64,000 nucleotides of DNA from assembly GCA_017942035.1 (NCBI GenBank), contig JAGAVG010000045.1, positions 1 through 64,000 of the forward strand. Direction: 5' to 3'. The notes under the pieces were generated by a model, which had not been told where the DNA came from, ran no database searches, and saw nothing but the letters and a program-made list of their open reading frames with translations. Made by a program: the position numbers and the translations under genes. Below, one piece after another: positions 1 to 64,000 of the stretch (within the stretch, counting starts at the first letter, position 1; every line of letters begins with the position of its first letter). Source of the stretch: a bacterium. Its GTDB lineage: Bacteria > Cyanobacteriota > Vampirovibrionia > Gastranaerophilales > Gastranaerophilaceae.

Positions 1-1
1 C

Positions 2-760
2 CATCCGTCCGCAATTTCGCTCTCACAAAGAGAGAGGGTAAAACATGCCTTTACCTTGGCGGAGGTCTTTTCATCACACTTTGCTGGTCATCGTAAAACC
101 GCCTTTACATTGGCGGAAGTTTTAATCACCCTCGGCATAATCGGCATTGTTGCGGCACTTACAATGCCAAATCTTATTGCTAATTATCAGAAAAAACAGA
201 CTGTTACTCAATTAAAAAAAGCGTATTCACAATTAGCACAAGCTTTAAAATTATCTGAAGTTACCAACGGAGAAGTTCAATATTGGAATCTTGATGCGCC
301 TTCTGATGAGTTTGCAAACAAATATGTTTTACCATATTTAAAGCATTCAAAAATTTTACCGGTTTCCGAGGTAAATTCAAATACAAAATATAGATTTTTA
401 GATGGTACTTATGCTTCTGCAGCATCTGGTTTTTATGGCGGTACAGCAATAGAAATTGCCGATGGAACAATTATAACTGTTGACAGTTGGACTCCGAGTG
501 ATAATAGTTTTAGGACTTTTTATATAGACATAAATGGTTATAAAAAGCCGAATGTTTTTGGAAAAGACATGTTTGTATTTTGGCTAAGATCAGGAGCAGA
601 CTTAAAACCATATTTTCACCAATATACAAGAGAGGAGCTGTTATTTGATACTAGTCTTCTTCAGCGGTGTACAAAAGATAAAACTTCGTTTGCTGGAATG
701 GGTTGTGCTACAGTGATTATGCTTGACGGCTGGGAGATTAAGGATGATTACCCTTGGTAA
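2..760 (+). CDS. Prepilin-like (pseudopilin) protein, 5' end cut by window edge
   Basis: Type IV prepilin/pseudopilin, expected to be processed by a prepilin peptidase and assembled by a type II secretion/pilus machine such as the one at 10.2-16.1 kb. The cleavage motif is A|FTLAEV followed by the hydrophobic helix LITLGIIGIVAALTMP; the C-terminus is DGWEIKDDYPW. The frame is open to the left edge, so the start is not visible. TTG at 56 is the first usable in-window start, and the ATG at 45 is out of frame. Upstream residues read LSQRERVKHAFTLAEV: the dispersed repeat at 20-38 translated in frame and joined to a first copy of the FTLAEV motif, so the motif occurs twice. The middle is unlike the other prepilins here. 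The family call is firm; the start and substrate are unknown. Confidence 0.85.
   Translation, partial: HPSAISLSQRERVKHAFTLAEVFSSHFAGHRKTAFTLAEVLITLGIIGIVAALTMPNLIANYQKKQTVTQLKKAYSQLAQALKLSEVTNGEVQYWNLDAPSDEFANKYVLPYLKHSKILPVSEVNSNTKYRFLDGTYASAASGFYGGTAIEIADGTIITVDSWTPSDNSFRTFYIDINGYKKPNVFGKDMFVFWLRSGADLKPYFHQYTREELLFDTSLLQRCTKDKTSFAGMGCATVIMLDGWEIKDDYPW
20..38. repeat. Short dispersed palindromic repeat (CTCTC...GAGAGGG)
   Basis: CTCTCACAAAGAGAGAGGG forms a small hairpin. An identical copy lies at 48581-48599, downstream of another prepilin. Here it is in frame with the prepilin and would be translated as LSQRERV. Confidence 0.7.
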
Positions 761-860
761 ATAAATAAGGACAATTTGCCAGCCGTTCTATTGAACGAAA
801 TTGACAAGATTTAACCAAAATCGGCAACACGTATGGCCGGACTGTGTCCGGTGGTAAATT
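725..860 (+). repeat. Prepilin 3' cassette: last codons plus conserved 3' flank
   Basis: The last prepilin codons (DGWEIKDDYPW, stop) and about 100 bp beyond closely match, in opposite orientation, the 3' end and flank of the prepilin at 56066-56905. Shared elements include a 3' arm ATTTGCCAGCCGT, inverted with respect to the codons for DGW, and a CCGGAC-N3-GTCCGG hairpin at 837-851. Here the arm pairing is imperfect (11 of 14) because the codons differ. Confidence 0.75.
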
Positions 861-905
861 AGGTTAGTATGATGCAATAAATTGCACTCTACACATTTAC
901 AAACT

Positions 906-923
906 GGTAGACTAAAGTCTACC
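906..923. repeat. Dispersed 18-bp palindrome (family A)
   Basis: GGTAGACTAAAGTCTACC. Exact copies occur at 9274, 23604, 25508, 32592, 32728, 47640 and 56820; degenerate copies at 23380 and 28695. Most are intergenic; two are translated inside prepilin leaders as SRVDFSLP. Confidence 0.85.
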
Positions 924-992
924 CTACTCTCTGTCCTTTTGTTTTCTGTTCCTCTATAAAAATATTAATTATTAAAAAATAATAAATTTTCC

Positions 993-1020
993 TTGTTTAT
1001 TGCATTTGATAACTTATAAT
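993..1020 (+). promoter_or_regulatory. grpE promoter
   Basis: TTGTTT (993-998), a 16-bp spacer and TATAAT (1015-1020) predict a start near 1027. This excludes the TTG codon at 1000 as the grpE start and leaves a leader with AGAGGTG before ATG 1054. Confidence 0.6.
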
Positions 1021-1053
1021 AAAAATAAGGTATATTATAAAAGAGGTGCAATA

Positions 1054-1662
1054 ATGACAGAACAAAACAATCCGTTTAATGGCAATATGAGTGAAGCTTT
1101 AGACGAGCAAATTAAAAAAGAACAAGAACAAAACTCAGAAAAAGAAATTGAAAAAGATGAAAATAAAGAGCATCACCATCATAAACATGGAAAACATGAC
1201 AAAGAAGATAAAAAATTAAAAGAGCTTCAAGAAAAATATGATACTTTAAACCAACAGTATGTAAGACTTGCGGCCGATTTTGACAATTACAGAAAACGTC
1301 AGGCGCAAGAAAGAGAAGATTTACTAAAATATGGTGCGGAAAATGCGTTGAAAAAAATGATAGAAGTTCTTGATAACTTTGAACGCGGTAAAAAAGCGCT
1401 TGCGGAAGTTCAGGATTGCGAAAAGGTTAAGGAAAGTTTTGACCTTGTGCATAAACAGGTGGAAGATACTCTTGTAAAATTAGGATTAGAAAAAATAGAA
1501 GCCGAAGGCAAAGAGTTTGATCCGAATTTCCACGAAGCAGTTATGCAGACTCCAACAACAGAATATCCGGAAAATACTATTATTGCTGAACTACAAAAGG
1601 GTTACAAGATGGGTGATAAAGTCTTGCGTCCGACATTAGTTAATGTTGCATCTGCTGGATAA
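1054..1662 (+). CDS. grpE: GrpE, nucleotide exchange factor of DnaK
   Basis: Cytoplasmic co-chaperone that releases ADP from DnaK. The product is 202 aa, the usual length. It has a charged, disordered N-terminus with a histidine-rich run (residues about 35-45), then the long helix (LQEKYDTLNQQYVRLAADFDNY), and the C-terminal beta-domain signature with NFHEAVMQTP and KGYKMGDKVLRPTLVNVA. The start is ATG 1054, preceded by AGAGGTG; an upstream in-frame TTG lies before the predicted transcription start. No dnaK or dnaJ is next to it, so it is separated from the common hrcA-grpE-dnaK cluster. The His-rich stretch might bind metal, but that is a guess. Confidence 0.95.
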   Translation: MTEQNNPFNGNMSEALDEQIKKEQEQNSEKEIEKDENKEHHHHKHGKHDKEDKKLKELQEKYDTLNQQYVRLAADFDNYRKRQAQEREDLLKYGAENALKKMIEVLDNFERGKKALAEVQDCEKVKESFDLVHKQVEDTLVKLGLEKIEAEGKEFDPNFHEAVMQTPTTEYPENTIIAELQKGYKMGDKVLRPTLVNVASAG

Positions 1663-1742
1663 TATTTTTACTACTTTTTTATATTTGTCGTATAATATCT
1701 GTATTAGTATTAGTAAGGGGTGCTTTAGCCTGCGCGTAGAAT

Positions 1743-3491
1743 ATGAAAAGTAGTAAAATTTTAGCAAAAACTTTAACTTGTACCGTTTTGTTATTTCAGA
1801 TGAATTTGTCTGTTCAGGCTGTTCATATACCTGAAACTACTTTAAAAATAGCTAGAGAGGCACATATTAAAGAAGCTGCGTTGAAAAACAAGCCTTCCTC
1901 TCAGGTTATACGTGTGGGAATAGGGGATATTGGATTTAAAAATTATACATATAAAACAGTCGGACTTTACGGAACTTCTCTGATTTATATATATAATGAC
2001 AACGCGTTAATTCAAGAGCTGCCGGCAAATACAGGGTTAATTATAAAATTAACTTCTGACGGGCAATTTAATCTTTCGATGGAAGATGGTTCAATCATTG
2101 CAAATGTTCAAGGGCCTGTCAGAATAACATGCCCAAAAGGACTTTTAGGTGTAAAAGGTTTGAAAAGAGCCGGTTCAAACGCGCTTTATCACGGAGCGTT
2201 TGAAATAGTTAAAGCAAATGCAGGAAGTTTTAACGTAGTTAATATGATTGAAGTTGAAGAGTATTTGAAAGGTGTTGTTCCAAACGAAATGCCTGTGAGG
2301 TTTGGGCTGGAAGCTTTAAAGGCTCAAAGTGTTGCCGCAAGAAATTATGTGCTTTCTCCGAGAGTTAAGGCATCTAATAATTATGATGTTGTGGATTCTG
2401 TGGCAAGTCAGGTGTATTTTGGGGCAAATACGGAAAAAGAACTTTCAAATCAGGCCGTTAAAGAAACCGAGGGGGTCGTCGCGCTTTATGACTGGAACTT
2501 AATCCTTGCGCAATACAGCTCAACAGCCGGCGGGTATACGGAAAGTTACTCCAACGCTTTTTCTGACCCTAAAACGAAAGCTTTTCCGTCAGAAGGCAAA
2601 CCTTTTTTGATTGCAAAACCCGATATAATAGGGCAAGTGCCTTTGAATGATGAAGAGGCGGCATATAAATTTTATTCGACAAAGCCGGATTCTTATGACA
2701 TTCGCTCGCCTTATTATAGATGGCAGAAAGAATGGAACGTAAAAGAACTCCATGACATTTTAGAAAAAAATCTTCCTTCTCAGTCGGCGGCCGGATTTGT
2801 TCAGCCTGCGTTTAATAAGGGCCAGAAACTCGGGGATTTGCAAGGGTTAAAAGTTAAGCGCCGCGGAGAATCTGGAAAGATTATGGAGCTTGAAATTTAT
2901 ACAAGCGGCGGAAATTATAAAGTTTTCAAGGAACTTATGATAAGGCGGCTTCTCACAAAAGACGGAAAAGCTTTGCCGAGTGCGAATGTTGTGTTTGAAT
3001 TGACAAACGATGAGAGCGGAAAACTCATCAATATTAAAGCCTATGGCGGAGGGTTTGGTCATGGTGTCGGTATGAGCCAGTTTGGAGCAGGCTTTATGGG
3101 TGGAGAACTCCATCTTCCTTATACAAAAATTCTTCAGCATTACTATAGCGGAATAACACTCGGGACAAAGCCTTTCAACCTTTCGAAAACTGAGGGGCAA
3201 AATGTTGTGAGCCAGCATTTTTACACTGATAGAAAATACGGCAAAATTCTGATTGATAATAAAAACGGCGCATCAAAAATTATCGTAAATCTTAACGGAA
3301 AAGAACAAGTTTGCGAACTGCCGGCCGGAATTATGTCAGCAAAAAGATTTGTGGAAATTGATATTTCCAAACATATTAATAAAGGTAGAAACGACATAAC
3401 GTTTTATTACCCTGAAAATGAAAAAGAAAACAAAACAATAAAAATATATGTGGAATTGGTAGAAAAAGATGACAACAACGGTATCTGGTAA
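1743..3491 (+). CDS. SpoIID/LytB-domain cell-wall protein
   Basis: Exported protein (signal peptide about residues 1-26) of the SpoIID/LytB family, which acts on peptidoglycan: lytic transglycosylase in SpoIID, amidase enhancer in LytB. The signature EYLKGVVPNEMP...EALKAQSVAARNYVL lies at about 173-205. The second family motif, GGGFGHGVGMSQFGA, lies at about 433-447. A C-terminal beta-rich tail follows. The gene overlaps murJ by 23 bp, so the two are translated together, pairing a wall-remodelling enzyme with the lipid II flippase. A -10 TATAAT at 1691-1696 gives a leader of about 40 nt. The family is not restricted to spore formers, and nothing else here suggests sporulation. Confidence 0.88.
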   Translation: MKSSKILAKTLTCTVLLFQMNLSVQAVHIPETTLKIAREAHIKEAALKNKPSSQVIRVGIGDIGFKNYTYKTVGLYGTSLIYIYNDNALIQELPANTGLIIKLTSDGQFNLSMEDGSIIANVQGPVRITCPKGLLGVKGLKRAGSNALYHGAFEIVKANAGSFNVVNMIEVEEYLKGVVPNEMPVRFGLEALKAQSVAARNYVLSPRVKASNNYDVVDSVASQVYFGANTEKELSNQAVKETEGVVALYDWNLILAQYSSTAGGYTESYSNAFSDPKTKAFPSEGKPFLIAKPDIIGQVPLNDEEAAYKFYSTKPDSYDIRSPYYRWQKEWNVKELHDILEKNLPSQSAAGFVQPAFNKGQKLGDLQGLKVKRRGESGKIMELEIYTSGGNYKVFKELMIRRLLTKDGKALPSANVVFELTNDESGKLINIKAYGGGFGHGVGMSQFGAGFMGGELHLPYTKILQHYYSGITLGTKPFNLSKTEGQNVVSQHFYTDRKYGKILIDNKNGASKIIVNLNGKEQVCELPAGIMSAKRFVEIDISKHINKGRNDITFYYPENEKENKTIKIYVELVEKDDNNGIW

Positions 3492-5088
3492 TGATAACAG
3501 TAAAACAACAAGCCTTTTAAAAGCCGCTTGGCTGATTGCGCTTGTTACTATAGTCAGTAAATTAATAGGATTTATCCGCGATGTAGTAATAGCAAACTTT
3601 TACGGAGCTTCAATGGTGTCAGATGCGTATTTTTATGCGTATCAAATCCCCTCGCTTGCGCTATTGCTTTTGGGCGGAGTTGGCGGACCTTTTCATAGCG
3701 CGACGGTTGCGGTGTTTTCGAAACTTATTCCGGATTTGAAAGAAAAGCCGCAGGAGGAAGTTAATCGTTTATACAGCACTTTTATGACGACAACGATTTT
3801 ATTTTTCGTCATTTTAGGGTTAATTTTTTACATATTTTCAACCCCTATAATGAATTTGATAATTTCAGACGGAACCCCTCAGCTTGTTGCGCTTGCATCA
3901 TCTCATTTAAAAATTATGACTCCGATATTTGTCATAGGCGGAGTTTGCGGAATTTATTACGGGCTTTTGGTTACATACAAAGAATTTATGCTCCCGAATT
4001 TGTCGCCGATTGTTATGAGCCTTGTGATAATCTTGATGATAAGTTTTGCGCATGACGGAAATTCTGGTAAAGTCCTTGCGATTGCAACAACAGTCGGTGC
4101 GATTTGCCAGTGGCTTTTACAATACCCTAAAATCAGAAAATTGGGCTATAAATTAAAACCGAATTTTGACATAAAAAATCCTGAATATAAAAATATTTGC
4201 GAACTTCTTTTTCCGGCGGTTTTATCTTCAACTGTCGGACAACTGCATATTTACGTCGATATGTTTTTCACATCATCATTAAGAGAGGGTGCTTGGACGG
4301 CAATCGGGTTTGCAAACAGGGTTTTCCAGTTTCCGGTTGGAATTTTGACCGTTGCATTTCTTGTTCCTTTGTTTCCGATTTTTGCAAGACTTGTTGCCGA
4401 AAACGACATGGACGGAATTCGTAAATATTTTAACAAAGGTGTCGGAATTCTTTTCTTTGGTGCAATCCCTATTATTATAGGAATTCTTCTTTTAGGATAT
4501 GACGGCGTAAGTCTGATTTTTGAACGCGGCGAATTTGGCCAGAATGCCACAATGATGGTAACGGAAGCCTTATGGTTTTTGTCCGTTTCAATTTTGCCTT
4601 ATGTGTTTAGAGACAGTATAACAAGGGTTTATTACTCGTTTAACGATTCCAAAACTCCTTTTGTTGTTGCGTTTTCATCAATTGTGCTAAAGGTGCTTTT
4701 GAATTACATATTCATAATTAAAATGGGAATGAGTATCGGCGGAATTACACTGTCAACTTCATTAGTAACATTGTTTAATGCCATTGTTTTAGGATATTTT
4801 ATAAAAAATAAAATAACGATGGATTACAAATCACTTTTCAAAAACCTTGCTAAAATGTTTGCGGCGGGTATTGTATGTTTTTTAATATCTTATGTTGCGG
4901 CATACCTGTTTGATTTGTACCATCCTCAATTGCTTTCTGATGTTTATAATTATCTTTGGAAAGCCGTCAAGATTTGTGTTGTGGGAATTATTTGCGTCGG
5001 AAGTTATGTTGGCTTGAATTTGGCTTTTAAAATGGAATATGCCGAAGAATTAATGACAAGGTTCATAAAAAAAATTAGGAGATGCTGA
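3469..5088 (+). CDS. murJ: MurJ/MviN lipid II flippase
   Basis: Polytopic inner-membrane protein of the MOP superfamily that flips lipid II to the periplasmic side for peptidoglycan synthesis. The 539-aa product has about 14 hydrophobic segments and the family start KLIGFIRDVVIANFYGAS...SDAYFYAYQIPSL, followed by GGVGGPFHSA. ATG 3469 lies inside the 3' end of the spoIID-like gene. The last three codons and stop (Arg-Arg-Cys-stop) are supplied by the 30-bp repeat at 5077-5106. The natural C-terminus may therefore have been replaced by a few residues when the repeat or the GIY-YIG cassette arrived. Confidence 0.95.
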   Translation: MTTTVSGNDNSKTTSLLKAAWLIALVTIVSKLIGFIRDVVIANFYGASMVSDAYFYAYQIPSLALLLLGGVGGPFHSATVAVFSKLIPDLKEKPQEEVNRLYSTFMTTTILFFVILGLIFYIFSTPIMNLIISDGTPQLVALASSHLKIMTPIFVIGGVCGIYYGLLVTYKEFMLPNLSPIVMSLVIILMISFAHDGNSGKVLAIATTVGAICQWLLQYPKIRKLGYKLKPNFDIKNPEYKNICELLFPAVLSSTVGQLHIYVDMFFTSSLREGAWTAIGFANRVFQFPVGILTVAFLVPLFPIFARLVAENDMDGIRKYFNKGVGILFFGAIPIIIGILLLGYDGVSLIFERGEFGQNATMMVTEALWFLSVSILPYVFRDSITRVYYSFNDSKTPFVVAFSSIVLKVLLNYIFIIKMGMSIGGITLSTSLVTLFNAIVLGYFIKNKITMDYKSLFKNLAKMFAAGIVCFLISYVAAYLFDLYHPQLLSDVYNYLWKAVKICVVGIICVGSYVGLNLAFKMEYAEELMTRFIKKIRRC

Positions 5089-5106
5089 AATAAATTCAGC
5101 ATGACA
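5077..5106 (+). repeat. 30-bp hairpin repeat, left copy bracketing the GIY-YIG gene
   Basis: Contains the inverted repeat ATGCTGAA-taaa-TTCAGCAT and is identical over 30 bp to 5452-5481. It includes the murJ stop codon. A reverse-orientation relative lies at 37143-37171. Confidence 0.85.
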
Positions 5107-5114
5107 TGACTATT

Positions 5115-5405
5115 ATGGAAAAATCTTATTATGTTTATATAATAACAAACAAAACGAATAATGTTTTTTATATTGGTGTTACATCAAATATTGTAAAGAG
5201 AATTTATGAACACAAAAATAATTTAGTAGAAGGTTTTTCAAGTCGTTATAATGTGCATAAGCTTGTTTACTTTGAAATAACAGAAGATATTGAAAGTGCA
5301 ATAAAACGTGAAAAACAACTAAAAAATTGGCATAGAGATTGGAAAATAAATTTGATAAAAGAAAAAAACCCTGACTTTATAGATTTATATGATAGTATAA
5401 TTTAA
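5115..5405 (+). CDS. Small GIY-YIG nuclease-domain protein
   Basis: Stand-alone GIY-YIG endonuclease domain of the UPF0213/YhbQ-like type, about 96 aa. The opening YYVYIITNKTNNVFYIGVTS gives the two GIY-like strands; KRIYEHK supplies the following basic helix, and AIKREKQLKNWHRDWK the C-terminal helix. Members of this family are thought to be DNA-processing nucleases, but the substrate is unknown. Neither possible start (ATG 5106 or 5115) has a good Shine-Dalgarno sequence; 5115 matches the family's usual beginning. Exact 30-bp direct repeats flank the gene, suggesting that it was moved or inserted as a unit. Confidence 0.85.
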   Translation: MEKSYYVYIITNKTNNVFYIGVTSNIVKRIYEHKNNLVEGFSSRYNVHKLVYFEITEDIESAIKREKQLKNWHRDWKINLIKEKNPDFIDLYDSII

Positions 5406-5415
5406 AAGACACATC

Positions 5416-5481
5416 ATGTCATCCTGAACTTGTTTCAGGATCTCAATATTAAGGAGATGCTGAAATAAATTCAGCATGACA
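5416..5481. repeat. Two adjacent hairpin repeats after the GIY-YIG gene
   Basis: The first (5416-5442) has the stem ATCCTGAA-cttg-TTTCAGGAT. The second (5452-5481) is the exact partner of the repeat at 5077-5106. Relatives of the first lie at 9302-9328, 23250-23283 and 47334-47372. Confidence 0.8.
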
Positions 5482-5515
5482 AATAAAGAATATTATCAAA
5501 AAATAGGAAATTATT

Positions 5516-6103
5516 ATGATAGAACATTCTGAAAAAATAAAAAAAATACTAGAAAATGACGGGGTAATCGCCTTTGTTACGGACACCGTCTGGGGGCTCG
5601 GATGCCTTCCCCAGTCAGAAAAAGCCGTTAGAAAAATTTATGAAATCAAAAAGCGCGAGGCTCAAAAACCTCTGATTTTGATGTCAAACGAAATTTATCA
5701 CCTTTTTGAATACGTGCAACCAATCCCGAAAGTTGGACAGAAACTTATTAAAAAATATTTTCCGGGTGCGTTAACCCTTGTATTGGAAAAAAGCGAAAAA
5801 ACTCCGGATTTCGTAACTTCAAATATGAACACGGTAGGGATAAGAGTTCCGAATAACAAAATTTTTAAGGAAATCTGCGAGATTGCACCGGAGCATGTTC
5901 TTGCAACGACAAGCGCAAACCTTTCTCACCAGCCTTCGGCAAAAAGTTATGAACAGGCTTACGAAAATATGAACGGACTCGTGGATTTGGTGGTGAAAGA
6001 TTACAGCGAAACTTGCGAAGGCTTGGAATCTACAGTCTGCGGAGTTTTCGCAGAGGATTTGAAAATCTTCCGTCAGGGTGCAATTAATATCGAACTTGAT
6101 TAA
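5516..6103 (+). CDS. tsaC: Threonylcarbamoyl-AMP synthase (Sua5/YciO/YrdC family)
   Basis: Makes threonylcarbamoyl-AMP from threonine, bicarbonate and ATP for the t6A37 modification of ANN-decoding tRNAs. The 195-aa product carries the YrdC fold. FVTDTVWGLGC near residue 20, KKREAQKPLILM with the basic substrate pocket, PGALTLVL, VGIRVPN and ATTSANLSHQPSA are all family hallmarks. It is the short TsaC form, without the C-terminal Sua5 domain. ATG 5516 follows an AGGAAA sequence. The stop codon overlaps the -35 box of the next gene, so the HEPN/MNT pair has its own promoter. Confidence 0.93.
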   Translation: MIEHSEKIKKILENDGVIAFVTDTVWGLGCLPQSEKAVRKIYEIKKREAQKPLILMSNEIYHLFEYVQPIPKVGQKLIKKYFPGALTLVLEKSEKTPDFVTSNMNTVGIRVPNNKIFKEICEIAPEHVLATTSANLSHQPSAKSYEQAYENMNGLVDLVVKDYSETCEGLESTVCGVFAEDLKIFRQGAINIELD

Positions 6104-6124
6104 AGCCCTAAAATATGTTAAAAT
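6096..6124 (+). promoter_or_regulatory. Leaderless extended -10 promoter of the HEPN/MNT pair
   Basis: TTGATT (6096-6101), a 17-bp spacer, then TGtTAAAAT (6116-6124). The ATG at 6131 lies 6 nt after the hexamer, at the expected transcription start. Confidence 0.7.
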
Positions 6125-6130
6125 TGCTTT

Positions 6131-6538
6131 ATGGAAATTATAGATTTATCATCGTTTAAAAAAGCTATAAATAGTTTGAATGAAGTTATTATTAAATATA
6201 ACGAAAATAAAGACGATTTAATCGTTCGTGACTCAATGATTCAGCGTTTTGAATATACATATTCTCTTGCTTTGAAAATGTTAAAAAGATACTTTTCAAA
6301 AAGTGCATTTGTTTTGGAAAATATCGAAGATATGACATTCAACAACATGATAAGAACAGCAGGCAAAATGGGGCTGGTTTCCGAACTTGAGAAATGGGAT
6401 AATTTTAGAAAGATGCGTAATTTGACATCTCACACTTATGATGAAAATGTTGCTGCTGCAGTTGTGAGTGTTATAAAAGATTTTTATGATGAAGTAGAGA
6501 ATTTATGCGAAAATTTGGACAAAAAAATTAATGGATAA
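6131..6538 (+). CDS. HEPN-like nucleotidyltransferase partner (HI0074 family)
   Basis: A 135-aa all-helical protein resembling HI0074, the 'nucleotidyltransferase substrate-binding' family that is structurally HEPN. Visible features are RFEYTYSLALKMLKRY in helix 1 and FRKMRNLTSHTYDE near residue 100, where the HEPN R-x(4-6)-H-like element falls. It overlaps the next gene by 8 bp, the usual arrangement of HEPN/MNT modules, several of which act as toxin-antitoxin pairs with the nucleotidyltransferase inactivating the HEPN RNase. The mRNA should be leaderless. The family call is good; toxin activity is inference. Confidence 0.82.
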   Translation: MEIIDLSSFKKAINSLNEVIIKYNENKDDLIVRDSMIQRFEYTYSLALKMLKRYFSKSAFVLENIEDMTFNNMIRTAGKMGLVSELEKWDNFRKMRNLTSHTYDENVAAAVVSVIKDFYDEVENLCENLDKKING

Positions 6539-6839
6539 ATTTGGACTTACAGAAAATCAACTGAGTTTTATATTGAAAATTTTAAACGAAAATATTTCTA
6601 AAAAAGATGTGAAATATTATATTTTCGGGTCGCGCGCAAAAGGTACGTTCAAAAAATTTTCTGATGTAGATATCGCAATAAATTTAAACCCGAATAAACT
6701 TGAGCCTGAGACTTTAGCTAAAATCCTGATTGATTTTGAGGACTCTCTTTTTCCTTATAAGGTAGATATTATTGATTTGAACGGAATAGATGAGAAATTT
6801 TTTAATTATATAGAAAATGATTTAGTTCAAATAAATTAA
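6531..6839 (+). CDS. MNT-type minimal nucleotidyltransferase
   Basis: A 102-aa DNA polymerase beta-like nucleotidyltransferase. The core FGSRAKGTFKKFSDVDIAI has the GS motif and both aspartates of the first D-x-D pair; VDIID about 30 residues later gives the third acidic position. It is translationally coupled (8-bp overlap) to the HEPN-like protein. In characterised HEPN/MNT pairs this partner AMPylates and neutralises the HEPN toxin. The catalytic residues appear intact, so it should be active. Confidence 0.85.
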   Translation: MDKFGLTENQLSFILKILNENISKKDVKYYIFGSRAKGTFKKFSDVDIAINLNPNKLEPETLAKILIDFEDSLFPYKVDIIDLNGIDEKFFNYIENDLVQIN

Positions 6840-6880
6840 AATCTTTACAAAATTTACTAACAAAAAAATTTTTTTTAGTG

Positions 6881-6893
6881 TATTATTTTTATT
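6881..6893 (+). promoter_or_regulatory. Probable leaderless promoter of the decarboxylase gene
   Basis: TATTAT (6881-6886) directly preceded by TG lies 7 nt before ATG 6894. No convincing -35 box is present. A long A/T run sits upstream. Confidence 0.45.
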
Positions 6894-8318
6894 ATGACAA
6901 ACGTAATAAAAAATAAGACAAGTGAAAAATATAAAGCCCCAATTGTTGAAGCCCTGAAAAATGCTTGTGAAAACCCGAGCTATCAATTTCATATTCCGGG
7001 GCATACAAAAGGTAACGGGTCTTTGCCGGATTTCAAAAAACTCATCGGTAAAAAGGCTCTCTGCGTTGACACGACAGATGAATTTGACGGGCTGGGAACT
7101 CTTCATCCTGCTACAGGCCCGATAAAAGAAGCTCAAGAGCTTGCAGCAAAAGCTTTTGGGGCAAAAAAAACATTCTTTCTTCTAAACGGTTCAACTGCCG
7201 GAAACCTTGCGCTTGCATTAGGTTTGACTAAGAAAGGTCAGAAAATTATTGCGAATAGAAATTGCCACCGTTCATTGTTAACGGGTATGATTTTGTCAGG
7301 TGCAGAGCCTTTATGGCTTGTTCCTAAAAAGTTCGATGAATGGGGGATTTGGGGAAATATTCAGCCTGAAAGCGTTGAAGAACTTTTGAAAAACAACGAA
7401 GATGTTTCGATGGTTTGGATTACCAACCCGACTTATGAAGGGGTTGTGTCTGATGTTAAGTCTATTTCTGAGATTTGTAAAAAATACAATGTGCCTTTGA
7501 TTGTGGATGAAGCGCATGCGGCGCTTTGGAATTTTAACGGACATCTTCCGCAAAGTGCCCTTAAACTCGGCGCGGATGCTGTTGTTCATTCACTTCACAA
7601 AACCGGCGGAAGTATGAGTCAAAGTTCAATGCTTCATATCGCCGAAAATTCAATGCTCGACTGTGATGCGGTTGAAAAGGCTTTGAAACTTTTACATACA
7701 ACAAGCCCTTCAATGATGCTTTTGGCAAGTCTTGATGCGGCGCGCGCAAATCTTGAAAGTTCGCGCGGCAAAAAACAAATCGAGCGCGCCGTTAATAACG
7801 CAAAATATCTAAGACGTGAAATCAACAAACTGGAAACTATTCACAGTCTTAAGCCTGATTTCGGCTACAAAACAGACGTGACAAAAGTTTTCATTAAATC
7901 AGATTATTTGAGCGGAAAACGTTTGGAATCTATTTTAGAAATTGATTTTAATATTGAAGTTGAAAGTGCTTCTGATGCAGGATTATTAGTTCTTTCCAAC
8001 ATCGGAAACACAAGGCGCGATATGGAATATCTCGTAAAATGCCTTCAAAAAATCGACAAAACAAAATATTCCGACATTTGCTATCTTGAAAATAAAAAAC
8101 ACATGCCGATGCTTGTTCCGCAGATTAAAATGACTCCGCGCGAGGCGTTTTTCAGCGACAAAGAAGTTATTAAAAAAGAAGATGCAATCGGAAGAATTTC
8201 GGCTGAGGTTATCGCGGAGTGTCCTCCGGGAATTTCTATTCTTCTGCCGGGTGAGTTGATTACGAAAGAACATCTTCCGTATTTAGCAGATTACGAAACT
8301 TTAGAAGTTTTAAAATAA
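6894..8318 (+). CDS. Orn/Lys/Arg decarboxylase (PLP, fold type I)
   Basis: PLP-dependent basic amino acid decarboxylase, probably an arginine or lysine decarboxylase making agmatine or cadaverine. The 474-aa product starts the catalytic domain with FHIPGHTKG, has the pyridine-stacking region CHRSLLTGMIL, the aspartate in IVDEAHAALW and the Schiff-base lysine in HSLHKTGG (about residue 236). The C-terminal OKR domain contains MTPREAFF...IAECPPGISILLPGE. It is the compact form without an N-terminal wing domain, as in Gram-positive and cyanobacterial enzymes. Substrate specificity cannot be read from sequence alone. The gene is apparently monocistronic, with a leaderless promoter. Confidence 0.9.
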   Translation: MTNVIKNKTSEKYKAPIVEALKNACENPSYQFHIPGHTKGNGSLPDFKKLIGKKALCVDTTDEFDGLGTLHPATGPIKEAQELAAKAFGAKKTFFLLNGSTAGNLALALGLTKKGQKIIANRNCHRSLLTGMILSGAEPLWLVPKKFDEWGIWGNIQPESVEELLKNNEDVSMVWITNPTYEGVVSDVKSISEICKKYNVPLIVDEAHAALWNFNGHLPQSALKLGADAVVHSLHKTGGSMSQSSMLHIAENSMLDCDAVEKALKLLHTTSPSMMLLASLDAARANLESSRGKKQIERAVNNAKYLRREINKLETIHSLKPDFGYKTDVTKVFIKSDYLSGKRLESILEIDFNIEVESASDAGLLVLSNIGNTRRDMEYLVKCLQKIDKTKYSDICYLENKKHMPMLVPQIKMTPREAFFSDKEVIKKEDAIGRISAEVIAECPPGISILLPGELITKEHLPYLADYETLEVLK

Positions 8319-8351
8319 ATTTTTGATTTTAATTTGATATATGATAAGAAG

Positions 8352-8380
8352 TTGCCAAAGTTATTAAAATTTGGTAGAAT
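8352..8380 (+). promoter_or_regulatory. Leaderless extended -10 promoter of the TrmB-like regulator
   Basis: TTGCCA (8352-8357), a 17-bp spacer and TGgTAGAAT (8372-8380). ATG 8390 begins 9 nt after the hexamer, so any leader is at most about 3 nt. Confidence 0.7.
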
Positions 8381-8389
8381 TCAGTTTGT

Positions 8390-9184
8390 ATGGATGAATT
8401 GGTAGAAAAACTTAAAACTTTAGGCTTAAACAGTTATGAGGCCAAAGTTTATCTGGCACTTTTGAAAAAATATCCGGCAACCGGTTACGAGGTAAGTAAA
8501 ATTGCGGATATTCCTCAGGCGAGAGCTTATGATACTTTAAAAGCACTTGAAAATGCTCAGATTGTGACGTGTTCATCTGATAAGCCCGCTGCTTATTCTC
8601 CTATCAAGCCGAAAGAACTTACAAAACGCTACAAAAAAAAGATTGATTCCACCATAAATTTTCTTGACAAAAAGCTTCCTAACGTCAAAGATAACCATGT
8701 AGAGCCGATTGTTCAGGTGGAAGGATATTCAAAAATTATAGAAAAGCTTATCGAAAGTATTTCCACTGCTAAAAAACAAATTTTTATAGAGATTTATACT
8801 CAGGATTTTAAATATCTTGAAAAAGATTTGTTAGAAGCATATCACAGGGGATTGGATATAAAAATTGTTGGGTGCGGTGAAAAATTTAATTCGAATTTTG
8901 GAACCGTTTTCCTTCGTTCAAATTTAGGAATTATGCCAAATCATCTTGCGCAAAGATATTTATTTGCCGTTATTGATAATGAAGAGGCGCTTTTCGGTGA
9001 AGTTAATAATAAATATGATGAAACAAATTTCGTGATTACAAAAAATCATGAAATTGTGAATGTGCTCAAAACCTTCATCGCTCACGATATGTATTTGATA
9101 GATATTGAACAAAGTTTTCCGGAGCAATTGAGATATTTTTACGGTAATGGTCTGAAAAAATTGCGCGATAAAGTTCTGAATTAA
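8390..9184 (+). CDS. TrmB-family transcriptional regulator
   Basis: A 264-aa protein with an N-terminal winged helix (LKTLGLNSYEAKVYLALLKK, then ATGYEVSKIADIPQARAYDTLKALEN) typical of TrmB-like sugar-sensing regulators. The C-terminal half (from about residue 105: VEGYSKIIEKLIESISTAKKQIFIEIY) matches the TrmB regulatory domain, which has a PLD-like fold and binds an effector. The family is best known from archaea and also occurs in bacteria. No sugar transport genes adjoin it, so its effector and targets are unknown. The preceding decarboxylase gene is on the same strand but has its own transcript. Confidence 0.85.
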   Translation: MDELVEKLKTLGLNSYEAKVYLALLKKYPATGYEVSKIADIPQARAYDTLKALENAQIVTCSSDKPAAYSPIKPKELTKRYKKKIDSTINFLDKKLPNVKDNHVEPIVQVEGYSKIIEKLIESISTAKKQIFIEIYTQDFKYLEKDLLEAYHRGLDIKIVGCGEKFNSNFGTVFLRSNLGIMPNHLAQRYLFAVIDNEEALFGEVNNKYDETNFVITKNHEIVNVLKTFIAHDMYLIDIEQSFPEQLRYFYGNGLKKLRDKVLN

Positions 9185-9438
9185 TAGTAAGTAAGTTAAT
9201 AGGTAATTAAGTGAGGAAGAATTTACATTCTGATACCAGCCGGCCTTCTTGTCCTCCTGACATCTGTTCCATTGGTAGACTAAAGTCTACCCTACCATTC
9301 TGAGATCCTGAACCAAGTTCAGGATGACATGTTGTCACTTGTGTCATTGTAAGGCAAACGGAGTGAGTTTGACAATCTTGTTACAAATTCCCCAAATAGG
9401 GGTTTAAAATATAAATTTTTCATGTAAAATTAAGGAAC
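9185..9438. repeat. Gene-free stretch made of dispersed repeats
   Basis: Contains the AGTGAGGAAGAATTTACAT element, the reverse of copies near 25660 and 37210. It also holds the family A palindrome (9274-9291), an ATCCTGAA/TTCAGGAT hairpin (9302-9328) and a degenerate copy of the GCAATGAC family. TAAAAT at 9425-9430 is a likely -10 box for the next gene. Confidence 0.7.
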
Positions 9439-9834
9439 ATGAAATTTGTAATGCGTATAATTTTAGTATTAATGATATTTTTTACCTCACTGGCCGTTCA
9501 AGCTCATGGGGTCGGAAATTTTCATGTGAAAAATTCTGCTCCTATTATTATTGAAAATTACGATACTAAAATTGCAAATTACGACAATTTTACAAATCAG
9601 GAATTTGTTACTCAAAACAATAGTTCTCAAGAATTTTATATAAGTAATCTTAAAAATAACAGTAATTCAGGATTTGGCGCTGTGGGAAACAAATATTGTC
9701 CTGTATGCCGCCAATTTTCTCTAATGATATCTTATATGTATTCGAAATCTTATTTTTTGGCATATTTAGATATTCACCAAAAGCCTTTTTTAACAGAAAT
9801 TCATCCTAATGCTCCTTCTGTTTTGTTTGCATAG
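9439..9834 (+). CDS. Small secreted protein with a CPVC motif, unknown
   Basis: I do not recognise this 131-aa protein. Residues 1-22 form a clear signal peptide (MRIILVLMIFFTSLAVQA), so it should reach the periplasm or beyond. The mature part is Asn-rich and disordered to about residue 82, followed by a single C-P-V-C pair (C87, C90) and an aromatic stretch. CxxC suggests metal binding or redox chemistry, but no thioredoxin fold is evident. The start follows AAGGA closely, with a -10-like TAAAAT only 8 nt upstream. It precedes a 54-aa membrane protein with its own promoter. Confidence 0.6.
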   Translation: MKFVMRIILVLMIFFTSLAVQAHGVGNFHVKNSAPIIIENYDTKIANYDNFTNQEFVTQNNSSQEFYISNLKNNSNSGFGAVGNKYCPVCRQFSLMISYMYSKSYFLAYLDIHQKPFLTEIHPNAPSVLFA

Positions 9835-9916
9835 TGCATGCTGCTGACTTTTTTATGGAAAAAGCCGGGTTGGTGTGTGCATTTAATTTGTGCTGTTCTT
9901 TTTTTCAGAACAATAC

Positions 9917-9925
9917 TGCTATGAT
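9917..9925 (+). promoter_or_regulatory. Extended -10 promoter for the 54-aa protein
   Basis: TGcTATGAT at 9917-9925, preceded by a T-run. The predicted start near 9932 leaves a short leader with AAAAGGAGA (about 9942-9950) before ATG 9959. Confidence 0.5.
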
Positions 9926-9958
9926 TTTATGCGAACAATTTAAAAGGAGAATATTACT

Positions 9959-10123
9959 ATGGAAAATATTAACGAAAATATTGCGGCTGATACTGCGGAA
10001 AAAAACTATGTAAAACAGGTTCATGCATATAGCGAAACTCATGGAACGGGAGTTATGAGTTCAATAATGTTTGTAATATTAGCAGTAATATTTATGTCAA
10101 TTTTAGCGTCATATATACATTAA
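9959..10123 (+). CDS. 54-aa single-pass membrane protein
   Basis: A small gene supported by an excellent ribosome-binding site (AAAAGGAGA, 9-10 nt before the ATG), an extended -10 promoter upstream and a strong terminator 18 bp after the stop. The protein has a polar, acidic N-terminus (MENINENIAADTAEKNYVKQ), then a hydrophobic segment at about residues 34-52 (MSSIMFVILAVIFMSILAS), probably one transmembrane helix with the N-terminus in the cytoplasm. I do not recognise the family. It forms a self-contained transcription unit. Confidence 0.7.
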   Translation: MENINENIAADTAEKNYVKQVHAYSETHGTGVMSSIMFVILAVIFMSILASYIH

Positions 10124-10140
10124 CCCCTATAATTACACAA

Positions 10141-10192
10141 CTTTATGCCGTATCAAAATTTTTCAATATCAATACGGCATAAAGCTTTTTTT
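10141..10192 (+). terminator. Rho-independent terminator
   Basis: A 13-bp perfect stem, CTTTATGCCGTAT (10141-10153) with ATACGGCATAAAG (10172-10184), followed by CTTTTTTT. It closes the 54-aa gene unit before the convergent gspF. Confidence 0.9.
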
Positions 10193-10214
10193 AGTTTATG
10201 GATGGGAATCTTTT

Positions 10215-11450
10215 TTAATCGGCCATATATGAACCAAACAATGGTAAATAAAGAGCCAATGCAAGGGTTAATACGATAGATCCGATTACAATAAGCATTA
10301 TCGGCTCAATCATTTTGGTCATTGTATCAATAATTTTGTCAAGCTTTTTATCAATAAAGTTTGTAGCCTGTAAAAGCATATCTCCCAATCGTCCTGATTG
10401 TTCACCGGTTGCAATCATGAACAAAATCATTTTTGGCATAACTCTGGTTGATCTCAAGGCTATTGAAAGATGCTGGCCTTGTTGAACTTTAGAGGTAGCA
10501 AGTTCTACTTTGGTTTTTAATGTGTAATTTGTAAATGTCATTATTGCAAGGTACAAACATTCCAAAATAGGAACACCCGCATCATAGGCAACTTGCATAA
10601 CAGCTACAAAGTTTGCAAAGTTTGAAAATTGTACAAGGTCCGCAATGATTGGGATTTTTAGTTCATATTCATCAATTTTTCTTTTTGATGGCTGCCATTT
10701 GAATAAGAAATAAATAAATCCGTATAAACCACCCAAAATTAACGGTACACTAAACCAGTATGTTTTCAAGAAAATTCCGGCATCCATCAAGGTTTGAGTA
10801 ATCCATGGCAATTCTTTTCCCATACCGTCAAACATTTCTTTGAATACAGGGAATACGAACATTAACATGATAAGGACAATAAATATTGCAAGTACAATTA
10901 CGAATATCGGGTACATTAACGTTCCGATAACTTTACTTCTAATATTTGCCTGTTTGGTTAATAATTCCAACAAACGGCTTAATGTTTTTTCCAATTCACC
11001 GGAATCTTCACCGGCTTTTACAAGCCCTATATAAATCTGTCCGAATTGCTCCGGATATTTCGCAATAGTATCAGCAAATGTCGCACCGCCCATAATCTGC
11101 CGTCTTAATTCTTTTGCAACCAATCTCAGCTTTAATTTCGCAGCATCATTTTCAATAAACATTAAAGATTCAATAATCGGAATACCTGATTGTGCAAGAA
11201 TTTGCATTGTTGATGTGAAATCCATCTTGTCTTGCAGACCAAGAGAAGGCATTTTTCCGGCATGCACATTAGCTTTTTTATCTTCTTTTGATGGTGCGTT
11301 TACACCTTTCGGCAAATCTTCGTACACTTTTGTCGGAATAAACCCGAGCGTTCTGACGTTTTCTCTTGCTTCACGTAAACTTGATGCTTCAACTTTTCCT
11401 TTTACAACATCTTTATTATTTTTTAAAGCTATATAACTATATATTGGCAT
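10215..11450 (-). CDS. gspF: Type II secretion/type IV pilus inner-membrane platform protein (GspF/PilC)
   Basis: Polytopic platform protein of type II secretion or type IV pilus machines, linking the ATPase to the growing pseudopilus. The 411-aa product starts MPIYSYIALKNNKDVVKGKVEA, as usual. It has two repeated T2SSF domains (about 75-195 and 280-400) and three transmembrane segments (about 175-205, 225-250, 380-405). Repeats of the pattern LxxG...Y(P) (IMGGATFADTIAKYPEQFGQI) are visible. It is the last gene of the pilP-gspD-gspE-gspF operon and starts 8 bp after gspE. A PilC or GspF name is equally valid. Confidence 0.93.
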   Translation of the reverse strand: MPIYSYIALKNNKDVVKGKVEASSLREARENVRTLGFIPTKVYEDLPKGVNAPSKEDKKANVHAGKMPSLGLQDKMDFTSTMQILAQSGIPIIESLMFIENDAAKLKLRLVAKELRRQIMGGATFADTIAKYPEQFGQIYIGLVKAGEDSGELEKTLSRLLELLTKQANIRSKVIGTLMYPIFVIVLAIFIVLIMLMFVFPVFKEMFDGMGKELPWITQTLMDAGIFLKTYWFSVPLILGGLYGFIYFLFKWQPSKRKIDEYELKIPIIADLVQFSNFANFVAVMQVAYDAGVPILECLYLAIMTFTNYTLKTKVELATSKVQQGQHLSIALRSTRVMPKMILFMIATGEQSGRLGDMLLQATNFIDKKLDKIIDTMTKMIEPIMLIVIGSIVLTLALALYLPLFGSYMAD

Positions 11451-11458
11451 TTTTGCTC

Positions 11459-13468
11459 CTATTCGTTGACAAGACCAAGAACTCTTACAAATTCATCAAT
11501 GGTTGTCATTCCGTTTATAATATGATTATAACATGCTTGATTAAGAGTTCTCATTCCGTTTTTTATAGCGGCTTCTTCAATAATCAGGTCATGTTCGCCT
11601 TTTGCTATTAAAGATTTTATCTCTTTATTTATCTGCATGATTTCATATACACCCAAACGTCCTTTATATCCGGTGAAATCACACTTACTGCAGCCTTTAG
11701 ATCTGTAAATCGGAGTTTTCATAAATTTTTGGATATCATCTTCATTAACAAGTATTTTCTTAGCTTCTTCATAAGTTGGATAATATTCTTCCTTACAATC
11801 ATCACACAATTTTCTAACAAGACGTTGTGCAATTACTCCTGATAGGGTTGATGAAACAAGGTAGTCTTTTGCACCCATTTCGATTAAACGTGTAACCGTT
11901 GCGGCTGCAGAGTTTGTGTGAACGGTACTTAATACAAGGTGACCTGTCAGGGCCGCAGATATTGCAATTTCTAACGTTTCATAGTCACGAATTTCACCTA
12001 CAAGTATGATATCAGGGTCCTGTCTTAAAATCGCTCTCATACAAGAGGCAAATGTGATTCCGGCTTTTGCATTTATTTGTGACTGGTTAATTCCGTCCAG
12101 TTTGATTTCAATTGGGTCTTCGATTGTTGTAATGTTTACATCTTCGTCATTCAAACTTTTTAATACAGAATAAAGTGTCGTTGTTTTACCGGAACCTGTC
12201 GGGCCGGAGGTTAATATTATTCCGTTCGGGCAGGAAACCATGTTTTTGATTTTTTCAATATCATCATTTGAGCCGCCGATTAATTTTATATCTTTATCAT
12301 TAGCATTCAAACTTACAGCCGGAGCCAATACACGGATTACAACCTTTTCTTTTCCCGACACCGGAAGAGTATTTATACGGAAATCGTATGAATCATTTCG
12401 GTATTTAATTGAAAATGTTCCGTCCTGTGGCCTTCTGTGTTCTGCAATGTTCATTCTTGAAAGAACTTTAAAACGCGCAATTACGGAAGTTTCAACCTTC
12501 GGCGGAATATCCAGAACTTTTTGAAGCATACCGTCTTTTCTGTATCTTACTATATAACCATTGAGACGCGGTTCTATGTGAATATCGGAAACTTTATTAT
12601 CAATAGCATTTGTAATAATTTGGTTTACAAATTTTGCAACAGAACCGGTTGAATTTTTTAGTTCTGCATCAACCTGTTCCCATAACGTTTCTTCCTGTTC
12701 AAATTCAGCAGTTTCAACTTCAATTTGCTTTACAATCTGTTGAGTTTCTTTTTTCTGTTCAGAGAAAAATGTATTAAGAGCATTTTCAAATTCATAATGG
12801 GTCATCAAAAGTTGTTTTGGATTTTGACCCGTCATATAAATAATTTCTCTTACAACATCTGCTTTAACCGGTTTTACTACACCCAAAATTATAGTTTTTC
12901 CATCAGATGAAATAGGAATAATTTTGTTTGATTTAATAAAATCTTCCGGTAAAAGATTGATAAATTTATCCTGCTGAACAAGCTGTTCCGGTGTTACCAA
13001 ATCATATCCGGTCTGAAGGTGAAGAATTTCCTTTAACTGATCTAGTGTAATAAATCCTAATTTAAAAAGGGTTGAACCGATAGGTTCTTTCTGACGTTTA
13101 CTTTCAGCAAGTGCTTGAAGAAGCTGAACATCTGATATATAACCCTTTTGTATTAAAAGTTCTCCAAGACGAACCTGACTATTTGTTCCGTCATCTGTTT
13201 TTTCATTTTCAAGTTCTTTTTTTAATTCAGCAAGCAAATCTTCAAAATCCTTGTCGGGAATTTGAATAAATTTAACTTGCTCACTATAAATTTCTTTTAA
13301 CTTAACATTGACAACAGATTTATCAGATTTTGAATTTATTGCGACGAACAGATAATTATCTTTAATGCTAATAGGGACAAACTTATATTGTCCCATTTTA
13401 GCCATATCAACTTTACTTAATATTTCAAAGTTAACACTATTTTTTAATCTGTTAATTAATTCATTCAT
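11459..13468 (-). CDS. gspE: Type II secretion/type IV pilus assembly ATPase (GspE/PilB)
   Basis: Cytoplasmic hexameric ATPase driving pseudopilus extension. The 669-aa product has an N-terminal MshEN/T2SSE_N region (about 90-230, RLGELLIQKGYISDVQLLQAL) and then the catalytic domain. This contains Walker A GPTGSGKTT, the Asp box (ITTIEDPIEI), Walker B DIILVGEIRD and the His box (TGHLVLSTVHTN). A tetracysteine zinc site (LCDDC and GCSKCDFTGYKG) is typical of GspE/PilB. It lies 17 bp downstream of the secretin gene. All catalytic motifs look intact. Confidence 0.95.
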   Translation of the reverse strand: MNELINRLKNSVNFEILSKVDMAKMGQYKFVPISIKDNYLFVAINSKSDKSVVNVKLKEIYSEQVKFIQIPDKDFEDLLAELKKELENEKTDDGTNSQVRLGELLIQKGYISDVQLLQALAESKRQKEPIGSTLFKLGFITLDQLKEILHLQTGYDLVTPEQLVQQDKFINLLPEDFIKSNKIIPISSDGKTIILGVVKPVKADVVREIIYMTGQNPKQLLMTHYEFENALNTFFSEQKKETQQIVKQIEVETAEFEQEETLWEQVDAELKNSTGSVAKFVNQIITNAIDNKVSDIHIEPRLNGYIVRYRKDGMLQKVLDIPPKVETSVIARFKVLSRMNIAEHRRPQDGTFSIKYRNDSYDFRINTLPVSGKEKVVIRVLAPAVSLNANDKDIKLIGGSNDDIEKIKNMVSCPNGIILTSGPTGSGKTTTLYSVLKSLNDEDVNITTIEDPIEIKLDGINQSQINAKAGITFASCMRAILRQDPDIILVGEIRDYETLEIAISAALTGHLVLSTVHTNSAAATVTRLIEMGAKDYLVSSTLSGVIAQRLVRKLCDDCKEEYYPTYEEAKKILVNEDDIQKFMKTPIYRSKGCSKCDFTGYKGRLGVYEIMQINKEIKSLIAKGEHDLIIEEAAIKNGMRTLNQACYNHIINGMTTIDEFVRVLGLVNE

Positions 13469-13485
13469 CTTAGTCTATATTTTGT

Positions 13486-15345
13486 TTACAAACTATTATT
13501 TTTTGCGCTTGAAGCATCCTCTGTATCAGTTATAATTCTAGGGGTTATCATAATAATCATTTCTTCCTTTTCTTTTTCAGCACCGGAAGATCTGAAGGCT
13601 GCGCCTATAACCGGAAGATCACCGAGTCCAGGGATTTTCTTTACGGTTTTAGTTTCAACTTCTCTTATCATACCGCCGATAACGAGTGTTTCTCCATCTT
13701 TGATTCTAACATTTTTCAAATCAAGGTTACGTCTTTGAAGTAATGTTGCGGCAAGGTAACGGCCTCCTGCATCATTTGCATATTCCTGATCCTTAATTGT
13801 TGAATATTCAGGTTTTATGTTTAAAGTTACATAGCCATCCGGACTTATAAATGGTGTAATTGAAACTTTAATACCATTATCACTTGCGATATTATAAGTT
13901 TTGGTTGCGTAGTTTCCTGTACCTGATGCTGTCATTTCAGAATCAACACTTTCAACGTAATCAGAAGTTAAGTCTATTACAGATTCTTGTCCGTTTGTGA
14001 TAAGAATTCTCGGATTAGCTACTGTACGGCCTTTTTTGCTTGAAAGTACATATTGAATAGCCCATGTTAAGGTTGGAGAACCGCTCCATTTTGCAAATTG
14101 ACCGACTTTGCTGTAATCAGGGTCTTGAAAACTTTCCGAGTCATAAATAGGTAAATTGTTACCTTTGAGGAATATCGGATAAATTCTATCTGTCTGGGTT
14201 GTACCATCAGAGAATGACATTGAGATAAAGTTTGATCTGAAATTCCAAGCGTTATCTAATGTTTTACTTCCGGCTTCACTCAGTTCAATAATTGAAACTT
14301 CCAAATATGCTTGAGGTTGTTTTTTATCCATTTGAGCAACGAATTCTTTTATTGTTTCAATCTGGCTTTCTGAACCTCCTAGAATACTTATTGTTCCTAA
14401 TTGAGAGAAGTAAGATACAGAAAGGTTTTGCAGACCCATTGAAGAAAGGTCTCCGCTTGCTCCTGCGGAATCACCAAATGTGCAAGCGATTGCTCCGCCT
14501 CCTATTTGTATGCTTGATGCACTTGAAGTGCTTGATGCAGATGCAAATCCGGTTGCTATTCCTGCGGCTCCGCCTGTTGCACCGCTTCCGTCCAGAGCTG
14601 GTTTCAACATATTACAAATCATATCAGCCATTTCTGCAGGTGTTGTATGATTTACTTTAAATGTTGTTGTTGTTGGTTTTTTATCAAATTTTTCAACTAT
14701 TCTTCTTGCAAGCTGAACATCTTGTTTTGAGCCGAAAATCATTATTTCATTTGTTGCCGGATTTGTAACGGCAATATTTTCACCTGATGAGCCCGGACGT
14801 TTCATAGAGTAAACATTTGCATTCAAAAACTTAGCGATAGTTGAGGCATCAACATATTTTACCGGAATCAAATTTATTTCTTCTCTTGACATTGTAAAAT
14901 CTTTATTATCAGCTTTTGCAACAACAAGAGTTTTGTCCTTGATTACGAATGTCAATTTTGAAACATCCATAACCATTTCAAACGCATCGTTCAATGGAAC
15001 ATCAACAAGGTCCATTGTTATTTTGTTATCCGGTGTATCATAAAAAACAATGTTATAGCCGGCTTTGTCTGCAAACATTCTCAATACTTGTTCGACTGAA
15101 GACTCTCTTAAACTCAATGTAATTGGAACTTTTCTATTTGTAAAAGTTACATCTCCAACTAATTTAACTGAAGAATCTTCTTCCGCACCTCTAATAATTG
15201 GAGCTTGTGTTCTTGTGTTTAAGTCTTCTCTATATTCGTAATCCAAAAAGTCATTTGCGGCAAATGATGCCATGCCGGTATTTGATAAAGTAAATACTGT
15301 AAGCATCAGGCCTGAGATAAATTTTCTTTTAAGTTTATTGTTCAT
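13486..15345 (-). CDS. gspD: Secretin (GspD/PilQ) outer-membrane channel
   Basis: Outer-membrane secretin for the type II secretion/pilus system. The 619-aa precursor has a signal peptide (about 1-29) and an STN/N0-like domain (about 72-145, VEQVLRMFADKAGYNIVFYD). N1-like secretin domains follow (VKYVDASTIAKFLNANVYSM; FKVNHTTPAEMADMICNML), interrupted by a Ser/Gly/Ala-rich insert. The C-terminal secretin beta-domain ends with VIGGMIREVETKTVKKIPGLG...ITPRII, the hallmark of the family. It lies between the PilP-like gene and gspE. No pilotin gene is seen. Confidence 0.94.
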   Translation of the reverse strand: MNNKLKRKFISGLMLTVFTLSNTGMASFAANDFLDYEYREDLNTRTQAPIIRGAEEDSSVKLVGDVTFTNRKVPITLSLRESSVEQVLRMFADKAGYNIVFYDTPDNKITMDLVDVPLNDAFEMVMDVSKLTFVIKDKTLVVAKADNKDFTMSREEINLIPVKYVDASTIAKFLNANVYSMKRPGSSGENIAVTNPATNEIMIFGSKQDVQLARRIVEKFDKKPTTTTFKVNHTTPAEMADMICNMLKPALDGSGATGGAAGIATGFASASSTSSASSIQIGGGAIACTFGDSAGASGDLSSMGLQNLSVSYFSQLGTISILGGSESQIETIKEFVAQMDKKQPQAYLEVSIIELSEAGSKTLDNAWNFRSNFISMSFSDGTTQTDRIYPIFLKGNNLPIYDSESFQDPDYSKVGQFAKWSGSPTLTWAIQYVLSSKKGRTVANPRILITNGQESVIDLTSDYVESVDSEMTASGTGNYATKTYNIASDNGIKVSITPFISPDGYVTLNIKPEYSTIKDQEYANDAGGRYLAATLLQRRNLDLKNVRIKDGETLVIGGMIREVETKTVKKIPGLGDLPVIGAAFRSSGAEKEKEEMIIMITPRIITDTEDASSAKNNSL

Positions 15346-15368
15346 ATTTGCTCCCGATTATAATTTTA

Positions 15369-16100
15369 TTAGTAACTTCTGTTTTTAGCTCCGCCAAATT
15401 TATTTTCTAAATTTACGATATTGCTGTTATTTATATTGTCGTAAGTCAATAGTTGTCCAACACCTGCTTTGTATACATTTGAGCCTGATTGAACAGTTAC
15501 AACTGACTTACTTATAGATAAAACCTTATAGTTATCAACTTTATCACCGGATCTAACCAGATAATCTACTCCGTCAATATTCAAAATTGCTGACGGATTG
15601 TAGTTGTCATACATAATTCCGGAAACTTTTGTTGTCAAAATCTTTTCAATAGCAGCTGATGGAGATGCAAGTGTTTCAACCGGAGGAAGAATACCGTTGT
15701 AAATTTTTACATTTCGCTGGCTTTTTACTTGTTCCAGAGCTTCGTTATAAGGTAGGAATGGGTCTGCTCTGCCGGCATCTTCAAGATTTACGGCAACCAT
15801 TTTTTCTGAGGACATATCCATATCATCAATAGTTACATTATCACCTGCAAGACCTGCTTTTACTCCATCATTACCTACCGTAACCTGACCATCCGGTGCA
15901 TTTGCATTATCCGGCTGGACATCAACAGATATTTCATCTGTGGAATTTTCTGTATCACCTTTGTCTGTACATCCCGTAGTGTTAATCATTACAAGACAAA
16001 GAAATAATACTGCAAATAATACTCCGATAGTTCTTTTTAGTGTCCAAAAACTATCTCTGTTATTCTCATTTATAAATCTGTCTAAAAAATCAATTTTCAC
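15369..16100 (-). CDS. PilP/GspC-like inner-membrane alignment protein
   Basis: A 243-aa bitopic protein with a cytoplasmic N-terminus and a hydrophobic segment at about 26-44 ending in a cysteine (NTTGC), which could be a transmembrane anchor or a lipobox. A disordered acidic linker follows, then GRADPFLP, the PilP-type 'DPF' element, and a C-terminal beta-domain (TTKVSGIMYDNYNPSAILNI...VRSGDKVDNYKV) like the PilP/GspC HR domain that contacts the secretin. It is the first gene of the operon, with AGGAAG before the ATG. PilM, PilN and PilO homologues are not in the window. Confidence 0.75.
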   Translation of the reverse strand: MKIDFLDRFINENNRDSFWTLKRTIGVLFAVLFLCLVMINTTGCTDKGDTENSTDEISVDVQPDNANAPDGQVTVGNDGVKAGLAGDNVTIDDMDMSSEKMVAVNLEDAGRADPFLPYNEALEQVKSQRNVKIYNGILPPVETLASPSAAIEKILTTKVSGIMYDNYNPSAILNIDGVDYLVRSGDKVDNYKVLSISKSVVTVQSGSNVYKAGVGQLLTYDNINNSNIVNLENKFGGAKNRSY

Positions 16101-16290
16101 TTCCTAATACCTCTTATAATAGTATTATAGTAAAATATTTTCAGTCTGGTATCAACAATATGATGTATTTTATTCAAATAATATATACATTATATTCCGT
16201 CTAAAATTTTAACACACATTTTTTTTGAGGGCAAAAACGTCAAAACTGTTTACAATATGAAACATTCTTTGATATTTTTATTAGTATTTA

Positions 16291-17049
16291 TTATTTTATC
16301 AAAGTCATTCCATGTTTTATTACATTTTTTGATCGTTGAATTTTTATTTTATCAAGTCTTGATTTGATAAGCGGCGCTTGTTTGGAAAAAGGCTGGAGAG
16401 ATAAGAATTTTTTGTAGTATCTTAAGGCTTCCGTATTTTTTCCTAATTTGTCAAAACAAATTCCTATACCGGCATAAGCTTGTGTATAATTCGGGTTATT
16501 TTTCAAAAGCCGGTTTAGAATAGATGAGGCTTCTTGAAATTTTTCCATCTTCATTAAAAGTGAAGATTTGTGATCGTATGCTTTTGCATATTTTGGAGAA
16601 TTTTCTATTAATTTTTGGTAAATCATAAGAGCCATATCAGGTTCTTCACACATTTCATGGGCAATTCCAAGCTGGAGAATTGCATCGGGATTATCAGGAT
16701 TTATTTGTATTGCCTGAATAAAATTCTTTATTGCACCGCATGGAATTCCTTTGAGCAAATAACATATTCCGAGTTCATAAAAAGCTTCATAGTAATAATT
16801 ATCTAACTCTGCGGCTTCGTTAAAATATTTTATGGCTTTATCGTAATTTTCTATTCCTTTGTAGCAAATTCCGAGACCATAATACGATTTCGGATTTTTT
16901 CTATCTATTAAAATAGCGTTCAAATAAAATGATATCGCATCTTGAAAAGCGCTTTCATTTCTAAGTTTTTCAGCTTTTTCAATATAATTATTATTTTCTT
17001 TTTTTATGTTTTCTGTCTTATAAATTTTGGTATTTGTCATGTAATCCAT
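16291..17049 (-). CDS. Cytoplasmic TPR-repeat protein
   Basis: About 252 aa with at least five tandem tetratricopeptide repeats (for example YYGLGICYKGIENYDKAIKYF and AFYELGICYLLKGIPCGAIKNF), which form a protein-binding solenoid. There is no signal peptide. The frame extends further upstream, but the GGAGAG sequence and a -10-like TAGAAT lie within that extension, so I place the start at ATG 17049; 17040 is possible. It is divergent from the exported paralogue pair. A scaffolding role is probable, but its partner is unknown. Confidence 0.8.
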   Translation of the reverse strand: MDYMTNTKIYKTENIKKENNNYIEKAEKLRNESAFQDAISFYLNAILIDRKNPKSYYGLGICYKGIENYDKAIKYFNEAAELDNYYYEAFYELGICYLLKGIPCGAIKNFIQAIQINPDNPDAILQLGIAHEMCEEPDMALMIYQKLIENSPKYAKAYDHKSSLLMKMEKFQEASSILNRLLKNNPNYTQAYAGIGICFDKLGKNTEALRYYKKFLSLQPFSKQAPLIKSRLDKIKIQRSKNVIKHGMTLIK

Positions 17050-17165
17050 TTCTCTCCAAACCGGTATAATTATTCTATTTTTTTTTCCGGCATGCGGGAA
17101 CAACCATTTGGAGGACATATTAATCAATCATTGGATTTATTATTTTATTGTGGTATAAAGTTATT

Positions 17166-17987
17166 ATGAAAAAGGTAATGGTTGGGATATTAATATTTGG
17201 GTTAGTGCTTAATACGGCCGGTGTTATGGCTTATGAAGCCGTAGATTTAGGAGCTGTTGATACTCCTAAAATTCAGATACCTAAAACGGAAGTAAAGACA
17301 AAAGAGTCGCTTGTTGTATCAGATGAGGCGATTATATCGCAGCTTGTTGAGATGCAAAAACAAAAGGATATGGAGGATATTGAAAATCTCTGGAAGGGAA
17401 CAGTTGCAAACGATCAGGTTATAGCTTTTGCGCTGAAAAAATTATCAACTCCGGAAAGCCAGAGGAGGATTCATTCTTCGCTTATGGCAAAAACTTTATC
17501 AGCTATAGTTGCCGGTTCATCATTTGTTCCGTATGCAATAGGGTCTGATTATATGCTCCAGACGGCATCTTTTGCAGCCGGAAGACTTGCGCAAAATTTA
17601 ATAAACAAAAAAAATATACCACAGGAAATTCCGTTGACCGATACAGAATTAATTGAGCTTGCCGGACTTGTGGAAAACCTTCAAGATAGGATTATAAATG
17701 CATATTATAATTACAAGGGGGCGCTTACTCAGCTTAAACAAACCCGTTCAAAGTTGATTTTGTATAATAAAAACTACGCAAAAGCGCTCGAGGATGAGGA
17801 TATTTTAGAAATTACAATATCATCGGCGATGTACGATAATATGCTTATTGATGAATATTATTATTTTCAAACGGCTGAAAAATATCATTTGGAATTGCAA
17901 AGACTTGCGGGCAAAAAAGTTGTTGACAGCTTAAATTTGTTCCAGTCTGATTATACACTTGTAAATGAAAAGGCGGTGAGCAAATGA
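17166..17987 (+). CDS. Exported coiled-coil protein, first of a tandem pair
   Basis: A 273-aa protein with a signal peptide (about 1-22). The mature part has a polar linker, then ENLWKGTVANDQVIAFALKKLS, a small hydrophobic region (SAIVAGSSFVPYAIG) and a long C-terminal helical part with AYYNYKGALTQLKQTRSKL and AEKYHLELQRLAGKKVVDSL. The order of these elements matches the next gene, so the two are paralogues. The C-terminal helices resemble half of a TolC-type coiled coil, but the family is not one I recognise. The ATGA overlap with the next gene implies coupled translation. Start ATG 17166 is chosen over an upstream TTG because it begins the signal peptide. Confidence 0.7.
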   Translation: MKKVMVGILIFGLVLNTAGVMAYEAVDLGAVDTPKIQIPKTEVKTKESLVVSDEAIISQLVEMQKQKDMEDIENLWKGTVANDQVIAFALKKLSTPESQRRIHSSLMAKTLSAIVAGSSFVPYAIGSDYMLQTASFAAGRLAQNLINKKNIPQEIPLTDTELIELAGLVENLQDRIINAYYNYKGALTQLKQTRSKLILYNKNYAKALEDEDILEITISSAMYDNMLIDEYYYFQTAEKYHLELQRLAGKKVVDSLNLFQSDYTLVNEKAVSK

Positions 17988-18874
17988 AGAAAAAACTTTT
18001 CACAGCGTTTTTTTTGTTAAGCTTAACACTGCCTGTGTTTTCAGCAGAGTTGAGTGATGTTATTACTCCAATGCCGCCGGCTTATCGTTTAGGGTTGTCA
18101 GAAGAGCCGGAAAAAGAATATGTTGAGGCAAAATCAGGTCATACTCCTCAAAGACTTGAGGAGGCTTATGTTTCAAAATCTGAAAGTCAGCCGGATATCG
18201 GAGAAATGACTTATGCTGATTTGAGTATGAAACAGATGTCAAAAGAGATTGCCCAAGATTTGATTTTGCAGGAAAAAGATATGATGGGGGATTTGTCTGT
18301 TTTGTGGCAGGGAGCGGCAAAACAAAGTGACACAATAAATTTTGCGCTTTATAAGCTTGCAAATCCTGATGAGGACAAACCTGATGAAAAATCTATCAAA
18401 AAAGTTTTAACGACGATTGCAAGCATGTCCACAATGGTCGGTGCCGGCATGGGCAACCCTGTTATGGCGGCAGGTTCGCTAATCGGCGGAAATATTCTGG
18501 GTATTATGTCTCAAGATACCAAAGCTCTTAATTATAAATATACAAAAGTAACTGACGCGGATATGATTATTCTTGTCAGAAAAATTGAAGAACTTCAACA
18601 GCGCACAGTTGATTTATATTATAACTATATGACTTCGTATAAGAAACTCAAAATGATTGACAAAATGGTTGAGGATAGAAAACATAATTATGATAAAGCC
18701 CAAAATTTTTCCAAAGAAATTATCGTAATTGCAGATGCCTATTATCGTAATGCTCTTGATGTTCAAGCTAAAGCGCGGGCGGATTTTTATTCTAAGAGAG
18801 CAGCCCTTGAACAGTTCGTTGGAAATGAAGTTTTTACTAATTTTGAAAACGATTTGAAAAACCGGAGAGATTAA
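17984..18874 (+). CDS. Exported coiled-coil protein, second of a tandem pair
   Basis: A 296-aa paralogue of the preceding protein with a signal peptide (about 1-20). It shares the elements SVLWQGAAKQSDTINFALYKLA, a Gly/Ala/Met-rich hydrophobic stretch (TIASMSTMVGAGMGNPVMAA), DLYYNYMTSYKKLKMIDKM, and a final ADFYSKRAALEQFVGNEVF. This last segment recalls the end of TolC-like repeats. It has a 4-bp overlap with the upstream gene and lies 2 bp before the lipoate ligase family gene, so the three form one unit. A periplasmic complex of the two is a reasonable guess; the function is unknown. Confidence 0.7.
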   Translation: MKKKLFTAFFLLSLTLPVFSAELSDVITPMPPAYRLGLSEEPEKEYVEAKSGHTPQRLEEAYVSKSESQPDIGEMTYADLSMKQMSKEIAQDLILQEKDMMGDLSVLWQGAAKQSDTINFALYKLANPDEDKPDEKSIKKVLTTIASMSTMVGAGMGNPVMAAGSLIGGNILGIMSQDTKALNYKYTKVTDADMIILVRKIEELQQRTVDLYYNYMTSYKKLKMIDKMVEDRKHNYDKAQNFSKEIIVIADAYYRNALDVQAKARADFYSKRAALEQFVGNEVFTNFENDLKNRRD

Positions 18875-18876
18875 CT

Positions 18877-19536
18877 GTGAAATTTTATCCTTACCAAATT
18901 TTATCCGGTGCAAAAAATATGGAGATTGATGCCGAAATTCTTAATTCTTCGATTGAAAACGAGGAAAAAGAGTCTATTTTCAGATTGTATGGCTGGAAGC
19001 CTAAATGTATTTCTCTCGGACGTAATCAAAAGGATAATTTTTTAGATTATGAATTTTTACAATCTAGAAATATTGATGTTGTAAGGCGTTTGACCGGCGG
19101 AAGAGCACTTTTGCATGATATGGAGCTGACGTATAGTTTTGTATGTCCTCAGGAAAATCTTGAACATGGTGCAAATGTTGTTCAATCTTATATGGAAATT
19201 TCTCAGATATTGATTAATGCTTTTAAAAAACTTGGTATAGATTTGGTTTTCGGGGGGCAGAGTAGTGTTCATACAAAATTTGACTATTGCATGCTGGTTT
19301 CAACCGGTGCTGATTTAACTTATAAGGGGAAAAAACTTATCGGGTCTGCTCAATGCCGCAAAAGCGGATATATTCTTCAGCATGGTTCAATTCTATACGA
19401 TTATGACAGAAAACTGCTGGAAGAAATTTTTCATGAAAAAGTCGATACCTCTTCAATTACTTCAATTAGAGAGATTAATCCTGATATTCGATTTGAAGAT
19501 ATTATAGATTTATTTACATCTATTTCATTTGATTAA
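18877..19536 (+). CDS. Lipoate-protein ligase A family protein
   Basis: A 219-aa protein of the biotin/lipoate A/B ligase fold (BPL_LplA_LipB). RRLTGGRALLHDMELTYSF is the family's RR-x-x-GG-x-x-x-H motif. YKGKKLIGSAQCRKSGYILQHGSILYD contains the lysine that contacts the acyl-adenylate or acyl donor. It lacks the C-terminal accessory domain of LplA, so it may be an octanoyltransferase of the LipM/LipL type or a ligase. Translation starts at GTG 18877, 2 bp after the preceding stop. Its 3' end overlaps the convergent WG-repeat gene by 17 bp. Confidence 0.85.
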   Translation: MKFYPYQILSGAKNMEIDAEILNSSIENEEKESIFRLYGWKPKCISLGRNQKDNFLDYEFLQSRNIDVVRRLTGGRALLHDMELTYSFVCPQENLEHGANVVQSYMEISQILINAFKKLGIDLVFGGQSSVHTKFDYCMLVSTGADLTYKGKKLIGSAQCRKSGYILQHGSILYDYDRKLLEEIFHEKVDTSSITSIREINPDIRFEDIIDLFTSISFD

Positions 19537-20413
19537 TTAAATCATACCTTAAATCGCTCAAAGGGCCGTTGTTTGGAATTCTCATGTTTCTGTAATAATG
19601 TTTTGCAAATGTGTAAGGATATTTAGGCAGCCAAACCATTTTTATCAATATATTAACCGTATCGGCACCGTGAGAGAACATCAATTCATCTATTGTACCT
19701 TCATGAGCAGGTGAAATTGATGAGAATATTTTCAAAATATAATCCGATGCAGTAAGTAAAGAATAACCGGAAAGAAGGCCTGTATTAACCATCATATCAG
19801 TAATTTTCAGATTATCTGCCGTTCTTACGTCTGACAAATCGGAAGGGAGTATAAGGTTTTCCGATGTTGCATTTTGTATCTCATACCAGTTCCCGTGATA
19901 TAAAATTCTCATGGTATTTTTTTGAGGCATGTATATATCTTCATACAAGTTTGCCAGAAGCATGTTTCCTTGAAAATCACTCACACCGTATCTGTAATTT
20001 TTATATGTCAAAAACATATTCTGTGATAAAAATTCTATTCCAGAATATATCGGCGGAATGATAACATCTCCGTATTCATCATATACGCCGTAATCATTAT
20101 CATTGCCGAATTTCGCATATTTACCTAAAATTCTGTCTGTATGGTTATATTTGATAGGTACAAGTACATTTCCATTGTTATCTATCAGGCCGTATTTCAT
20201 TTTTTTATGCTGGGCAATCCATGAATTCGTTCCTATTTTTATAAGTTTTCTGTATTCCGGTTTAACGACAACATTGTCGTTTTCATCTTTCAGCCCGAAA
20301 AATAAATTTTCACTAAAAACTTTTCTTGTTTCAATATTATCTTCTATCGCAAAAACGCTATTGCTGAATTGACAAAAAAATATTAATCCCAGTAAAAATA
20401 ATAACCTTTTCAT
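19520..20413 (-). CDS. Exported WG-repeat protein
   Basis: A 297-aa protein with a signal peptide (about 1-22) and a row of WG (KWG-type) beta repeats (about 38-165: YGLIDNNGNVLVPIKYN, YGVYDEYGDVIIPPIYSGI, YGVSDFQGNMLLANLYEDI). Each has the pattern [YF]G-[LV]-x-D-x-x-G-x-x-[LI]-x-P-x-Y. The C-terminal 120 residues are not repeated. WG repeats occur in many surface and periplasmic proteins of unclear function. The promoter is leaderless and overlaps that of the divergent AsmA-like gene. Confidence 0.8.
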   Translation of the reverse strand: MKRLLFLLGLIFFCQFSNSVFAIEDNIETRKVFSENLFFGLKDENDNVVVKPEYRKLIKIGTNSWIAQHKKMKYGLIDNNGNVLVPIKYNHTDRILGKYAKFGNDNDYGVYDEYGDVIIPPIYSGIEFLSQNMFLTYKNYRYGVSDFQGNMLLANLYEDIYMPQKNTMRILYHGNWYEIQNATSENLILPSDLSDVRTADNLKITDMMVNTGLLSGYSLLTASDYILKIFSSISPAHEGTIDELMFSHGADTVNILIKMVWLPKYPYTFAKHYYRNMRIPNNGPLSDLRYDLINQMK

Positions 20414-20419
20414 AATTAT

Positions 20420-20428
20420 ATGATAACA
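20420..20428 (-). promoter_or_regulatory. Leaderless extended -10 promoter of the WG-repeat gene
   Basis: Read on the minus strand: TGtTATCAT, then 6 nt, then the ATG (20413-20411). The -35 region is weak. It overlaps the promoter region of the divergent gene. Confidence 0.6.
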
Positions 20429-20446
20429 TAAAATTATTTGTTATGA

Positions 20447-20452
20447 TATAAT
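20447..20452 (+). promoter_or_regulatory. -10 box of the AsmA-like gene
   Basis: TATAAT at 20447-20452 predicts a start near 20459, giving a leader of about 7 nt before ATG 20466 and ruling out the ATG at 20451. Confidence 0.5.
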
Positions 20453-20465
20453 GTGGTTAGTTGTT

Positions 20466-23249
20466 ATGGAAAAGTTTTCAAAAAAGAAAAAAATATTAAT
20501 AGGAAGTTTGGCATCAGCCGCAGTTGCTGCTTTGGCTTTGCCGGTAATTATTTACACAACTGTTTTACCGGCAGTTGTATCAAACCAGCATGCTCTGAAT
20601 TTTTTCAGGGAAAAAGTTAACAAATTCACAGGGTTCGATTTACAAATTCAAAATCCCGTTTTGAAAACAGGATTTTCTCCGATAATCGAGTTTAAGACAG
20701 ATAGTTTTCAGCTTTCTAAAAATGATGCGATAATTTCCTCCGGACAAAATTTCCAGACGGTCATATCTATTAAAGAAATTTTAAACAAAAAAATAATCCT
20801 GAAAAAATTTGGAGTTGACTATTTTTTTGCCGATGTGAACCAAATTCTTTCATTGGCACAGCCATCCGAAAAACCACAGCAAAAATCAGATTGGATTGTC
20901 GATTGGTTTAGCTCGGATTTGTACGTCAAAAATTCCATTATTGTTTATGAAATTGATGATAAAACTTTTTTGAAAATTGATGCTGACAAACTTGAATTAA
21001 ATACTGCGGAAAAAGTTAGAAAACCTATTCATTTCAAAGTTTTTGCCGATTTGAAAAAAGACAAAAAACATCTTATTGCAAAATTTGAGGACAAAAATAA
21101 TGTTTATATTAAGGATAAGAAAATTTTTGTCGATAATCTTGAATTTGACGTGAATAAATCGAAATTATTTTTAAGTGCCGACGCTGATCAAAAAAATAAC
21201 TTTAATTTGAAAGTTTCTTCAAAAAAATTCTCAATAAAAGACACGCTTAATTTGATTAATTCAAACATTATTGAGAATAATATTAATGAATCTCTCGTAT
21301 TTTTTGACGGTATTGACGGAGATTTTGACTTTGATTTTTATATAAATAATACTGATTTAAAAGGTGATATAAATTTAAACAGACTTGATTTCAAAGTTAT
21401 TCCGGTTGCGAATATTCCGGTAAAATTGACGCAGGGTAAAATTAAACTTACAAATGACAAAATTTTACTGAAAGACTTTAAGGGAATCTACAACGGAAAG
21501 GCTGAAAATAAATTAGATTTTGAAGGGGATGTGAAGGATTACCTCAAATCTATTGATACGAATATTAATGCAAATGCTGTTGTTACAAATGATTTCACAA
21601 AGAATTTTCTTTCAAAAATGGTAGGATATCCTATTGAAATTATAGGCAAGCCGGACACAAAGCTTATTTATAAATCAAAATATAACAAAATGGATATAAA
21701 ATGGATTTTTAGCTTTAATCCGTCTCAGGGCTTTAAAATCGGCGGCGAAGATTTTACACCTTCCGTAAAGCTTCATAGGGCGCTTGTTGCTGATATGCAT
21801 TTTGAAGATATGTTTTTGAATATAAATTCGATTGATTATTATATGGTTCGGGCTGAAAATGCCGACAAAAGTCATGGTGAATATCATCCGATTTTAACTT
21901 TTAAGGGCAATCTTGATTTGAAGAATGAAATTCCGGTGATTAAAGATTTCGGATTTGAAATTCCAAATCCTTTGCCAAGTGAATTTTTAAATATGATTGC
22001 AAAGCAGGCTATATTTAAAAAAGGTACAATTGCCGGAAAATTAAATGTAGATTTTAACGGAAAATATCCGATTTTAGATGGTAATTTAACCGCTGAGGGT
22101 GTAAGAATACCATCTCAAAGATTGGGAATTAAAAAAGGCGTATTCTATACAAAAAACAATAATATTTACATCAAAGCCGACGGAAGATACAGAAGAATTG
22201 CTTACAATTTTGACGGAAATATCTTAAACGAAATAAAATTGCCGATTATTATTAAAGATTTGAATTTAACACTGGACAATATTGATGTAGAAAGAATTAT
22301 GAATACTTTCAATTCTCAGCCGGTTATTGCTGATAACAAAGCTGCCGTTCAGCCTGTTGAATTATCTGACGACGATGATGTTATGACTTTTGATGTGGGA
22401 AATATTATCGTTGAAGACAGTAGTTTGAAAATTTTGAAGGGTAATTACAAAGATTTAGAATTCGGCAATATTGAAGCAAATATGACACTGGATAAAAACA
22501 GCAAACTTCTTATAACTTCTAACAAATTTGACATTGCCGAAGGTATTTCAACCTTAAAAGTTGACTGCGACTTGAAAAAGCAGTTGTATTACGTTCGTTT
22601 GGGAATTCTGGACGTTAATTCCAATACGATTGCAAAAACTCTTCTGGGGCTTGATAAAGAAATTACTGGCAAAGCTAAAGGTTTGATTGAATTAAATGCA
22701 GACAAAAGTCTTAAGTTGAACGGACTTATAAGATTTGCCGTTGATAACGGTGCTATCGGAAAAATCGGTTTTGTCGAATACATAATGAAACTTGCGTCTG
22801 TATTCAGAAACCCTCTGGCGATGATTTCACCGGGTATAATTGCCGATTTAACAACAATTCCGGACGGACGTTTTGACAAAATTACCGGAAATCTTACTAT
22901 TAAAGATAACGTTATAAATAATATTGATATCAAATCGCAGGGAGACCTGCTGGCAACCCTTATAAGGGGACGGTTTGATTTAGAGTCGCGAGATACAACG
23001 CTGAGAATTTACACAAAATTCAGCAATAACGACAAAGGTTTTTACGGATTTATGAGGAATTTTTCTTTGAATGCTTTGTCTAATAGAATTCCGTTCAGCA
23101 ACAAAAACGAAAGTAATTACTATGCAGCGGAAATCGAACAAATTCCTGATATAAAAGCCGATGAAAAAAATTGCCAAATATTTCTTACAAAAGTAGAGGG
23201 AGATGTTGAACATAACAATTTCCTTTCCTCTCTGAAAAAATTGAAATAA
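20466..23249 (+). CDS. AsmA-like envelope protein (TamB/AsmA superfamily)
   Basis: A 927-aa protein with one N-terminal transmembrane anchor (about 8-32, after KKKK) and a very long periplasmic beta-rich body, the architecture of AsmA-like proteins now thought to bridge the envelope and carry lipids. The AsmA C-terminal region is recognisable near residues 750-850 (IRFAVDNGAIGKIGFVEYI...DGRFDKITGNLTIKDNVI...QGDLLATLIRGRFDLESRD). Repeated phrases such as DLKNEIPVIKDFGFEIPNPLP fit stacked beta-taco repeats. It is probably involved in outer-membrane lipid homeostasis, alongside the Lpt genes at 58-60 kb. The start is set by the TATAAT just upstream. Confidence 0.75.
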   Translation: MEKFSKKKKILIGSLASAAVAALALPVIIYTTVLPAVVSNQHALNFFREKVNKFTGFDLQIQNPVLKTGFSPIIEFKTDSFQLSKNDAIISSGQNFQTVISIKEILNKKIILKKFGVDYFFADVNQILSLAQPSEKPQQKSDWIVDWFSSDLYVKNSIIVYEIDDKTFLKIDADKLELNTAEKVRKPIHFKVFADLKKDKKHLIAKFEDKNNVYIKDKKIFVDNLEFDVNKSKLFLSADADQKNNFNLKVSSKKFSIKDTLNLINSNIIENNINESLVFFDGIDGDFDFDFYINNTDLKGDINLNRLDFKVIPVANIPVKLTQGKIKLTNDKILLKDFKGIYNGKAENKLDFEGDVKDYLKSIDTNINANAVVTNDFTKNFLSKMVGYPIEIIGKPDTKLIYKSKYNKMDIKWIFSFNPSQGFKIGGEDFTPSVKLHRALVADMHFEDMFLNINSIDYYMVRAENADKSHGEYHPILTFKGNLDLKNEIPVIKDFGFEIPNPLPSEFLNMIAKQAIFKKGTIAGKLNVDFNGKYPILDGNLTAEGVRIPSQRLGIKKGVFYTKNNNIYIKADGRYRRIAYNFDGNILNEIKLPIIIKDLNLTLDNIDVERIMNTFNSQPVIADNKAAVQPVELSDDDDVMTFDVGNIIVEDSSLKILKGNYKDLEFGNIEANMTLDKNSKLLITSNKFDIAEGISTLKVDCDLKKQLYYVRLGILDVNSNTIAKTLLGLDKEITGKAKGLIELNADKSLKLNGLIRFAVDNGAIGKIGFVEYIMKLASVFRNPLAMISPGIIADLTTIPDGRFDKITGNLTIKDNVINNIDIKSQGDLLATLIRGRFDLESRDTTLRIYTKFSNNDKGFYGFMRNFSLNALSNRIPFSNKNESNYYAAEIEQIPDIKADEKNCQIFLTKVEGDVEHNNFLSSLKKLK

Positions 23250-23790
23250 TGTCATGGGATTGACCTCCGTGTTTCAGGATCTCCATAATAAAAGACGCTA
23301 AGATACTAAGACTTTAAGTCACTAAGTTCTTTATGGTAATGTACTTATCGTCTTACCGTCCTATCGTCTTAGCTTGTAGGGTATACATTAGTCTACCAGC
23401 TTAACTGGATTGCCACGCTCACTCCGTTCGCTCGCAATGACGATATAACCTCCCTTGTTAAAGGGAGGGGGACCGCGTCAGCGGTGATGGGATTTTTATT
23501 TGACAATTTCGAATTACAATCCCCTACCGTTGTCGCTGTAATGACCCCTCACCCCAACCCTCTCCCACAAGGGGCGAGGGGGCTTGCAATCCTTAGCTTG
23601 TAGGGTAGACTTTAGTCTACCAGCTTAACTTCCTTACTTACTCACTTATTTACTTTTAATTAATTTCACATAAAAAGAAAGACCCATTTTACTGAGTCTT
23701 TTTCTTCACTTTCTACCTTACTACTACACAAGCTCTCAATTCTTCCTTTTACATAAATATGAGAGGAATCATTAAGTATAAATATACATT
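23250..23790. repeat. 540-bp gene-free block of at least six dispersed repeats
   Basis: In order: a degenerate CCTGAA/TTCAGGAT element (23250-23283); the 81-bp AAGACGCTAAGA family (about 23292-23372); a degenerate family A palindrome (23380); a GGATTGCCACGCT...GCAATGAC element (about 23407-23442); two G-rich elements (CCTCCCTTGTTAAAGGGAGG near 23450 and an imperfect CCCTCTCCC/GGGGCGAGGG near 23550-23582); and an exact family A palindrome (23604-23621). No coding potential is visible. Confidence 0.8.
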
Positions 23791-25320
23791 TTATTTTGCT
23801 GAAAGTACCAGACCATCCTTTTCTAATGCTGCTGATAGTGCCAAATAATCTTTTCCGAAGTATTCTTTTCCTTTAATTCTGATAGAAAAACCTTTGAAGT
23901 TGCCGCTTGCATCTTTAACAACTTGAACTCCGGCCGGTAATTTTTCGATTTTTTTGTTACCGGTGCATTCTTTCATGTCTTCTATGAATGTTTTTGTTTG
24001 TTTATCAATAGCTTCCTGCTGTTTTTTAGCTGCATCAGCTTTTGCTTTTTTTGCCTTGTTAGCTTCTGCTGCTTTTTTATTGTCAGCTTTAATTTTTGCG
24101 GATTGTTCTTTTTTAGCTTCATTTGCTCTGATATCGTTTTCGCCTTGTGCAACTTTGTTTTTCAATTTTTTTACAGCAGATACGATTGCGCTTGTGCTGC
24201 TTACACCGAACCAATTCTGTTTTGTAGCCATTCTTGCTGCTGCAACTTCTTTTTCTGCATCAATTCCGTCTTCAAGTGCTCTTTCGGCTAATGCTTCAAT
24301 TAACATATCTGCAATTTCTTTTTTCTGGCCGAATTCGCAATCATCCATTAATGCTGTAATCAAATCGCCTTTTTTGGCTTTGTAAGGACCTGCGTTCCAA
24401 GTATCGAAGAATTCAAGAACATTGTCTTTGTTAATGTTTTGTTCGATTACATTTTTCATACCTTTGTCATCGTCATCATAGTTTGTACCAGGACCGTCAA
24501 TAGCCTCGTAAATCAACTGACAAATTTTATTCATTACATATTTTTCTGCTTTTTTTGTTTTTTCTGAAACTTTGCGAGTTGCAGGAGATTCACCTTCAGC
24601 ATCTGAAGTTTCTTCAACACCTTCTGCGGCTCCTATTCCTTCTGCTGAACCTGCACCTTCAGTGCCTTCTAATTTTTTGCCTTCTTTTGCAAGTTCTTCT
24701 TGAACTTCTTGAACAGTTTTTTGCATTTCAACGCTCTGAGTTTGAATTTCTTTGATTAATTCCTCTTTTTGTTTTTTAATTGTTTCAAGATTCAAAACAT
24801 GACTTTTGTCTTTTAAATCTTTAATTTTTGCTTGAGTTGCTTTAAATTTTTCAAGTTCAGCATTCAATCTTGTTTTTTGGCCATCAGTTAATTGATCGCT
24901 TTTCAAAATTCCTTGCAAGTGGTCTACAATACCGCTTACAGTTACATATAAATTATCAACTTCTGACAAATTAAAATCTGTCATAAAAGAGTTATAACCT
25001 TGAGTCTGTGCATTCTGAGCAATAGCTTGTGTTTGCTGCGGATTTATATAACCAGGCATATTATTTGATAAATTTAAACCAATCATCAAAGGGTTTGTTT
25101 GATACCATGCTGGCATTTTAGCTAATTGGGCGATAAAAGGTGAAACGCTCATATCCATAACTTCATATTGAGTTTCGCCAACGCCCGGCAAGCTTAATTG
25201 GTAATTATAAGGTTCTAATAACTGCCAAGCTTTTAAGTTGAATGGCATATTAGTAATTTTATTACCAACAGGTGCTGGCCCATTGAAACTGATATTCTGG
25301 TTTGGAAAATTTACTGACAT
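23791..25320 (-). CDS. Large unknown protein with coiled coils and an annexin-like motif
   Basis: A 509-aa protein I cannot assign. There is no signal peptide. Residues 1-100 are Asn/Pro/Gln-rich. Residues 115-215 are a charged coiled coil, followed by a Gly/Ala/Glu linker. Residues about 265-330 contain LIYEAIDGPGTNYDDDDKGM, resembling an annexin repeat with its G-x-G-T calcium loop. Residues about 390-450 are a Lys/Ala-rich coiled coil, and a compact C-terminal domain follows (GFSIRIKGKEYFGKDYLALS). It is monocistronic, with a GGGGA sequence before the ATG and repeats on both sides. Confidence 0.6.
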   Translation of the reverse strand: MSVNFPNQNISFNGPAPVGNKITNMPFNLKAWQLLEPYNYQLSLPGVGETQYEVMDMSVSPFIAQLAKMPAWYQTNPLMIGLNLSNNMPGYINPQQTQAIAQNAQTQGYNSFMTDFNLSEVDNLYVTVSGIVDHLQGILKSDQLTDGQKTRLNAELEKFKATQAKIKDLKDKSHVLNLETIKKQKEELIKEIQTQSVEMQKTVQEVQEELAKEGKKLEGTEGAGSAEGIGAAEGVEETSDAEGESPATRKVSEKTKKAEKYVMNKICQLIYEAIDGPGTNYDDDDKGMKNVIEQNINKDNVLEFFDTWNAGPYKAKKGDLITALMDDCEFGQKKEIADMLIEALAERALEDGIDAEKEVAAARMATKQNWFGVSSTSAIVSAVKKLKNKVAQGENDIRANEAKKEQSAKIKADNKKAAEANKAKKAKADAAKKQQEAIDKQTKTFIEDMKECTGNKKIEKLPAGVQVVKDASGNFKGFSIRIKGKEYFGKDYLALSAALEKDGLVLSAK

Positions 25321-25745
25321 AATTTTTAATCCCCGTTTTATTCCCCGTACTTATATAAAGTTTTTTTCGCTTTAAAAATTGCCTCAAACCATGTCTAATT
25401 GCATGTTTCTACCCCCTGAAAGTATCTATATATCAGTGTTTTTATCTATTAAATTCACCTTTACATTACTTAACAATTAGAAGGCCAGAGGGCAATCCAG
25501 TTTTTCTGGTAGACTAAAGTCTACCCTACTATTTACTCCCTCGCCCCTTGTGGAGCAAAGGGAACAGGCGCAACGCAGTGAGCCTTGTGACTCTGCTTCC
25601 CGCAGCGTAGCGGAGTGGTGAGAGGATATGTAAGCAGGCTATTATCAGGATGTAAATTCTTCCTCACTTCCTTACCTATTAACTATATTGTTCAATTCCT
25701 ATACCATGGTTTGAAATTATTTATCTTTTCTAATAAAATAAAACT
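25321..25745. repeat. 425-bp gene-free stretch with dispersed repeats
   Basis: Holds an exact family A palindrome (25508-25525), a G/C-rich element with CCTCGCCCCTTGTGG and CGCAGCGTAGCGGAG-like inverted segments (25536-25625), and the GTAAATTCTTCCTCACTTCC element (about 25660-25680) also found near 37210 and, inverted, near 9210. The right end is the promoter of the next gene. Confidence 0.7.
25711..25739 (+). promoter_or_regulatory. Leaderless promoter of the 72-aa XRE regulator
   Basis: TTGAAA (25711-25716), a 17-bp spacer, TAAAAT (25734-25739), then 6 nt to ATG 25746. Confidence 0.75.
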
Positions 25746-25964
25746 ATGTCAAATAGCACGATAAATATTTTCAGAAATAATCTAAAATATTATAGAAAAA
25801 AGGTAGGATTATCCCAAGAGGAATTAAGTGAAATTTCCGGAATAAGTTCTGACTATTTATCCGAAATTGAAAGAGGTAAGAAAACTCCAAGTTTTAAGAG
25901 GATGGACTTAATAGCGGAAGCTTTAAATATAGAAGTTTATAAATTATTTAAACCGCAAGAATAA
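25746..25964 (+). CDS. Small XRE-family HTH regulator
   Basis: A 72-aa single-domain helix-turn-helix protein of the Xre/Cro type. The HTH lies at about residues 11-65 (LKYYRKKVGLSQEELSEISGISSDYLSEIERGKKTPSFKRMDLIAEALN), with the recognition-helix element SDYLSEIERGKKTPS. There is no extra domain, so it should act as a dimer on DNA and is possibly autoregulatory. It is monocistronic, with a near-consensus promoter placed for leaderless translation and a strong bidirectional terminator 21 bp downstream. Its targets are unknown. Confidence 0.9.
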   Translation: MSNSTINIFRNNLKYYRKKVGLSQEELSEISGISSDYLSEIERGKKTPSFKRMDLIAEALNIEVYKLFKPQE

Positions 25965-25985
25965 AGTATTCAGGTACAATAAAAT

Positions 25986-26018
25986 AACAGGGCGAAATAA
26001 TCATTATTTCGCCCTGTT
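25986..26018. terminator. Bidirectional terminator
   Basis: A 16-bp perfect stem, 25986-26001 with 26003-26018, around a single C; core AACAGGGCGAAATAAT. T-rich sequence follows on the plus strand and A-rich sequence precedes it, so it can serve both the XRE gene and the convergent ctpA. Confidence 0.85.
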
Positions 26019-26039
26019 TCTGTTCTTTTAATAAATTTT

Positions 26040-27263
26040 CTAATATTGAGTTGCGATAGATTGTCCGTTTGTCATTTTTGTCAAGACTTCAATGGCTTTT
26101 TTAAGCTGGACATCGTCTTTATTTTTAACATTTTCTTCAGTTAATTCAACTTTAATATCAGGTGTTATACCCTTTTTATTAATATCCGTGCCATTTGGAG
26201 TAAGGTATTTTTGGATAGTAATATTGATACCGGCCTCATAAGGCAGTTTATTGATTTCCTGAACAAGTCCTTTTCCGAAAGATTGTTCCCCGATAATTAC
26301 GGCTCTGTGATTATCTTTCATTGCACCCGAGAAGATTTCACTTGCGGAGGCAGAACCTTTATTAATCAATACAACAACCGGTTTTCTAGTATAAACGGTG
26401 TTAGATGCCCGCTGAGTTTCTTTATAACCGTCTCTATCTACAGTACTTACGATTGTTCCGCCATTCAAGAACATATCGGATATATAAATCGCGTTTGTCA
26501 AAAGTCCGCCTGGGTTTGAACGAAGGTCGATAATGAAACCTTTTTTGTTTGCTGAATTGTTCAAAATATCCCCAAATTCTTTGGCGGCATTTCGGCTTAT
26601 AAAAGAGCTTAATCTTATATAGCACAAGTCATCAGGAATTTTCACTTCTATCGGTGTTTTTTGCGAAATTGATTTAATTTCAATTTCAGCTCTTGTTACT
26701 GTATAAACTTTAGGTTCGCAGTCTTTGCGTTTGATTAAAAGGTTAACCGTAGTGCCTTCTTTTCCGCGGATTTTATCGGCGGCTTTATCAACAGTAATTC
26801 CTTTTGTGCTTACTCCGTCGATTTCTAAAATCTCGTCATCTGCAAGCAGTCCTGCTTTTTCTGCTGGTGTATCTTCAATCGGAGCTATGACCATTAATTT
26901 TCCGTCTTTTACTCCAATCTGGATACCGATACCTTTTAATGAACCTTTTATTGAACTTGTTTCTTCTGCAAATTCTTTCGGGTCTAAAAATTTTGTATAA
27001 GGGTCATTCAAACTTGCAACCATTGTATTTATGGCAACATAAGCATCTTCATTAGTTTTTATTTTGTTGTCATATTTGTGGCGCCATTTATTCCAGTTTT
27101 GAGAATTATTTGTCTGATCGACATATTTTAAATTAACCAGCCTCCAGACCTGATCATATAATTCAACCGGAGTTGTTGCCATCACGTTATCCCTGATAAC
27201 CCAGCCGGTCAGGAATAAAAATGCACCTATTGCAATAATACTTTTTTTCATAAATTTTCTCAT
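26040..27263 (-). CDS. ctpA: C-terminal processing peptidase, S41 family (CtpA)
   Basis: A periplasmic serine protease that trims C-termini of exported proteins. The 407-aa precursor has an N-terminal signal or anchor (about 5-28). A PDZ domain (about 105-185) contains the carboxylate-binding loop GIGIQIG and GLLADDEILEIDG. The S41 core carries the catalytic serine in NKGSASASEIFSGAMKDN and the lysine in GEQSFGKGLVQ, four turns later as expected. CtpA matures photosystem D1 in cyanobacteria; other roles must apply in a non-photosynthetic relative. A GGAGG lies about 14 nt upstream of the chosen ATG; ATG 27251 is an alternative start. Confidence 0.93.
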   Translation of the reverse strand: MRKFMKKSIIAIGAFLFLTGWVIRDNVMATTPVELYDQVWRLVNLKYVDQTNNSQNWNKWRHKYDNKIKTNEDAYVAINTMVASLNDPYTKFLDPKEFAEETSSIKGSLKGIGIQIGVKDGKLMVIAPIEDTPAEKAGLLADDEILEIDGVSTKGITVDKAADKIRGKEGTTVNLLIKRKDCEPKVYTVTRAEIEIKSISQKTPIEVKIPDDLCYIRLSSFISRNAAKEFGDILNNSANKKGFIIDLRSNPGGLLTNAIYISDMFLNGGTIVSTVDRDGYKETQRASNTVYTRKPVVVLINKGSASASEIFSGAMKDNHRAVIIGEQSFGKGLVQEINKLPYEAGINITIQKYLTPNGTDINKKGITPDIKVELTEENVKNKDDVQLKKAIEVLTKMTNGQSIATQY

Positions 27264-27625
27264 ATACTACGTTTCTTCCTCCAAGTCCTCTCAATTCACT
27301 TTCACTAACTTTCTTATTCTTTAGATGCTTTTTTTAAAAAAAAGTTTCTTAGATAAAAAAATTGTGATAAATTAAGAGCCTCTTGAATTTATGGTAGCAT
27401 AATTCGGCAAAAAAATAAAGTCCGTATATAAGTCCGGATGAAACCATCATTGTAAATAAATGAAATTATCATTATATTGGATAGCTATGTATAACATACG
27501 AGTTTGCAGAGATGAAATTAAACTTCATCTATATAAATTTATCATGTATAATAAATACATTTTATTATTTGTTTATGCAATAATAACACATTAATATTTG
27601 TATATTTAAACCATACAATATTTAT
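27264..27625. other. Gene-free stretch, AT-rich
   Basis: About 360 bp without coding potential. It contains the ctpA leader, a small hairpin AGATGAA-attaaac-TTCATCT (27512-27532) and the promoter of the next gene. I see none of the dispersed repeat families here. Confidence 0.6.
27614..27619 (+). promoter_or_regulatory. -10 box for a leaderless XRE gene
   Basis: TACAAT (27614-27619), then 6 nt to ATG 27626. The -35 region (TTAATA, 27591-27596) is weak. Confidence 0.5.
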
Positions 27626-27952
27626 ATGGAAATAAAGAAAATATTAGGTTTAAAAATTAAAAGATTAAGACATAAACTGGGGCTTACTCAAGAACAATTT
27701 GCTGAAAAAATAGGATTGGCTACAAGAACACTTGCGGGTATTGAAATTGGAGAAAGTTTTGTTTCAGCAAATACCATTGATAATATTCTCAACTATGCCG
27801 GTATTTCATTTGAAGATTTTATAATTTCAAGTCACTTAAGACCTATTGATGAATTATTACAAGATATTTATAGATATCTTGATAAAATTAAAGATGATAG
27901 AAGTAAAGTTGAAAATATTTATAAAATAATACAAGCTATATCAAACGAGTAA
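27626..27952 (+). CDS. XRE-family HTH regulator with a C-terminal helical extension
   Basis: A 108-aa protein. The Xre-type HTH covers about residues 8-62 (IKRLRHKLGLTQEQFAEKIGLATRTLAGIEIGES...NTIDNILNYAG). A 40-residue helical tail follows (LLQDIYRYLDKIKDDRSKVENIYKII), probably for dimerisation. The protein encoded at 38384-38722 has the same layout and a similar tail, so the two are likely paralogues. The gene is monocistronic and predicted to be leaderless. It precedes, but does not overlap, an unknown two-gene unit that has its own Shine-Dalgarno leader. Confidence 0.85.
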   Translation: MEIKKILGLKIKRLRHKLGLTQEQFAEKIGLATRTLAGIEIGESFVSANTIDNILNYAGISFEDFIISSHLRPIDELLQDIYRYLDKIKDDRSKVENIYKIIQAISNE

Positions 27953-28085
27953 TTATTAATATTTGTAAAGCCCTAATGTATTAATTTATCATAGTTTTTA
28001 AAAATTATGTGAGATTATCACAAATAATTTAGCAATTTCCTTATCCTAAATGTTTTTATATATATAAACAGAAAGGATGGTTATT

Positions 28086-28418
28086 ATGACAATTACGGTT
28101 AAAGATTTGTATCGATATGATGAAAATTTTGATTGGGCAAAAATTCAACGATTGACCGGAAAAAGTAAGCCAAAAAAGACGGATATAGTTGACTTGTCAA
28201 GATTAGCGGCATTGAATGATAAAGACTTGTCAGTTTTTGTTGTTCGGAAAGAGGGAAAATCATTCCTAAATAATATTAAAGATGATGGTATGAGAACACA
28301 AGTTGCCGATGCATCAGGAGTAAAAAATGAAGGTCAAAATAATCAAAAAACTAATATTCTTCCACAAATTCCGATGGATAAAAGCATTTTTGATTATCAA
28401 AGGTGGGAGATGGTATAG
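28086..28418 (+). CDS. Unknown 110-aa protein, first gene of a small pair
   Basis: I do not recognise this family. The start is ATG 28086, with AGAAAGGA 10 nt upstream; ATG 28077 is too close to that site. The protein is soluble, with an N-terminal TVKDLYRYDENFDWAKIQRLTGKSKPKKTDIVDL segment, a central charged part and a disordered Asn/Gln-rich region before IFDYQRWEMV. It ends 2 bp before the next gene, and the two share a terminator, so they form a two-gene operon. Confidence 0.65.
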   Translation: MTITVKDLYRYDENFDWAKIQRLTGKSKPKKTDIVDLSRLAALNDKDLSVFVVRKEGKSFLNNIKDDGMRTQVADASGVKNEGQNNQKTNILPQIPMDKSIFDYQRWEMV

Positions 28419-28420
28419 TA

Positions 28421-28642
28421 ATGATAAATGCTATTAGAAATCCTAATTATGACAAAGTTCAACAATATTTGAGTAATCAAATTAAACAACCAGAAAATTT
28501 GCATGATTTAAAACGCAATGCAAATTTAAAAGCTCATCAGGCGGAACTTGCGCGTGCAAATGGCGATTTAGAACTTGCCTCAATACTTGCATATGAACAT
28601 CAACGGATAATTCAAGATATTAATAATTATTATAAAGGCTGA
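28421..28642 (+). CDS. Unknown 73-aa helical protein, second gene of a small pair
   Basis: A small all-helical protein (VQQYLSNQIKQPENLHDLKR, then AHQAELARANGDLELASILAYEHQRIIQDI). Start ATG 28421 has GGGAG about 11 nt upstream, within the 3' end of the preceding gene. An upstream in-frame GTG at 28403 would overlap that gene and is less likely. The stop codon lies inside the terminator stem. The family is unknown; the operon arrangement suggests that it works with the 110-aa protein. Confidence 0.65.
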   Translation: MINAIRNPNYDKVQQYLSNQIKQPENLHDLKRNANLKAHQAELARANGDLELASILAYEHQRIIQDINNYYKG

Positions 28643-28662
28643 AATTAATTTCCGCCTTTTAT
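28634..28662 (+). terminator. Rho-independent terminator of the small two-gene unit
   Basis: Stem AAAGGC-t-GAAAT / ATTTC-c-GCCTTT followed by TATTA. It overlaps the last codons and stop of the preceding gene. Confidence 0.75.
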
Positions 28663-28739
28663 TATAATGTAGTATTTTTGTCGGATTAATAAATTCTAGA
28701 CTAAAGTCTATCCTGCTTCCTAACTTACTATTTTATTTT

Positions 28740-29336
28740 CTATACTTCAACATTGTTGTCGTAACCGGTCAAAAATTTTAAAATTTCGTTGTTATATAAA
28801 TTGTCAACAGCACTGAATGGTAAAACTGTTCCGCCAAAGTTTTTTCTTACATTGGAAAGCACTCCGGCAACTTTTGAACGTCCGACGTAATCCATTTTTG
28901 TTACAACTGTTATTATTGGAAGATTGTAAGCTTGAACCCATTCTCTCATCTGAAAGTCGTTTTTCTGGATGTCATGGCGTCCGTCAATAAGCTGAATTAA
29001 ACAAGATATCTGCTCTCTTTTTAACAAATATTCTTCCAGATATTTCTGCCATTTGTTTTGTGCCTCTTTTGACACTTTTGCATAACCATATCCCGGCAAA
29101 TCGGCAATCATGAATTCATTCGAAAATTCAAAAAAGTTTATCAATCGGGTTTTTCCCGGAGTATTTGAAGTTTTTGCAAGTTTTTTATTATTAGCAAGTC
29201 CGTTTATAAAAGAAGATTTGCCGACATTTGACCTGCCCAGTAACGGAAATTCCGGCAGCGTATAATTCGGACACTGACTCAATTTTTCTGCGCTTATTAA
29301 AAATTTTGCCTGTAAAAATTTTGCTCCTGCTTTCAT
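28740..29336 (-). CDS. engB: Ribosome-biogenesis GTPase EngB/YsxC/YihA
   Basis: A 198-aa single-domain GTPase required for late 50S assembly. All G motifs are present: G1 GRSNVGKSS, G2 TPGKTRLINFF, G3 DLPGYGYAKVS, G4 VTKMD and G5 PFSA. The length is typical. It overlaps the upstream 88-aa gene by 1 bp and follows the exported TPR gene, so all three are co-transcribed. Confidence 0.95.
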   Translation of the reverse strand: MKAGAKFLQAKFLISAEKLSQCPNYTLPEFPLLGRSNVGKSSFINGLANNKKLAKTSNTPGKTRLINFFEFSNEFMIADLPGYGYAKVSKEAQNKWQKYLEEYLLKREQISCLIQLIDGRHDIQKNDFQMREWVQAYNLPIITVVTKMDYVGRSKVAGVLSNVRKNFGGTVLPFSAVDNLYNNEILKFLTGYDNNVEV

Positions 29337-29602
29337 TATCTTTTTGATACCGCCGCTATTTTTTCCTGCTGTTCTTTTAACCTTTTCTTAAACAAAACTG
29401 TCTGAAATAAATTATACATCTTGTCACTATTTACAACTGTAATTTGTGTTCTGTTTTTGACAAAATCTATATTTACCGACGGTTTCTGGTTAAAAATATT
29501 GTTTTTTAAATTTACAAGTTGGAATAAGCCCTCGGTTATTACACTCAAGGGCTCTCTCCAAAAAAGTTCAAATGAAGTTCTTATATTATTTTTCGATTTC
29601 AT
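29336..29602 (-). CDS. Unknown 88-aa protein in the engB operon
   Basis: A small cytoplasmic protein without a recognisable domain. It has a basic, partly amphipathic sequence (SFELFWREPLSVITEGLFQLVNLKNN; LFKKRLKEQQEKIAAVSKR). It overlaps both neighbours by 1 bp (TPR gene upstream, engB downstream), which supports genuine, coupled translation. Confidence 0.65.
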   Translation of the reverse strand: MKSKNNIRTSFELFWREPLSVITEGLFQLVNLKNNIFNQKPSVNIDFVKNRTQITVVNSDKMYNLFQTVLFKKRLKEQQEKIAAVSKR

Positions 29603-31479
29603 TATTTTCTTTTATTTTTTGATTTTTTGCCTTTATTCTGATCGGCTGTCGGAATTCCTCTCATTTTGTTAATGCGGGCTGTTACGTCAGCTTTATCAGC
29701 GGCACTAGGGTTCATAGCTAAATACTGTGTATAATATTTAACTGCTCCGCTTACATTGCCTTCTTTTTCGTAAGCTTGTGCTTTTAATTTAGCAATATCA
29801 GCGCTGTTGTGATAGAAGTCAATCGCTCTGTTGCAATATTCAATTGTAGATGCGTAGTTGCCTTCTTTAAACTGTCTTTTTGCAACATCAAAGAATTCAA
29901 TTGATTTAATCTCACAAAGGTCAATATATGCGATACCGTTTTTAGCAATCATGTTTTCAGGATCACTCATTAACGCTTTTTTCAATGCTGTTCTTGCTGT
30001 TCTGAATTGTTTGTTATGAACAAGAATTTCAGCGAGGAACAAGTCATCATCAACGTTATTAGAGAAGTTTACAGCATTTTCGAATGTATAAACTGCATCT
30101 TTTTCACGTCCTAAAGCCAAATAAGCTTCCCCTTTGATTACAGAATCCATAAGGTTGTTGCCGGCAGATTGAACAATATAATTCAAGCTGTCTTTTGCAA
30201 GCGGTGCCTGGTGAGTAAGACTTGCAAGTTTAAGTTTTGCAAGGTGCAATTCCAAATCATCCGGGCATTTTTCAATTGCTTTATTAATGTATTCATAAGC
30301 AAGATACATTTCTTTGTTTGTTGTCATATTGCCGCTGTCGGCTCTGTCTTTTGACATTTCATAATATGTATTTGCAAGACCGAGAACAGCATCCTCGTTG
30401 TAATTCGGGTCGTCAAGTAATCTTGTATAGAAATCAAGAGCCTGTTCGTATTTTCTAATACCCAATGACAAATCCGCAATTCTCAATTTAACTTCTTGAT
30501 AGTTAGGGTTGATTGCAAGAGTTGTTTTCAACTGTTCGATTGCAAATTCGGAATCTGCTCTGCTTTCATATACGTTAGCAAGATTAACGTAAGGTCTTGA
30601 GTATTCTGGTTTTACTAAAATAGCTTTTCTGAAAGAATTCAAAGCAGCTGGTTCGTTACCCTGTTTTAAATATAATTCACCCTGTAAGTTCCAGCCCGGA
30701 GCTGAATTCGGGTTAATATGCAAAGAGTGGTTAAGCCAGGTTAAAGCTGTTGACCAGTTTTTACGGCGGGTTTCAACCTGAGCCATGTGATACATAGATG
30801 TCGGGTTGTGTGAATTATATTTTAAAGCGCTTTCAAAATTCTTTTGAGCATCGTCAAGGTTGTTATTTGAAAGTTCTAAAACGCCCAAACTGTCATAAGC
30901 ATTTGCATATTGAGGGTTAATTTTTATTGACATCTTAAATAAATCACGGGCATCATTTTTGTTACCCAATTTCATTGTTGCAATACCCATTGCATTGTAT
31001 GCTTCATAGTAATTGCTATTTAAATTAACAGCAGTAACACATTCTTTTATTGCTGAATTCAACAAACCTCTTGTATTTTTGATGTAATCAACGTCAGAAG
31101 AAGTTGCTCTGTTAATATAAACAAGAGCTTGAGCATAGTGAAGTTCCGGTTTATTCGGATATTTTTTCAGCCATTTGTCAATATCAACCTGAGCCGGAGC
31201 CAATTTATATTGTTTTGCTCTGGAAATTGCACTAAGTGCAATGGCGTCAATATCATTCGGGTTTTTCTCTAAAATTGCTGCAATTTTCGGATCTGCATCT
31301 GAATACAAATTGTATTCAATTAATTTCGCAATTTCAGGGTACGACTTTTTAACAGTTGTTTTTGCAGGAGTTTGATTTTTTTGTACTTGAGCTTGCAAGT
31401 TTGCTGCATAAACTTGGTTTGTCAAAGTTAGGATACCGAGCGCGATTACAGATGATATTAAAAGTTTTTTTGTTTTCAT
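29602..31479 (-). CDS. Exported TPR-repeat protein
   Basis: A 625-aa precursor with a signal peptide (about 1-25, ending NQVYA) and more than ten tetratricopeptide repeats through the mature protein (for example YYEAYNAMGIATMKLGNKND; YANAYDSLGVLELSNNNLDD; GWNLQGELYLKQGNEPAALN). A Lys/Gly-rich tail follows. The TPR solenoid would lie in the periplasm and bind proteins. AGGAG precedes the ATG. Co-transcription with engB is probably incidental. Confidence 0.85.
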   Translation of the reverse strand: MKTKKLLISSVIALGILTLTNQVYAANLQAQVQKNQTPAKTTVKKSYPEIAKLIEYNLYSDADPKIAAILEKNPNDIDAIALSAISRAKQYKLAPAQVDIDKWLKKYPNKPELHYAQALVYINRATSSDVDYIKNTRGLLNSAIKECVTAVNLNSNYYEAYNAMGIATMKLGNKNDARDLFKMSIKINPQYANAYDSLGVLELSNNNLDDAQKNFESALKYNSHNPTSMYHMAQVETRRKNWSTALTWLNHSLHINPNSAPGWNLQGELYLKQGNEPAALNSFRKAILVKPEYSRPYVNLANVYESRADSEFAIEQLKTTLAINPNYQEVKLRIADLSLGIRKYEQALDFYTRLLDDPNYNEDAVLGLANTYYEMSKDRADSGNMTTNKEMYLAYEYINKAIEKCPDDLELHLAKLKLASLTHQAPLAKDSLNYIVQSAGNNLMDSVIKGEAYLALGREKDAVYTFENAVNFSNNVDDDLFLAEILVHNKQFRTARTALKKALMSDPENMIAKNGIAYIDLCEIKSIEFFDVAKRQFKEGNYASTIEYCNRAIDFYHNSADIAKLKAQAYEKEGNVSGAVKYYTQYLAMNPSAADKADVTARINKMRGIPTADQNKGKKSKNKRK

Positions 31480-31580
31480 TTTTTCTCCTACTTTTAATTT
31501 TAGTAAAGTTTTTCAAATTCTTCCAAAATTATTGTATAATAATGTTTATCAAAATGCAATAAATTAAATGATGTAGATGT

Positions 31581-32495
31581 ATGAGTATTAATAAAAATTC
31601 AAAAAATTATCTGGAAGATTTTAAATCCTATATTATAGTAGAGAAAAATTTTTCAAAATATACCGCAAAATCGTATTATTCAGACCTTTTAAGTTATTTA
31701 ATATGGTTGGATGAAACACCTTGTGAAAATGTAAATTTTTCTAAAGTTCGAGAATATTTGCATTTTATACAAAAATTTAATTATAAAAAAACTACAGTTG
31801 CACGAAAAATTTCATCAATTAAAACTTTTTATAAGTATCTTTGCCGCGAGCAAAAAATTGAAATTAATCCGGCATTAAATTTGAATGCTCCCAAAAAACC
31901 GAAGGCTTTGCCAAAATTTTTGACGCCGGATGAGGTTGAGAAAATTTTAAATAATATTAAAATTGAAACTCCGGCAGGTTACAGAAACAGGGCTATTCTG
32001 GAACTTTTGTGGGCGACCGGAATGCGTGTATCGGAACTTAGCGGTCTTAATTTCGGAGATTTGGATTTAGATAATAACGAAATAAAAGTTTTCGGTAAAG
32101 GCTCAAAGGAAAGAATTATTCTTGTCTCGGATAGGGCTAAAAATTACCTGAAACGCTACATTGATACGGCTCGGCCATTAGTAGCAAAAGGATACCGTTT
32201 AGAAGAAACAACGGAAAGCACCCCAATTTTTATTAATAAAACCGGCTACAGACTTCAGCCTCGTATGATTAGGAATGTAATAAATGAGGTTGTGGAAAAA
32301 ATTCAGTTGCCCAAACACGTTTCGCCGCACATGTTCAGACATAGTTTTGCGACACATTTGATAGAAAATGGAGCGGATTTGAGGGTTGTTCAAGAGCTTC
32401 TCGGCCATGCCAGCATTTCTAATACTCAAATTTACACCCATGTTTCGACCCAACACTTGAAAGATGTTTATAACGAAACCCATCCGCGGGCATAG
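31581..32495 (+). CDS. xerC: XerC/XerD-type tyrosine recombinase
   Basis: A 304-aa site-specific recombinase, probably for chromosome dimer resolution at dif. The N-terminal SAM-like core-binding domain spans about 10-90. The catalytic domain carries the full set: Arg in ATGMRVSEL, Lys in FGKGSKER, His-x-x-Arg in HMFRHSFATH, His in ELLGHASI and Tyr in TQIYTH. Its size and HMFRHSFATHLIENGADLR are those of XerC/D rather than an integron or phage integrase. A TATAAT at about 31536 gives a leader of about 40 nt. Two 81-bp repeats and palindromes follow it. Confidence 0.92.
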   Translation: MSINKNSKNYLEDFKSYIIVEKNFSKYTAKSYYSDLLSYLIWLDETPCENVNFSKVREYLHFIQKFNYKKTTVARKISSIKTFYKYLCREQKIEINPALNLNAPKKPKALPKFLTPDEVEKILNNIKIETPAGYRNRAILELLWATGMRVSELSGLNFGDLDLDNNEIKVFGKGSKERIILVSDRAKNYLKRYIDTARPLVAKGYRLEETTESTPIFINKTGYRLQPRMIRNVINEVVEKIQLPKHVSPHMFRHSFATHLIENGADLRVVQELLGHASISNTQIYTHVSTQHLKDVYNETHPRA

Positions 32496-32502
32496 TTAAC
32501 AT

Positions 32503-32583
32503 AAGACGCTAAGATACTAAGACTTTAAGTCACTAAGTTCTTTACGGTAATGCACTTATCGTCTTACCGTCCTATCGTCTTAG
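32503..32583. repeat. 81-bp dispersed repeat (AAGACGCTAAGA family), copy 1 of a tandem pair
   Basis: Nearly identical to 32639-32719 and about 23292-23372, with a partial copy at 37093-37127. It begins AAGACGCTAAGATACTAAG and ends TATCGTCTTAG, so the ends are loosely inverted; the centre has GACTTTAAGTC. A family A palindrome follows each full copy. Confidence 0.85.
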
Positions 32584-32638
32584 AATGGTAGGGTAGACTT
32601 TAGTCTACCAATGGAACAGATGTCAGGAAGGCTAAAAA

Positions 32639-32719
32639 AAGACGCTAAGATGCTAAGACTTTAAGTCACTAAGTTCTTTATGGTAATGCACTTATCGTCT
32701 TACCGTCCTATCGTCTTAG
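32639..32719. repeat. 81-bp dispersed repeat, copy 2 of a tandem pair
   Basis: Differs from copy 1 at only a few bases and is likewise followed by a family A palindrome, so the tandem unit is about 135 bp. Confidence 0.85.
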
Positions 32720-32759
32720 AATTGTAGGGTAGACTTTAGTCTACCCTACAATTGTTTTT
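32720..32759 (+). terminator. Extended family A palindrome acting as a probable terminator
   Basis: Arms of 16 bp (32720-32735 and 32738-32753) around the family A core, followed by GTTTTT. On the plus strand this has terminator form for xerC. It abuts the rpoD stop codon on the other strand. Confidence 0.65.
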
Positions 32760-33849
32760 ATGACTCAACGTATTCTCTCAAGCGTTTGCTTCTGTTTGGA
32801 TGGCGAAGTTTTCTGAGAGCTTTTGCTTCAATCTGTCTGATACGTTCACGGGTTACGCCGAACAATTGTCCTACTTCTTCAAGTGTTCTTTGACGGCCGT
32901 CATCCATACCGAAACGTAATCTCAATACGTCGCGTTCTCTTGGAGAAAGTGTGCAGAGAACTTCTGCCAAATCTTCTCTTAAAAGTTCTGATGCAACTGT
33001 CTTAATCGGCGCATCTGCGTCTTTATCTTCAATAAAGTCGCCTAATCTTGAATCTTCTTCTTTTCCGATAGGTGTTTCCAATGACAGAGGTTCCTGTGCA
33101 ATCTTAATGATTTCGCGCAATTTAGGAATTGAAACGTTCATTTCAATTGCAAGTTCATCTTCTGTCGGCTTTCTTGATAATTCCTGAGCCAGTCTTCTGG
33201 TAACTTTTTTCAATTTATTAATTGTTTCAACCATGTGAACAGGAATTCTGATGGTTCTTGCTTGATCAGCAATTGCACGGGTTATTGCTTGTCTAATCCA
33301 CCAAGTTGCGTAAGTTGAGAATTTGAATCCTCTTTCATGGTCAAATTTTTCTGCTGCTCTAATCAGACCTAAGTTTCCTTCCTGAATTAAGTCAAGGAAA
33401 AGCATTCCACGTCCGACATATTTTTTTGCAATGCTGACAACCAGACGAAGGTTAGCTTGAACAAGTTTTCTTTTTGCGATTGCTCCAGGAGTTCCACCCT
33501 CAAGAATTTTTCTTGCAAGTTCTATTTCTTCGTTTGCGGAAAGAAGTTTTATTCTTCCGATTTCTCTCAAATAAAGTCTAACCGGATCGTCAACAGCTAT
33601 TCCTTTCGGCATTTCAAGTTCTTGTTCTGATGGTGAAGTTTCAACATAGACATCGTCCATGTTCATTTTATTTCCCATTTTTTCAGTAACAATATCTTCA
33701 ATGTTATCTGTTGAGATATCCATGTTCATGTAATTTACATTGTCATCCTGTTCTTCCAAAACAAGATCATCATCAACATTTTGTAAATCCATATTATCTT
33801 CATCCATAATACTTACAACAGAGGAGTTTGGTTGTCTTTTTTTTGTCAT
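32758..33849 (-). CDS. rpoD: Primary sigma factor RpoD (sigma-70 group 1)
   Basis: Housekeeping sigma factor, 363 aa. An acidic N-terminus replaces a long region 1.1. Then come region 1.2 ([22 protein letters not shown]), region 2 ([26 protein letters not shown] and [23 protein letters not shown]), region 3 and region 4 ([40 protein letters not shown]). The region 2.4 and 4.2 residues are those that read TATAAT and TTGACA, consistent with the promoters seen in this window. It starts 3 bp after dnaG, the classical macromolecular-synthesis operon without rpsU. Confidence 0.95.
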
Positions 33850-33852
33850 TAA

Positions 33853-35733
33853 TTATTCTCCAAATTTATTTCTATTTTTTATTCTATCTCTAAGCTGCAT
33901 CTGAATTTTCAGGGCTTCCATGTCATCATTGTTTGCATTTTTGTATAAATTCTGCAATTTTTCTTTTTCTTTTTCTTTGTGACACTGGTTTAGTTTATTG
34001 ATATTTTCCTGAATTAGTGTTCTAAAATCATCTTCATCTAGGTTTTGGAAGGTTTCAGCTATTCCTATCAAATCTGTCAAAAGCTTTTGCATTTCAGGAT
34101 TTTGAACATATTGGGTATATAAATGTTCTATCAATTCTTTCACATTATTTACGGTACATGTTAATTTGTCAATTGTAGATTTTACATTTATTAACGTTTC
34201 ATCTGTAAATTCTGTGCTGCCTATCATTTCACTTATCTGAGCAAAACTTAAAGGGCTGTCGAGTACAAGAAAAACACTCAATAAATTTTTTTGCGTTTTT
34301 TCTAAGATTGATACATTTTTCTTTACAATTCTTTTTATTTCAATTTGTTCAGGTTCCCTGAAAGTATTGATTCTGGTGATTTCGCGCACAAGTGCGTCTT
34401 CATCAATGTTAATTGTGTGAGCAACCATTCTGGTATATTCACTTTGAACAATTTCGTTTTTGATTTCCTTTAGAATCGGAACGAGTCTTTGAACGAGTTT
34501 TGTTTTTTCAAGCGGAGTTTGATATTGATTTTTATCTTTCAGAACGTTATTTAGCTGGAAATCAAGAAGTAGCGGTGCATTTTCCATATAATGCTTGTAA
34601 CTTTCAGCTCCGACACTTCTGATAAATTCATCGGGGTCTTTACCTTCAGGAGGGGCAATTACTCTGATTTCGCAGGAAAATTTGTTGTTTGAAGTTGAAA
34701 GATAACTTTCATCAAACTGTTTGATATCGCCAAGTCCTTCAAAAGCTTCTTTAATCAAATCCGCATTTCTGGCGGTTGCTTTTTGACCGGCAGAATCTGT
34801 ATCGAAGGAAAGATAAATTTTTCTGGAATTTGTGTATCTAGAAAGCAAACGAATATGATCCGGAGTCAAAGATGTTCCGCAAGATGCTACGGCATTTTTA
34901 ATTCCGTGGGCTTGAGAAGATATTACATCAAAGTATCCTTCCATCAATATTACGCAGTCATCTTCTTTTATCGTATCTTTTGCGTAATATAATCCATATA
35001 GCAGCTTACTTTTATTATATATAAGAGAGTCTGCCGAGTTTAAATATTTTGGCATCTGGTCTTTTTCCAGTGCTCTTGCGCCGAAAGCTACAACTTCTCC
35101 GAACTCATTGTGAATAGGAATTATTATTCGATTTCTGAAACGGTCAACGTAACCTCCCTCGCGGGTTTTCAGAATAAGACCTGCCTTTTCCATAACCTCC
35201 GGTGAAAATTCATCTTTGAACTTGTCATAGAATGTTGTGTAAGCTCTCGGTGCAACTCCCAGCATATATTTATCTATAATATCTTTTGTAATTCCTCTAT
35301 TTTCAAGATATTTTGCGGCGGCAAGAGTTTCTCTTGAAGTATCTTTGTTAAGTCGCAGGTTGTAAAATTCAGCGGCTTTTTCGCAAGCTTTCAACATGTC
35401 TTCTTTCAGACTTTTTGAATTGCCGTTGAAATTCAGATTAGCCGGAATTTCAATATCATATTTTTCGGCGAGTTCTTTTATAACCTCCATAAACTCTTTA
35501 TTTTGAGTTTTCATAATAAAAGAAATAACATCTCCGCCTTCGCCGCAGCCAAAGCATTTGTAAATTCCAAGAGCAGGAATTACAGAAAAAGACGGCGTTT
35601 TTTCTTTATGAAAAGGACACAGACCCCAATAGCGGCCGCCGTTTTTTTTCAGAATAACCTGTTCCGATACAATATCAACAATATCGGCTTTATCTTTTAT
35701 TTTTGTTACTAATTCTTCTAATGTTCCCGCCAT
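33853..35733 (-). CDS. dnaG: DNA primase DnaG
   Basis: Primase, 626 aa. The N-terminal zinc domain contains CPFHKEKTPSF and YKCFGCGEGGD. The catalytic core has the TOPRIM motifs (VILMEGYFDVI with the metal-binding Glu; LSFDTDSAG), and a C-terminal helicase-binding region follows. I place the start at ATG 35733 (MAGTLEELVTKI). A GTG two codons upstream falls between the -10 box and the predicted transcription start. It is co-transcribed with rpoD (3-bp gap). Confidence 0.95.
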   Translation of the reverse strand: MAGTLEELVTKIKDKADIVDIVSEQVILKKNGGRYWGLCPFHKEKTPSFSVIPALGIYKCFGCGEGGDVISFIMKTQNKEFMEVIKELAEKYDIEIPANLNFNGNSKSLKEDMLKACEKAAEFYNLRLNKDTSRETLAAAKYLENRGITKDIIDKYMLGVAPRAYTTFYDKFKDEFSPEVMEKAGLILKTREGGYVDRFRNRIIIPIHNEFGEVVAFGARALEKDQMPKYLNSADSLIYNKSKLLYGLYYAKDTIKEDDCVILMEGYFDVISSQAHGIKNAVASCGTSLTPDHIRLLSRYTNSRKIYLSFDTDSAGQKATARNADLIKEAFEGLGDIKQFDESYLSTSNNKFSCEIRVIAPPEGKDPDEFIRSVGAESYKHYMENAPLLLDFQLNNVLKDKNQYQTPLEKTKLVQRLVPILKEIKNEIVQSEYTRMVAHTINIDEDALVREITRINTFREPEQIEIKRIVKKNVSILEKTQKNLLSVFLVLDSPLSFAQISEMIGSTEFTDETLINVKSTIDKLTCTVNNVKELIEHLYTQYVQNPEMQKLLTDLIGIAETFQNLDEDDFRTLIQENINKLNQCHKEKEKEKLQNLYKNANNDDMEALKIQMQLRDRIKNRNKFGE

Positions 35734-35739
35734 AACCAC

Positions 35740-35767
35740 ATTTTAGCATGCTCAAGATTTTTATCAA
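35740..35767 (-). promoter_or_regulatory. Leaderless extended -10 promoter of dnaG-rpoD
   Basis: On the minus strand: TTGATA (35767-35762), a 16-bp spacer ending in TGc, TAAAAT (35745-35740), then 6 nt to ATG 35733. A near-consensus promoter, with transcription predicted to start at the ATG. Confidence 0.75.
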
Positions 35768-35894
35768 AGAACTTTTCTAATTCATTTAATGTATTTTACC
35801 CAAAAAGTACCTTGGTGGGGAATAGCCTTATAAATACAACATGGTATTATCAGGCTATAAGTAGTGATAATAGAAAGCATAAAAAACATAGATT

Positions 35895-37052
35895 ATGTCT
35901 CCGTTTAAAACTTTAAATATTTTTAAAAAACAAAACAGGGATATTAATATCCCTATTAATGAGTCAAATATTTTGATAGTTGATAGTAACATTAAAAATA
36001 CGAAATTACTATTAAAAGCTGTTGAATCACCGTTACTAAAAATAAAAGTTTGTTTAAACCCTGAAAGCGCTTTATTAGCGTCAAAACAAACGAAATTTGA
36101 TTTATGCATTATCAATGTAAATCTAAATTCAGGCAGATCAGGTCTTGCACTTGCTCAAAATATTAAGATGGAAATTTTAAATACAGATACTCCGATAATG
36201 TTCATTTCGCCGGCATCTGATATGAGGAGTAAGATAAAGTGTTATCATATAAGTTCTTGTCCGCATATAGAAACTCCTATTAATACAAATATTGTCAGAG
36301 CCCAAATTTTGAGTACATTGAATTCTAAATATTTAACAAGTTCGCTAAACAGTGACAAAGAATCTTTCCTTGCTATGATTACTCATGACTTGAAATCGCC
36401 AATCAATGCGGAAATTGCGGCCTTAAAAATTATTTTGCAAGATACAAATTTTAAAGATGGTATAAATTCGGAAATGCTGAATGGTGTTCTTGGAGCAGCT
36501 AAATATACAAAACATCTTATTGATAATATTCTTTATAAATATAAATATGAGAATGGGACATTTATAATTAATCCCCAAAAAGAATCTTTTGATAATATAA
36601 TAAGGCAGTGTATAGAGGAGACAAAGTATATTACAAACGAACGCGGCCAGTCAATAAATTACGTATGCAATGCAAAAGATAGTATCACATATTTTGATAG
36701 TTTAGAAATAAAAAGGGTAATCAATAATTTGATTTCAAATTCAAGTGAATACGGTCGTATAAATTCTGTAATAAATATTAATTTGAGCGGTAATTGTGAT
36801 TATTTAGTGTTTACAATAGAAAATTACGGCTTGGGAATAGATTTGGAAAATCCGAACCAAATTTTTGATAAATTTGTAAGCTATGCGAAAAAACATAAAA
36901 AAATCGGTACCGGATTAGGACTGTATATCTCAAAACAAATAATTAATGCCCATAATGGTGAAATATTTGTTGAAAGTAAAGTTAATGAATTTACAAAAAT
37001 AACTTTTACATTGCCTAAAAATAAAGAAATTAACGAAAAAAATTCACAATAA
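35895..37052 (+). CDS. Histidine kinase with a degenerate N-terminal receiver domain
   Basis: A 385-aa soluble protein. Residues about 25-140 form a receiver-like fold (ILIVDSNIKNTKLLLKAV...FDLCIINVNLNSGRSG...DTPIMFISPASD). The position of the phosphoacceptor Asp appears to be Asn (CIINVN), and the conserved Lys-Pro is Thr-Pro (HIETPIN). Next are a HisKA domain with the phosphorylatable His in FLAMITHDLKSPINAEI (about 160) and an HATPase domain with N box INNLISNSSEYG, G1 ENYGLGI and G2 GTGLGLYISKQII. Kinase residues look intact. No transmembrane segment and no adjacent response regulator; the NarL-type gene at 40.4 kb is the nearest. It may sense a ligand or partner through the pseudo-receiver. 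Confidence 0.88.
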   Translation: MSPFKTLNIFKKQNRDINIPINESNILIVDSNIKNTKLLLKAVESPLLKIKVCLNPESALLASKQTKFDLCIINVNLNSGRSGLALAQNIKMEILNTDTPIMFISPASDMRSKIKCYHISSCPHIETPINTNIVRAQILSTLNSKYLTSSLNSDKESFLAMITHDLKSPINAEIAALKIILQDTNFKDGINSEMLNGVLGAAKYTKHLIDNILYKYKYENGTFIINPQKESFDNIIRQCIEETKYITNERGQSINYVCNAKDSITYFDSLEIKRVINNLISNSSEYGRINSVININLSGNCDYLVFTIENYGLGIDLENPNQIFDKFVSYAKKHKKIGTGLGLYISKQIINAHNGEIFVESKVNEFTKITFTLPKNKEINEKNSQ

Positions 37053-37362
37053 TATATAATATGTTTCATGGGTTCAGCATCTCCAGAATAAAAGACGCTA
37101 AGATACTAAGACGATAAGACGCTAAGAAGTTACGTGATATCCATGTCATGCTGAATTTATTTCAGCATCTCTATAATAAAAGGCACTAAGATACTAGGGT
37201 ACTAAGGATTATCAGATGTAAATTCTTCCTCACTTCCTTGCCTATTAACTTATTTACTTTAACGAGATTGCCACATTCCGCCTCGCAATGACATAATCTT
37301 TTAAATTTATTTTGTTTGTTGTAAAATCTATTTGAATTTGTTTAATACGGGGATTTTAAATT
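37053..37362. repeat. 310-bp gene-free stretch of dispersed repeats
   Basis: Contains a fragment of a TTCAGCATCTCC element (about 37072), a partial 81-bp family copy (37093-37127) and an inverted copy of the GIY-YIG-flanking hairpin (37143-37171). Then come the GTAAATTCTTCCTCACTTCC element (about 37212) and a short GAGATTGCCAC...CAATGAC element (37264-37290). TGTAAAAT near 37326 is a likely -10 for the next gene. Confidence 0.75.
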
Positions 37363-38382
37363 ATGAAAAAGGATAGTTTTTGTCCGAAAAATATACTTGT
37401 TGTCCGTTACGGAACAATCGGGGACACAATTTTTGCAAGCGCATTTTATAGGGAATTAAGAAGGTTTCTTCCAGAAGCTGTAATTGATGTGCTGGCTGAT
37501 AAAATTACAAAAGGTGTTATGCAGGATTGCCCGTATATTAACAATTTTGTGGAAATTGACGGAAAATATAAAAGTTTTTTTAAATATATTCGTCTGTTTA
37601 AAAAGTATGATGCTGTATTTTTTCTGAAAAATGACAGCTTTTTTACTCAGATAGCATTCTTTGCAGGGATAAAAAAACGTATCGGGTTCAAAATTTTAAG
37701 GAATAAATTCCTGAACTTTAAAGTTCCGTATGAAAATAAATTCGAGATTGACTGCTATTTGGATTTGCTAAAGCTTTTTAATATTCCTGTAATTTCTGAT
37801 AAAACTGAAATATGGATAAATAAAGATGCTCAAAAAAGTGTTTTGTCTAAAATCGAAAATAATTCTAAAAAGAAGGTCGTAATTCAAGCATATAGCAGGT
37901 TTGCACAGAAAAATTGGATTGATGCGCACTGGGTAAATACAATAAAATATTTATCTGATGAATTGGATGTTCAAGTGTTTTATGCCGGTGGAGCAAAAGA
38001 TAGCGAGATGTATAAAAAATTGAATGACGAATTAGGCAAAGTTAAAAATCCGCCTGTGGATATGAGCGGAAAACTTTCAATATCGGAAACAATGGCGTTA
38101 GTGAATATTTCTGATGCTGTGATAGGTGTTGATTCCGGAATAATTCATATGGCTGCAGCTCTTGATAAGCCTTCAATACTTCTACACGGGCCGACATCTC
38201 TTGTAAGATGGAAACCGCGCAGTGAAAAATGTGTAGTCTTGTCGAAAAATTTTGATTGTTCACCCTGCTGTCTAGAAGGAAATCGTAAAAAAAAGAAACT
38301 ATGCAAAAATATTGATTCCAGATGTATGACAGCTCTGACTCCTGATTTAGTAATCAATCAAATAAACAATATATTACAATAA
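37363..38382 (+). CDS. Glycosyltransferase family 9 (heptosyltransferase-like)
   Basis: A 339-aa GT-B enzyme of family GT9, which adds heptose or a related sugar to lipopolysaccharide core on the cytoplasmic face. The N-terminus NILVVRYGTIGDTIFASAFYRELRRFLP is the family signature. The C-terminal domain has DAVIGVDSGIIHMAAALDKPSILLHGPTS, the ADP-sugar binding DSG-x-x-H motif. A Cys cluster (CSPCCLEGN...KKLCKN) near the C-terminus is also seen in WaaF-type proteins. GGGGA lies upstream of the ATG. It is the only LPS-core gene in the window and fits the Lpt genes at 58-60 kb. Confidence 0.88.
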   Translation: MKKDSFCPKNILVVRYGTIGDTIFASAFYRELRRFLPEAVIDVLADKITKGVMQDCPYINNFVEIDGKYKSFFKYIRLFKKYDAVFFLKNDSFFTQIAFFAGIKKRIGFKILRNKFLNFKVPYENKFEIDCYLDLLKLFNIPVISDKTEIWINKDAQKSVLSKIENNSKKKVVIQAYSRFAQKNWIDAHWVNTIKYLSDELDVQVFYAGGAKDSEMYKKLNDELGKVKNPPVDMSGKLSISETMALVNISDAVIGVDSGIIHMAAALDKPSILLHGPTSLVRWKPRSEKCVVLSKNFDCSPCCLEGNRKKKKLCKNIDSRCMTALTPDLVINQINNILQ

Positions 38383-38383
38383 C

Positions 38384-38722
38384 CTATTTTTGCAATGCAA
38401 TTAATATATTGTAGATATCTTTCAGTCTTGAAGAACTGAAAGTCGGTAACATCCTTTTAATTTCGTTAATATAGTCAATGTCCTCTTCAGAGGGAATCCG
38501 AACCTGTTTGAGAAAGAATAATGCAGGTTCAACATTAAAATAGTTGCATAAATTTGCCAGAACTTCACTTGAAGTAAAGGTTCTGCCTGTTTCAAGTGTT
38601 GCAATTGTCTGCGGCTGTAAATCTATATATTCAGCCAATTGTTCTTGCGTAATATTCCTTCTTTTACGCAATTCTCTAACAGTAGCTCCTAGGTTTAATT
38701 TAATTTCTTTTGCATTTACCAT
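38384..38722 (-). CDS. XRE-family HTH regulator with a C-terminal helical extension
   Basis: A 112-aa protein. The HTH lies at about 11-66 (VRELRKRRNITQEQLAEYIDLQPQTIATLETGRTFTSSEVLANLC). The tail IDYINEIKRMLPTFSSSRLKDIYNIL parallels that of the regulator at 27626-27952. The gene is convergent with the GT9 gene, 1 bp apart. Upstream, TAATAT lies 6 nt before the start codon, a possible weak leaderless promoter. No palindromic operator is obvious nearby. Confidence 0.85.
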   Translation of the reverse strand: MVNAKEIKLNLGATVRELRKRRNITQEQLAEYIDLQPQTIATLETGRTFTSSEVLANLCNYFNVEPALFFLKQVRIPSEEDIDYINEIKRMLPTFSSSRLKDIYNILIALQK

Positions 38723-38851
38723 ATTGATATATTAATTTCTTTAATGTATTTTATCTATATAATTTAAATGGTATAATATTTTTAAAATCTATAATTTTTG
38801 ATTTTAATACAAAGAATATTTATTTAAATTAGTAGTAGTGGTATGAAATAA

Positions 38852-39049
38852 ATGTACATAGAGAAATTAACACGACGAGAAAATGATGTTGCACAGCTTT
38901 TAATTTTGGGTTATACTTCCAAAAAAATTGCAGATAAACTTGGAATTAGTTTTCATACTGCAAAGCTTCATGTATGTCGTATTATCAAAAAATTAGGTGC
39001 AGTGAACCGTACCCATGCTGCTTATATTTTAGGGGTTTCAAGCAACTAA
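38852..39049 (+). CDS. Orphan LuxR/GerE-type HTH protein
   Basis: Only 65 aa: a stand-alone GerE domain without a receiver or sensor (LTRRENDVAQLLILGYTSKKIADKLGISFHTAKLHVCRIIKKLGAVNRTHAA). The recognition helix is intact, and the sequence closely parallels the output domain of the NarL-type regulator at 40439-41104. Minimal LuxR proteins of this kind can act directly as DNA-binding regulators or compete with full-length relatives. TGgTATGAA sits just upstream, but only 4 nt before the ATG, so its role as a -10 is doubtful. Confidence 0.82.
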   Translation: MYIEKLTRRENDVAQLLILGYTSKKIADKLGISFHTAKLHVCRIIKKLGAVNRTHAAYILGVSSN

Positions 39050-39076
39050 ATTTTAGACTTAAAAACTTTGAGATTT

Positions 39077-40396
39077 TTATAAGTTAATGTCGTGTTCTTT
39101 ATATAAATCAAAGCTTTCATCGTTAACTTCTCTCAAAAAGAATGTCCAGCTATTATAGTATTCAGCAAGTGCGTGAGCATATCCGATAATAATGGATTTG
39201 TATGACTGTTTCATTACAATCAATGAGGTTAAATCTGTATTGCCGCTGTTGTAATTTTTTATAGATGTTTTGATTAACTCATCGGAACTTACAAGAATTT
39301 TCTTCTCATAATAATTTAAATTTGTGCGGGCAATTACAAATTTTGCATAGGCTGCATCAACATCTTTTATCGCCTTGTTTATTGTTGAAATGTAATTCAT
39401 TTCAGCTTGTTCATATTCAAGACGTGCATTTTCAATTTCGGGTTTATAGGTGTAAAAAAACGGAAGATTTACAAGGTTTGCACCGATATACGCTCCGCTT
39501 TTATAATCTCCTGTGTCACTTTGTCCGGCTCTGAGGAACTGATATCCTCCCGAGACTTCTACATCCGGAATCCTCTGATTTGTCACGATAGAAATGTTTT
39601 TGCGGGCAATATCAACTTTTTTCTTCGCAATTTTTATATCATACCTGTTTTTGAGTGCTCTTTCTTTTATTTCTTCAAATGGCGGGATTTCAAGCGCAGG
39701 GTCAGGGGTCAAAAGTTCCTCAAAGTTGTTTTCTTCTAAAAATATTTTATCTTTTGTTTCATAACTTACCGGCTCTTTTGGGTTAATAACTTTGTTAAAA
39801 TAAATGAGAGCGTTTCTGACGGAAACCTTTGCGCTGTTAACCTGAGTAATCATCTGGTTTAGTGCAATTTCACTTTGGAGAGCATCAATTTCGGGGGCTT
39901 TTTTGTTTGTTACACGTTTTTTTACAATATTATTTAATTCTTCTTGAAGGTCTTTTTGCTGTTCTAATGTATCAAGGATTGATTTTTCTGCGATAAGATT
40001 TATGTAAGCCTCTCTGACGTCCATTTTTAGCTGAAACTTTTTATATTTAAAGTTTTCATCTTCAAGTTCTTTTGTCAATTTTGCAAAATCTTTTCTTGAG
40101 TGTCTTTTCCCCAGCTCAATAACTTCTCGGATACCCAGCTGATGAGGTTCACTATGCCCTGCTGCTCCTAAATTATAGAAGAAGCCAACATCCGGATTTT
40201 GTAATCTGTTTGAGGATTTAATCTTATTTTTTGCAATGTCAATGTTTATTTTTGCGGCTTCAAGATCAATATTCTTTTCAACAGCAATGTTAATTGCTTC
40301 TTGAAGATTGATTTGAATGTTATCTTCTATCGCAAAAACTTTGTGCGGGAATGTAAAACAAAAGAACAGTAAAACTGCTAAATAAATCTTATTCAT
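39077..40396 (-). CDS. TolC-family outer-membrane factor
   Basis: A 439-aa precursor with a signal peptide (about 1-22, ending KVFA) and the two-repeat coiled-coil OEP architecture of TolC/CusC. The first repeat contains NLQEAINIAVEKNIDLEAAKINIDIAKNKI, the second EIKERALKNRYDIKIAKKKVDIARKNI. VEVSGGYQFLRAG resembles the beta-barrel strand entry. It should form the outer-membrane tunnel of an efflux or type I secretion system; no inner-membrane partner or adaptor adjoins it. It is divergent from nothing and follows the NarL-type regulator on the same strand, but with its own leaderless-type promoter. Confidence 0.88.
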   Translation of the reverse strand: MNKIYLAVLLFFCFTFPHKVFAIEDNIQINLQEAINIAVEKNIDLEAAKINIDIAKNKIKSSNRLQNPDVGFFYNLGAAGHSEPHQLGIREVIELGKRHSRKDFAKLTKELEDENFKYKKFQLKMDVREAYINLIAEKSILDTLEQQKDLQEELNNIVKKRVTNKKAPEIDALQSEIALNQMITQVNSAKVSVRNALIYFNKVINPKEPVSYETKDKIFLEENNFEELLTPDPALEIPPFEEIKERALKNRYDIKIAKKKVDIARKNISIVTNQRIPDVEVSGGYQFLRAGQSDTGDYKSGAYIGANLVNLPFFYTYKPEIENARLEYEQAEMNYISTINKAIKDVDAAYAKFVIARTNLNYYEKKILVSSDELIKTSIKNYNSGNTDLTSLIVMKQSYKSIIIGYAHALAEYYNSWTFFLREVNDESFDLYKEHDINL

Positions 40397-40403
40397 CAGT
40401 TCT

Positions 40404-40412
40404 ATAATATCA
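40404..40412 (-). promoter_or_regulatory. Leaderless extended -10 promoter of the TolC-family gene
   Basis: On the minus strand: TGaTATTAT (40412-40404), then 7 nt to the ATG at 40396. Confidence 0.6.
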
Positions 40413-40438
40413 TTTTTTATAAAATTAGTCCAGTATTT

Positions 40439-41104
40439 TTAAACAAGACCTTCTTTTAACGCTTTTACTGCGGCTTGAGTTCTGTCATCTACAACAAGTT
40501 TTTGGATAATGTTACAAACATGAGCTTTCGCCGTATGCTCGGAAATCGTAAGTTCCTGTGCTATTTCAAAGTTTGATTTTCCGTCTACCACAAGCTTTAG
40601 AACTTCATATTCTCTCTGGGTAAGGTTTGAATGCTGTTCTTTAAACATAGCTCTTGACATCTGCCGCGGAGGAACGATTCCGCAGTTTTTTTCGCGTAAA
40701 ATTGGAACTGCCTGCGGGTCAAGCCACATTGCACCGTCTTTTATTGTTTTTATTATAACTTTTAAAATATCTGTGTTTATATCTTTCATAACATACGCAC
40801 AAGCACCGGCCTGAAGAGAGGTCAGAACTTCTTGTTCGCTGATGTGGGATGTCAGAATTATGACTTTTGCACGCGGGTTTAATTCAAGAATTTTTTTAGT
40901 TGCCTCAATTCCGTTTATATCGGGAAGTCCAATATCCATTAATACGATATCAGGTTTATTTAGTTTAAATTTTTCAATGGCTTCTTTGCCTGATTGAGCT
41001 TCAAGGGCAACTTCCATTTCATTTTGTCCTTCAAATAAAGATTTTAAACCGACACGCATCAGTTTTTGGTCTTCTACTAACATAATCTTTATTGGATTAC
41101 TCAT
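40439..41104 (-). CDS. NarL/FixJ-family response regulator
   Basis: A 221-aa two-domain regulator. The receiver (about 5-120) has the acidic pocket (VEDQKLM), phosphoacceptor Asp in DIVLMDIGLPDINGIEA, Thr in IILTSH and Lys in AYVMKDIN. After a linker, the LuxR HTH (about 158-215: NLTQREYEVLKLVVDGKSNFEIAQELTISEHTAKAHVCNII) is complete. GAGGTG precedes the ATG. No cognate kinase is adjacent; the soluble kinase at 35.9 kb is a candidate partner only by proximity. Confidence 0.92.
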   Translation of the reverse strand: MSNPIKIMLVEDQKLMRVGLKSLFEGQNEMEVALEAQSGKEAIEKFKLNKPDIVLMDIGLPDINGIEATKKILELNPRAKVIILTSHISEQEVLTSLQAGACAYVMKDINTDILKVIIKTIKDGAMWLDPQAVPILREKNCGIVPPRQMSRAMFKEQHSNLTQREYEVLKLVVDGKSNFEIAQELTISEHTAKAHVCNIIQKLVVDDRTQAAVKALKEGLV

Positions 41105-41347
41105 AATTCACCTCACTTTTGTATAGATATAACATTTATAAGATTTTTCTTTAGAAATTTAATCGTTAAAACAGAAAATATTAGTGACAATATTAAAACT
41201 TTTTATGTTTTAATTTTTATTTTTAGTAAAATTTATAAAATCTTTGTAAAGGTTATAGAAAATTTTTTTGTTTTGTTTTAAAATATCAGAGAATAGCCCC
41301 CGTAAAAATACCCAGGGAGAAAAGAAAATTTATTAAAGGCGCGAAAT

Positions 41348-42967
41348 ATGAAATACTCTAAATATTCGACAGTAATAATAGGAAGCGGTATTGCCGGTTT
41401 GTATGCCGCATTAAAAACAAATCAGCAGGTGAATTTGCCGGAAGGGCTTTTGCTGATTACGAAATCCGTGCTCGGTGAAAGCAACTCCAGATATGCTCAA
41501 GGCGGAATGGTTGCAGTTTTAAAGGAAAACAAATCTGATTCAACCCTTTCGCACATAACGGATACAATAAAAGCCGGAGCGGGTTTGAGTGAACTTAATA
41601 CCGTAAAATTTATCTCGGAAAATTCTGATTCTGTAGTAAAAGATTTGCTTAAATTCGGGGTAGAGTTTGACCGTGACGAAAATAATAACCTTACTTTTAC
41701 TCTTGAAGCGGCGCATTCGGCCAAGAGAATTCTTCATTCAGGCGGGGATGCAACCGGAAAAATGATTGAAAAAGCTTTATGTAAAAGTGTTAGAGAGCAT
41801 AAAAATATTGATATTTACGAAAAAACAGCCGCTGTCGATATTCTTGTAAATTCCAAAAATGAATGCAAAGGGGTTATTGTTTTTAACGAAGAAACACAAA
41901 GTTACGAAACAATTTATTCTCCTGTAATAATCCTTGCAACCGGCGGGGTTGGCCAGCTTTATAAATACACGACGAACCCGAAAGGTGCAACCGGTGACGG
42001 TATTGCGATTGCTTACCGTGCGGGAGCTGTAATGAGAGATATGGAATTTGTTCAGTTTCACCCGACCGCGCTTGCAATAGATGGAGATGAAAACAGATTT
42101 TTAATCTCAGAAGCTGTCAGAGGCGAAGGGGCAAAACTTGTCAATGCTGATGGTATTGAATTTATGGCAAAATACCATGAGAAAAAAGAACTCGCGCCTC
42201 GTGATATTGTTACCCGCGCAAACTTTAATGAAATGGCCGAAAATCACGTTGATAATGTTTATCTGAACGCGACAGCTATTGATAAAAATAAATTAATGAA
42301 AAGATTTCCGAATATTTCAAAAAAATGTTTGGAACATGGTATTGATATCTCAAAAGATTTTATTCCGGTAGCGCCGGCAGCTCACTATTTTATGGGCGGT
42401 ATAAAAACAAATCTCAGGGGCGAAACATCAATCAAAGGTTTATTTGCAATCGGTGAAACCGCATCGACTGGTTTGCATGGAGGAAACAGGCTCGCCAGCA
42501 ATTCTCTTTTAGAATGTGTAGTTTGCGCTTATTCCGTTGCAAATTATTTAAAATCACTTGAATTAAAAACTCCAAAACAAATTGACGAAAATATTAAATC
42601 TGAAATAGATTATTATGAGGATGATTCAAGCGTTTTAGAAGAAATTGATGTTCAGGATTTCAAAAAGAAACTTCAAGAAATAATGTGGGAAGATGTGGGG
42701 ATTTTGCGTGATGAAAAATCCTTATTGACTGCTATAGAAAAAATTTCTGAGTTGAAAAAAGAATTCCCACGCGACAAGAAATGTTTGTCCTGCGAAGAAT
42801 ACGAATTTTTGAATATGCTCACGGTTTCAATGCTTATAGCAAAATCTGCTCTTGAGCGTAAAGAATCGCGCGGAGCGCATTACAGATTGGATTATCTGAA
42901 ACCGGATGAAAAAGGAATACACAGTTTAGTTACGAAAAAAGAAGGAGAATTTAGCTTTGTTAAGTAA
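41348..42967 (+). CDS. nadB: L-aspartate oxidase NadB
   Basis: FAD enzyme oxidising L-aspartate to iminoaspartate, the first step of de novo NAD synthesis. The 539-aa product has the N-terminal FAD dinucleotide motif (VIIGSGIAGLYAAL), SRYAQGGMVAV, HSGGDATGKMI, the active-site region GAVMRDMEFVQFHPTAL, VAPAAHYFMGGI and GLHGGNRLASNSLLECVV, all typical of NadB rather than of succinate dehydrogenase. It overlaps nadC by 11 bp. nadA is not in the window. The leader of about 60 nt shows no structure I can match to a known riboswitch. Confidence 0.95.
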   Translation: MKYSKYSTVIIGSGIAGLYAALKTNQQVNLPEGLLLITKSVLGESNSRYAQGGMVAVLKENKSDSTLSHITDTIKAGAGLSELNTVKFISENSDSVVKDLLKFGVEFDRDENNNLTFTLEAAHSAKRILHSGGDATGKMIEKALCKSVREHKNIDIYEKTAAVDILVNSKNECKGVIVFNEETQSYETIYSPVIILATGGVGQLYKYTTNPKGATGDGIAIAYRAGAVMRDMEFVQFHPTALAIDGDENRFLISEAVRGEGAKLVNADGIEFMAKYHEKKELAPRDIVTRANFNEMAENHVDNVYLNATAIDKNKLMKRFPNISKKCLEHGIDISKDFIPVAPAAHYFMGGIKTNLRGETSIKGLFAIGETASTGLHGGNRLASNSLLECVVCAYSVANYLKSLELKTPKQIDENIKSEIDYYEDDSSVLEEIDVQDFKKKLQEIMWEDVGILRDEKSLLTAIEKISELKKEFPRDKKCLSCEEYEFLNMLTVSMLIAKSALERKESRGAHYRLDYLKPDEKGIHSLVTKKEGEFSFVK

Positions 42968-43787
42968 TTTTTATATAGAAGATCACGTAAGAATGGCATT
43001 GAAAGAAGACATCGGATTTGGCGACATTACAACGGAAAATCTGGCTGAAGATACGGATTTTTTGAAAGGTGAACTAAACACAAGATGTGACGGAATTCTT
43101 TGCGGAATTGAGGTTTTCAAGGCTGTTTACAAAATTTTGTCAGATGACGTTAAAATAAAATTTTATTTTAAAGATGGTGACGCGATTAAAAAAGGTGACA
43201 AAATAGCTGATATTGAAGGGCCTGCAAAAGCACTGCTTATGGGCGAAAGAGTTTCTCTGAATTACATTCAGCGCATGAGCGGAATTGCAACGGAAACTCA
43301 CAAATACCAGCTTGCAATCGGCGATAATAAAGCTAAAATTGTTGATACAAGAAAAACTACCCCGAATTTCAGAGCATTTGAAAAATATTCTGTTAAAACT
43401 GGCGGCGGTGCGCTTCACAGATTTAACCTCTCTGATTGCGCAATGATTAAAGATAATCATATAAGACTTGCCGGCTCGTTAACAAAAGCAGTTGAAAAAT
43501 TGAGAAAAAATATTTCACACGCGCATAAAATCGAAGTAGAATGCGACACGCTTGATCAGGTTAAAGAGGCCGTTAATGTAGGTGCGGACATTATTATGCT
43601 TGACAATATGCCGTTAGAAACAATGAAAGAAGCCTGTAAAATTATAGATGGCAAGGCTGTTGTTGAAGCGAGCGGAAATGTTACGCTGGATACGGTTAAA
43701 AATATTGCTGAATGTGGTGTTGATATAATTTCTTCAAGTGCCATTGTTGCAAAAGCTCCAACACTTGACCTTGCACTTGATATGTAA
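42957..43787 (+). CDS. nadC: Quinolinate phosphoribosyltransferase NadC
   Basis: Converts quinolinate and PRPP to nicotinate mononucleotide, CO2 and PPi. The 276-aa product contains MALKEDIGFGDITTE, RVSLNYIQRMSGIAT, the substrate loop DTRKTTPNFRAFEKYSVKTGGG, HRFNLSDCAMIKDNHI and VEVECDTLDQ. The start is a TTG at 42957, 9 nt after GGAG; no ATG fits the conserved N-terminus. The 11-bp overlap with nadB implies coupled translation. A strong terminator follows about 150 bp later. Confidence 0.95.
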   Translation: MLSNFYIEDHVRMALKEDIGFGDITTENLAEDTDFLKGELNTRCDGILCGIEVFKAVYKILSDDVKIKFYFKDGDAIKKGDKIADIEGPAKALLMGERVSLNYIQRMSGIATETHKYQLAIGDNKAKIVDTRKTTPNFRAFEKYSVKTGGGALHRFNLSDCAMIKDNHIRLAGSLTKAVEKLRKNISHAHKIEVECDTLDQVKEAVNVGADIIMLDNMPLETMKEACKIIDGKAVVEASGNVTLDTVKNIAECGVDIISSSAIVAKAPTLDLALDM

Positions 43788-43935
43788 TTGTTAAGCTTTG
43801 TAACAATAAGGATAAAAATGAAATAAAACCTTAAAGTTTTAAAAACTTTTGCCGATAAGAATAATATGAAAAGGGACAAGGGTATATAAAAGATTTTAAG
43901 AGATTTCTCATTTTTTTTCCTCGATTAACTACAAA

Positions 43936-43970
43936 AAAAGACCTGAAACAAAATCAGGTCTTTTCTTTTG
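43936..43970. terminator. Bidirectional terminator between nadC and dut
   Basis: AAAAGACCTGA (43936-43946) pairs with TCAGGTCTTTT (43954-43964) around a 7-nt loop. A-run before and T-run after serve both convergent genes. Confidence 0.9.
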
Positions 43971-43984
43971 ATTAAAATTCTATT

Positions 43985-44419
43985 CTATTTACCGGTAGAG
44001 CCAAATCCGCCTTCTCCTCTTGAAGTGTCGGATAATTTGGTTACAACCTCTATTTGCGCTTGTTCAACCTTGTTTATAACCATCTGCGCAATTCTTTCCT
44101 GCGGCTGGATTGTGTAAGTTTCGTTTGATATATTTACAACCGGAACGCAAACTTCGCCTCTATAATCTTCATCAATTGTACCGACACAATTTATCAGCGT
44201 AATTCCGTGTTTAATTGACATTCCGGAACGCGGTCTTATTTGAGCTTCGTAACCGTGTTCAAGCTCAATTTTTAAACCTGTCGGAATTAAAGTTCTTTCC
44301 AGTGGTTTTAATGTAACGGGTTCTTCAATTGCCGCGCACAAATCCATTCCGGCGGCGCCTTCTGTTTTGTATTCAGGAACAAATTTGTTATGTTCTAATC
44401 TTTGAATTTTTAATATCAT
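43985..44419 (-). CDS. dut: dUTPase Dut
   Basis: Homotrimeric dUTP pyrophosphatase, 144 aa. All five motifs are present: AAGMDLCA, PRSGMSIKHG, GTIDEDYRGE (catalytic Asp), RIAQMVI and the C-terminal glycine-rich lid RGEGGFGSTGK. It lies 18 bp downstream of ftsY on the same strand. Confidence 0.96.
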   Translation of the reverse strand: MILKIQRLEHNKFVPEYKTEGAAGMDLCAAIEEPVTLKPLERTLIPTGLKIELEHGYEAQIRPRSGMSIKHGITLINCVGTIDEDYRGEVCVPVVNISNETYTIQPQERIAQMVINKVEQAQIEVVTKLSDTSRGEGGFGSTGK

Positions 44420-44437
44420 ATCCCCCTCCGAAATTTT

Positions 44438-45352
44438 TTATTCAAAAAGTGCATCTATAAAATCATTTGAATTGAAAGGTTTTAAATCTTCCATTTTTTC
44501 TCCGACACCTATTAATTTAACCGGCAGTTTCATTTCTTTTGCAATCGCAAGAACGACAGCTCCTTTAGCCGAACCATCAAGTTTTGTGAGTGCGACGGAT
44601 GTAAGATTAACGGCTTCGGTAAAAACTTTTGCCTGCTGTAGCCCGTTTTGTCCTGTGTTAGCGTCCAATACAAGCATGCATTCCCGTAACGTTTCCGGCG
44701 CTTTTTTATCAATTACGGACTTAATTTTCGACAATTCTTCCATCAGATTGAATTTATTTTGAAGTCTTCCGGCTGTATCAACAAGAATTACGTCATAATT
44801 CTCTTTTTTACCCTTTTCGATAGCCTCAAAAACTACTGATGCGGGATCGGCTTTGTCGCGTCTTACAATATCTGCTCCGGCCCGTTTTGACCAGATGTCG
44901 AGCTGTTCTTCTGCGGCTGCACGAAAAGTATCCCCGGCCGCTATCAAAACTTTTTTCCCTTCATTTTTAAATTTATAAGCAAGCTTTGCGATTAACGTTG
45001 TTTTTCCGACCCCGTTCACACCGGTGATAAAATAAATGTTCAACTCGTTTTCTTTGTAATTAATCTCGTTTGAACCCGCATCCTTAAGCGTTTTGCTGAA
45101 TTCATTTTTTAAATATTCTTTAACTTTTGAAGGTTTTATTTTGTCTTGATTACGCAATTTGTCAACCAGCTCTGCGGCATAACTAACCCCAAGATCTGCA
45201 CTAATAAGCAAATCTTCCATATCATCAAGCACAAATTCCGAGAATTCATCTTCCTGACCTATGTTGTCCACAACACTACCAACAAGTTTGTTTGCAGTTG
45301 TTGCAACGGTAGATTTCAAATTGTCAAATTTATCTTTAAAAAATCTAAACAT
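44438..45352 (-). CDS. ftsY: Signal recognition particle receptor FtsY
   Basis: SRP receptor GTPase, 304 aa. It has a helical N domain (about 1-95) without the long acidic A domain, then the NG GTPase: G1 GVNGVGKTTLIAKLA, DTFRAAAEEQL (insertion box), G3 DTAGRLQNKFNLMEEL, G4 TKLDGSAKGA and the closing GVGEKMEDLKPF. The short N-terminus implies membrane attachment through an amphipathic helix. The gene has its own leaderless-type promoter between it and the upstream prepilin. Confidence 0.95.
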   Translation of the reverse strand: MFRFFKDKFDNLKSTVATTANKLVGSVVDNIGQEDEFSEFVLDDMEDLLISADLGVSYAAELVDKLRNQDKIKPSKVKEYLKNEFSKTLKDAGSNEINYKENELNIYFITGVNGVGKTTLIAKLAYKFKNEGKKVLIAAGDTFRAAAEEQLDIWSKRAGADIVRRDKADPASVVFEAIEKGKKENYDVILVDTAGRLQNKFNLMEELSKIKSVIDKKAPETLRECMLVLDANTGQNGLQQAKVFTEAVNLTSVALTKLDGSAKGAVVLAIAKEMKLPVKLIGVGEKMEDLKPFNSNDFIDALFE

Positions 45353-45358
45353 AATATT

Positions 45359-45367
45359 ATAATAGCA
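45359..45367 (-). promoter_or_regulatory. Leaderless extended -10 promoter of ftsY
   Basis: On the minus strand: TGcTATTAT (45367-45359), then 6 nt to the ATG at 45352. It lies within the 35-bp gap after the prepilin stop codon. Confidence 0.6.
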
Positions 45368-45387
45368 TAAAATTATTTATATTATAT

Positions 45388-46071
45388 CTAAATCTTTATC
45401 GGATAGTCGTCTGGAATTTTCCACCCATTTTGTTTAATCAATTCTGTACAATATGCCCTTGTATTTATTTCTTGAGCGCAACCGTACCATCCATGCAGCA
45501 AACCTTCTTTAGTCCCATCCCATCCGTGTTTATATGGCTCAACTCCATTGCCTATATGTTCATTCCCTAATGTTCCCTGAATAGTCGGAGCATAAAAAAA
45601 TAGAAAGAAATGTTTACCTGCATCTTTTTGACTAATATAACCATTTTCTGCCAGTTTATATTTGTTTGCATTCGGATAGAATAACCAGCCGCTACCTGAA
45701 ATCGCAACCATACTTCCATCATAAAAGTATAGTTGAACATTTCCGTCTTTATTTATCATTTTTACATCGGATTTTATGTATGGCAAAATATATTTTTTTA
45801 CCCAAGCTTCCGCTACAGCAACATTTGTTTCATTACCTTCATCATCTTTAATAAGACCATATCCGAGTTCATCCCAGTTTGTTCTATCTCCATAGTTAGA
45901 TTCTGCAAGTTGTATTGCCTGATTTATTATTGAATAGAATTTTGCAAGTCTGGTTTCAATAACTTTTTTTCTATATTCTGCCATAAGTGTAGGAATAGTC
46001 ATAGCAGCAACAATTCCAATTATACCAAGAGTTATGAGTACCTCTGCTAAAGTGAATGCTTTATTTTTCAT
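45388..46071 (-). CDS. Prepilin-like (pseudopilin) protein, repeat-free form
   Basis: A 227-aa prepilin with the short, ordinary leader MKNKA|FTLAEVLITLG, the cleavage motif with Glu5, and the hydrophobic helix IIGIVAAMTIPTLMAEY. The C-terminus (NGWKIPDDYPIKI) is a variant of the family's DGWxIKDDYPW. A strong GGAGG lies before the ATG. Unlike the other three prepilins, no dispersed repeat adjoins or enters the gene, so this looks like the ancestral form. It is divergent from an XRE regulator across an 18-bp palindrome. Confidence 0.9.
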   Translation of the reverse strand: MKNKAFTLAEVLITLGIIGIVAAMTIPTLMAEYRKKVIETRLAKFYSIINQAIQLAESNYGDRTNWDELGYGLIKDDEGNETNVAVAEAWVKKYILPYIKSDVKMINKDGNVQLYFYDGSMVAISGSGWLFYPNANKYKLAENGYISQKDAGKHFFLFFYAPTIQGTLGNEHIGNGVEPYKHGWDGTKEGLLHGWYGCAQEINTRAYCTELIKQNGWKIPDDYPIKI

Positions 46072-46087
46072 AAATCCTCCATTTTCT

Positions 46088-46105
46088 CTATCGCGTACGC
46101 GATAG
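46088..46105. promoter_or_regulatory. 18-bp perfect palindrome, probable operator
   Basis: CTATCGCGTACGCGATAG, unusually GC-rich for its surroundings, between the divergent prepilin and XRE genes. It covers the -35 region of the XRE promoter (TGaTATTAT at 46109-46117). It also lies at the predicted transcription start of the prepilin (TATAAT on the minus strand, 46118-46113). Confidence 0.7.
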
Positions 46106-46108
46106 GCA

Positions 46109-46118
46109 TGATATTATA
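46109..46118. promoter_or_regulatory. Overlapping divergent -10 boxes
   Basis: Plus strand: extended -10 TGaTATTAT (46109-46117) for the XRE gene. Minus strand: TATAAT (46118-46113) for the prepilin. The same bases serve both, so binding at the adjacent palindrome should affect both. Confidence 0.5.
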
Positions 46119-46132
46119 TTACATTCAAAATT

Positions 46133-46399
46133 ATGAATATGCAAGAGGGAAAGAAAAAAATTATATATAAAGCCTTAGCAAATGCATCTAAACGACTGCG
46201 CGGTAAAAAAAGTCAGTTTATATTAGGCGCAGAATACGATATTCCATCATCTGTTATTAGCGATATTGAGCGTGCAGTTAAAGATCCGCAATTAACAACA
46301 ATATTTAAACTCTCATCAGCATTTGGTTTAACCCCTTCTCAATTTTTAAAAGAATTAGAAAAGGAATTGCCGGAAGGATTTTCTGTAAGTGAAGAATAA
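46133..46399 (+). CDS. XRE-family HTH regulator, divergent from a prepilin
   Basis: An 88-aa protein with an Xre-like HTH (about 24-75: KKSQFILGAEYDIPSSVISDIERAVKDPQLTTIFKLSSAFGLTPSQFL). The recognition element is SSVISDIERAVKDP. A short acidic tail follows. Either ATG 46133 or 46139 could be the start. The palindrome in its promoter is a good candidate for its own operator, making it an autoregulator that also controls the prepilin. It is not closely similar to the other XRE proteins here. Confidence 0.85.
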   Translation: MNMQEGKKKIIYKALANASKRLRGKKSQFILGAEYDIPSSVISDIERAVKDPQLTTIFKLSSAFGLTPSQFLKELEKELPEGFSVSEE

Positions 46400-46550
46400 T
46401 TACAAATTAGGCTAAAATAAGCAAATTACTACCCTGCAGTTATTTCATTATCAAACAACTGCAAAATTTAGGAACTCCTAACGGTATCACAGACGAATAC
46501 CAAAATTCCAAAAGCACATAAATTTGTATATAAGCTTCTAAAATATTTTA

Positions 46551-47207
46551 TTAAATTCCATTATCAACAATGACTTTTGCGAGTATTCCGTTAATGAACG
46601 ATGCGCTGTCATCAGTTGAATATTTTTTCGCAAGTTCAATTGCCTCATCGACAATAACTTTCATTGGAGCGTCTTTCAAATAAATCAATTCAACAATTGC
46701 GATACGCAAAATATCTTTGTCCATTTTTACCATACGCTGAATATCCCAATTTTTGGCATATTTTTGAATAGTATCGTCAACTTCTTTGTGATTTTTCTGG
46801 AAAGTTTCAGCGATTTTTACTGCATAATCTTTCACGTCGTTTTGAGAATCTAATGTTGTAAACTCAGCGATTTCCAATGCTGCGAGTGATTTTTCCGCAA
46901 TGTCAATCATTTCGTTAATTCTTCCGGTCATATCCGACGTCATCGGAAGCGGAACGGGAATATTTGAGACGCCTAAAGGTCTTTCCAGATTTGTTTCGTG
47001 GTTTGCTTCGTAAGTCTCAATGTTGTCTCTCATTTCAATCAATGCGCCCAGCGTAATTTTTAATTCGTCGCTTGCATTGCTAGATAAAATTCGAACAGAT
47101 TTCAAAATTATGTCTTTTAAATCTTCTTTAGAATAGCTGACTATTTTTTTATCAAATTGTGAAAACAATATAAATGCCAGTTCTCTGGCGGCTCTGCGGG
47201 CTTGCAT
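46551..47207 (-). CDS. nusB: Transcription antitermination factor NusB
   Basis: RNA-binding helical protein that acts with NusE in rRNA antitermination. At 218 aa it is much longer than the roughly 140-aa E. coli protein. The start (RRAARELAFILFSQFD) and C-terminal core (DKDILRIAIVELIYLKDAPMKVIVDEAIELAKKYSTDDSASFINGILAKV) are canonical. An extra segment of about 70 residues lies between them, as in cyanobacterial NusB. Apparently monocistronic. Confidence 0.93.
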   Translation of the reverse strand: MQARRAARELAFILFSQFDKKIVSYSKEDLKDIILKSVRILSSNASDELKITLGALIEMRDNIETYEANHETNLERPLGVSNIPVPLPMTSDMTGRINEMIDIAEKSLAALEIAEFTTLDSQNDVKDYAVKIAETFQKNHKEVDDTIQKYAKNWDIQRMVKMDKDILRIAIVELIYLKDAPMKVIVDEAIELAKKYSTDDSASFINGILAKVIVDNGI

Positions 47208-47392
47208 AACTTTCTTATTCCTTTATTTCTTATACTAATATTTGGAACAATCTTAGCACGAAAAAAATTTTATCTCAAGAGGGAAAATTTGGGACTTATA
47301 TACAAGTTTATACTAAATTTACCTATATATGTCACCCTGAACGTCGGATTAACCTCCGTGTTTCAGAATCTCATAATTTTGATGTAAAAAAC

Positions 47393-47559
47393 GCACCAAA
47401 TTTTATATTTTGATGCGAGTTTTTTATAGCCTTATTATACAATATTTTACGCCACATTTCAAGTGGTCGTTTGTCGTTTTTTAATGATTTTTTGAATTTT
47501 AAAAAGGTATGTTTTAGTGAATTTCAGGCCTACATGCACCAAAATATAAATTATGGTGC
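47393..47559. mobile_element. MITE-like element, copy 1
   Basis: A 167-bp noncoding element, nearly identical inside to 56946-57113. The left end is a 27-bp terminal repeat beginning GCACCAAATTTTATATTTTG; the right end is its inverse with 22 of 27 matches. No transposase and no clear target duplication are seen. It lies 45 bp upstream of a prepilin start. Confidence 0.75.
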
Positions 47560-47590
47560 ATGAATTTAAAGAGTAGTTTAAGTCTGAAAA

Positions 47591-47596
47591 AGGAGG
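47591..47596 (+). promoter_or_regulatory. Ribosome-binding site setting the prepilin start
   Basis: AGGAGG, 8 nt before ATG 47605. This near-perfect site argues that translation starts here, upstream of the embedded repeats, rather than at ATG 47782, which has no such site. Confidence 0.7.
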
Positions 47597-47604
47597 CTGA
47601 AAGG

Positions 47605-48528
47605 ATGAATATATTTGAAGAACAGAGGGTAAGTAGTAGGGTAGACTTTAGTCTACCAGAAAAACTGGATTGCCACGCTTCTTACTCGTCGGCGTTAAAC
47701 GGGTCTACGGTTGTCGCCGGCAATGGTTTTGCCATTTTGTCGACAAGCCTTCGCCCTCTGCCTCCTCGCGCGTCGCTTGCAATGACAAAGGCTTTTACCC
47801 TGGCCGAAGTCTTTTCATCACACTTTGCCGGTCGTCGTAAAACCGCGTTTACTTTGGCCGAAGTTTTGATTACTCTCGGGATAATCGGCATTGTTGCGGC
47901 GATGACCATGCCGGCATTGATTACTAAGCATCAAAAACAGGTTACTGTCACACGTTTGAGGAAGTATTACACCATAATGGCGCAGGCAAAATTGCTTTCA
48001 GAAGTTCAAAATGGAGAAATGGAATATTGGGAGTTCCCGTATACTTTTTCAAAAACTGATATCAGACCCTTTTTTGACAAGTATTTTCGGCCATATATGG
48101 ATGTAATAAACGAGTGTGAATCAGCAAAAAGTTGTAGTTCACTTTACAGCAATACACGTCCTGTTTATACTCTTAAAGATGGTATGCAATTTATGTTTTC
48201 TCCCAATCCACAGACTGATACTTTAAATTCCGGAAGAAAATATATACATACTGGAGTTGATATAAATGGTAATAAAGGGCCGAATAGAGAAGGACGAGAT
48301 ATATTTTATGTAAATATTTATCCGAAAGAAGGTGCGGTAATGCTAGGTCAATTTTCGAATGGTAAAAATCCTAATCGTGAAGAATTAAAGACAGGAATTT
48401 CTGCAAATAGCGGCCACGATACCAGTTGCTGCAGTCATACTTGTGCAACTCCAAGTTTTAAATATTTAAACTGCGGGGCATTAATTCAGTTCGATGGCTG
48501 GCAAATTAAGGATGACTATCCTTGGTAA
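47605..48528 (+). CDS. Prepilin-like protein with repeat-derived extended leader and duplicated motif
   Basis: A 307-aa pseudopilin. From ATG 47605 the first 64 residues are mostly translated dispersed repeats: SRVDFSLP is the family A palindrome, and EKLDCHASYS...RASLAMTK is a GGATTGCCACGCT...GCAATGACA element with an insert. These run in frame into AFTLAEVFSSHFAGRRKTA|FTLAEVLITLGIIGIVAAMTMP, so the cleavage motif occurs twice. The same duplicated segment is in the prepilin at the left edge. The C-terminus is DGWQIKDDYPW. ATG 47782 (MTKAFTLAEV) is an alternative start, supplied by the repeat itself. The mature region is Cys-containing (DTSCCSHTCATP). Confidence 0.85.
   Translation: MNIFEEQRVSSRVDFSLPEKLDCHASYSSALNGSTVVAGNGFAILSTSLRPLPPRASLAMTKAFTLAEVFSSHFAGRRKTAFTLAEVLITLGIIGIVAAMTMPALITKHQKQVTVTRLRKYYTIMAQAKLLSEVQNGEMEYWEFPYTFSKTDIRPFFDKYFRPYMDVINECESAKSCSSLYSNTRPVYTLKDGMQFMFSPNPQTDTLNSGRKYIHTGVDINGNKGPNREGRDIFYVNIYPKEGAVMLGQFSNGKNPNREELKTGISANSGHDTSCCSHTCATPSFKYLNCGALIQFDGWQIKDDYPW
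47640..47788 (+). repeat. Dispersed repeats embedded in frame in a prepilin gene
   Basis: The family A palindrome (47640-47657) is followed by a GGATTGCCACGCT...GCAATGAC element (about 47668-47788) with an internal insert. About 38 bp of that insert (47733-47770) recurs at 57125-57162. Confidence 0.75.
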
Positions 48529-48697
48529 AACCCTCTCCCGATTTTGTAAGTTCGCATATTGCTCACTAACAAAATCTGCCCTCTCACAAAGAGAGAGGGC
48601 TAAAATTAGTAATGTCGGATTAGTAAATCCGACCTACTACCTTCTGGATTGCCGCGTCGCTTGCGCTCCTCGCAATGACGGAACTGTTTCTTTTTCC
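48529..48697. repeat. Repeats downstream of the prepilin
   Basis: Contains CTCTCACAAAGAGAGAGGG (48581-48599, as at 20-38), a GTCGGATT-agt-AATCCGAC hairpin (about 48613-48631) and a GGATTGCCGCG...CTCGCAATGAC element (48652-48680). Confidence 0.75.
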
Positions 48698-49678
48698 TTA
48701 TTCAGCAATCAATTGTTCGCCAAAGGAAAACACTTGAGCTATCGCACTTTGTTTTACGGGTTTATAAAAATCTTTTACAAGAACGCATTTTGTCTGGATA
48801 CAGTTTAAGTTTTTTGAATGAAGATATTCTTCAAATTTATCCGCGTTTTCATTGTATTGACGGTGTTTTATAAACGCGCAGAATTTCGTTTTGCGTTTGG
48901 AAATTTCGCCGAGGGCAAAGTTAAAGATTTCATCATAAGAGATTTCGTACGCATTATTTTTAGAAATATCAATGATAAAATTGAAATTATCGCTTGTTGT
49001 TATTGAAAGATAACAAATAATTCTTTTTTTTGTTTCATCTTCAAGAACATACCTGTTTTTGTAAAAATTTACAAAACCTTTAAAAAACGGCTCTCTAAAT
49101 TCTGTTTTTATTCGCTCTAAAGTCGGTTTATATATAGATTTAAGCTCGCTGTTGTACAACCTTGCAACTGCTGCGGCATCAGAATTCTGGCAATATCTGA
49201 AAGGAGCTTTGTTTTGTGATGTCGGATTGAAATTTTCAATTTTCCACAAGTTTTCGTACGAACATAGTCTGAATCCGCATCCTTTAATGAAAAGTTCTCG
49301 GAGCTCATCATGGCATTCATCAACCGAAACATTGAATGAAACCGCTCCTCTTGCGCCAAATCTCGCGATTACAAATTCAACAAGCTGCTTGCCGACATCG
49401 TACATATTCTGAAGAAAAACAAGACGGGTTATGTTGATTTTGTAAGGGTTTCCGGAGGTCGGTGCAACTGTTATAAGCCCAAGAATTTCTTTGCCTGAAA
49501 CAAGAACAAAAGATTCTGGTAAAAAACAAAATTTCAACGGGAGAAGGTTTTGAGCTTTTAATAAAATTTCATTTTTCAAAGCCTTTGTAAATTCCGCACC
49601 CTCGGTGTTTCCCAGATATGAAATCATCTTTTTTATCTTAGGAATATCAAAACAGTTCAATCTTCTTATTCTTATCAT
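48698..49678 (-). CDS. GNAT-like acetyltransferase-fold protein
   Basis: A 326-aa protein beginning MIRIRRLNCFDIPKIKKMISY, as GNAT proteins often do. ITRLVFLQNMYDVGKQLVEFVIARFGARGAVSFNVSV and ELFIKGCGFRLCSYENLWKIE resemble the acetyl-CoA-binding and C-terminal parts of that fold. A second, weaker GNAT-like half may follow (RYCQNSDAAAVARLYNSEL). The substrate is unknown. The frame is open further upstream, but the TATAAT 6 nt before ATG 49678 fixes the start. Confidence 0.6.
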   Translation of the reverse strand: MIRIRRLNCFDIPKIKKMISYLGNTEGAEFTKALKNEILLKAQNLLPLKFCFLPESFVLVSGKEILGLITVAPTSGNPYKINITRLVFLQNMYDVGKQLVEFVIARFGARGAVSFNVSVDECHDELRELFIKGCGFRLCSYENLWKIENFNPTSQNKAPFRYCQNSDAAAVARLYNSELKSIYKPTLERIKTEFREPFFKGFVNFYKNRYVLEDETKKRIICYLSITTSDNFNFIIDISKNNAYEISYDEIFNFALGEISKRKTKFCAFIKHRQYNENADKFEEYLHSKNLNCIQTKCVLVKDFYKPVKQSAIAQVFSFGEQLIAE

Positions 49679-49684
49679 ATTAGT

Positions 49685-49713
49685 ATTATATAAAAATTTT
49701 TGAAAGTTCGCAA
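49685..49713 (-). promoter_or_regulatory. Leaderless promoter of the GNAT-like gene
   Basis: On the minus strand: TTGCGA (49713-49708), a 17-bp spacer, TATAAT (49690-49685), then 6 nt to the ATG at 49678. It overlaps the upstream region of the divergent dehydrogenase gene. Confidence 0.75.
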
Positions 49714-49747
49714 GGTTTGTGATAATATTTTTGAGCGAGGCGGAATT

Positions 49748-50785
49748 ATGAAAATAGCAGTCATAAATAATGAAAAAATAAAAATTGAGAATGTTGAAAA
49801 CCTTCATCTGAACGCGCAAAAAGGTGCAATTGTAAAAGTTTTGTGCTGTGGATTGTGCGGAAGTGATATCGTAAAATTCAGAGAAAAAATATCGCCGAAC
49901 GGTACGGTTTTAGGACATGAAATCGTTGCTGAGATTGTGGATATAAATTCATCAACAGATTTTAAAACCGGCGATGTTATCGTTACATCACACCATATTC
50001 CGTGCGGGGAATGCTTATACTGCAAGTCCGGAAATGTTTCAATGTGCAAGCATTTTAAATCTACTAACATTGTTCCGGGCGGATTTTCTGAATACGTTTA
50101 TTTATCAGAAGAACACCTCCAAAATGTTGCACACTTAAAACCTGAAAATCTTTCGCTTGAAGAGGCTTCTTTTTATGAACCGTTAGGCTGTTGCGTTCGG
50201 GCAATTAAAAGATGTGATTTAAAAGAGGGCGCAAATGCTGTGGTAATCGGCTTAGGCTCTATCGGAATTTTGATGTCGCAGGCATTGAAGGCTTATGGCG
50301 TGAATGTAATCGGGTTTGACCTTTTAGATGAACGCATAGGATTTTTAAAATCAAAAGGGGTTGATGCGATAAACCCTTTGAATTTAGAAGAGGCGCTTTC
50401 TTACGTTAAATCAAAAACTAATGATTACGGCGCAGATGCTGTGTTTATGACATCAGGAGCGGATAAAGCGCTTGACACTGCTCTAAAAGTTGTGAGAAAC
50501 GGCGGGAAAATTCTTGTTTTTTCAAGCACTCCTAAAAATTCGGGATATCCGAATAACGAAATTTATTACCGCGAACTAACGATTTTAGGAAGCTATTCGC
50601 CGTCACCTGCGGATTTGAAAGATTCTTTGGAACTTTTAAAGTCCGGAAAGGTTGATGTTAAAAATATTTCAACGGAATACAAGTTAGATAAAATTCAACA
50701 AGCTTTTGAGGACACAGTTTCAAACAAAATTATGAAAGCTTGCATAAATATAGGAACAGAAGGTAATTTAAAGGAAAAAATATAA
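49748..50785 (+). CDS. Zinc-dependent medium-chain dehydrogenase, first of a pair
   Basis: A 345-aa MDR-family alcohol/polyol dehydrogenase. The catalytic zinc site is formed by CGLCGSDIVKF, GHEIVAEI and the FYEPLGC region; the structural zinc site is CGECLYCKSGNVSMC. The NAD-binding Rossmann motif is VIGLGSIGILMSQALKAYG. It resembles sorbitol, threonine or galactitol-1-phosphate dehydrogenases. GAGGCGG precedes ATG 49748. It overlaps the next gene by 1 bp, so the two are co-translated. Confidence 0.87.
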   Translation: MKIAVINNEKIKIENVENLHLNAQKGAIVKVLCCGLCGSDIVKFREKISPNGTVLGHEIVAEIVDINSSTDFKTGDVIVTSHHIPCGECLYCKSGNVSMCKHFKSTNIVPGGFSEYVYLSEEHLQNVAHLKPENLSLEEASFYEPLGCCVRAIKRCDLKEGANAVVIGLGSIGILMSQALKAYGVNVIGFDLLDERIGFLKSKGVDAINPLNLEEALSYVKSKTNDYGADAVFMTSGADKALDTALKVVRNGGKILVFSSTPKNSGYPNNEIYYRELTILGSYSPSPADLKDSLELLKSGKVDVKNISTEYKLDKIQQAFEDTVSNKIMKACINIGTEGNLKEKI

Positions 50786-51831
50786 TGAAAGCCATACAAT
50801 ATTACGGGCCTTTGGATATAAAATATGAAGAAGTTATGGTAAAACCGCCGCAGGAAGGCGAAGTTGTCGTAAAAGTAATGTCGGCACTCACTTGCGGAAC
50901 AGACGTAAAGACTTTTCGCCGCGGTCATCCGGTGCTTATAAAATCAACTCCGTCAGGATTTGGTCATGAATTTGCAGGAATTGTGGATAAGGTCGGGAAA
51001 AACGTAACCAATGTAAAAGTCGGCGATCGTGTTGTGGCGGCAAATTCAGCCCCTTGCGGAAAGTGTTTTTTCTGTAAGAGAGAAGAGTACAATTTATGCG
51101 AAAATCTTGACCTTTTAAACGGTGCTTATGCCCAGTATATTACTGTTCCGGCGCGAATTGTCGAGAAAAATATGCTTATTTTGCCGGATAATTTGAGTTT
51201 TGACAAAGCCGCATTCTGTGAACCTCTTGCAAATGTTGTCCACGGGGTCGAAAGAACCGGAATTAAAAAAGGCGATACAGTCGGGATTATCGGGATTGGG
51301 CCGATAGGATTGATGTTTGCAAGACTTGCCAAATTAAAAGGTGCAAATGTAATTGTTGCCGGACGCAACCCGATAAAACTCAAAGCCGCAGAAGATTTTG
51401 CCCATGCTGATGAAATTGTTGATTTGAAAAAATATCCAAACCCTGAAAAAATCTTTAGAGAATACACGGAAGAAAAGAAAGGGCTTGATGTTGCCGTTGA
51501 ATGTGTCGGATTGCCTGATATTTGGGAAAGAATTTTCTCATGTGTAAGGCCTGGCGGAACCGTTCATTTCTTTGGCGGGTGCAAATCAGGGTCTACTGTC
51601 ACTTTTGACACTACAAAAATGCACTATGGCGACATAAAATTGATGAGCGTATTTCACCATACTCCGAAATATTTCCGTATGGCTCTTGATTATATTGCAA
51701 ACGGAGACGTTGAGGTTGAAAAGCTCATCACGGCAACTTTGGGGCTTAAAGATGTTGAATACGCTATGGGACAACATATTGACGGTAAGGCCATAAAATT
51801 CCTTATAAAACCTTGGGAAGATTTATCTTAA
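50785..51831 (+). CDS. Zinc-dependent medium-chain dehydrogenase, second of a pair
   Basis: A 348-aa MDR-family paralogue of the preceding enzyme. It has CGTDVKTFRRGHP and GFGHEFAGIVDKVG (catalytic zinc), CGKCFFCKREEYNLC (structural zinc) and GIIGIGPIGLMFARLAKLKG (NAD binding). The sequence also resembles L-threonine or sorbitol dehydrogenases. Two adjacent dehydrogenases with overlapping stop and start codons may act on successive or related polyol substrates. The 3' end overlaps the convergent mntP by 9 bp. Confidence 0.87.
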   Translation: MKAIQYYGPLDIKYEEVMVKPPQEGEVVVKVMSALTCGTDVKTFRRGHPVLIKSTPSGFGHEFAGIVDKVGKNVTNVKVGDRVVAANSAPCGKCFFCKREEYNLCENLDLLNGAYAQYITVPARIVEKNMLILPDNLSFDKAAFCEPLANVVHGVERTGIKKGDTVGIIGIGPIGLMFARLAKLKGANVIVAGRNPIKLKAAEDFAHADEIVDLKKYPNPEKIFREYTEEKKGLDVAVECVGLPDIWERIFSCVRPGGTVHFFGGCKSGSTVTFDTTKMHYGDIKLMSVFHHTPKYFRMALDYIANGDVEVEKLITATLGLKDVEYAMGQHIDGKAIKFLIKPWEDLS

Positions 51832-52368
51832 AAGTGCTTTTAGAGCAAGGACGATAAGGATTAGCCCGCCTGAGACTTCAAAGTATTTTGAGGGGAATTT
51901 TTTGAGAAAATTCCCAAACCAAAATCCGGCGAGTGACATAAAAAACGAGAAAATTCCTATCATCAACGCAGGAATTAAGAGTGTGTTGCCTGAAAATACG
52001 AAACTTCCGCCGGCTGCAAGCGCATCTATGCTTGTAGCAAGTCCCATGAGCATTAAACATTTTAATCCGATACAGCAAATTTCCGGTTTGTCCTCTTTGC
52101 TCAAGGCTTCTGATATGAATTTCATTCCCAAAATCATAAAAATTCCAAATACAATAAATTTGCTAAAAGGTTCGATGTAAGTTTTTATCGTATAAGCTCC
52201 TAAATACCCGATACAAGGCATTAATCCCTGAAACAATCCCATTGTTAGGGCGAGCAGAAGGGAATTTTTCCGTCTGTGAGAGGTGAAGATTAACCCTTGC
52301 GAAAACGAAACGACGAGGCAATCAATTCCCATTGCAATACTTAAAAATATTATTTCAGTTAAATTCAA
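51823..52368 (-). CDS. mntP: MntP-like manganese efflux pump
   Basis: A 181-aa inner-membrane protein with six hydrophobic helices in two inverted repeats, each with the family motif: AMGIDCLVVSFSQGL near residue 12 and GLATSIDALAAGGSF near 110. The aspartates of these motifs are the metal ligands in MntP. It belongs to the MntP/YtaF family and is of usual size. It overlaps the upstream DUF4127 gene by 14 bp. Confidence 0.85.
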   Translation of the reverse strand: MNLTEIIFLSIAMGIDCLVVSFSQGLIFTSHRRKNSLLLALTMGLFQGLMPCIGYLGAYTIKTYIEPFSKFIVFGIFMILGMKFISEALSKEDKPEICCIGLKCLMLMGLATSIDALAAGGSFVFSGNTLLIPALMIGIFSFFMSLAGFWFGNFLKKFPSKYFEVSGGLILIVLALKALLR

Positions 52369-53728
52369 TTTCTACCTCAAACAATCTTTTCCAAGGAAAA
52401 GAATACTTTACTTCTGGCATGTTTTCAATTCCTAAAACATCCTTTAACATATTTTCGTATATTTTCATTTTTTTAGCAAGTTCTTCACTGTCGGGGGCTG
52501 AAAGTTCCTGCCGGATGTTCGCTTGATAAGCCCAATCGTCGAGAAACCTTGTCAAATTCAATTTTTCTACAGCTTTTTTATTATAATTCTTTTTTGCACA
52601 ATACCGGCAAATCATTGCGCAAATGAGGCTCCCCAGAGAGTTTGCCGAAGTGTTCCAAGCGGAATATCCAAGAAAATTTTCGGATTTTAAAATTTCAGAA
52701 TTTTTAAAAAGTTCTTTTACAAAACTGTTATCGCTTCCGTTTGCAAATCTCACATCTGCAAGGGCAAAAGGTTTATCTAAAGCCGGTGTAAAACTTTCGC
52801 TGAAACTTTCTGTCGGAACTTTCATTACAATTTCGCCCTGACGCGTTTTAAAGTTGTTCACATAAAGAATAATATCCGCCTCTTTTTCTTCAACAATCTC
52901 ACATCCGGCAAGTTCAAGCTGGCCTTTCACCGATTTTTCGATTGAAATATCTTCGTAATTTGAAATAAGATTTTTACCCTCCGGCTCTAAAAATATCGGT
53001 GTAACTTTCAATCCGCAGTCTAAATTATCAGTTATAGCGCGTGATAAAAGGCTCATCGGAATTTCATCAGCGCCGGTTTTTACAAACCCGCCTAAATCTT
53101 GCAAAAATTTTGCCTCCTGAACATTAAATCCATACTCCGCACAATCATCTTTTGAAAAAATTAAGGTGTCGAAAAGCCCTTCTTTTTGCCATTCGAGATA
53201 TATTTTGTTTATTTCAAAATTCCGCTTTCTTGTGTTCAGGTAATCCTCCAGAATATCTGTTGGAATTACATTATGAATACAGCTTTCACATCCGAGTTTG
53301 TGGGTTTGATAAGAGTAGTCGAAAATCTTTTTGCCCCACCTGTCCCAATAAGGTTTTTCTTCCTCGTTTACATTGTTGTTGGAAATTCTCATAACACTTG
53401 AAAATGCGTAAATTTTACAACTTTTTTCTTTTAAAATTTCTTTTAGTTTAAGGATTTTTTCTTTGATTTGTTCGAAAGTTTCCGGACATCTTCTTGAAGA
53501 TATTAACCCGCCATAAGCCGCTGTATCGAGGGATAAAATAAGTGCATCAAGATTTTCCAACCCTCTTAACCATTCAAAAATTCTTTCGGTATCGGCGTAT
53601 TTTGTGAGATTCCCGAGTGAATTTCTATCCGGCATCAAAATTTCAATGTCAGAATTGCATTGTGTAATAAGTTCCGGCAAAGTATAGCAAACCGGCCGGT
53701 CATCTATTGGTAAAAATCCTATTCTCAT
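52355..53728 (-). CDS. DUF4127 family protein
   Basis: A 457-aa protein matching the DUF4127 family by its N-terminus FLPIDDRPVCYTLPELIT, LILSLDTAAYGGLISSRR, VMRISNNNVNEEEKPYW and SAWNTSANSLGS near the C-terminus. The biochemical function of the family is not established. There is no signal peptide. Overlap with mntP (14 bp) suggests a shared transcript. Confidence 0.8.
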   Translation of the reverse strand: MRIGFLPIDDRPVCYTLPELITQCNSDIEILMPDRNSLGNLTKYADTERIFEWLRGLENLDALILSLDTAAYGGLISSRRCPETFEQIKEKILKLKEILKEKSCKIYAFSSVMRISNNNVNEEEKPYWDRWGKKIFDYSYQTHKLGCESCIHNVIPTDILEDYLNTRKRNFEINKIYLEWQKEGLFDTLIFSKDDCAEYGFNVQEAKFLQDLGGFVKTGADEIPMSLLSRAITDNLDCGLKVTPIFLEPEGKNLISNYEDISIEKSVKGQLELAGCEIVEEKEADIILYVNNFKTRQGEIVMKVPTESFSESFTPALDKPFALADVRFANGSDNSFVKELFKNSEILKSENFLGYSAWNTSANSLGSLICAMICRYCAKKNYNKKAVEKLNLTRFLDDWAYQANIRQELSAPDSEELAKKMKIYENMLKDVLGIENMPEVKYSFPWKRLFEVEIEFN

Positions 53729-53778
53729 AATTTTGATTATATGTTAATATTTAAAAACATGCAAAGAGGTTAAATTTT

Positions 53779-54450
53779 ATGACAGTTGATAAATCGCCTG
53801 AAAATATCAAAAATATTTTCAATATGATTGCTAAAAAATACGATTTGATAAATAATTTAATGTCGTTTTCTACTCATAAATTTATCAAAAAATCTTCACT
53901 TTCAATGCTTGAACTTCCTTCCGGCGCAAAGGTTCTCGACTGTTGCTGCGGAACAGGCGATATTTCAGGAATGCTTGTGAAAAAATTTCCTTTTTCAAAA
54001 GTTGTCGGAATAGATTTTTCTGAAAAGATGCTTGAAATCGCAAGAAAAAAGATAAAAAATGTTGAGTTTATCGAGGGTGACTGCCGCAACATGAAATTTG
54101 ACGACAAAACTTTTGATGCGGTTACGATATCCTTCGGGCTTAGAAATATCAAAGATTACAACCGCACAATTGAAGAAATGCACCGCGTGTTAAAAGACGG
54201 CGGGCAGCTTTTGTATATAGATTTTGACAAAAGGAAATTCAGCAATAAATTTTTCGACATTGCAGTTTTCTTAATTGCAAATATTTTTAAATCCTACAAA
54301 GCGGCATATAAATATTTGATAAAATCAAAAAACGAATTTTTTACACCAGAAGAGCTTGAAAAAATATTAAATTCCAAAGGTTTTAGTCTCAAACATCAAA
54401 AGTCTTATGCTGGCGGTGTAATTTATTCTGCGTTATATGTAAAAAGTTAG
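53779..54450 (+). CDS. ubiE: Demethylmenaquinone/ubiquinone C-methyltransferase family (MenG/UbiE)
   Basis: A 223-aa SAM-dependent methyltransferase. Motif I is VLDCCCGTGDISGML, then VVGIDFSEKMLEIARKKI, EGDCRNMKF and ITISFGLRNIKDYNRTIEEMHRVLKDGGQLLYIDF, which is specific to UbiE/MenG. It should methylate a demethylated quinone late in menaquinone or plastoquinone-type synthesis. No other quinone genes are in the window. AGAGG precedes the ATG. The unusual CCC in motif I does not remove a known key residue. Confidence 0.9.
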   Translation: MTVDKSPENIKNIFNMIAKKYDLINNLMSFSTHKFIKKSSLSMLELPSGAKVLDCCCGTGDISGMLVKKFPFSKVVGIDFSEKMLEIARKKIKNVEFIEGDCRNMKFDDKTFDAVTISFGLRNIKDYNRTIEEMHRVLKDGGQLLYIDFDKRKFSNKFFDIAVFLIANIFKSYKAAYKYLIKSKNEFFTPEELEKILNSKGFSLKHQKSYAGGVIYSALYVKS

Positions 54451-54532
54451 TAAAAACAAATTTTGATGACAAAATTAATTCTTTATAGTAAAATCAATTT
54501 GTACAGTTACCAACACAGAAAGAGAGTACAAA

Positions 54533-55834
54533 ATGTTGACAAAGAATTCATCAGTAAAAACAAGTTTTTCAGGTATTGATTTTAGTAAATACGCATCGAA
54601 AACTTCTGAATTTGTAAAAGAATTTGCTTCTAGAGCGAATAAAAAAGGATATTTCCTCAACTGGGTAGATTTGCCGAAAGAACAGCTGAAAAGAGTTGAC
54701 GAACTTTATTCAATGGTTGAAAATTTCAAAAAGCAGACTGGAAATTCTGTTTTAAGCGTTATGGGTATCGGCGGTTCAAAACATACCGTTGAACACATGC
54801 TTTCAATTAACGGTTTGAATATTAATTCTGATTCTGTAGTATTTTATTCAGATGTTGATTCTATAAGCTGGGAAAGATTTTTAACAAAATTAGGCCATGA
54901 TGTTACATCAGCAAATTTTATGATTGCGTCAAAATCAGGGTCAACTTTTGAAACAAAAGATGGATTTTTGAGAGTTCAAAACCTTCTTCTTGACGCTTAT
55001 ATGGCAAAAGGCCAGTCAAAAGAAGATGCTATGAAATCAGTTAGCAAACATTTTATTGCCGTAACTGATGCAAACAGCGAAAAAAGCGAACTTCGCAGAA
55101 CCTCTAACGAAAACGGATGGATTGGTGATTTGTTCATCCATGATGACGTTGGCGGAAGATTTTCAGCGTTTGACGATCACGCATTATTCACTCTTATCTG
55201 GGCAGGAATGAAAAAAGAAGATATGATTTCAATGCTTTCTTCTGCTCAAGAAATGTCTGAACAGTCATTATCAGATGATTTGGAAATTAATGATGCGTTG
55301 AAAGAAGGTATTTTCTGGGCTGATGCAAGCTTAAACGGCATTAAAGCATCTGTTCATCAATATATGGGTTCAATGTTTGAAAATACTGTTTACTGGCATG
55401 CACAAATGCAAAATGAATCAGTTAAAGACACGCTGAAACAGGTTGCGAAAGTTCCGGATGCAATGCACCACAGTGCAGAAGCTCACTTCAATCCAGCAAA
55501 CAAACTTGTTTTTGCATTAACTGTTCCGGTTGATAATGGTGTATGTTCTGAAAACGCTGAGGCTTATATCGGAGCATTGTCAAAATCTTATGAAATTACC
55601 GGCGCAACTTTTGTTGAAAGAGTTGAAACATCTTCACTTGGTCTAACTCCTCAAGCCGCAGGCGCTATGACAATGTTAAGAGCATTCGCAACTGTATATC
55701 AAGAAATTGTGACTGCTATTATGACAGGTAAAGAACTTCCGGAAGTTCTGGACAGTGTACTTCAACCGCACGTTGAATTCTACAAAAAGAATTTGAAAGG
55801 CGGAGTAGTCGTTCCGGGAAGAGTTTCTAAATAG
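54533..55834 (+). CDS. pgi: Glucose-6-phosphate isomerase
   Basis: A 433-aa phosphoglucose isomerase interconverting glucose-6-phosphate and fructose-6-phosphate. Both SIS subdomains are present: VMGIGGSKHTVEHML, SKSGSTFETKDGFL (phosphate-binding serines), DVGGRFSAFDDHALF, and the C-terminal HSAEAHFNPAN with the general region VERVETSSLGLTPQ. It is shorter than the E. coli enzyme but similar to compact bacterial forms. A strong terminator follows 20 bp after the stop. Confidence 0.9.
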   Translation: MLTKNSSVKTSFSGIDFSKYASKTSEFVKEFASRANKKGYFLNWVDLPKEQLKRVDELYSMVENFKKQTGNSVLSVMGIGGSKHTVEHMLSINGLNINSDSVVFYSDVDSISWERFLTKLGHDVTSANFMIASKSGSTFETKDGFLRVQNLLLDAYMAKGQSKEDAMKSVSKHFIAVTDANSEKSELRRTSNENGWIGDLFIHDDVGGRFSAFDDHALFTLIWAGMKKEDMISMLSSAQEMSEQSLSDDLEINDALKEGIFWADASLNGIKASVHQYMGSMFENTVYWHAQMQNESVKDTLKQVAKVPDAMHHSAEAHFNPANKLVFALTVPVDNGVCSENAEAYIGALSKSYEITGATFVERVETSSLGLTPQAAGAMTMLRAFATVYQEIVTAIMTGKELPEVLDSVLQPHVEFYKKNLKGGVVVPGRVSK

Positions 55835-55854
55835 AAATTCTTTTATATATTTCA

Positions 55855-55888
55855 AAAGGGCATGTAATAATTTACATGCCCTTTATTA
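55855..55888 (+). terminator. Rho-independent terminator of pgi
   Basis: AAAGGGCATGTAA (55855-55867) pairs with TTACATGCCCTTT (55872-55884), followed by ATTA. Confidence 0.85.
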
Positions 55889-55901
55889 TGCATTTTATCA
55901 A

Positions 55902-56101
55902 CTTTCGTTTAATGGGACGGCTGGCAAATTGTCCTTATTTACTTACCATAGATAATCTTTTTTTTATTTGCCACCGGACACAGTCCGGTCCTACGTGTTG
56001 CCGGTTTTGGTTTAATCTTGTCAATTTTCGTTCAATAGGACGGCTGGCAAATTGTCCTTATTTACTTACCATGGATAATCTTTTTTTATTTGCCAGCCGT
56101 C
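55902..56101 (-). repeat. Tandem copies of the prepilin 3' cassette
   Basis: Two copies of about 70 bp: 55902-55972 (remnant) and 56025-56101 (the real 3' end of the adjacent prepilin). They are separated by a CCGGAC-N3-GTCCGG hairpin segment shared with 800-860. In the real copy, GACGGCTGGCAAAT (56039-56052) and ATTTGCCAGCCGTC (56088-56101) are exact inverted repeats spanning the stop codon. The remnant lacks one arm and is frameshifted by an extra T. Confidence 0.8.
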
Positions 56102-56905
56102 TTTGATAATTAAGCGGGCACAATTATCTTTACCTCTTTGACAATTCCGCAATAAATCACTGCGCGAAATTTCCGGAGCTTCATCAGATGAAGCCCCATA
56201 AGGTTCAATCCTTTTACCAGCACCTATTATCGGTTGTCTTTGGTCATTACCTCTTCCGTATAAGAAAACAAATATATCTCTTCCTAACTTATTAGGACCA
56301 GCATCCGGGCCATCAATATCAATCAGAACTTTGCCGCCATCGCCTCCGCACCAGTAAAGGTAATTATAAGTTATGCAAGCCCCATTTTTCAATCTTACGG
56401 AATAACTATTTGCACATGTCCCTGGATATCCGGGATAAGATTTCCCGGGATTTTTACACATAATATCATCCGGTCCGGTTGCTTTTGGGTAACGTTCAGC
56501 AACAGCTACTTTATCGAAAGTCAAACCAAAACATCTTGTCATTCCATAATCGCCATACTCATAATTAGGGCAGGTCCAATGCTGCATTCCTAAACCATCA
56601 AAATCGTAACTTGCAGCACTCATACCTTGAATAATAATTGAATATGTTTGTTTCAACTTGTTAAGGGCAGATTGTTTCTGAAATCCCTCAATCAACGCCG
56701 GCAAAGTAAGAGCCGCAACAATGCCGATTATCCCGAGAGTGATTAAGACCTCTGCCAAGGTAAACGCGACCTTCGTCATTGCGAGCGAGTGAAATGAGCG
56801 TGACAATCCAGTGATTAATGGTAGACTAAAGTCTACCCTACTAATATTTTTTATCATAATATCCTGTTTCAAATTTCTTCCTTTCATAATTCTATATCTT
56901 AGCAT
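56066..56905 (-). CDS. Prepilin-like protein with repeat-derived extended leader
   Basis: A 279-aa pseudopilin. Translation from the ATG at 56905 is supported by AAAGGAG 5 nt upstream. The long leader reads in frame through the family A palindrome (SRVDFSLP) and a GGATTGTCACGCTC...GCAATGACG element (GLSRSFHSLAMTK). It then enters VA|FTLAEVLITLGIIGIVAALTLP, with a single cleavage motif. A short-leader alternative is the repeat's own ATG (MTKVAFTLAEV). The C-terminus DGWQIKKDYPW is encoded by one arm of an exact inverted repeat. The mature part is Gly/Cys-rich (CPNYEYGDYGMTRC). Confidence 0.87.
   Translation of the reverse strand: MLRYRIMKGRNLKQDIMIKNISRVDFSLPLITGLSRSFHSLAMTKVAFTLAEVLITLGIIGIVAALTLPALIEGFQKQSALNKLKQTYSIIIQGMSAASYDFDGLGMQHWTCPNYEYGDYGMTRCFGLTFDKVAVAERYPKATGPDDIMCKNPGKSYPGYPGTCANSYSVRLKNGACITYNYLYWCGGDGGKVLIDIDGPDAGPNKLGRDIFVFLYGRGNDQRQPIIGAGKRIEPYGASSDEAPEISRSDLLRNCQRGKDNCARLIIKDGWQIKKDYPW
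56764..56837 (-). repeat. Dispersed repeats embedded in frame in a prepilin leader
   Basis: The family A palindrome (56820-56837) is followed in the gene's direction by a GGATTGTCACGCTC...CTCGCAATGAC element (about 56776-56812). The order and reading frame match those in the prepilin at 47605. Confidence 0.75.
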
Positions 56906-56910
56906 CCTGT

Positions 56911-56917
56911 CTCCTTT
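56911..56917 (-). promoter_or_regulatory. Ribosome-binding site setting the prepilin start
   Basis: AAAGGAG on the minus strand, 5 nt before the ATG at 56905. Confidence 0.65.
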
Positions 56918-56945
56918 CCAACCATAAACTGACGTTTAAATTTTC

Positions 56946-57113
56946 GCACCAAATTTTATATTTTGATGCGAGTTTTTTTATAGCCTTATTATACAATATT
57001 TTCGGACACATTTCAAGTTGTCGTTTGTCGTTTTTTAATGATTTTTTGAATTTTAAAAAGGTATGTTTTAGTGAATTTCAGGCCTACTCGCATCAAAATA
57101 TAAAATTTGGTGC
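56946..57113. mobile_element. MITE-like element, copy 2
   Basis: A 168-bp noncoding element with exact 27-bp terminal inverted repeats (56946-56972 and 57087-57113), beginning GCACCAAATTTTATATTTTG. Its interior is nearly identical to 47393-47559. It lies between a prepilin start and ychF. No transposase is nearby. Confidence 0.8.
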
Positions 57114-57124
57114 GTTTTTTGCGT

Positions 57125-57178
57125 CATTTTGTCGACAAGCCTTCGCCCTCTGCCTCCTCGCGCTCCGCTCGCAATGAC
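57125..57178. repeat. Copy of the insert found inside the 47605 prepilin leader
   Basis: CATTTTGTCGACAAGCC... matches 47733-47770, continuing into a CGCTCGCAATGAC end. Here it is noncoding, between the MITE-like element and ychF. Confidence 0.7.
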
Positions 57179-57255
57179 TAAAGCGGGATACAATTTATTG
57201 CACCAAAAAACTTTTTTATGGTATAATAAAAACCTGAAAAAGAGGAAATATAAAT

Positions 57256-58353
57256 ATGTTAAGAACAGGGATTGTAGGATTGCCTAATGTTGGCAAATCA
57301 ACTTTATTTAATGCACTAACCAGCGCTAAAAATGCACAGAGCGCAAATTATCCGTTTTGTACAATAGAACCGAATGTCGGGGTTGTAAACGTTCCGGACA
57401 GCCGGCTTGAAATTCTTGCAAAACTTTGCAAAACAGATGTGATTATCCCGACAGCAATTGAATTTGTCGATATCGCAGGGCTTGTAAAAGGGGCAAGCAA
57501 AGGTGAAGGGCTTGGCAATCAGTTTTTGCACAATATTAGAGAAGTTGATGCGATAATTCAGGTAGTAAGATGTTTTGACGACCCGAACACAATCCATGTC
57601 TCAGGAAGAGTTGACCCGCTTGATGATATCGAAATTATCAACACAGAACTTGCGCTTGCCGATATGGCATCTGTTGAAAAACAGATTGCAAAAGTTTCTA
57701 AAGTAGCAAAATCAGGAGATAAAGATGCAGTTTTGACGCTTTCTGTTCTTGAAAAAATGCAAAAACTCCTTGAAGATGCAACATTCATAAATCTAAAAGA
57801 ACATTTTGACGAAGATGAAATTCCGGTGGCAAAAAGTTTGAATTTAATGTCAACAAAACCGGTTATTTATGCGGCAAATGTTTCTGAATTTGACCTGAAA
57901 GACGGAAATGATTATACAAAAAAAGTTGAAGAATATGCGAAATCTCATGGTGCTGAAATGGTTATTATTTCAGCAAGAATTGAAGAAGAATTGGCTGAAC
58001 TTTCAGCCGATGAGGCAAGTGAATATTTGAAAGATTTAGGGGTTGAAGATAGCGGTATTAATCGTATGATTAAATCGGTTTATCACCTATTGAATTTGCG
58101 AACATTTATCACTGCGGGCGAAAAAGAAGTCCATGCTTGGACGATTCCGGCTGGCGCTAAAGCTCCGCAGGCGGCCGGTGTAATCCATACGGATTTTGAA
58201 AAAGGCTTTATCAGAGCAGAGATTACTCCTTATGAAGAATTTGTAAAAAACGGCTCTTACACGGCTTGCAAAGATAAAGGGGTTACACGCCTTGAAGGTA
58301 AAGATTATGTTGTTGAAGACGGCGATTTGGTTCATTTCAGATTTTCTGTTTAA
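57256..58353 (+). CDS. ychF: YchF/OLA1-type GTPase/ATPase
   Basis: A 365-aa Obg-related P-loop protein linked to ribosomes and stress. G1 is GLPNVGKSTLFNALT, the switch region ANYPFCTIEPN and G3 DIAGLVKGASKGEGLGNQFL. The G4-equivalent is degenerate (YAANVSE), as expected for a family that prefers ATP. A C-terminal TGS domain (about 280-365: LRTFITAGEKEVHAWTIPAGAKAPQAAGVIHTDFEKGFI) completes it. A TATAAT upstream and AGAGGA before the ATG give a short conventional leader. Confidence 0.95.
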   Translation: MLRTGIVGLPNVGKSTLFNALTSAKNAQSANYPFCTIEPNVGVVNVPDSRLEILAKLCKTDVIIPTAIEFVDIAGLVKGASKGEGLGNQFLHNIREVDAIIQVVRCFDDPNTIHVSGRVDPLDDIEIINTELALADMASVEKQIAKVSKVAKSGDKDAVLTLSVLEKMQKLLEDATFINLKEHFDEDEIPVAKSLNLMSTKPVIYAANVSEFDLKDGNDYTKKVEEYAKSHGAEMVIISARIEEELAELSADEASEYLKDLGVEDSGINRMIKSVYHLLNLRTFITAGEKEVHAWTIPAGAKAPQAAGVIHTDFEKGFIRAEITPYEEFVKNGSYTACKDKGVTRLEGKDYVVEDGDLVHFRFSV

Positions 58354-58373
58354 TTCACAAAACATAATATTTT

Positions 58374-58402
58374 TTGTTTAAGACAAGGTTTCGTGGTATC
58401 AT
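58374..58402 (+). promoter_or_regulatory. Leaderless extended -10 promoter of the lpt unit
   Basis: TTGTTT (58374-58379), a 17-bp spacer, TGgTATCAT (58394-58402), then 7 nt to ATG 58410. This excludes the in-frame TTG at 58374 as the start. Confidence 0.75.
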
Positions 58403-58409
58403 CATTATT

Positions 58410-59015
58410 ATGGAAAAACTGATAAATTACTGGAAAAGTTTGAGCAGAAAAAGAAGAGCGTATATATCCGCCCTTTTGACTCTTATCGGCATTCTGCTCT
58501 GGGCATTTATATCAGCAGGTGTGATTACTCACAACTTCAACAGAAGTCAGGTTAAAGGCGAACAAGATAGGCAGGAAGCTCAAATCAGCGGTATTATATT
58601 AACAGAAACCAAAGACGAGCGAAAATACTGGGAAATTTATGGCGAAACCGGAAATTACGACAGCAAAACCGGTGTTGCAATGCTGGATAACGTTATCGGA
58701 AACTTTTACGATGAAAATAACGAAGTTTCAATGAGTTTTGAATCCTCAAAAGGAACTTACAGCGCTGAAAATAAAAAAATTGTACTCTATGAAAACACGC
58801 ATATTGCGATAAAAGACGGAACAACACTTAACGCAAACAGACTTGTGTGGTCAGGTTCTGAAAACCCTATCGTTGCAACGGGAAATGTTAAAATTATAAG
58901 AAACAAACAACTTTTATCTACTGCCGATAAGGTTGTCATCAGTCCTGATTACGAAAATTTTAAGATTATCGGACATGCAGTCTCAAAAATTTATGATGTC
59001 AAGGAGCAGAAATGA
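58410..59015 (+). CDS. lptC: LptC-family LPS export protein
   Basis: A 201-aa bitopic inner-membrane protein with one N-terminal helix (about 17-38: YISALLTLIGILLWAFISAG) and a periplasmic beta-jellyroll (DERKYWEIYGETGNYDSKTGVAML...GTTLNANRLVWSG). It matches the LptC/DUF1239 family that passes lipopolysaccharide from LptBFG to LptA. It overlaps lptA by 4 bp (ATGA), confirming a functional pair. Its sequence is divergent from E. coli LptC, as usual for this family. Confidence 0.8.
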   Translation: MEKLINYWKSLSRKRRAYISALLTLIGILLWAFISAGVITHNFNRSQVKGEQDRQEAQISGIILTETKDERKYWEIYGETGNYDSKTGVAMLDNVIGNFYDENNEVSMSFESSKGTYSAENKKIVLYENTHIAIKDGTTLNANRLVWSGSENPIVATGNVKIIRNKQLLSTADKVVISPDYENFKIIGHAVSKIYDVKEQK

Positions 59016-59989
59016 AAAAGATATTAATTTCACTACTTTCAATATTATTGATAACAGGTGCCGCAGTGAAAGCGTCGGATTTGGTTATAGAATCTAAAAC
59101 CCAAACGTATTCGGAAACTGATAATAAAATCAAATTTAACGGAGACGTTAAGGTTAAAATTGATGATATGAAAGTTGTCGGCGAATCGGCAGATGTAAGC
59201 GTTAATGGCAATCAGGAGCTTGACACCGCAACTTTTTATGACAAACCTTATGCCTATGAGGTTAAAAAAAATAAAAAACGTGAAGTTAAAGCTAATATTT
59301 TGAAACTTTCGCTTATAACAAAGGTTGTGAGAGCGGAAGGGGATACGCAGTCAACGATTTTTGACGGAAAAGTTCCGGTTGCGGTGATTAACGCAGATGT
59401 GCAGGAATATGACACCAAAACAGGTCTGATGACAGCAACGGGTGGAGTTGTAATAAATTATAAAGAGCTTGAAACTTTCTCAAATGTTGCCAAAATAAGA
59501 ACAGATAAAAACGGCGATTTAAAAGATATTGAACTTATCGGCAATGCAAAGGTTAAAGATAAAGCCAACGAATCTTATGCTGATAAATTTGTGTATAACG
59601 GGGTTACAAAAGTTTTGAATGCTTATGGCAACACAACTTCAACAACAGTTAATGATGACGGTTCAAAGTTAGTGTTAAAATCAAGTATGCAAGAATATAA
59701 TCAGGCAAAAGGAACGTTTAACGCAAGCGGAAATGTTCGAGTGTGGTATCAGGATTACTATGCAGCAGGGCCGAAAATTTCCATTTACCCGAACAAAGAA
59801 GGTAAACCGAATGAAATTTATTTTACCGGTAGATCAAGCATTACTCAGGGTGTGAGAACGATTTATGCCGACAAAATCAAGATGAATGTTAACCCGAAAG
59901 ATTTCCATGCAGAAGGCAACACTAGAACTGTTATCAAAAATATCGGCTCAGGCAGCGATGAAAATTCCTCTATGGGCTTAGGTTTATAA
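59012..59989 (+). CDS. lptA: LptA/OstA-like periplasmic LPS transport protein
   Basis: A 325-aa precursor with a signal peptide (about 1-22) and a tandem OstA-type beta-jellyroll. SKTQTYSETDNKIKFNGDVKVKIDDMKVVGESADV is the canonical LptA-fold opening, and the pattern recurs (VQEYDTKTGLMTATGGVVI; MQEYNQAKGTFNASGNVRV). It is almost twice the length of E. coli LptA, so one protein may form two or more bridge units. It is coupled to lptC by a 4-bp overlap and followed 15 bp later by a TPR gene. Confidence 0.88.
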   Translation: MKKILISLLSILLITGAAVKASDLVIESKTQTYSETDNKIKFNGDVKVKIDDMKVVGESADVSVNGNQELDTATFYDKPYAYEVKKNKKREVKANILKLSLITKVVRAEGDTQSTIFDGKVPVAVINADVQEYDTKTGLMTATGGVVINYKELETFSNVAKIRTDKNGDLKDIELIGNAKVKDKANESYADKFVYNGVTKVLNAYGNTTSTTVNDDGSKLVLKSSMQEYNQAKGTFNASGNVRVWYQDYYAAGPKISIYPNKEGKPNEIYFTGRSSITQGVRTIYADKIKMNVNPKDFHAEGNTRTVIKNIGSGSDENSSMGLGL

Positions 59990-60004
59990 TCAGAAAGGGC
60001 AGAA

Positions 60005-60778
60005 ATGAGCGAAAAAGCTGATAAAGCGTTAGAATATTATAACAAAAAAGATTGGGAAAAAGCTATTGACGCGTTTTCTTCTATTCTTGAAACTGAAGGA
60101 GACAAAGCGGAAATTTATAATAATATAGGTCTTTGCCGTGCAAATCTCGGAGAGGACGAAAAGGCCGAAGAAAATTATCTGAAAGCGATACAGCTTAATC
60201 CTGAACTTGTTCAAATTTATATAAATCTTTCTGATATATATTACAAACAAAAGCGTTTCGGGGAAGGTATTGAAATGCTTACGCGCGCAATAAATATTTT
60301 GCCGGATAATATGGTTTTAAGACATTACCTTGCAAGATTTTATATGGAAGATGCAAAACTCGACCTTGCAATTGACGAATTGGACAAAGTTCTTGATGCT
60401 CAGCCGGAAAATTATGATGCCTATTATGATTTAGGAAGAGTGTACTTTGAATTAGGCGTTTATGACAGCGCAATTGAGGCTTTTGAAAATGTTCTTGAAT
60501 TAAAAAGCGATAACGAATGGGTTTATTACTATCTTGGACAGGCCTATGAGGCGAATGATGAGATTGATAAAGCGATTTCAAGCTATATAAGGGCAACGGC
60601 GATAAATTTCCACTTCCCGCCGGCATTTAAAAAGCTCGGAATACTTTTTATGGCAAGGGGAGAATTCGAAGATGCCCTTGAATACTTTGAGGACTACCTG
60701 AAAAAAGACCTTGCGCCGGAAGAAGAGAAAAATATTAAAGGCTTGATTGAAAGATTAAAAGCTAAAATTAACAAATAG
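60005..60778 (+). CDS. Cytoplasmic TPR-repeat protein
   Basis: A 257-aa protein with about six consecutive tetratricopeptide repeats (AEIYNNIGLCRANLGEDEKAEENY; VQIYINLSDIYYKQKRFGEGIEML; YDAYYDLGRVYFELGVYDSAIEAF) and no signal peptide. Its position between lptA and dprA, 15 bp and 19 bp from its neighbours, places it in one transcription unit. Its partner is unknown. Confidence 0.85.
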   Translation: MSEKADKALEYYNKKDWEKAIDAFSSILETEGDKAEIYNNIGLCRANLGEDEKAEENYLKAIQLNPELVQIYINLSDIYYKQKRFGEGIEMLTRAINILPDNMVLRHYLARFYMEDAKLDLAIDELDKVLDAQPENYDAYYDLGRVYFELGVYDSAIEAFENVLELKSDNEWVYYYLGQAYEANDEIDKAISSYIRATAINFHFPPAFKKLGILFMARGEFEDALEYFEDYLKKDLAPEEEKNIKGLIERLKAKINK

Positions 60779-60797
60779 AAAGTTTAGAAGGGGTATT

Positions 60798-61889
60798 GTG
60801 CGCGAAAAATATTGGATTGGGTTCTCCTCTGTCGAACAGTTGGACAGCAAATTTATACAACGGCTTTACAATTATTTTGGGAATATTGAGGATGCATTTA
60901 TGGCATCATCAAAAGATTTGCGTAATATAGAAGGACTTAGTGTCAAAAAAGCCGAAACTTTTTTGAAGGAACGCGATAAAATTGACCTTGATAAAGCTTA
61001 TTCAATCGTTGAAAGCAGAGGAATAAATTATATAACTTTTGATGATGAAAATTATCCTGAAATGCTCCGTCAGATTGAAGATCCGCCGATGGTAATATAC
61101 TATAAAGGAGATTTATTCTCTTGCAATTTGAAGAAAACTCTTGCCGTTGTGGGTTCAAGAAAAGCGACATATAACGCAAAAGACAGCCTGAAATTCTTAC
61201 TTTCAAAACTTGTTAACACGGATATTTGTATAGTGTCTGGCTTAGCTTCCGGAATAGACAGTGTTGCTCATACAACAGCAATAGAAAACGGGCTAAAAAC
61301 AATCGGTGTTATTGCAAGCGGATTTGATTATACTTACCCTGCCGGAAATAAACAGCTTTATGAGAAAATCGAAAACGGTAACGGAGCAGTTTTGACAGAA
61401 TATTTTCCGACATTTGAACCTTTAAAATTCAGATTTCCTCAGCGTAACAGAATTGTAACGGGGCTTTCTTACGGAACTCTCGTTGCGGAAGCATCTCTAA
61501 AAAGTGGTGCTTTAATCAGTGCAAATCTCACACTTGAGCAGGGAAGAGAGCTGATGTGTATTCCTGGGCTTATTACAAACCCGAATACGGAGGGGATTTA
61601 TAAGCTTTTGAAACAGGGTGCATCACTTGTGACTTGCACTGATGATATTTTAGACTCGCTGGGTTGGGAAGTTAAACCGCAGGAAGCAGTTCAATTGAGC
61701 CTGAACGATTTGGAAGATATTGAAATGTCTATCCTGAGCGCAATTGAAGTTGAAGAAAAAAGTGTGGATGAGATTGTGTCAATAACAGGTGCGGGAATTG
61801 ACGATATTCTTACGCACTTGACAATAATGGAGCTTAAAGGGATAATAGAGAAGGGCGAAGGCGACCGCTATAGAAAATTCAGGGGATAA
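60798..61889 (+). CDS. dprA: DNA processing protein DprA
   Basis: A 363-aa RecA loader for natural transformation. An N-terminal SAM/HhH-like region (about 10-75) is followed by the Rossmann-like DprA domain: VVGSRKATYNAKDSL, CIVSGLASGIDSVAHTTAIENG, IASGFDYTYPAGNKQLYE, FPQRNRIVTGLSYGTLVAEA and ALISANLTLEQGRE. A C-terminal winged helix follows (LSAIEVEEKSVDEIVSITGAGIDDILTHLTIMELKG). Translation starts at GTG 60798, preceded by GAAGGGG. It lies 21 bp before topA, a common dprA-topA pairing. Together with the pilus genes it raises the possibility of competence. Confidence 0.94.
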   Translation: MREKYWIGFSSVEQLDSKFIQRLYNYFGNIEDAFMASSKDLRNIEGLSVKKAETFLKERDKIDLDKAYSIVESRGINYITFDDENYPEMLRQIEDPPMVIYYKGDLFSCNLKKTLAVVGSRKATYNAKDSLKFLLSKLVNTDICIVSGLASGIDSVAHTTAIENGLKTIGVIASGFDYTYPAGNKQLYEKIENGNGAVLTEYFPTFEPLKFRFPQRNRIVTGLSYGTLVAEASLKSGALISANLTLEQGRELMCIPGLITNPNTEGIYKLLKQGASLVTCTDDILDSLGWEVKPQEAVQLSLNDLEDIEMSILSAIEVEEKSVDEIVSITGAGIDDILTHLTIMELKGIIEKGEGDRYRKFRG

Positions 61890-61910
61890 GACCGTTTAAA
61901 AAAGGTAGAT

Positions 61911-64000
61911 ATGACAGCAGTAAAAGATAAAAAAGAAAAATCGCTGGTGATAGTTGAGTCTCCGGCAAAATCAAAGACAATTAAGAAAATATTAGGCGAC
62001 GGATTTCAAATAGAGGCAAGCTACGGGCATGTTAGAAATTTGCCGGCGAAAGATTCCGCCACCGATAATTTGGGATTTGATGTAAACAACAATTTTGAAC
62101 CGAAGTTTGAAGTTATTCCGGGCAAACAGGCGGTTGTGAAAAAATTAAACGAACTGGCTAAAAAAGTAGACAGAGTCTATCTTGCATCCGACCCTGACCG
62201 TGAAGGAGAAGCTATTGCCTGGCATGTAAGACAGATTTTAAAAGTTCCGGAAGAAAAGATTTATAGAATTGTTTTCAACGAAATTACACCGAAAGCCGTT
62301 AAATATTCAGTCGAAAACCCTCGCGCAATTGATATGGATATGGTTAAGGCTCAGCAAACTCGCCAGATTTTGGATAAGCTTGTAGGTTTTAAATTAAGTC
62401 CTGTTTTGTGGAAACAAATCGGAAACCGAAACCTTTCGGCCGGCCGCGTTCAATCTGTTGCACTCAGAATGATTTGTGAAAGAGAAGAAGAAATCGAAGC
62501 GTTCGTTCCGCAGGAATACTGGTCAATCCACACAAATTTGGATAAAGACGGCAAAATTTTTGAGGCGGAACTTTCCAAATACAAAAACAAAGCAATAGAA
62601 AAATCTATTAAATCAAAAGAAGATGCGCAAAAGATTGTAGATTATCTGATAAATCCGGAAACTCAATTTGAAATCTCTAAGGTTACGAAAAAAAATACAA
62701 AACGCAATCCGACTGCGCCGTTTATTACTTCAACAATGCAAAGAGCAGCGAGTTCAAAATTAGGATTTGGTGTTTCAAAAACCATGCAGGTTGCCCAGAA
62801 ACTTTATGAAGGTATTGAAATCGACGGAACTCCGGTCGGTTTGATTACCTATATGAGAACCGATAGTGTTCGTATTTCTGATGATGCGCAGAATATGGCG
62901 CACGATTTTATCCTGAATAATTACGGAGAAAATTACTATCCGAAAACTCCGAATGTTTACACAAAAGGCAAACAAAATGTTCAGGATGCTCACGAAGCTA
63001 TCCGTCCTTCTTATCCTGAAAGAACTCCGGAAAGCATTAAAAAATATCTCGATAACGACCAGTATAAATTGTATAAATTAATCTGGGAAAAATTCATGTC
63101 ATCCCAAATGGCTCCCGCAGAAGTTGCGAATAAATCAATCGAAATTACAGCGGGCGATTACACTTTAAAAGCCGGTACAAGCAAGGTTATGTTTGACGGA
63201 TTTTTGAAACTTTATCGCGATGAAGATACGGATGAAAAAGATTCTGATGCTAAAATTCCTGATTTGGAAAAAGGTGACAAAGTTCTCTGCCGCAAGGTTG
63301 AACCGAAACAGCACTTCACCCAGCCGCCTCCAAGATATAACGAAGCATCACTTGTTAAGGCTCTGGAAGAGTATGGAATTGGCCGTCCGTCTACTTATGC
63401 GACAATCATTACCGTAATTCAAACAAGAAAATACGTTGAGAAAAAAGAAAAAGCGCTTCATCCGACACTTTTAGGTAGAACTGTTTCAAAGCAGCTTGTG
63501 GCACAGTTTTCCGATATTATGGATTACAAATTCACTGCCGGCATGGAAAGCAAGCTTGATGAAATTGCAGACAAAAAAGCTGCATGGGTGAAAGTTTTGA
63601 ACGATTTTTACGGCCCGTTTATGGAAGAAGTTAATGCCGTAATGAAAACAGCCCAAAGGGTTTCAATCGAAACAAAAGTCAAATGTCCGAACTGCGGCCG
63701 GCCGATGGTTTTAAGAACAAGCAAATACGGCTCACAATTTTTAGGCTGTTCAGGCTATCCGGAATGCAAAACGTTAATGTCATTAGATGCGTTATCCGAA
63801 AACTTTGAAAGCGAAGAAAGTTCGGAAAATCCGCAAAAAGAAGTTTGCGAAGAAAAATGCGAAAAATGCGGTTCCGATATGATATTCAAAACCGGTCCGT
63901 ACGGGAAATATATGGAATGCACCAACTCAGATTGTAAGCATAGAAAGCCTTACAGACGTTCAACCGGTGTCAAATGCCCGAAATGTGGCGGTGATATTGT
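61911..64000 (+). CDS. topA: DNA topoisomerase I TopA, 3' end cut by window edge
   Basis: Type IA topoisomerase that relaxes negative supercoils. About 696 residues are visible. The TOPRIM domain has LVIVESPAKSKTIKKIL and YLASDPDREGEAIAWH. The catalytic tyrosine lies in GLITYMRTDSVRIS. QQTRQILDKLVGFKLSPVLW and NLSAGRVQSVALR are canonical, as is GIGRPSTYATII. C-terminal zinc fingers begin at about 588 (CPNCGRPMVLR...CSGYPECK) and continue to the edge with a second and third Cys4 unit. AAGGTAG precedes the ATG. No stop codon is reached. Confidence 0.96.
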   Translation, partial: MTAVKDKKEKSLVIVESPAKSKTIKKILGDGFQIEASYGHVRNLPAKDSATDNLGFDVNNNFEPKFEVIPGKQAVVKKLNELAKKVDRVYLASDPDREGEAIAWHVRQILKVPEEKIYRIVFNEITPKAVKYSVENPRAIDMDMVKAQQTRQILDKLVGFKLSPVLWKQIGNRNLSAGRVQSVALRMICEREEEIEAFVPQEYWSIHTNLDKDGKIFEAELSKYKNKAIEKSIKSKEDAQKIVDYLINPETQFEISKVTKKNTKRNPTAPFITSTMQRAASSKLGFGVSKTMQVAQKLYEGIEIDGTPVGLITYMRTDSVRISDDAQNMAHDFILNNYGENYYPKTPNVYTKGKQNVQDAHEAIRPSYPERTPESIKKYLDNDQYKLYKLIWEKFMSSQMAPAEVANKSIEITAGDYTLKAGTSKVMFDGFLKLYRDEDTDEKDSDAKIPDLEKGDKVLCRKVEPKQHFTQPPPRYNEASLVKALEEYGIGRPSTYATIITVIQTRKYVEKKEKALHPTLLGRTVSKQLVAQFSDIMDYKFTAGMESKLDEIADKKAAWVKVLNDFYGPFMEEVNAVMKTAQRVSIETKVKCPNCGRPMVLRTSKYGSQFLGCSGYPECKTLMSLDALSENFESEESSENPQKEVCEEKCEKCGSDMIFKTGPYGKYMECTNSDCKHRKPYRRSTGVKCPKCGGDI

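Follow-up and report, generated by a model that had tools for sequence, protein, structure and literature searches.

In-frame palindromic repeats in the long prepilin leaders of a Gastranaerophilales genome

The stretch of DNA analyzed here (the window, 64,000 nucleotides) belongs to the 1.99-Mb draft genome, in 84 contigs, of an uncultured gut bacterium related to cyanobacteria. In this genome 142 FTLAEV DNA motifs were found, some of them tandem copies within one gene, and 105 distinct prepilin loci were read. Close relatives by prepilin sequence were mostly Candidatus Gastranaerophilales / Melainabacteria. The prepilin genes of the window and their features were as follows.

47420–47559, plus strand: shared promoter or 5' untranslated block of prepilin 1, 94% identical to 56974–57113
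47591–47596, plus strand: Shine-Dalgarno AGGAGG of prepilin 1, seen in the sequence
47605–48528, plus strand: prepilin 1 gene, with codons 1–81 as the leader and the mature domain from 47848
47636–47657, plus strand: family A palindrome in leader 1, GTAG + GGTAGACTTTAGTCTACC, read as SRVDFSLP (GTAG tag at 47636–47639, palindrome at 47640–47657)
47667–47787, plus strand: CGTC/TGTC-type REP GGATTGCC...GCAATGACA with a long loop, read as LDCHA...SLAMTK
47794–47847, plus strand: 54-nt tandem copy of the FTLAEV block (FTLAEVFSSHFAGRRKTA), inside leader 1
47848–48525, plus strand: predicted mature pilin 1, after the A that precedes FTLAEVLITLGIIG
56066–56905, minus strand: prepilin 2 gene, with FTLAEV at 56764
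56774–56810, minus strand: CGTC-type REP in leader 2 (TGLSRSFHSLAMT)
56820–56841, minus strand: family A GTAG REP, in frame in leader 2, read as SRVDFSLP
56974–57113, minus strand: shared promoter or 5' untranslated block of prepilin 2
1–760, plus strand: prepilin 3, cut by the contig start, with an in-frame LSQRERV repeat and then FTLAEV blocks at 50 and 104

As the earlier note had described, the reading frame of prepilin 1 ran open from ATG 47605, behind its AGGAGG, through the family A palindrome and the second element to FTLAEV. This motif stands at 47794 and, an exact tandem step of 54 nt further on, at 47848 as well. The prepilin beginning at 56905 also showed, as claimed, repeats in the order and frame of gene 1; this gene lies on the minus strand, which had been left unstated, and its CGTC REP differs in register from that of gene 1 at its start and is in the same frame at its end. 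The LSQRERV repeat reported at the corresponding place of the left-edge prepilin was also in frame, in a gene truncated by the contig start. Prepilin 1 matched N_methyl PF07963 (residues 77–101) and DUF6613 PF20318 in Pfam, and PF07963 and TIGR02532 were both above cut-off. Prepilin 2 matched no Pfam family and gave weak, sub-cut-off matches to NCBIfam pilin models, and was assigned as a prepilin by its FTLAEV helix and by alignment. A search of 47000–57400 against Rfam gave no match. The 140-nt 5' block (47420–47559 and 56974–57113) is common to most prepilins of the genome, lying upstream of 76 of the 105, and contains an inverted repeat, GCACCAAAATATAAATTATGGTGC; it is a possible common operator or promoter. 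Tandem copies of the FTLAEV block (two to five) were observed inside leaders in the window (47794–47901 and 50–157) and at loci L054, L080, L091, and L132; the block is 54 nt in the genome of the window, and similar duplications occur in at least two other genera (L132 and genome G016).

Family A consists of GTAG followed by GGTAGACT.TT.AGTCTACC, with an 8-bp stem. The palindrome was dispersed at 120 sites across the genome (2.0 Mb), and the GTAG tag preceded 55 of the 57 oriented copies. The second element, on the other strand, has the form [C/T]GTC-ATTGC...GCAAT-CCA and was tagged in 34 of 41 copies (CGTC in 23 and TGTC in 11); its stem begins with AT, and CCA is the commonest tail, present in about half of the copies. 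The TGTCATCCTGAA...TTCAGGAT element is built in the same way, and the GGATTGCC...GCAATGACA element had 12 matches in its own genome. The GGATTGCC...GCAATGAC and TGTCATCCTGAAC elements are CGTC-type REPs, and these repeats and family A match the CGTC and GTAG REP superfamilies, respectively, as defined in PMC3733652. Further stem-loops in the leaders were of the CCCTC...GAGGG type and CTCTCACAAAGAGAG. The copy number, the tag, and the 8-bp stem of family A are those of GTAG REPs and REPINs; GTAG REPs, however, are mostly extragenic and often accompanied by a RAYT (Y1 transposase) gene, which is common and not universal (PMC3733652), whereas 43 sampled copies here are in-frame leader sequence and the RAYT domain PF01797 was absent from a search of the draft genome in which the controls were positive. 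A RAYT transposase was accordingly dropped as the mover of the repeats.

Conservation of frame was analyzed by a frame-blind procedure, in which the shared 5' untranslated block served as the anchor and the first ATG with a Shine-Dalgarno sequence was taken, whatever its frame. In 72 of 73 genes the anchored ATG shared the frame of FTLAEV, with 37 distinct in-frame leader lengths from 27 to 405 nt, and there were no in-frame stops in 3,686 codons, compared with 354 and 348 per 3,614 codons (~9.7%) in the other two frames. When near-identical leaders were collapsed, 57 of 58 were in frame, so that the one-in-three frame conservation that the earlier note had set as its yardstick was far exceeded in both sets; the corresponding binomial p of ~2e-26 against 1/3 assumes independence and overstates certainty, because it treats as independent leaders that, as paralogues, are not. 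Of the 38 distinct leader lengths 37 were multiples of three, and for the non-redundant set Markov resampling gave 4.7 expected open, compared with 57 observed. Paralogues have a common history, and there have thus been fewer events than genes; it is the stop counts and the distinct lengths, rather than the p values, that carry the weight. In the sole out-of-frame gene, L070 (minus strand), a second ATG, overlapping the first and 8 nt further on, has the right frame. Three more anchored genes had no ATG fitting the Shine-Dalgarno pattern; in two of them a start-like ATG led without a stop to FTLAEV in its own frame, and the third, at a contig edge, had no clear start.

Frame was also analyzed repeat by repeat. 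The 43 family A copies lying no more than 400 nt before FTLAEV all had the same orientation and frame, at 12 distances. The CGTC element occurred in two registers (EKLDCHASLAMTK and LITGLPRSLRSLAMTK), both of which finished in the same frame, +1 nt in the preceding spacer being offset by +8 nt in the loop. Module B (~138 nt, TSLNTLAPCGRG...LSQRERV) was intact in all 17 of its leader copies, whereas the 4 copies found elsewhere were all frameshifted. As frame discriminators, modules C and D were weak, their consensus often being open in non-leader copies too. Most prepilins had leaders of 27–135 codons built from dispersed palindromes, and 60 of 72 leaders were longer than 26 amino acids; some paralogues in the same genome had leaders of 9–14 codons without repeats. 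That REP-built, in-frame leaders are a genuine feature of dozens of prepilin genes is strongly supported.

The placement of the repeats was counted in ~458 kb of sequence, with some overlap between stretches, most of which had been picked for the prepilins in them. Of the intact family A copies, 42 lay in prepilin leaders, 19 between genes, and one in another ORF, and this last copy proved to be in the leader of a further prepilin, with FTLAEA. No intact family A was found in a mature pilin or in any other gene over the ~306 kb of other ORFs covered. The choice of stretches around prepilins inflates the leader share and leaves the absence from other ORFs unaffected. The parallel with Rickettsia palindromic elements (RPEs) drawn in the earlier note was a good one as regards the kind of repeat: RPEs, like the repeats described here, are short palindromes lying in frame in protein-coding genes, CGTC-1 and CGTC-4 REPs include RPE-6 and RPE-4, and the tag of these is also found on GGATTGCC...GCAATGAC and TGTCATCCTGAAC (PMC3733652). 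It did not extend to their distribution, as RPEs occur in many unrelated genes and are kept in the protein, whereas in the sequence covered here the intact family A copies were all in intergenic DNA or in prepilin leaders, which are predicted to be cut off, and were absent from unrelated genes. Palindromes become coding sequence as in RPEs, but only in one gene family and there in a segment that should be removed. This extends in-frame palindromes beyond Rickettsia-like lineages and lets nature show which coding positions tolerate repeats, as REPs that are apparently excluded from other genes have been accepted in frame dozens of times in a peptide that would be discarded.

The leader of a type IV prepilin is hydrophilic, 6–26 amino acids long, and ends in Gly, and it remains in the cytoplasm, where it is removed (PMC4471445). 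The leaders in this genome were hydrophilic, with a net positive charge in 58 of 72, and that of prepilin 1 was predicted to be disordered (pLDDT <50, residues 1–56). The invariant FTLAEV..TLGIIG that follows is a class III signal peptide with E5 and a hydrophobic helix. These proteins share with known type IV prepilins a leader that is hydrophilic and positive, an A or G in front of F, the Glu5, and the hydrophobic helix, but differ from them in leaders of up to 135 amino acids, several times longer than those described, in tandem FTLAEV copies, and in Ala instead of the usual Gly at position -1 (96 of 105 prepilins in the genome). The predicted structure of the pilin had a long N-terminal helix and strands; a fold search of the PDB gave no significant match, and a profile search gave weak matches to PilE1, PilA, and geopilin. 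Prepilin peptidase (PF01478) was found at one locus in the genome, as an ORF of 329 amino acids.

We consider it highly probable that the leader is a permissive, disposable tail, which absorbs in-frame REPs, is translated, and is then removed by the peptidase. GTAG and CGTC REPs and other stem-loop repeats would repeatedly land, or recombine in, between a short start block and the cleavage site; insertions keeping the frame would survive, and those breaking it, with loss of the pilin, would be lost or compensated. The ribosome would start at the Shine-Dalgarno ATG and read through the repeats, the positive, disordered tail would remain in the cytoplasm as the FTLAEV helix goes into the membrane, and the sole detected prepilin peptidase would cut the tail after A or G, so that the repeat-encoded peptide would never reach the pilus. 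Since a hydrophilic, in-frame tail should be harmless, such a leader could absorb repeats, and it is an apparent safe landing site for them. The frame, the lack of stops, the start signals, the tags of the repeats, the recurrence in other genera, and the existence of a peptidase are observed; translation of the leader, its cleavage, and the neutrality of the peptide are what we infer in this scheme. The earlier note had gone further, proposing that the repeats were domesticated as leader sequence. In-frame coding was supported, but as to function the data indicated only tolerance and the purging of frame-breaking changes, and tolerance is thus better supported than domestication.

Among the relatives, two genomes of the same genus (G001 and G002), plus G012, had mainly short leaders, and three (G005, G014, and G016), each of another genus, had long in-frame leaders made from other repeats, a recurrence in at least three other genera that takes the pattern beyond what the earlier note had described. 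Repeats in these long leaders include HCERMRSNPA, SVGWAYLPN, and CHCERLKGASQSY. Family A was present in 41 copies in G014 and occurred once or not at all in the remaining relatives searched, and the anchored test in G016 gave 6 of 6 genes in frame. A run of C or G of at least 8 within 400 nt upstream of FTLAEV was found in 48 of 88 prepilins of the relatives, compared with 4 of 329 control windows. These tracts, of 8–12 C or G, directly follow a Shine-Dalgarno ATG (G014, G005, and loci L099–L178, for example L118, L104, L106, and L152). From the tract to FTLAEV the frame was open in 42 of 48 cases, compared with 4 and 1 in the other frames, and there was no in-frame stop in this stretch in 24 of 24 genes of G014 and 6 of 6 of G005; of the 39 tract prepilins for which a nearby Shine-Dalgarno ATG was found, only 3 had that ATG in frame and open. 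In their place just after the start codon and in the dependence of the frame on their length, the tracts resemble the homopolymeric tracts of phase-variable contingency loci, with the difference that many prepilin paralogues per genome appear to have one each. As far as can be read from the sequences, they are probably phase-variable, with the assemblies mostly in the OFF state, and belong to a large pilin repertoire; on the same reading, the tract pattern is independent support that translation in this gene family begins a long way before FTLAEV. No C/G tract of 7 or more was found in the genome of the window. A short ORF, MQKxxIDRISGGGAT(N/D)-stop, with a G11 tract was also observed ~165–175 nt before prepilins with short leaders, and it terminates ahead of the pilin start (L212, L214, L218, L221, L234, and L237 in G012; also L122, L144, and L162); it is perhaps an upstream switch.

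The frame could also have been kept mainly by descent, a few in-frame cassettes of promoter, start, and repeats having multiplied and been exchanged among the prepilin genes through recombination or gene conversion, with few new insertions, and although we think this rather unlikely as the main explanation, several observations agree with it. Family A always has one orientation despite a second open register on the other strand, the 5' anchor is common to 76 of 105 genes, the 54-nt tandem blocks suggest recombination, and mature domains that are 70–88% identical bear unrelated leaders and start blocks. From this last observation, recombination of 5' cassettes probably spreads the leaders, with the reservation that in draft assemblies misjoins could mimic individual pairings of leader and mature domain. 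However, 37 multiples of three among 38 distinct lengths need selection for frame after shuffling, and the compensating non-triplet changes, the broken copies outside leaders, and the different repeats in other genera likewise count against descent alone. As frame selection would still be needed, descent describes the route by which leaders spread and does not contradict their translation. Less probable, in our judgment, is that the repeats were adopted for a function in the leader, as recombination handles for pilin variation or as coding hairpins that tune translation. The repeats are dense in one gene family, the leader is uncoupled from the mature domain, and the presumably phase-variable tracts of the relatives occupy the same leader, which would make the leader a place where expression is controlled in this family; on the other hand, no element is universal, repeat-free leaders of 9–14 codons are found in the same genome, sister species of the same genus lack such repeats, and the types of repeat vary between genera.

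Translation through the repeats, which the disposable-tail reading needs, was also compared with the case in which they are untranslated and lie in the 5' untranslated region, translation starting at a repeat-supplied ATG (GCAATGAC) or near FTLAEV. Some leaders do hold an in-frame repeat ATG (AMTK), and where REPs sit at the start of ORFs in other species, a start further downstream was considered likely (PMC3733652). Against this, no ATG follows codon 8 in 34 of 72 leaders, and 22 lack GTG and TTG as well; the repeat's own ATG is thus not the general start, and the strong Shine-Dalgarno site sits at the upstream ATG. The alternative in the earlier note, that the ATG inside GCAATGAC is the true start, is disfavored on these grounds, and since stops are absent from the FTLAEV frame and frequent in both other frames, and the relatives' tracts are open to FTLAEV mainly in that one frame, we regard untranslated repeats as very improbable. 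Repeat-free paralogues use the same start block as repeat-bearing ones (MNIEDKKVA/FTLAEV), which suggests that the repeats were inserted into a short ancestral leader. That short-read misjoins at repeats made the mosaics is hardly credible: many prepilins do lie at contig ends of the 84-contig assembly, but misjoins would not give 57 of 58 leaders a length in whole triplets and a frame free of stops, many copies lie well within long contigs, and the pattern recurs in independent assemblies.

The prepilin leader of Gastranaerophilales may further serve generally as a variation module, placed before a conserved cleavage site, in which phase-switch tracts, REPs, and tandem duplications of the cleavage site gather and which is swapped between paralogues; we put this forward tentatively, leaning somewhat against it. 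If it were true, tens of pilins per genome could be silenced, expressed, or re-promotered with the mature subunit unaltered. No report of repeat-built prepilin leaders or of pilin phase variation in Gastranaerophilales was found in the open-access literature searched, and these results suggest that a common gut lineage, on whose pili the searches brought up little, has a pilin repertoire that is probably phase-variable. Apart from the prepilin genes, the window contains another dispersed and tandem repeat family, GACGCTAAGATACTAAGACTTTAAGTCACTAAG, which is intergenic and lies at 23273–23398, 32484–32745, and 37073–37214.

Follow-up and report, generated by a model that had tools for sequence, protein, structure and literature searches.

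The window, that is, the whole 64,000 nt stretch of DNA that was analysed, carries two prepilin-like genes with a copy of a short repeated unit at their 3′ ends. The main features, with a slash marking the junction in motifs such as TGG/NAAAT, are:

56066–56779, minus strand: host prepilin-like gene (ORF), 237 aa, starting MTKVAFTLAEVLITLG and ending DGWQIKKDYPW, with its TAA at 56066–56068
55971–56092, minus strand: cassette unit 1, 122 bp, comprising last codons, stop, tail, arm, variable middle and terminal hairpin, delimited from sequence
56088–56101, minus strand: left arm, within the gene, GACGGCTGGCAAAT, coding for DGWQI
56039–56052, minus strand: right arm, in the 3′ flank, ATTTGCCAGCCGTC on the gene strand, the exact complement of the gene arm
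55974–55988, minus strand: terminal hairpin CCGGACTGTGTCCGG, followed by TGG/
55940–55970, minus strand: displaced prepilin end (CAAATAAAAAAAAGATTATCTATGGTAAG...), about 30 nt, its end not sharply defined
55892–55964, minus strand: second, 3′-truncated copy of tail and arm, 73 nt, 92% identical to 56015–56087, with the arm at 55916–55929
56–760, plus strand: second unit-bearing prepilin-like gene, with N_methyl and DUF6613 over cut-off
734–854, plus strand: cassette unit after the prepilin ending at 760, 121 bp, delimited from sequence, with the arm at 774–787 and the hairpin at 837–851

The N-terminal methylation motif of the prepilin at 56066–56779 scores below threshold (N_methyl 14.7 bits of 21.2; TIGR02532 16.0 of 16.3). 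Its start at 56779 was chosen by the author; the mechanical ORF begins at 56905, a start that traverses a dispersed CATTGCGAGCG repeat (56760–56905), and 56779 is the likely start. The other two DGW gene ends of the window (near 45401 and 48496) have no unit. A search against Rfam gave no match over the gathering score in the window, and only a tRNA among 16 loci.

The original prediction for this region was an exact 14 bp inverted repeat astride a prepilin stop codon, and it was confirmed: read on the forward strand, GACGGCTGGCAAAT (56039–56052) and ATTTGCCAGCCGTC (56088–56101) are exact complements separated by 35 nt, and the TAA of the minus-strand gene lies inside this loop. As also proposed, one arm (56088–56101) codes for DGWQI while the other (56039–56052) lies in the 3′ flank, and the same flank arm follows the prepilin ending at 760, where pairing with the gene is degraded to 11 of 14 positions (13 of 14 including G-U). 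No other perfect 14-mer pair with a spacer of 15–80 nt occurs in the whole window. Since dinucleotide shuffles give an expectation of 0.17 such pairs per window, the pair taken alone is just weakly significant. As RNA, the 63 nt spanning both arms fold with −23.1 kcal/mol (z = −6.0). Two things had been missed: the second flank arm at 55916–55929, within the truncated 73 nt copy, and the fact that the arrangement is one copy of a genome-wide repeat, the inverted repeat of 56039–56101 being the left part of a dispersed unit of 119–135 bp.

The unit is located at the Trp codon of the DGW/NGW motif near the prepilin 3′ end (TGG/NAAAT). In the direction of the gene its order is TGG/, last codons and stop, a short tail, a ATTTNCCAGCCGTC-like arm, a variable middle, CCGGACTGTGTCCGG and TGG/, the right part ending in a CCGGAC-GTCCGG-type hairpin. 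After the right TGG/ comes a second prepilin end, which is displaced and unused. The reading frame of the host gene continues into the unit and takes its last codons and stop from it. The unit has 8 bp terminal inverted repeats (ATTTNCCA...TGGNAAAT), as is expected of MITEs. Unit 1 is flanked by TGG/CAAAT and CCGGTGG/CAAAT, the exact place of its left boundary within the coding repeat being putative, and the best match of model R1 in the genome is at 55966–56098 (149 bits; unit 1 is itself part of the model). The TGG/NAAAT site marks the target, both junctions of the unit and every array junction; joining the two ends of a unit would therefore re-create it.

A blastn search with 55885–56110 gave 48 matches in the window's own genome (G000), about two dozen of them long, and 22 full units were aligned. 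Among 45 DGW gene ends of this genome (zero-mismatch pattern matches, classified by eye), 17 have a full unit, 4 a truncated unit with the arm, 1 a right-end remnant and 23 none; L015, which reads DNW rather than DGW and lies outside the pattern, also has a full unit. Tandem units occur at several loci (L021, L023, L027, L028). Several contigs end within arrays, so that array sizes are uncertain and unit numbers are lower bounds. No full units were seen in this genome away from prepilin ends or contig ends.

Insertion of the unit can be followed at an orthologous locus, defined as a prepilin directly upstream of an FAD-type gene, for which 15 genomes were searched. Six of these have the same NGW prepilin there, and the site is empty in four (G012, G231, G015 and G195), occupied by one unit in G163 and by two in G124. 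A different DGW prepilin without a unit is present in G144 and G016, and seven genomes have no DGW prepilin end upstream of the FAD-type gene. The displaced end and its flank (CCGTTTAAATTTTAAAA in G163, TTTTAATATTATTTAACC in G124) match the empty sites (G231, G195), whereas the present gene end of G163 and G124 differs from the empty-site end, indicating that the gene received a new 3′ end with the unit, which moved the native end downstream. Insertion at this locus is demonstrated by the occurrence of empty, one-unit and two-unit states at one orthologous position. Of the roles first offered for the repeat, recombination is best supported, by these empty and occupied sites, and is preferred to mRNA stability or termination. 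A change of the gene codon towards the arm by conversion (GGA in G012 and G231, GGC in G163 and G124) was also considered; it is weakened by the empty site of G195, which has GGC.

The units are far more alike than the DNA around them. The units of G016 have a mean identity of 94%, against 62% for 200 nt of upstream gene, 58% for downstream DNA and 61% for a shuffled control; those of the window's genome are 83% identical, with 62% upstream and 59% downstream. A comparison of seven gene-adjacent units of G016 gave identities of 93% for the tail, 96% for the middle and 45% for the flank that follows the displaced end; within the unit the arm varies most (87%). A long target-site duplication was rejected for this genome, as the tail is common to the loci and the flank after the displaced end is not. 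Unit coding parts and native gene ends are equally variable (91% in both), as would fit crossovers at any point of a homologous stretch. By eye, comparison with empty sites reveals no extra short duplication; the stretch that is repeated is the gene end, at least the tail of which is carried by the unit. A second target site at the stop codon, TGG/TAAAT (837–859 against L246; L013 against L245), was discarded, a deletion within the displaced end fitting equally well.

The unit is sparsely distributed among relatives. A covariance model of it found matches in 4 of 59, strong only in the window's own genome and in G016, which belongs to another genus. A duplicated-gene-end pattern matched 14 of 191 family genomes, of which 6 were judged by eye to have true units, 7 were chance-like and 1 (G106) has another kind of duplication. 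The right-junction pattern was found in 8 of 383 family genomes and 3 of 41 genera, with none for a reversed-pattern control; the right-end pattern is missing from the other 375. The carriers are G000, G016, G124, G144, G163, G195, G220 and G252; the two other genomes of the window's genus gave no right-junction match. In G163, a genome of about 10 contigs, the unit also lies mid-contig. Phages and plasmids gave no match to the unit. In IMG/VR the hairpin pattern gave none and the right-end pattern five hits, all without a unit, and viral carriers were rejected on this ground.

DGW/NGW-ended prepilin genes are themselves strongly expanded, with 28–64 pattern matches per genome in G000, G016 and genus g11 (at most one mismatch, unit right ends included), and just 1 and 6 gene-end matches in the two other genomes of the window's genus. 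The suggestion that the element shapes the conserved C-terminal DGW motif did not hold up: 23 of the 45 DGW gene ends are without the arm, and genomes such as G012 and G072 keep the motif without units (36 and 30 gene-end matches, at most one mismatch, and no right-end pattern). Absence of the downstream arm from most homologues had been put forward as a sign of chance local duplication. The arm is, literally, absent from most, but chance duplication is not implied, since a mobile insert would be present at some genes only; the palindromic element proposed as the alternative is borne out by the same layout in eight genomes and by covarying arms.

Relatives with a homologue of the neighbouring gene 54533–55834 are labelled Candidatus Gastranaerophilales or Melainabacteria, and at the 31 loci checked of 80 no DGW prepilin end was found within 2,500 nt behind these homologues. 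A contig labelled Muribaculaceae bacterium (L151) encodes a protein 85% identical to the product of this gene, and is probably from a mislabelled or contaminated bin.

Four traits persist across genera, namely the arm, a short motif rich in A, the terminal hairpin and the length of the whole unit, while the middle sequences are unrelated between G000, G016 and g11. The distance from the arm to the right end is 86–88 nt in 24 units and 83–90 nt in 18 units of g11, giving 83–90 nt for all 42. The A-rich motif, which has a GCA/CCA-type core as its end, precedes the hairpin and is recognisable by eye in most units. The right segment folds on itself in most copies, and an outer stem is predicted in most folds.

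The arm also follows the codons of its own gene. It had been proposed that changes in the two arms be compared across related genomes, and correlated changes were found at 48 loci: arm and gene match at 621 of 672 positions, compared with 589 on permutation of the arms within each genus and codon type (p ≤ 5e-5); 16 arms are perfect against 6.4 expected. The 48 loci were picked by hand, from 80 gene ends, as those that bear a unit and match the arm at 10 or more of 14 positions; the other 32, with no unit or no arm, were dropped. The picked loci are not fully independent, as L097 and L109 are orthologous and some copies from g11 and G016 are close relatives. Substituting a generic arm consensus for the best match to the own gene selected the same arms. 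G000 and g11 are each significant alone and G016 (8 loci) is not (p 0.12). The agreement holds for the 6 nt before TGG as well as for the codons after it, and extends to unusual codons such as GACAAC (L015), AACAAT (L215), GACGGATGGGAGTT (L108) and AACGGG (L114). Mismatches are of the gene-strand G-U type in 32 cases, of the opposite type in 6 and of other types in 13, a hint of bias in which related copies are non-independent and which C-to-T bias alone would also favour. None of the eight G016 arms is perfect, and all 12 of their mismatches are of the G-U type.

The carriers have neither Y1 transposase, reverse transcriptase nor a dedicated integrase in common, and the searches gave no mover. 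Y1 transposase (PF01797) has no match in G000 or G016 and is present in 20 of 59 relatives. Reverse transcriptase (PF00078) is missing from G000, G124, G163, G195 and G220 and present in G016, G144 and G252; with five of the eight carriers lacking it, a retroelement (TPRT, DGR or group II) is not supported. The only tyrosine recombinases (PF00589) of G195 and G220 are two that resemble the core Xer pair, and a pair of this kind was found in 20 of 20 genomes. None of the three enzymes is supported by the carrier genomes as the common mover.

Taken together, these results make it very probable that the unit is a mobile insert that supplies the gene end. It is probably a non-autonomous mobile tail cassette of prepilin genes that depends, in addition, on some dedicated recognition of its conserved parts. 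The unit would be released or copied into an intermediate, either a single strand or a circle, in which the joined ends re-form TGG/NAAAT, and it would then enter another prepilin gene at the same codon. The arm may pair over 14 nt with the gene or, by ATTTNCCA with TGGNAAAT, with the right end of its own unit; it could thereby serve as a recognition or folding part, like a folded attC site or a guide sequence. Insertion would be cheap for the host because the unit restores an equivalent protein end. That the unit moves by structure-guided strand exchange rather than by plain homologous recombination is a proposal we rate a little short of even. A more specific model, in which a minimal gene-tail cassette of 60–135 bp homes to last codons conserved in a multigene family and re-forms the frame that it interrupts, with a 14 nt guide pairing and co-evolving with the target codons, and in which the host moves the cassette (e.g., by Xer or by replication enzymes acting on a folded strand), appears rather unlikely. 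Against the mobile-cassette reading are the negative searches for a mover, the imperfect arms of G016, which imply that strict pairing is not required, and a family of 62 bp units without an arm, described below.

Ordinary recombination through similar gene ends is a serious rival. Without any dedicated mover, an insert between two copies of a gene end could spread by homologous recombination or by replication template switching over about 25–30 nt of similarity, and arrays could grow by slippage. Several findings agree with this account: displaced ends resemble present ones, unit coding parts and native ends are equally diverse, arrays such as L106 hold nearly identical units, targets are always prepilin ends, and no recombinase or reverse transcriptase is shared. 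It fails to predict, however, that the arm, motif, hairpin and length are conserved across genera with unrelated middles, or that arm and gene covary, and we consider it possible but clearly the less likely course.

The covariation itself could be a mutational by-product, in which template switching between imperfect inverted repeats homogenises the arms and their pairing has no function. Such switching is a known mechanism (PMC8604942) and would account for matched changes of several bases at once, e.g., GACAAC/GTTGTC and AACAAT/ATTGTT. Strong homogenisation in G016 is disfavoured because none of its eight arms is perfect, in copies that have spread recently, and yet the mismatches all keep gene-strand G-U pairing. 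The excess of this type (32, against 6 opposite and 13 other) also speaks against it, in copies that are non-independent and under a C-to-T bias that pushes in the same direction. A by-product of this kind is conceivable but doubtful.

It is less probable still that the unit is a functional mRNA element, with the stop-codon hairpin and 3′ structure stabilising or regulating prepilin transcripts, kept by selection and spread by gene conversion. The strong fold (−23.1 kcal/mol), the gene-strand G-U bias and the constrained length and hairpin would suit such a role. But 23 of 45 sibling genes in the genome do without the arm and 375 of 383 family genomes without the right-end pattern, pairing with the gene is open to a single unit of a tandem array, and the stretch is not terminator-like on the gene strand. 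A pattern scan for intrinsic terminators gave none on this strand and two weak sites, both on the opposite one, so the termination role first suggested for the repeat was not upheld.

The integron heptamers R′ and R″ are RYYYAAC and GTTRRRY, and the ends of the tail cassette, ATTTNCCA and TGGNAAAT, are not of this type. Its outer boxes are 83–90 nt apart, within the 57–142 nt of integron sites, and the single strand folds. In attC sites the conserved parts are complementary boxes, one at each end of a single strand that folds (PMC2727003). The tail cassette resembles attC in having complementary end boxes around a poorly conserved segment of limited length, an unpaired base in the fold (here one, in the arm), and head-to-tail arrays with the core restored at every junction (PMC2727003). 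Unlike integron cassettes, it has TGGNAAAT as its core and only the last codons of the host gene as cargo, its target is a dispersed multigene family, no integrase was found and no attI platform was noticed; G195 and G220 have no tyrosine recombinase beyond the core-Xer-like pair, as detected with PF00589. That it is a true gene cassette, its attC moved by an integron integrase, is thus very improbable, and membership of the integrons was regarded as refuted. A chance local duplication or assembly artefact, for which the 0.17 expected pairs per window and the several copies at contig ends could be cited, is negligible against the same layout in eight genomes and three genera, including the mid-contig copy of G163.

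Other known systems share some of these traits. Like MITEs, REPs and REPINs, the tail cassette is small, non-coding, dispersed, hairpin-forming and without a transposase inside; unlike them, it sits in frame inside genes of a single family, whose ends it replaces, and G000 and G016 have no Y1/RAYT transposase; a short target duplication is not apparent by eye. In IS200/IS605 elements, guide sequences pair with the cleavage site, and the tail cassette likewise has a terminal hairpin beside the junction and, internally, a segment that complements its target, but G000 and G016 lack a Y1 transposase and the 14 nt arm is far longer than such guides. Islands and prophages integrate at the 3′ ends of genes (tRNA genes, rlmH) and restore them. 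They resemble the tail cassette in their integration within a gene, the carried copy of the gene end, the displacement of the original and tandem insertion at one site, whereas the tail cassette is 100–1000 times smaller, has many targets per genome and no integrase gene. Judged by integron integrase, Y1 transposase and reverse transcriptase, it fits no known family and is best regarded as a variant of the non-autonomous palindromic mobile elements; no description of it was found in the open-licence PubMed Central literature.

Mobile elements usually occupy intergenic DNA or single sites, tRNA genes for example. In the present case the targets are dozens of members of one gene family, and the element hands each gene an equivalent tail, which explains the scrambled and duplicated prepilin 3′ ends of these poorly known gut bacteria. 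It is a small system in which a single locus can be empty or hold one unit or a tandem, and it raises the question of whether a folded strand with target-complementary arms can be moved by host enzymes alone.

Several minor observations concern the surroundings of prepilin genes. A REP-like palindrome, GTAGACTAAAGTCTAC, adjoins both unit-bearing prepilin genes of the window (905–929 and 56820–56843), and similar stretches are present at further prepilin loci (L032, L244). The 5′ end of the prepilin at 56–760 is seemingly duplicated (49–130), with two (A)FTLAEV-like starts, CTTTACCTTGGCGGAGGTC and CTTTACATTGGCGGAAGTT, within 70 nt; judging from this, prepilin 5′ ends may be exchanged too.

A second family of units, 62 bp long and without an inverted arm, is found in G016 at NGWKIP-type gene ends. 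Its plan is last codons and stop, an A-rich tail CAAAAATCTGCAAAGAGGAAAA and a hairpin CGGGC-GCCCG, followed by the displaced end. Seven of the 14 NGWKIP-type ends fetched have such a unit by eye, at L366, L257, L363, L367 and L368 and, truncated, at L362 and L364; one locus has three in tandem. As these units have no arm, a gene tail with a terminal hairpin is a plan that extends beyond the inverted repeat. In G106, a second DDYPW end lies about 108–110 nt after the prepilin at L103 and L110, preceded by a common AAAnCTAATT..GAGTGGA-like stretch, and this arrangement is perhaps a third kind of displaced 3′ end.
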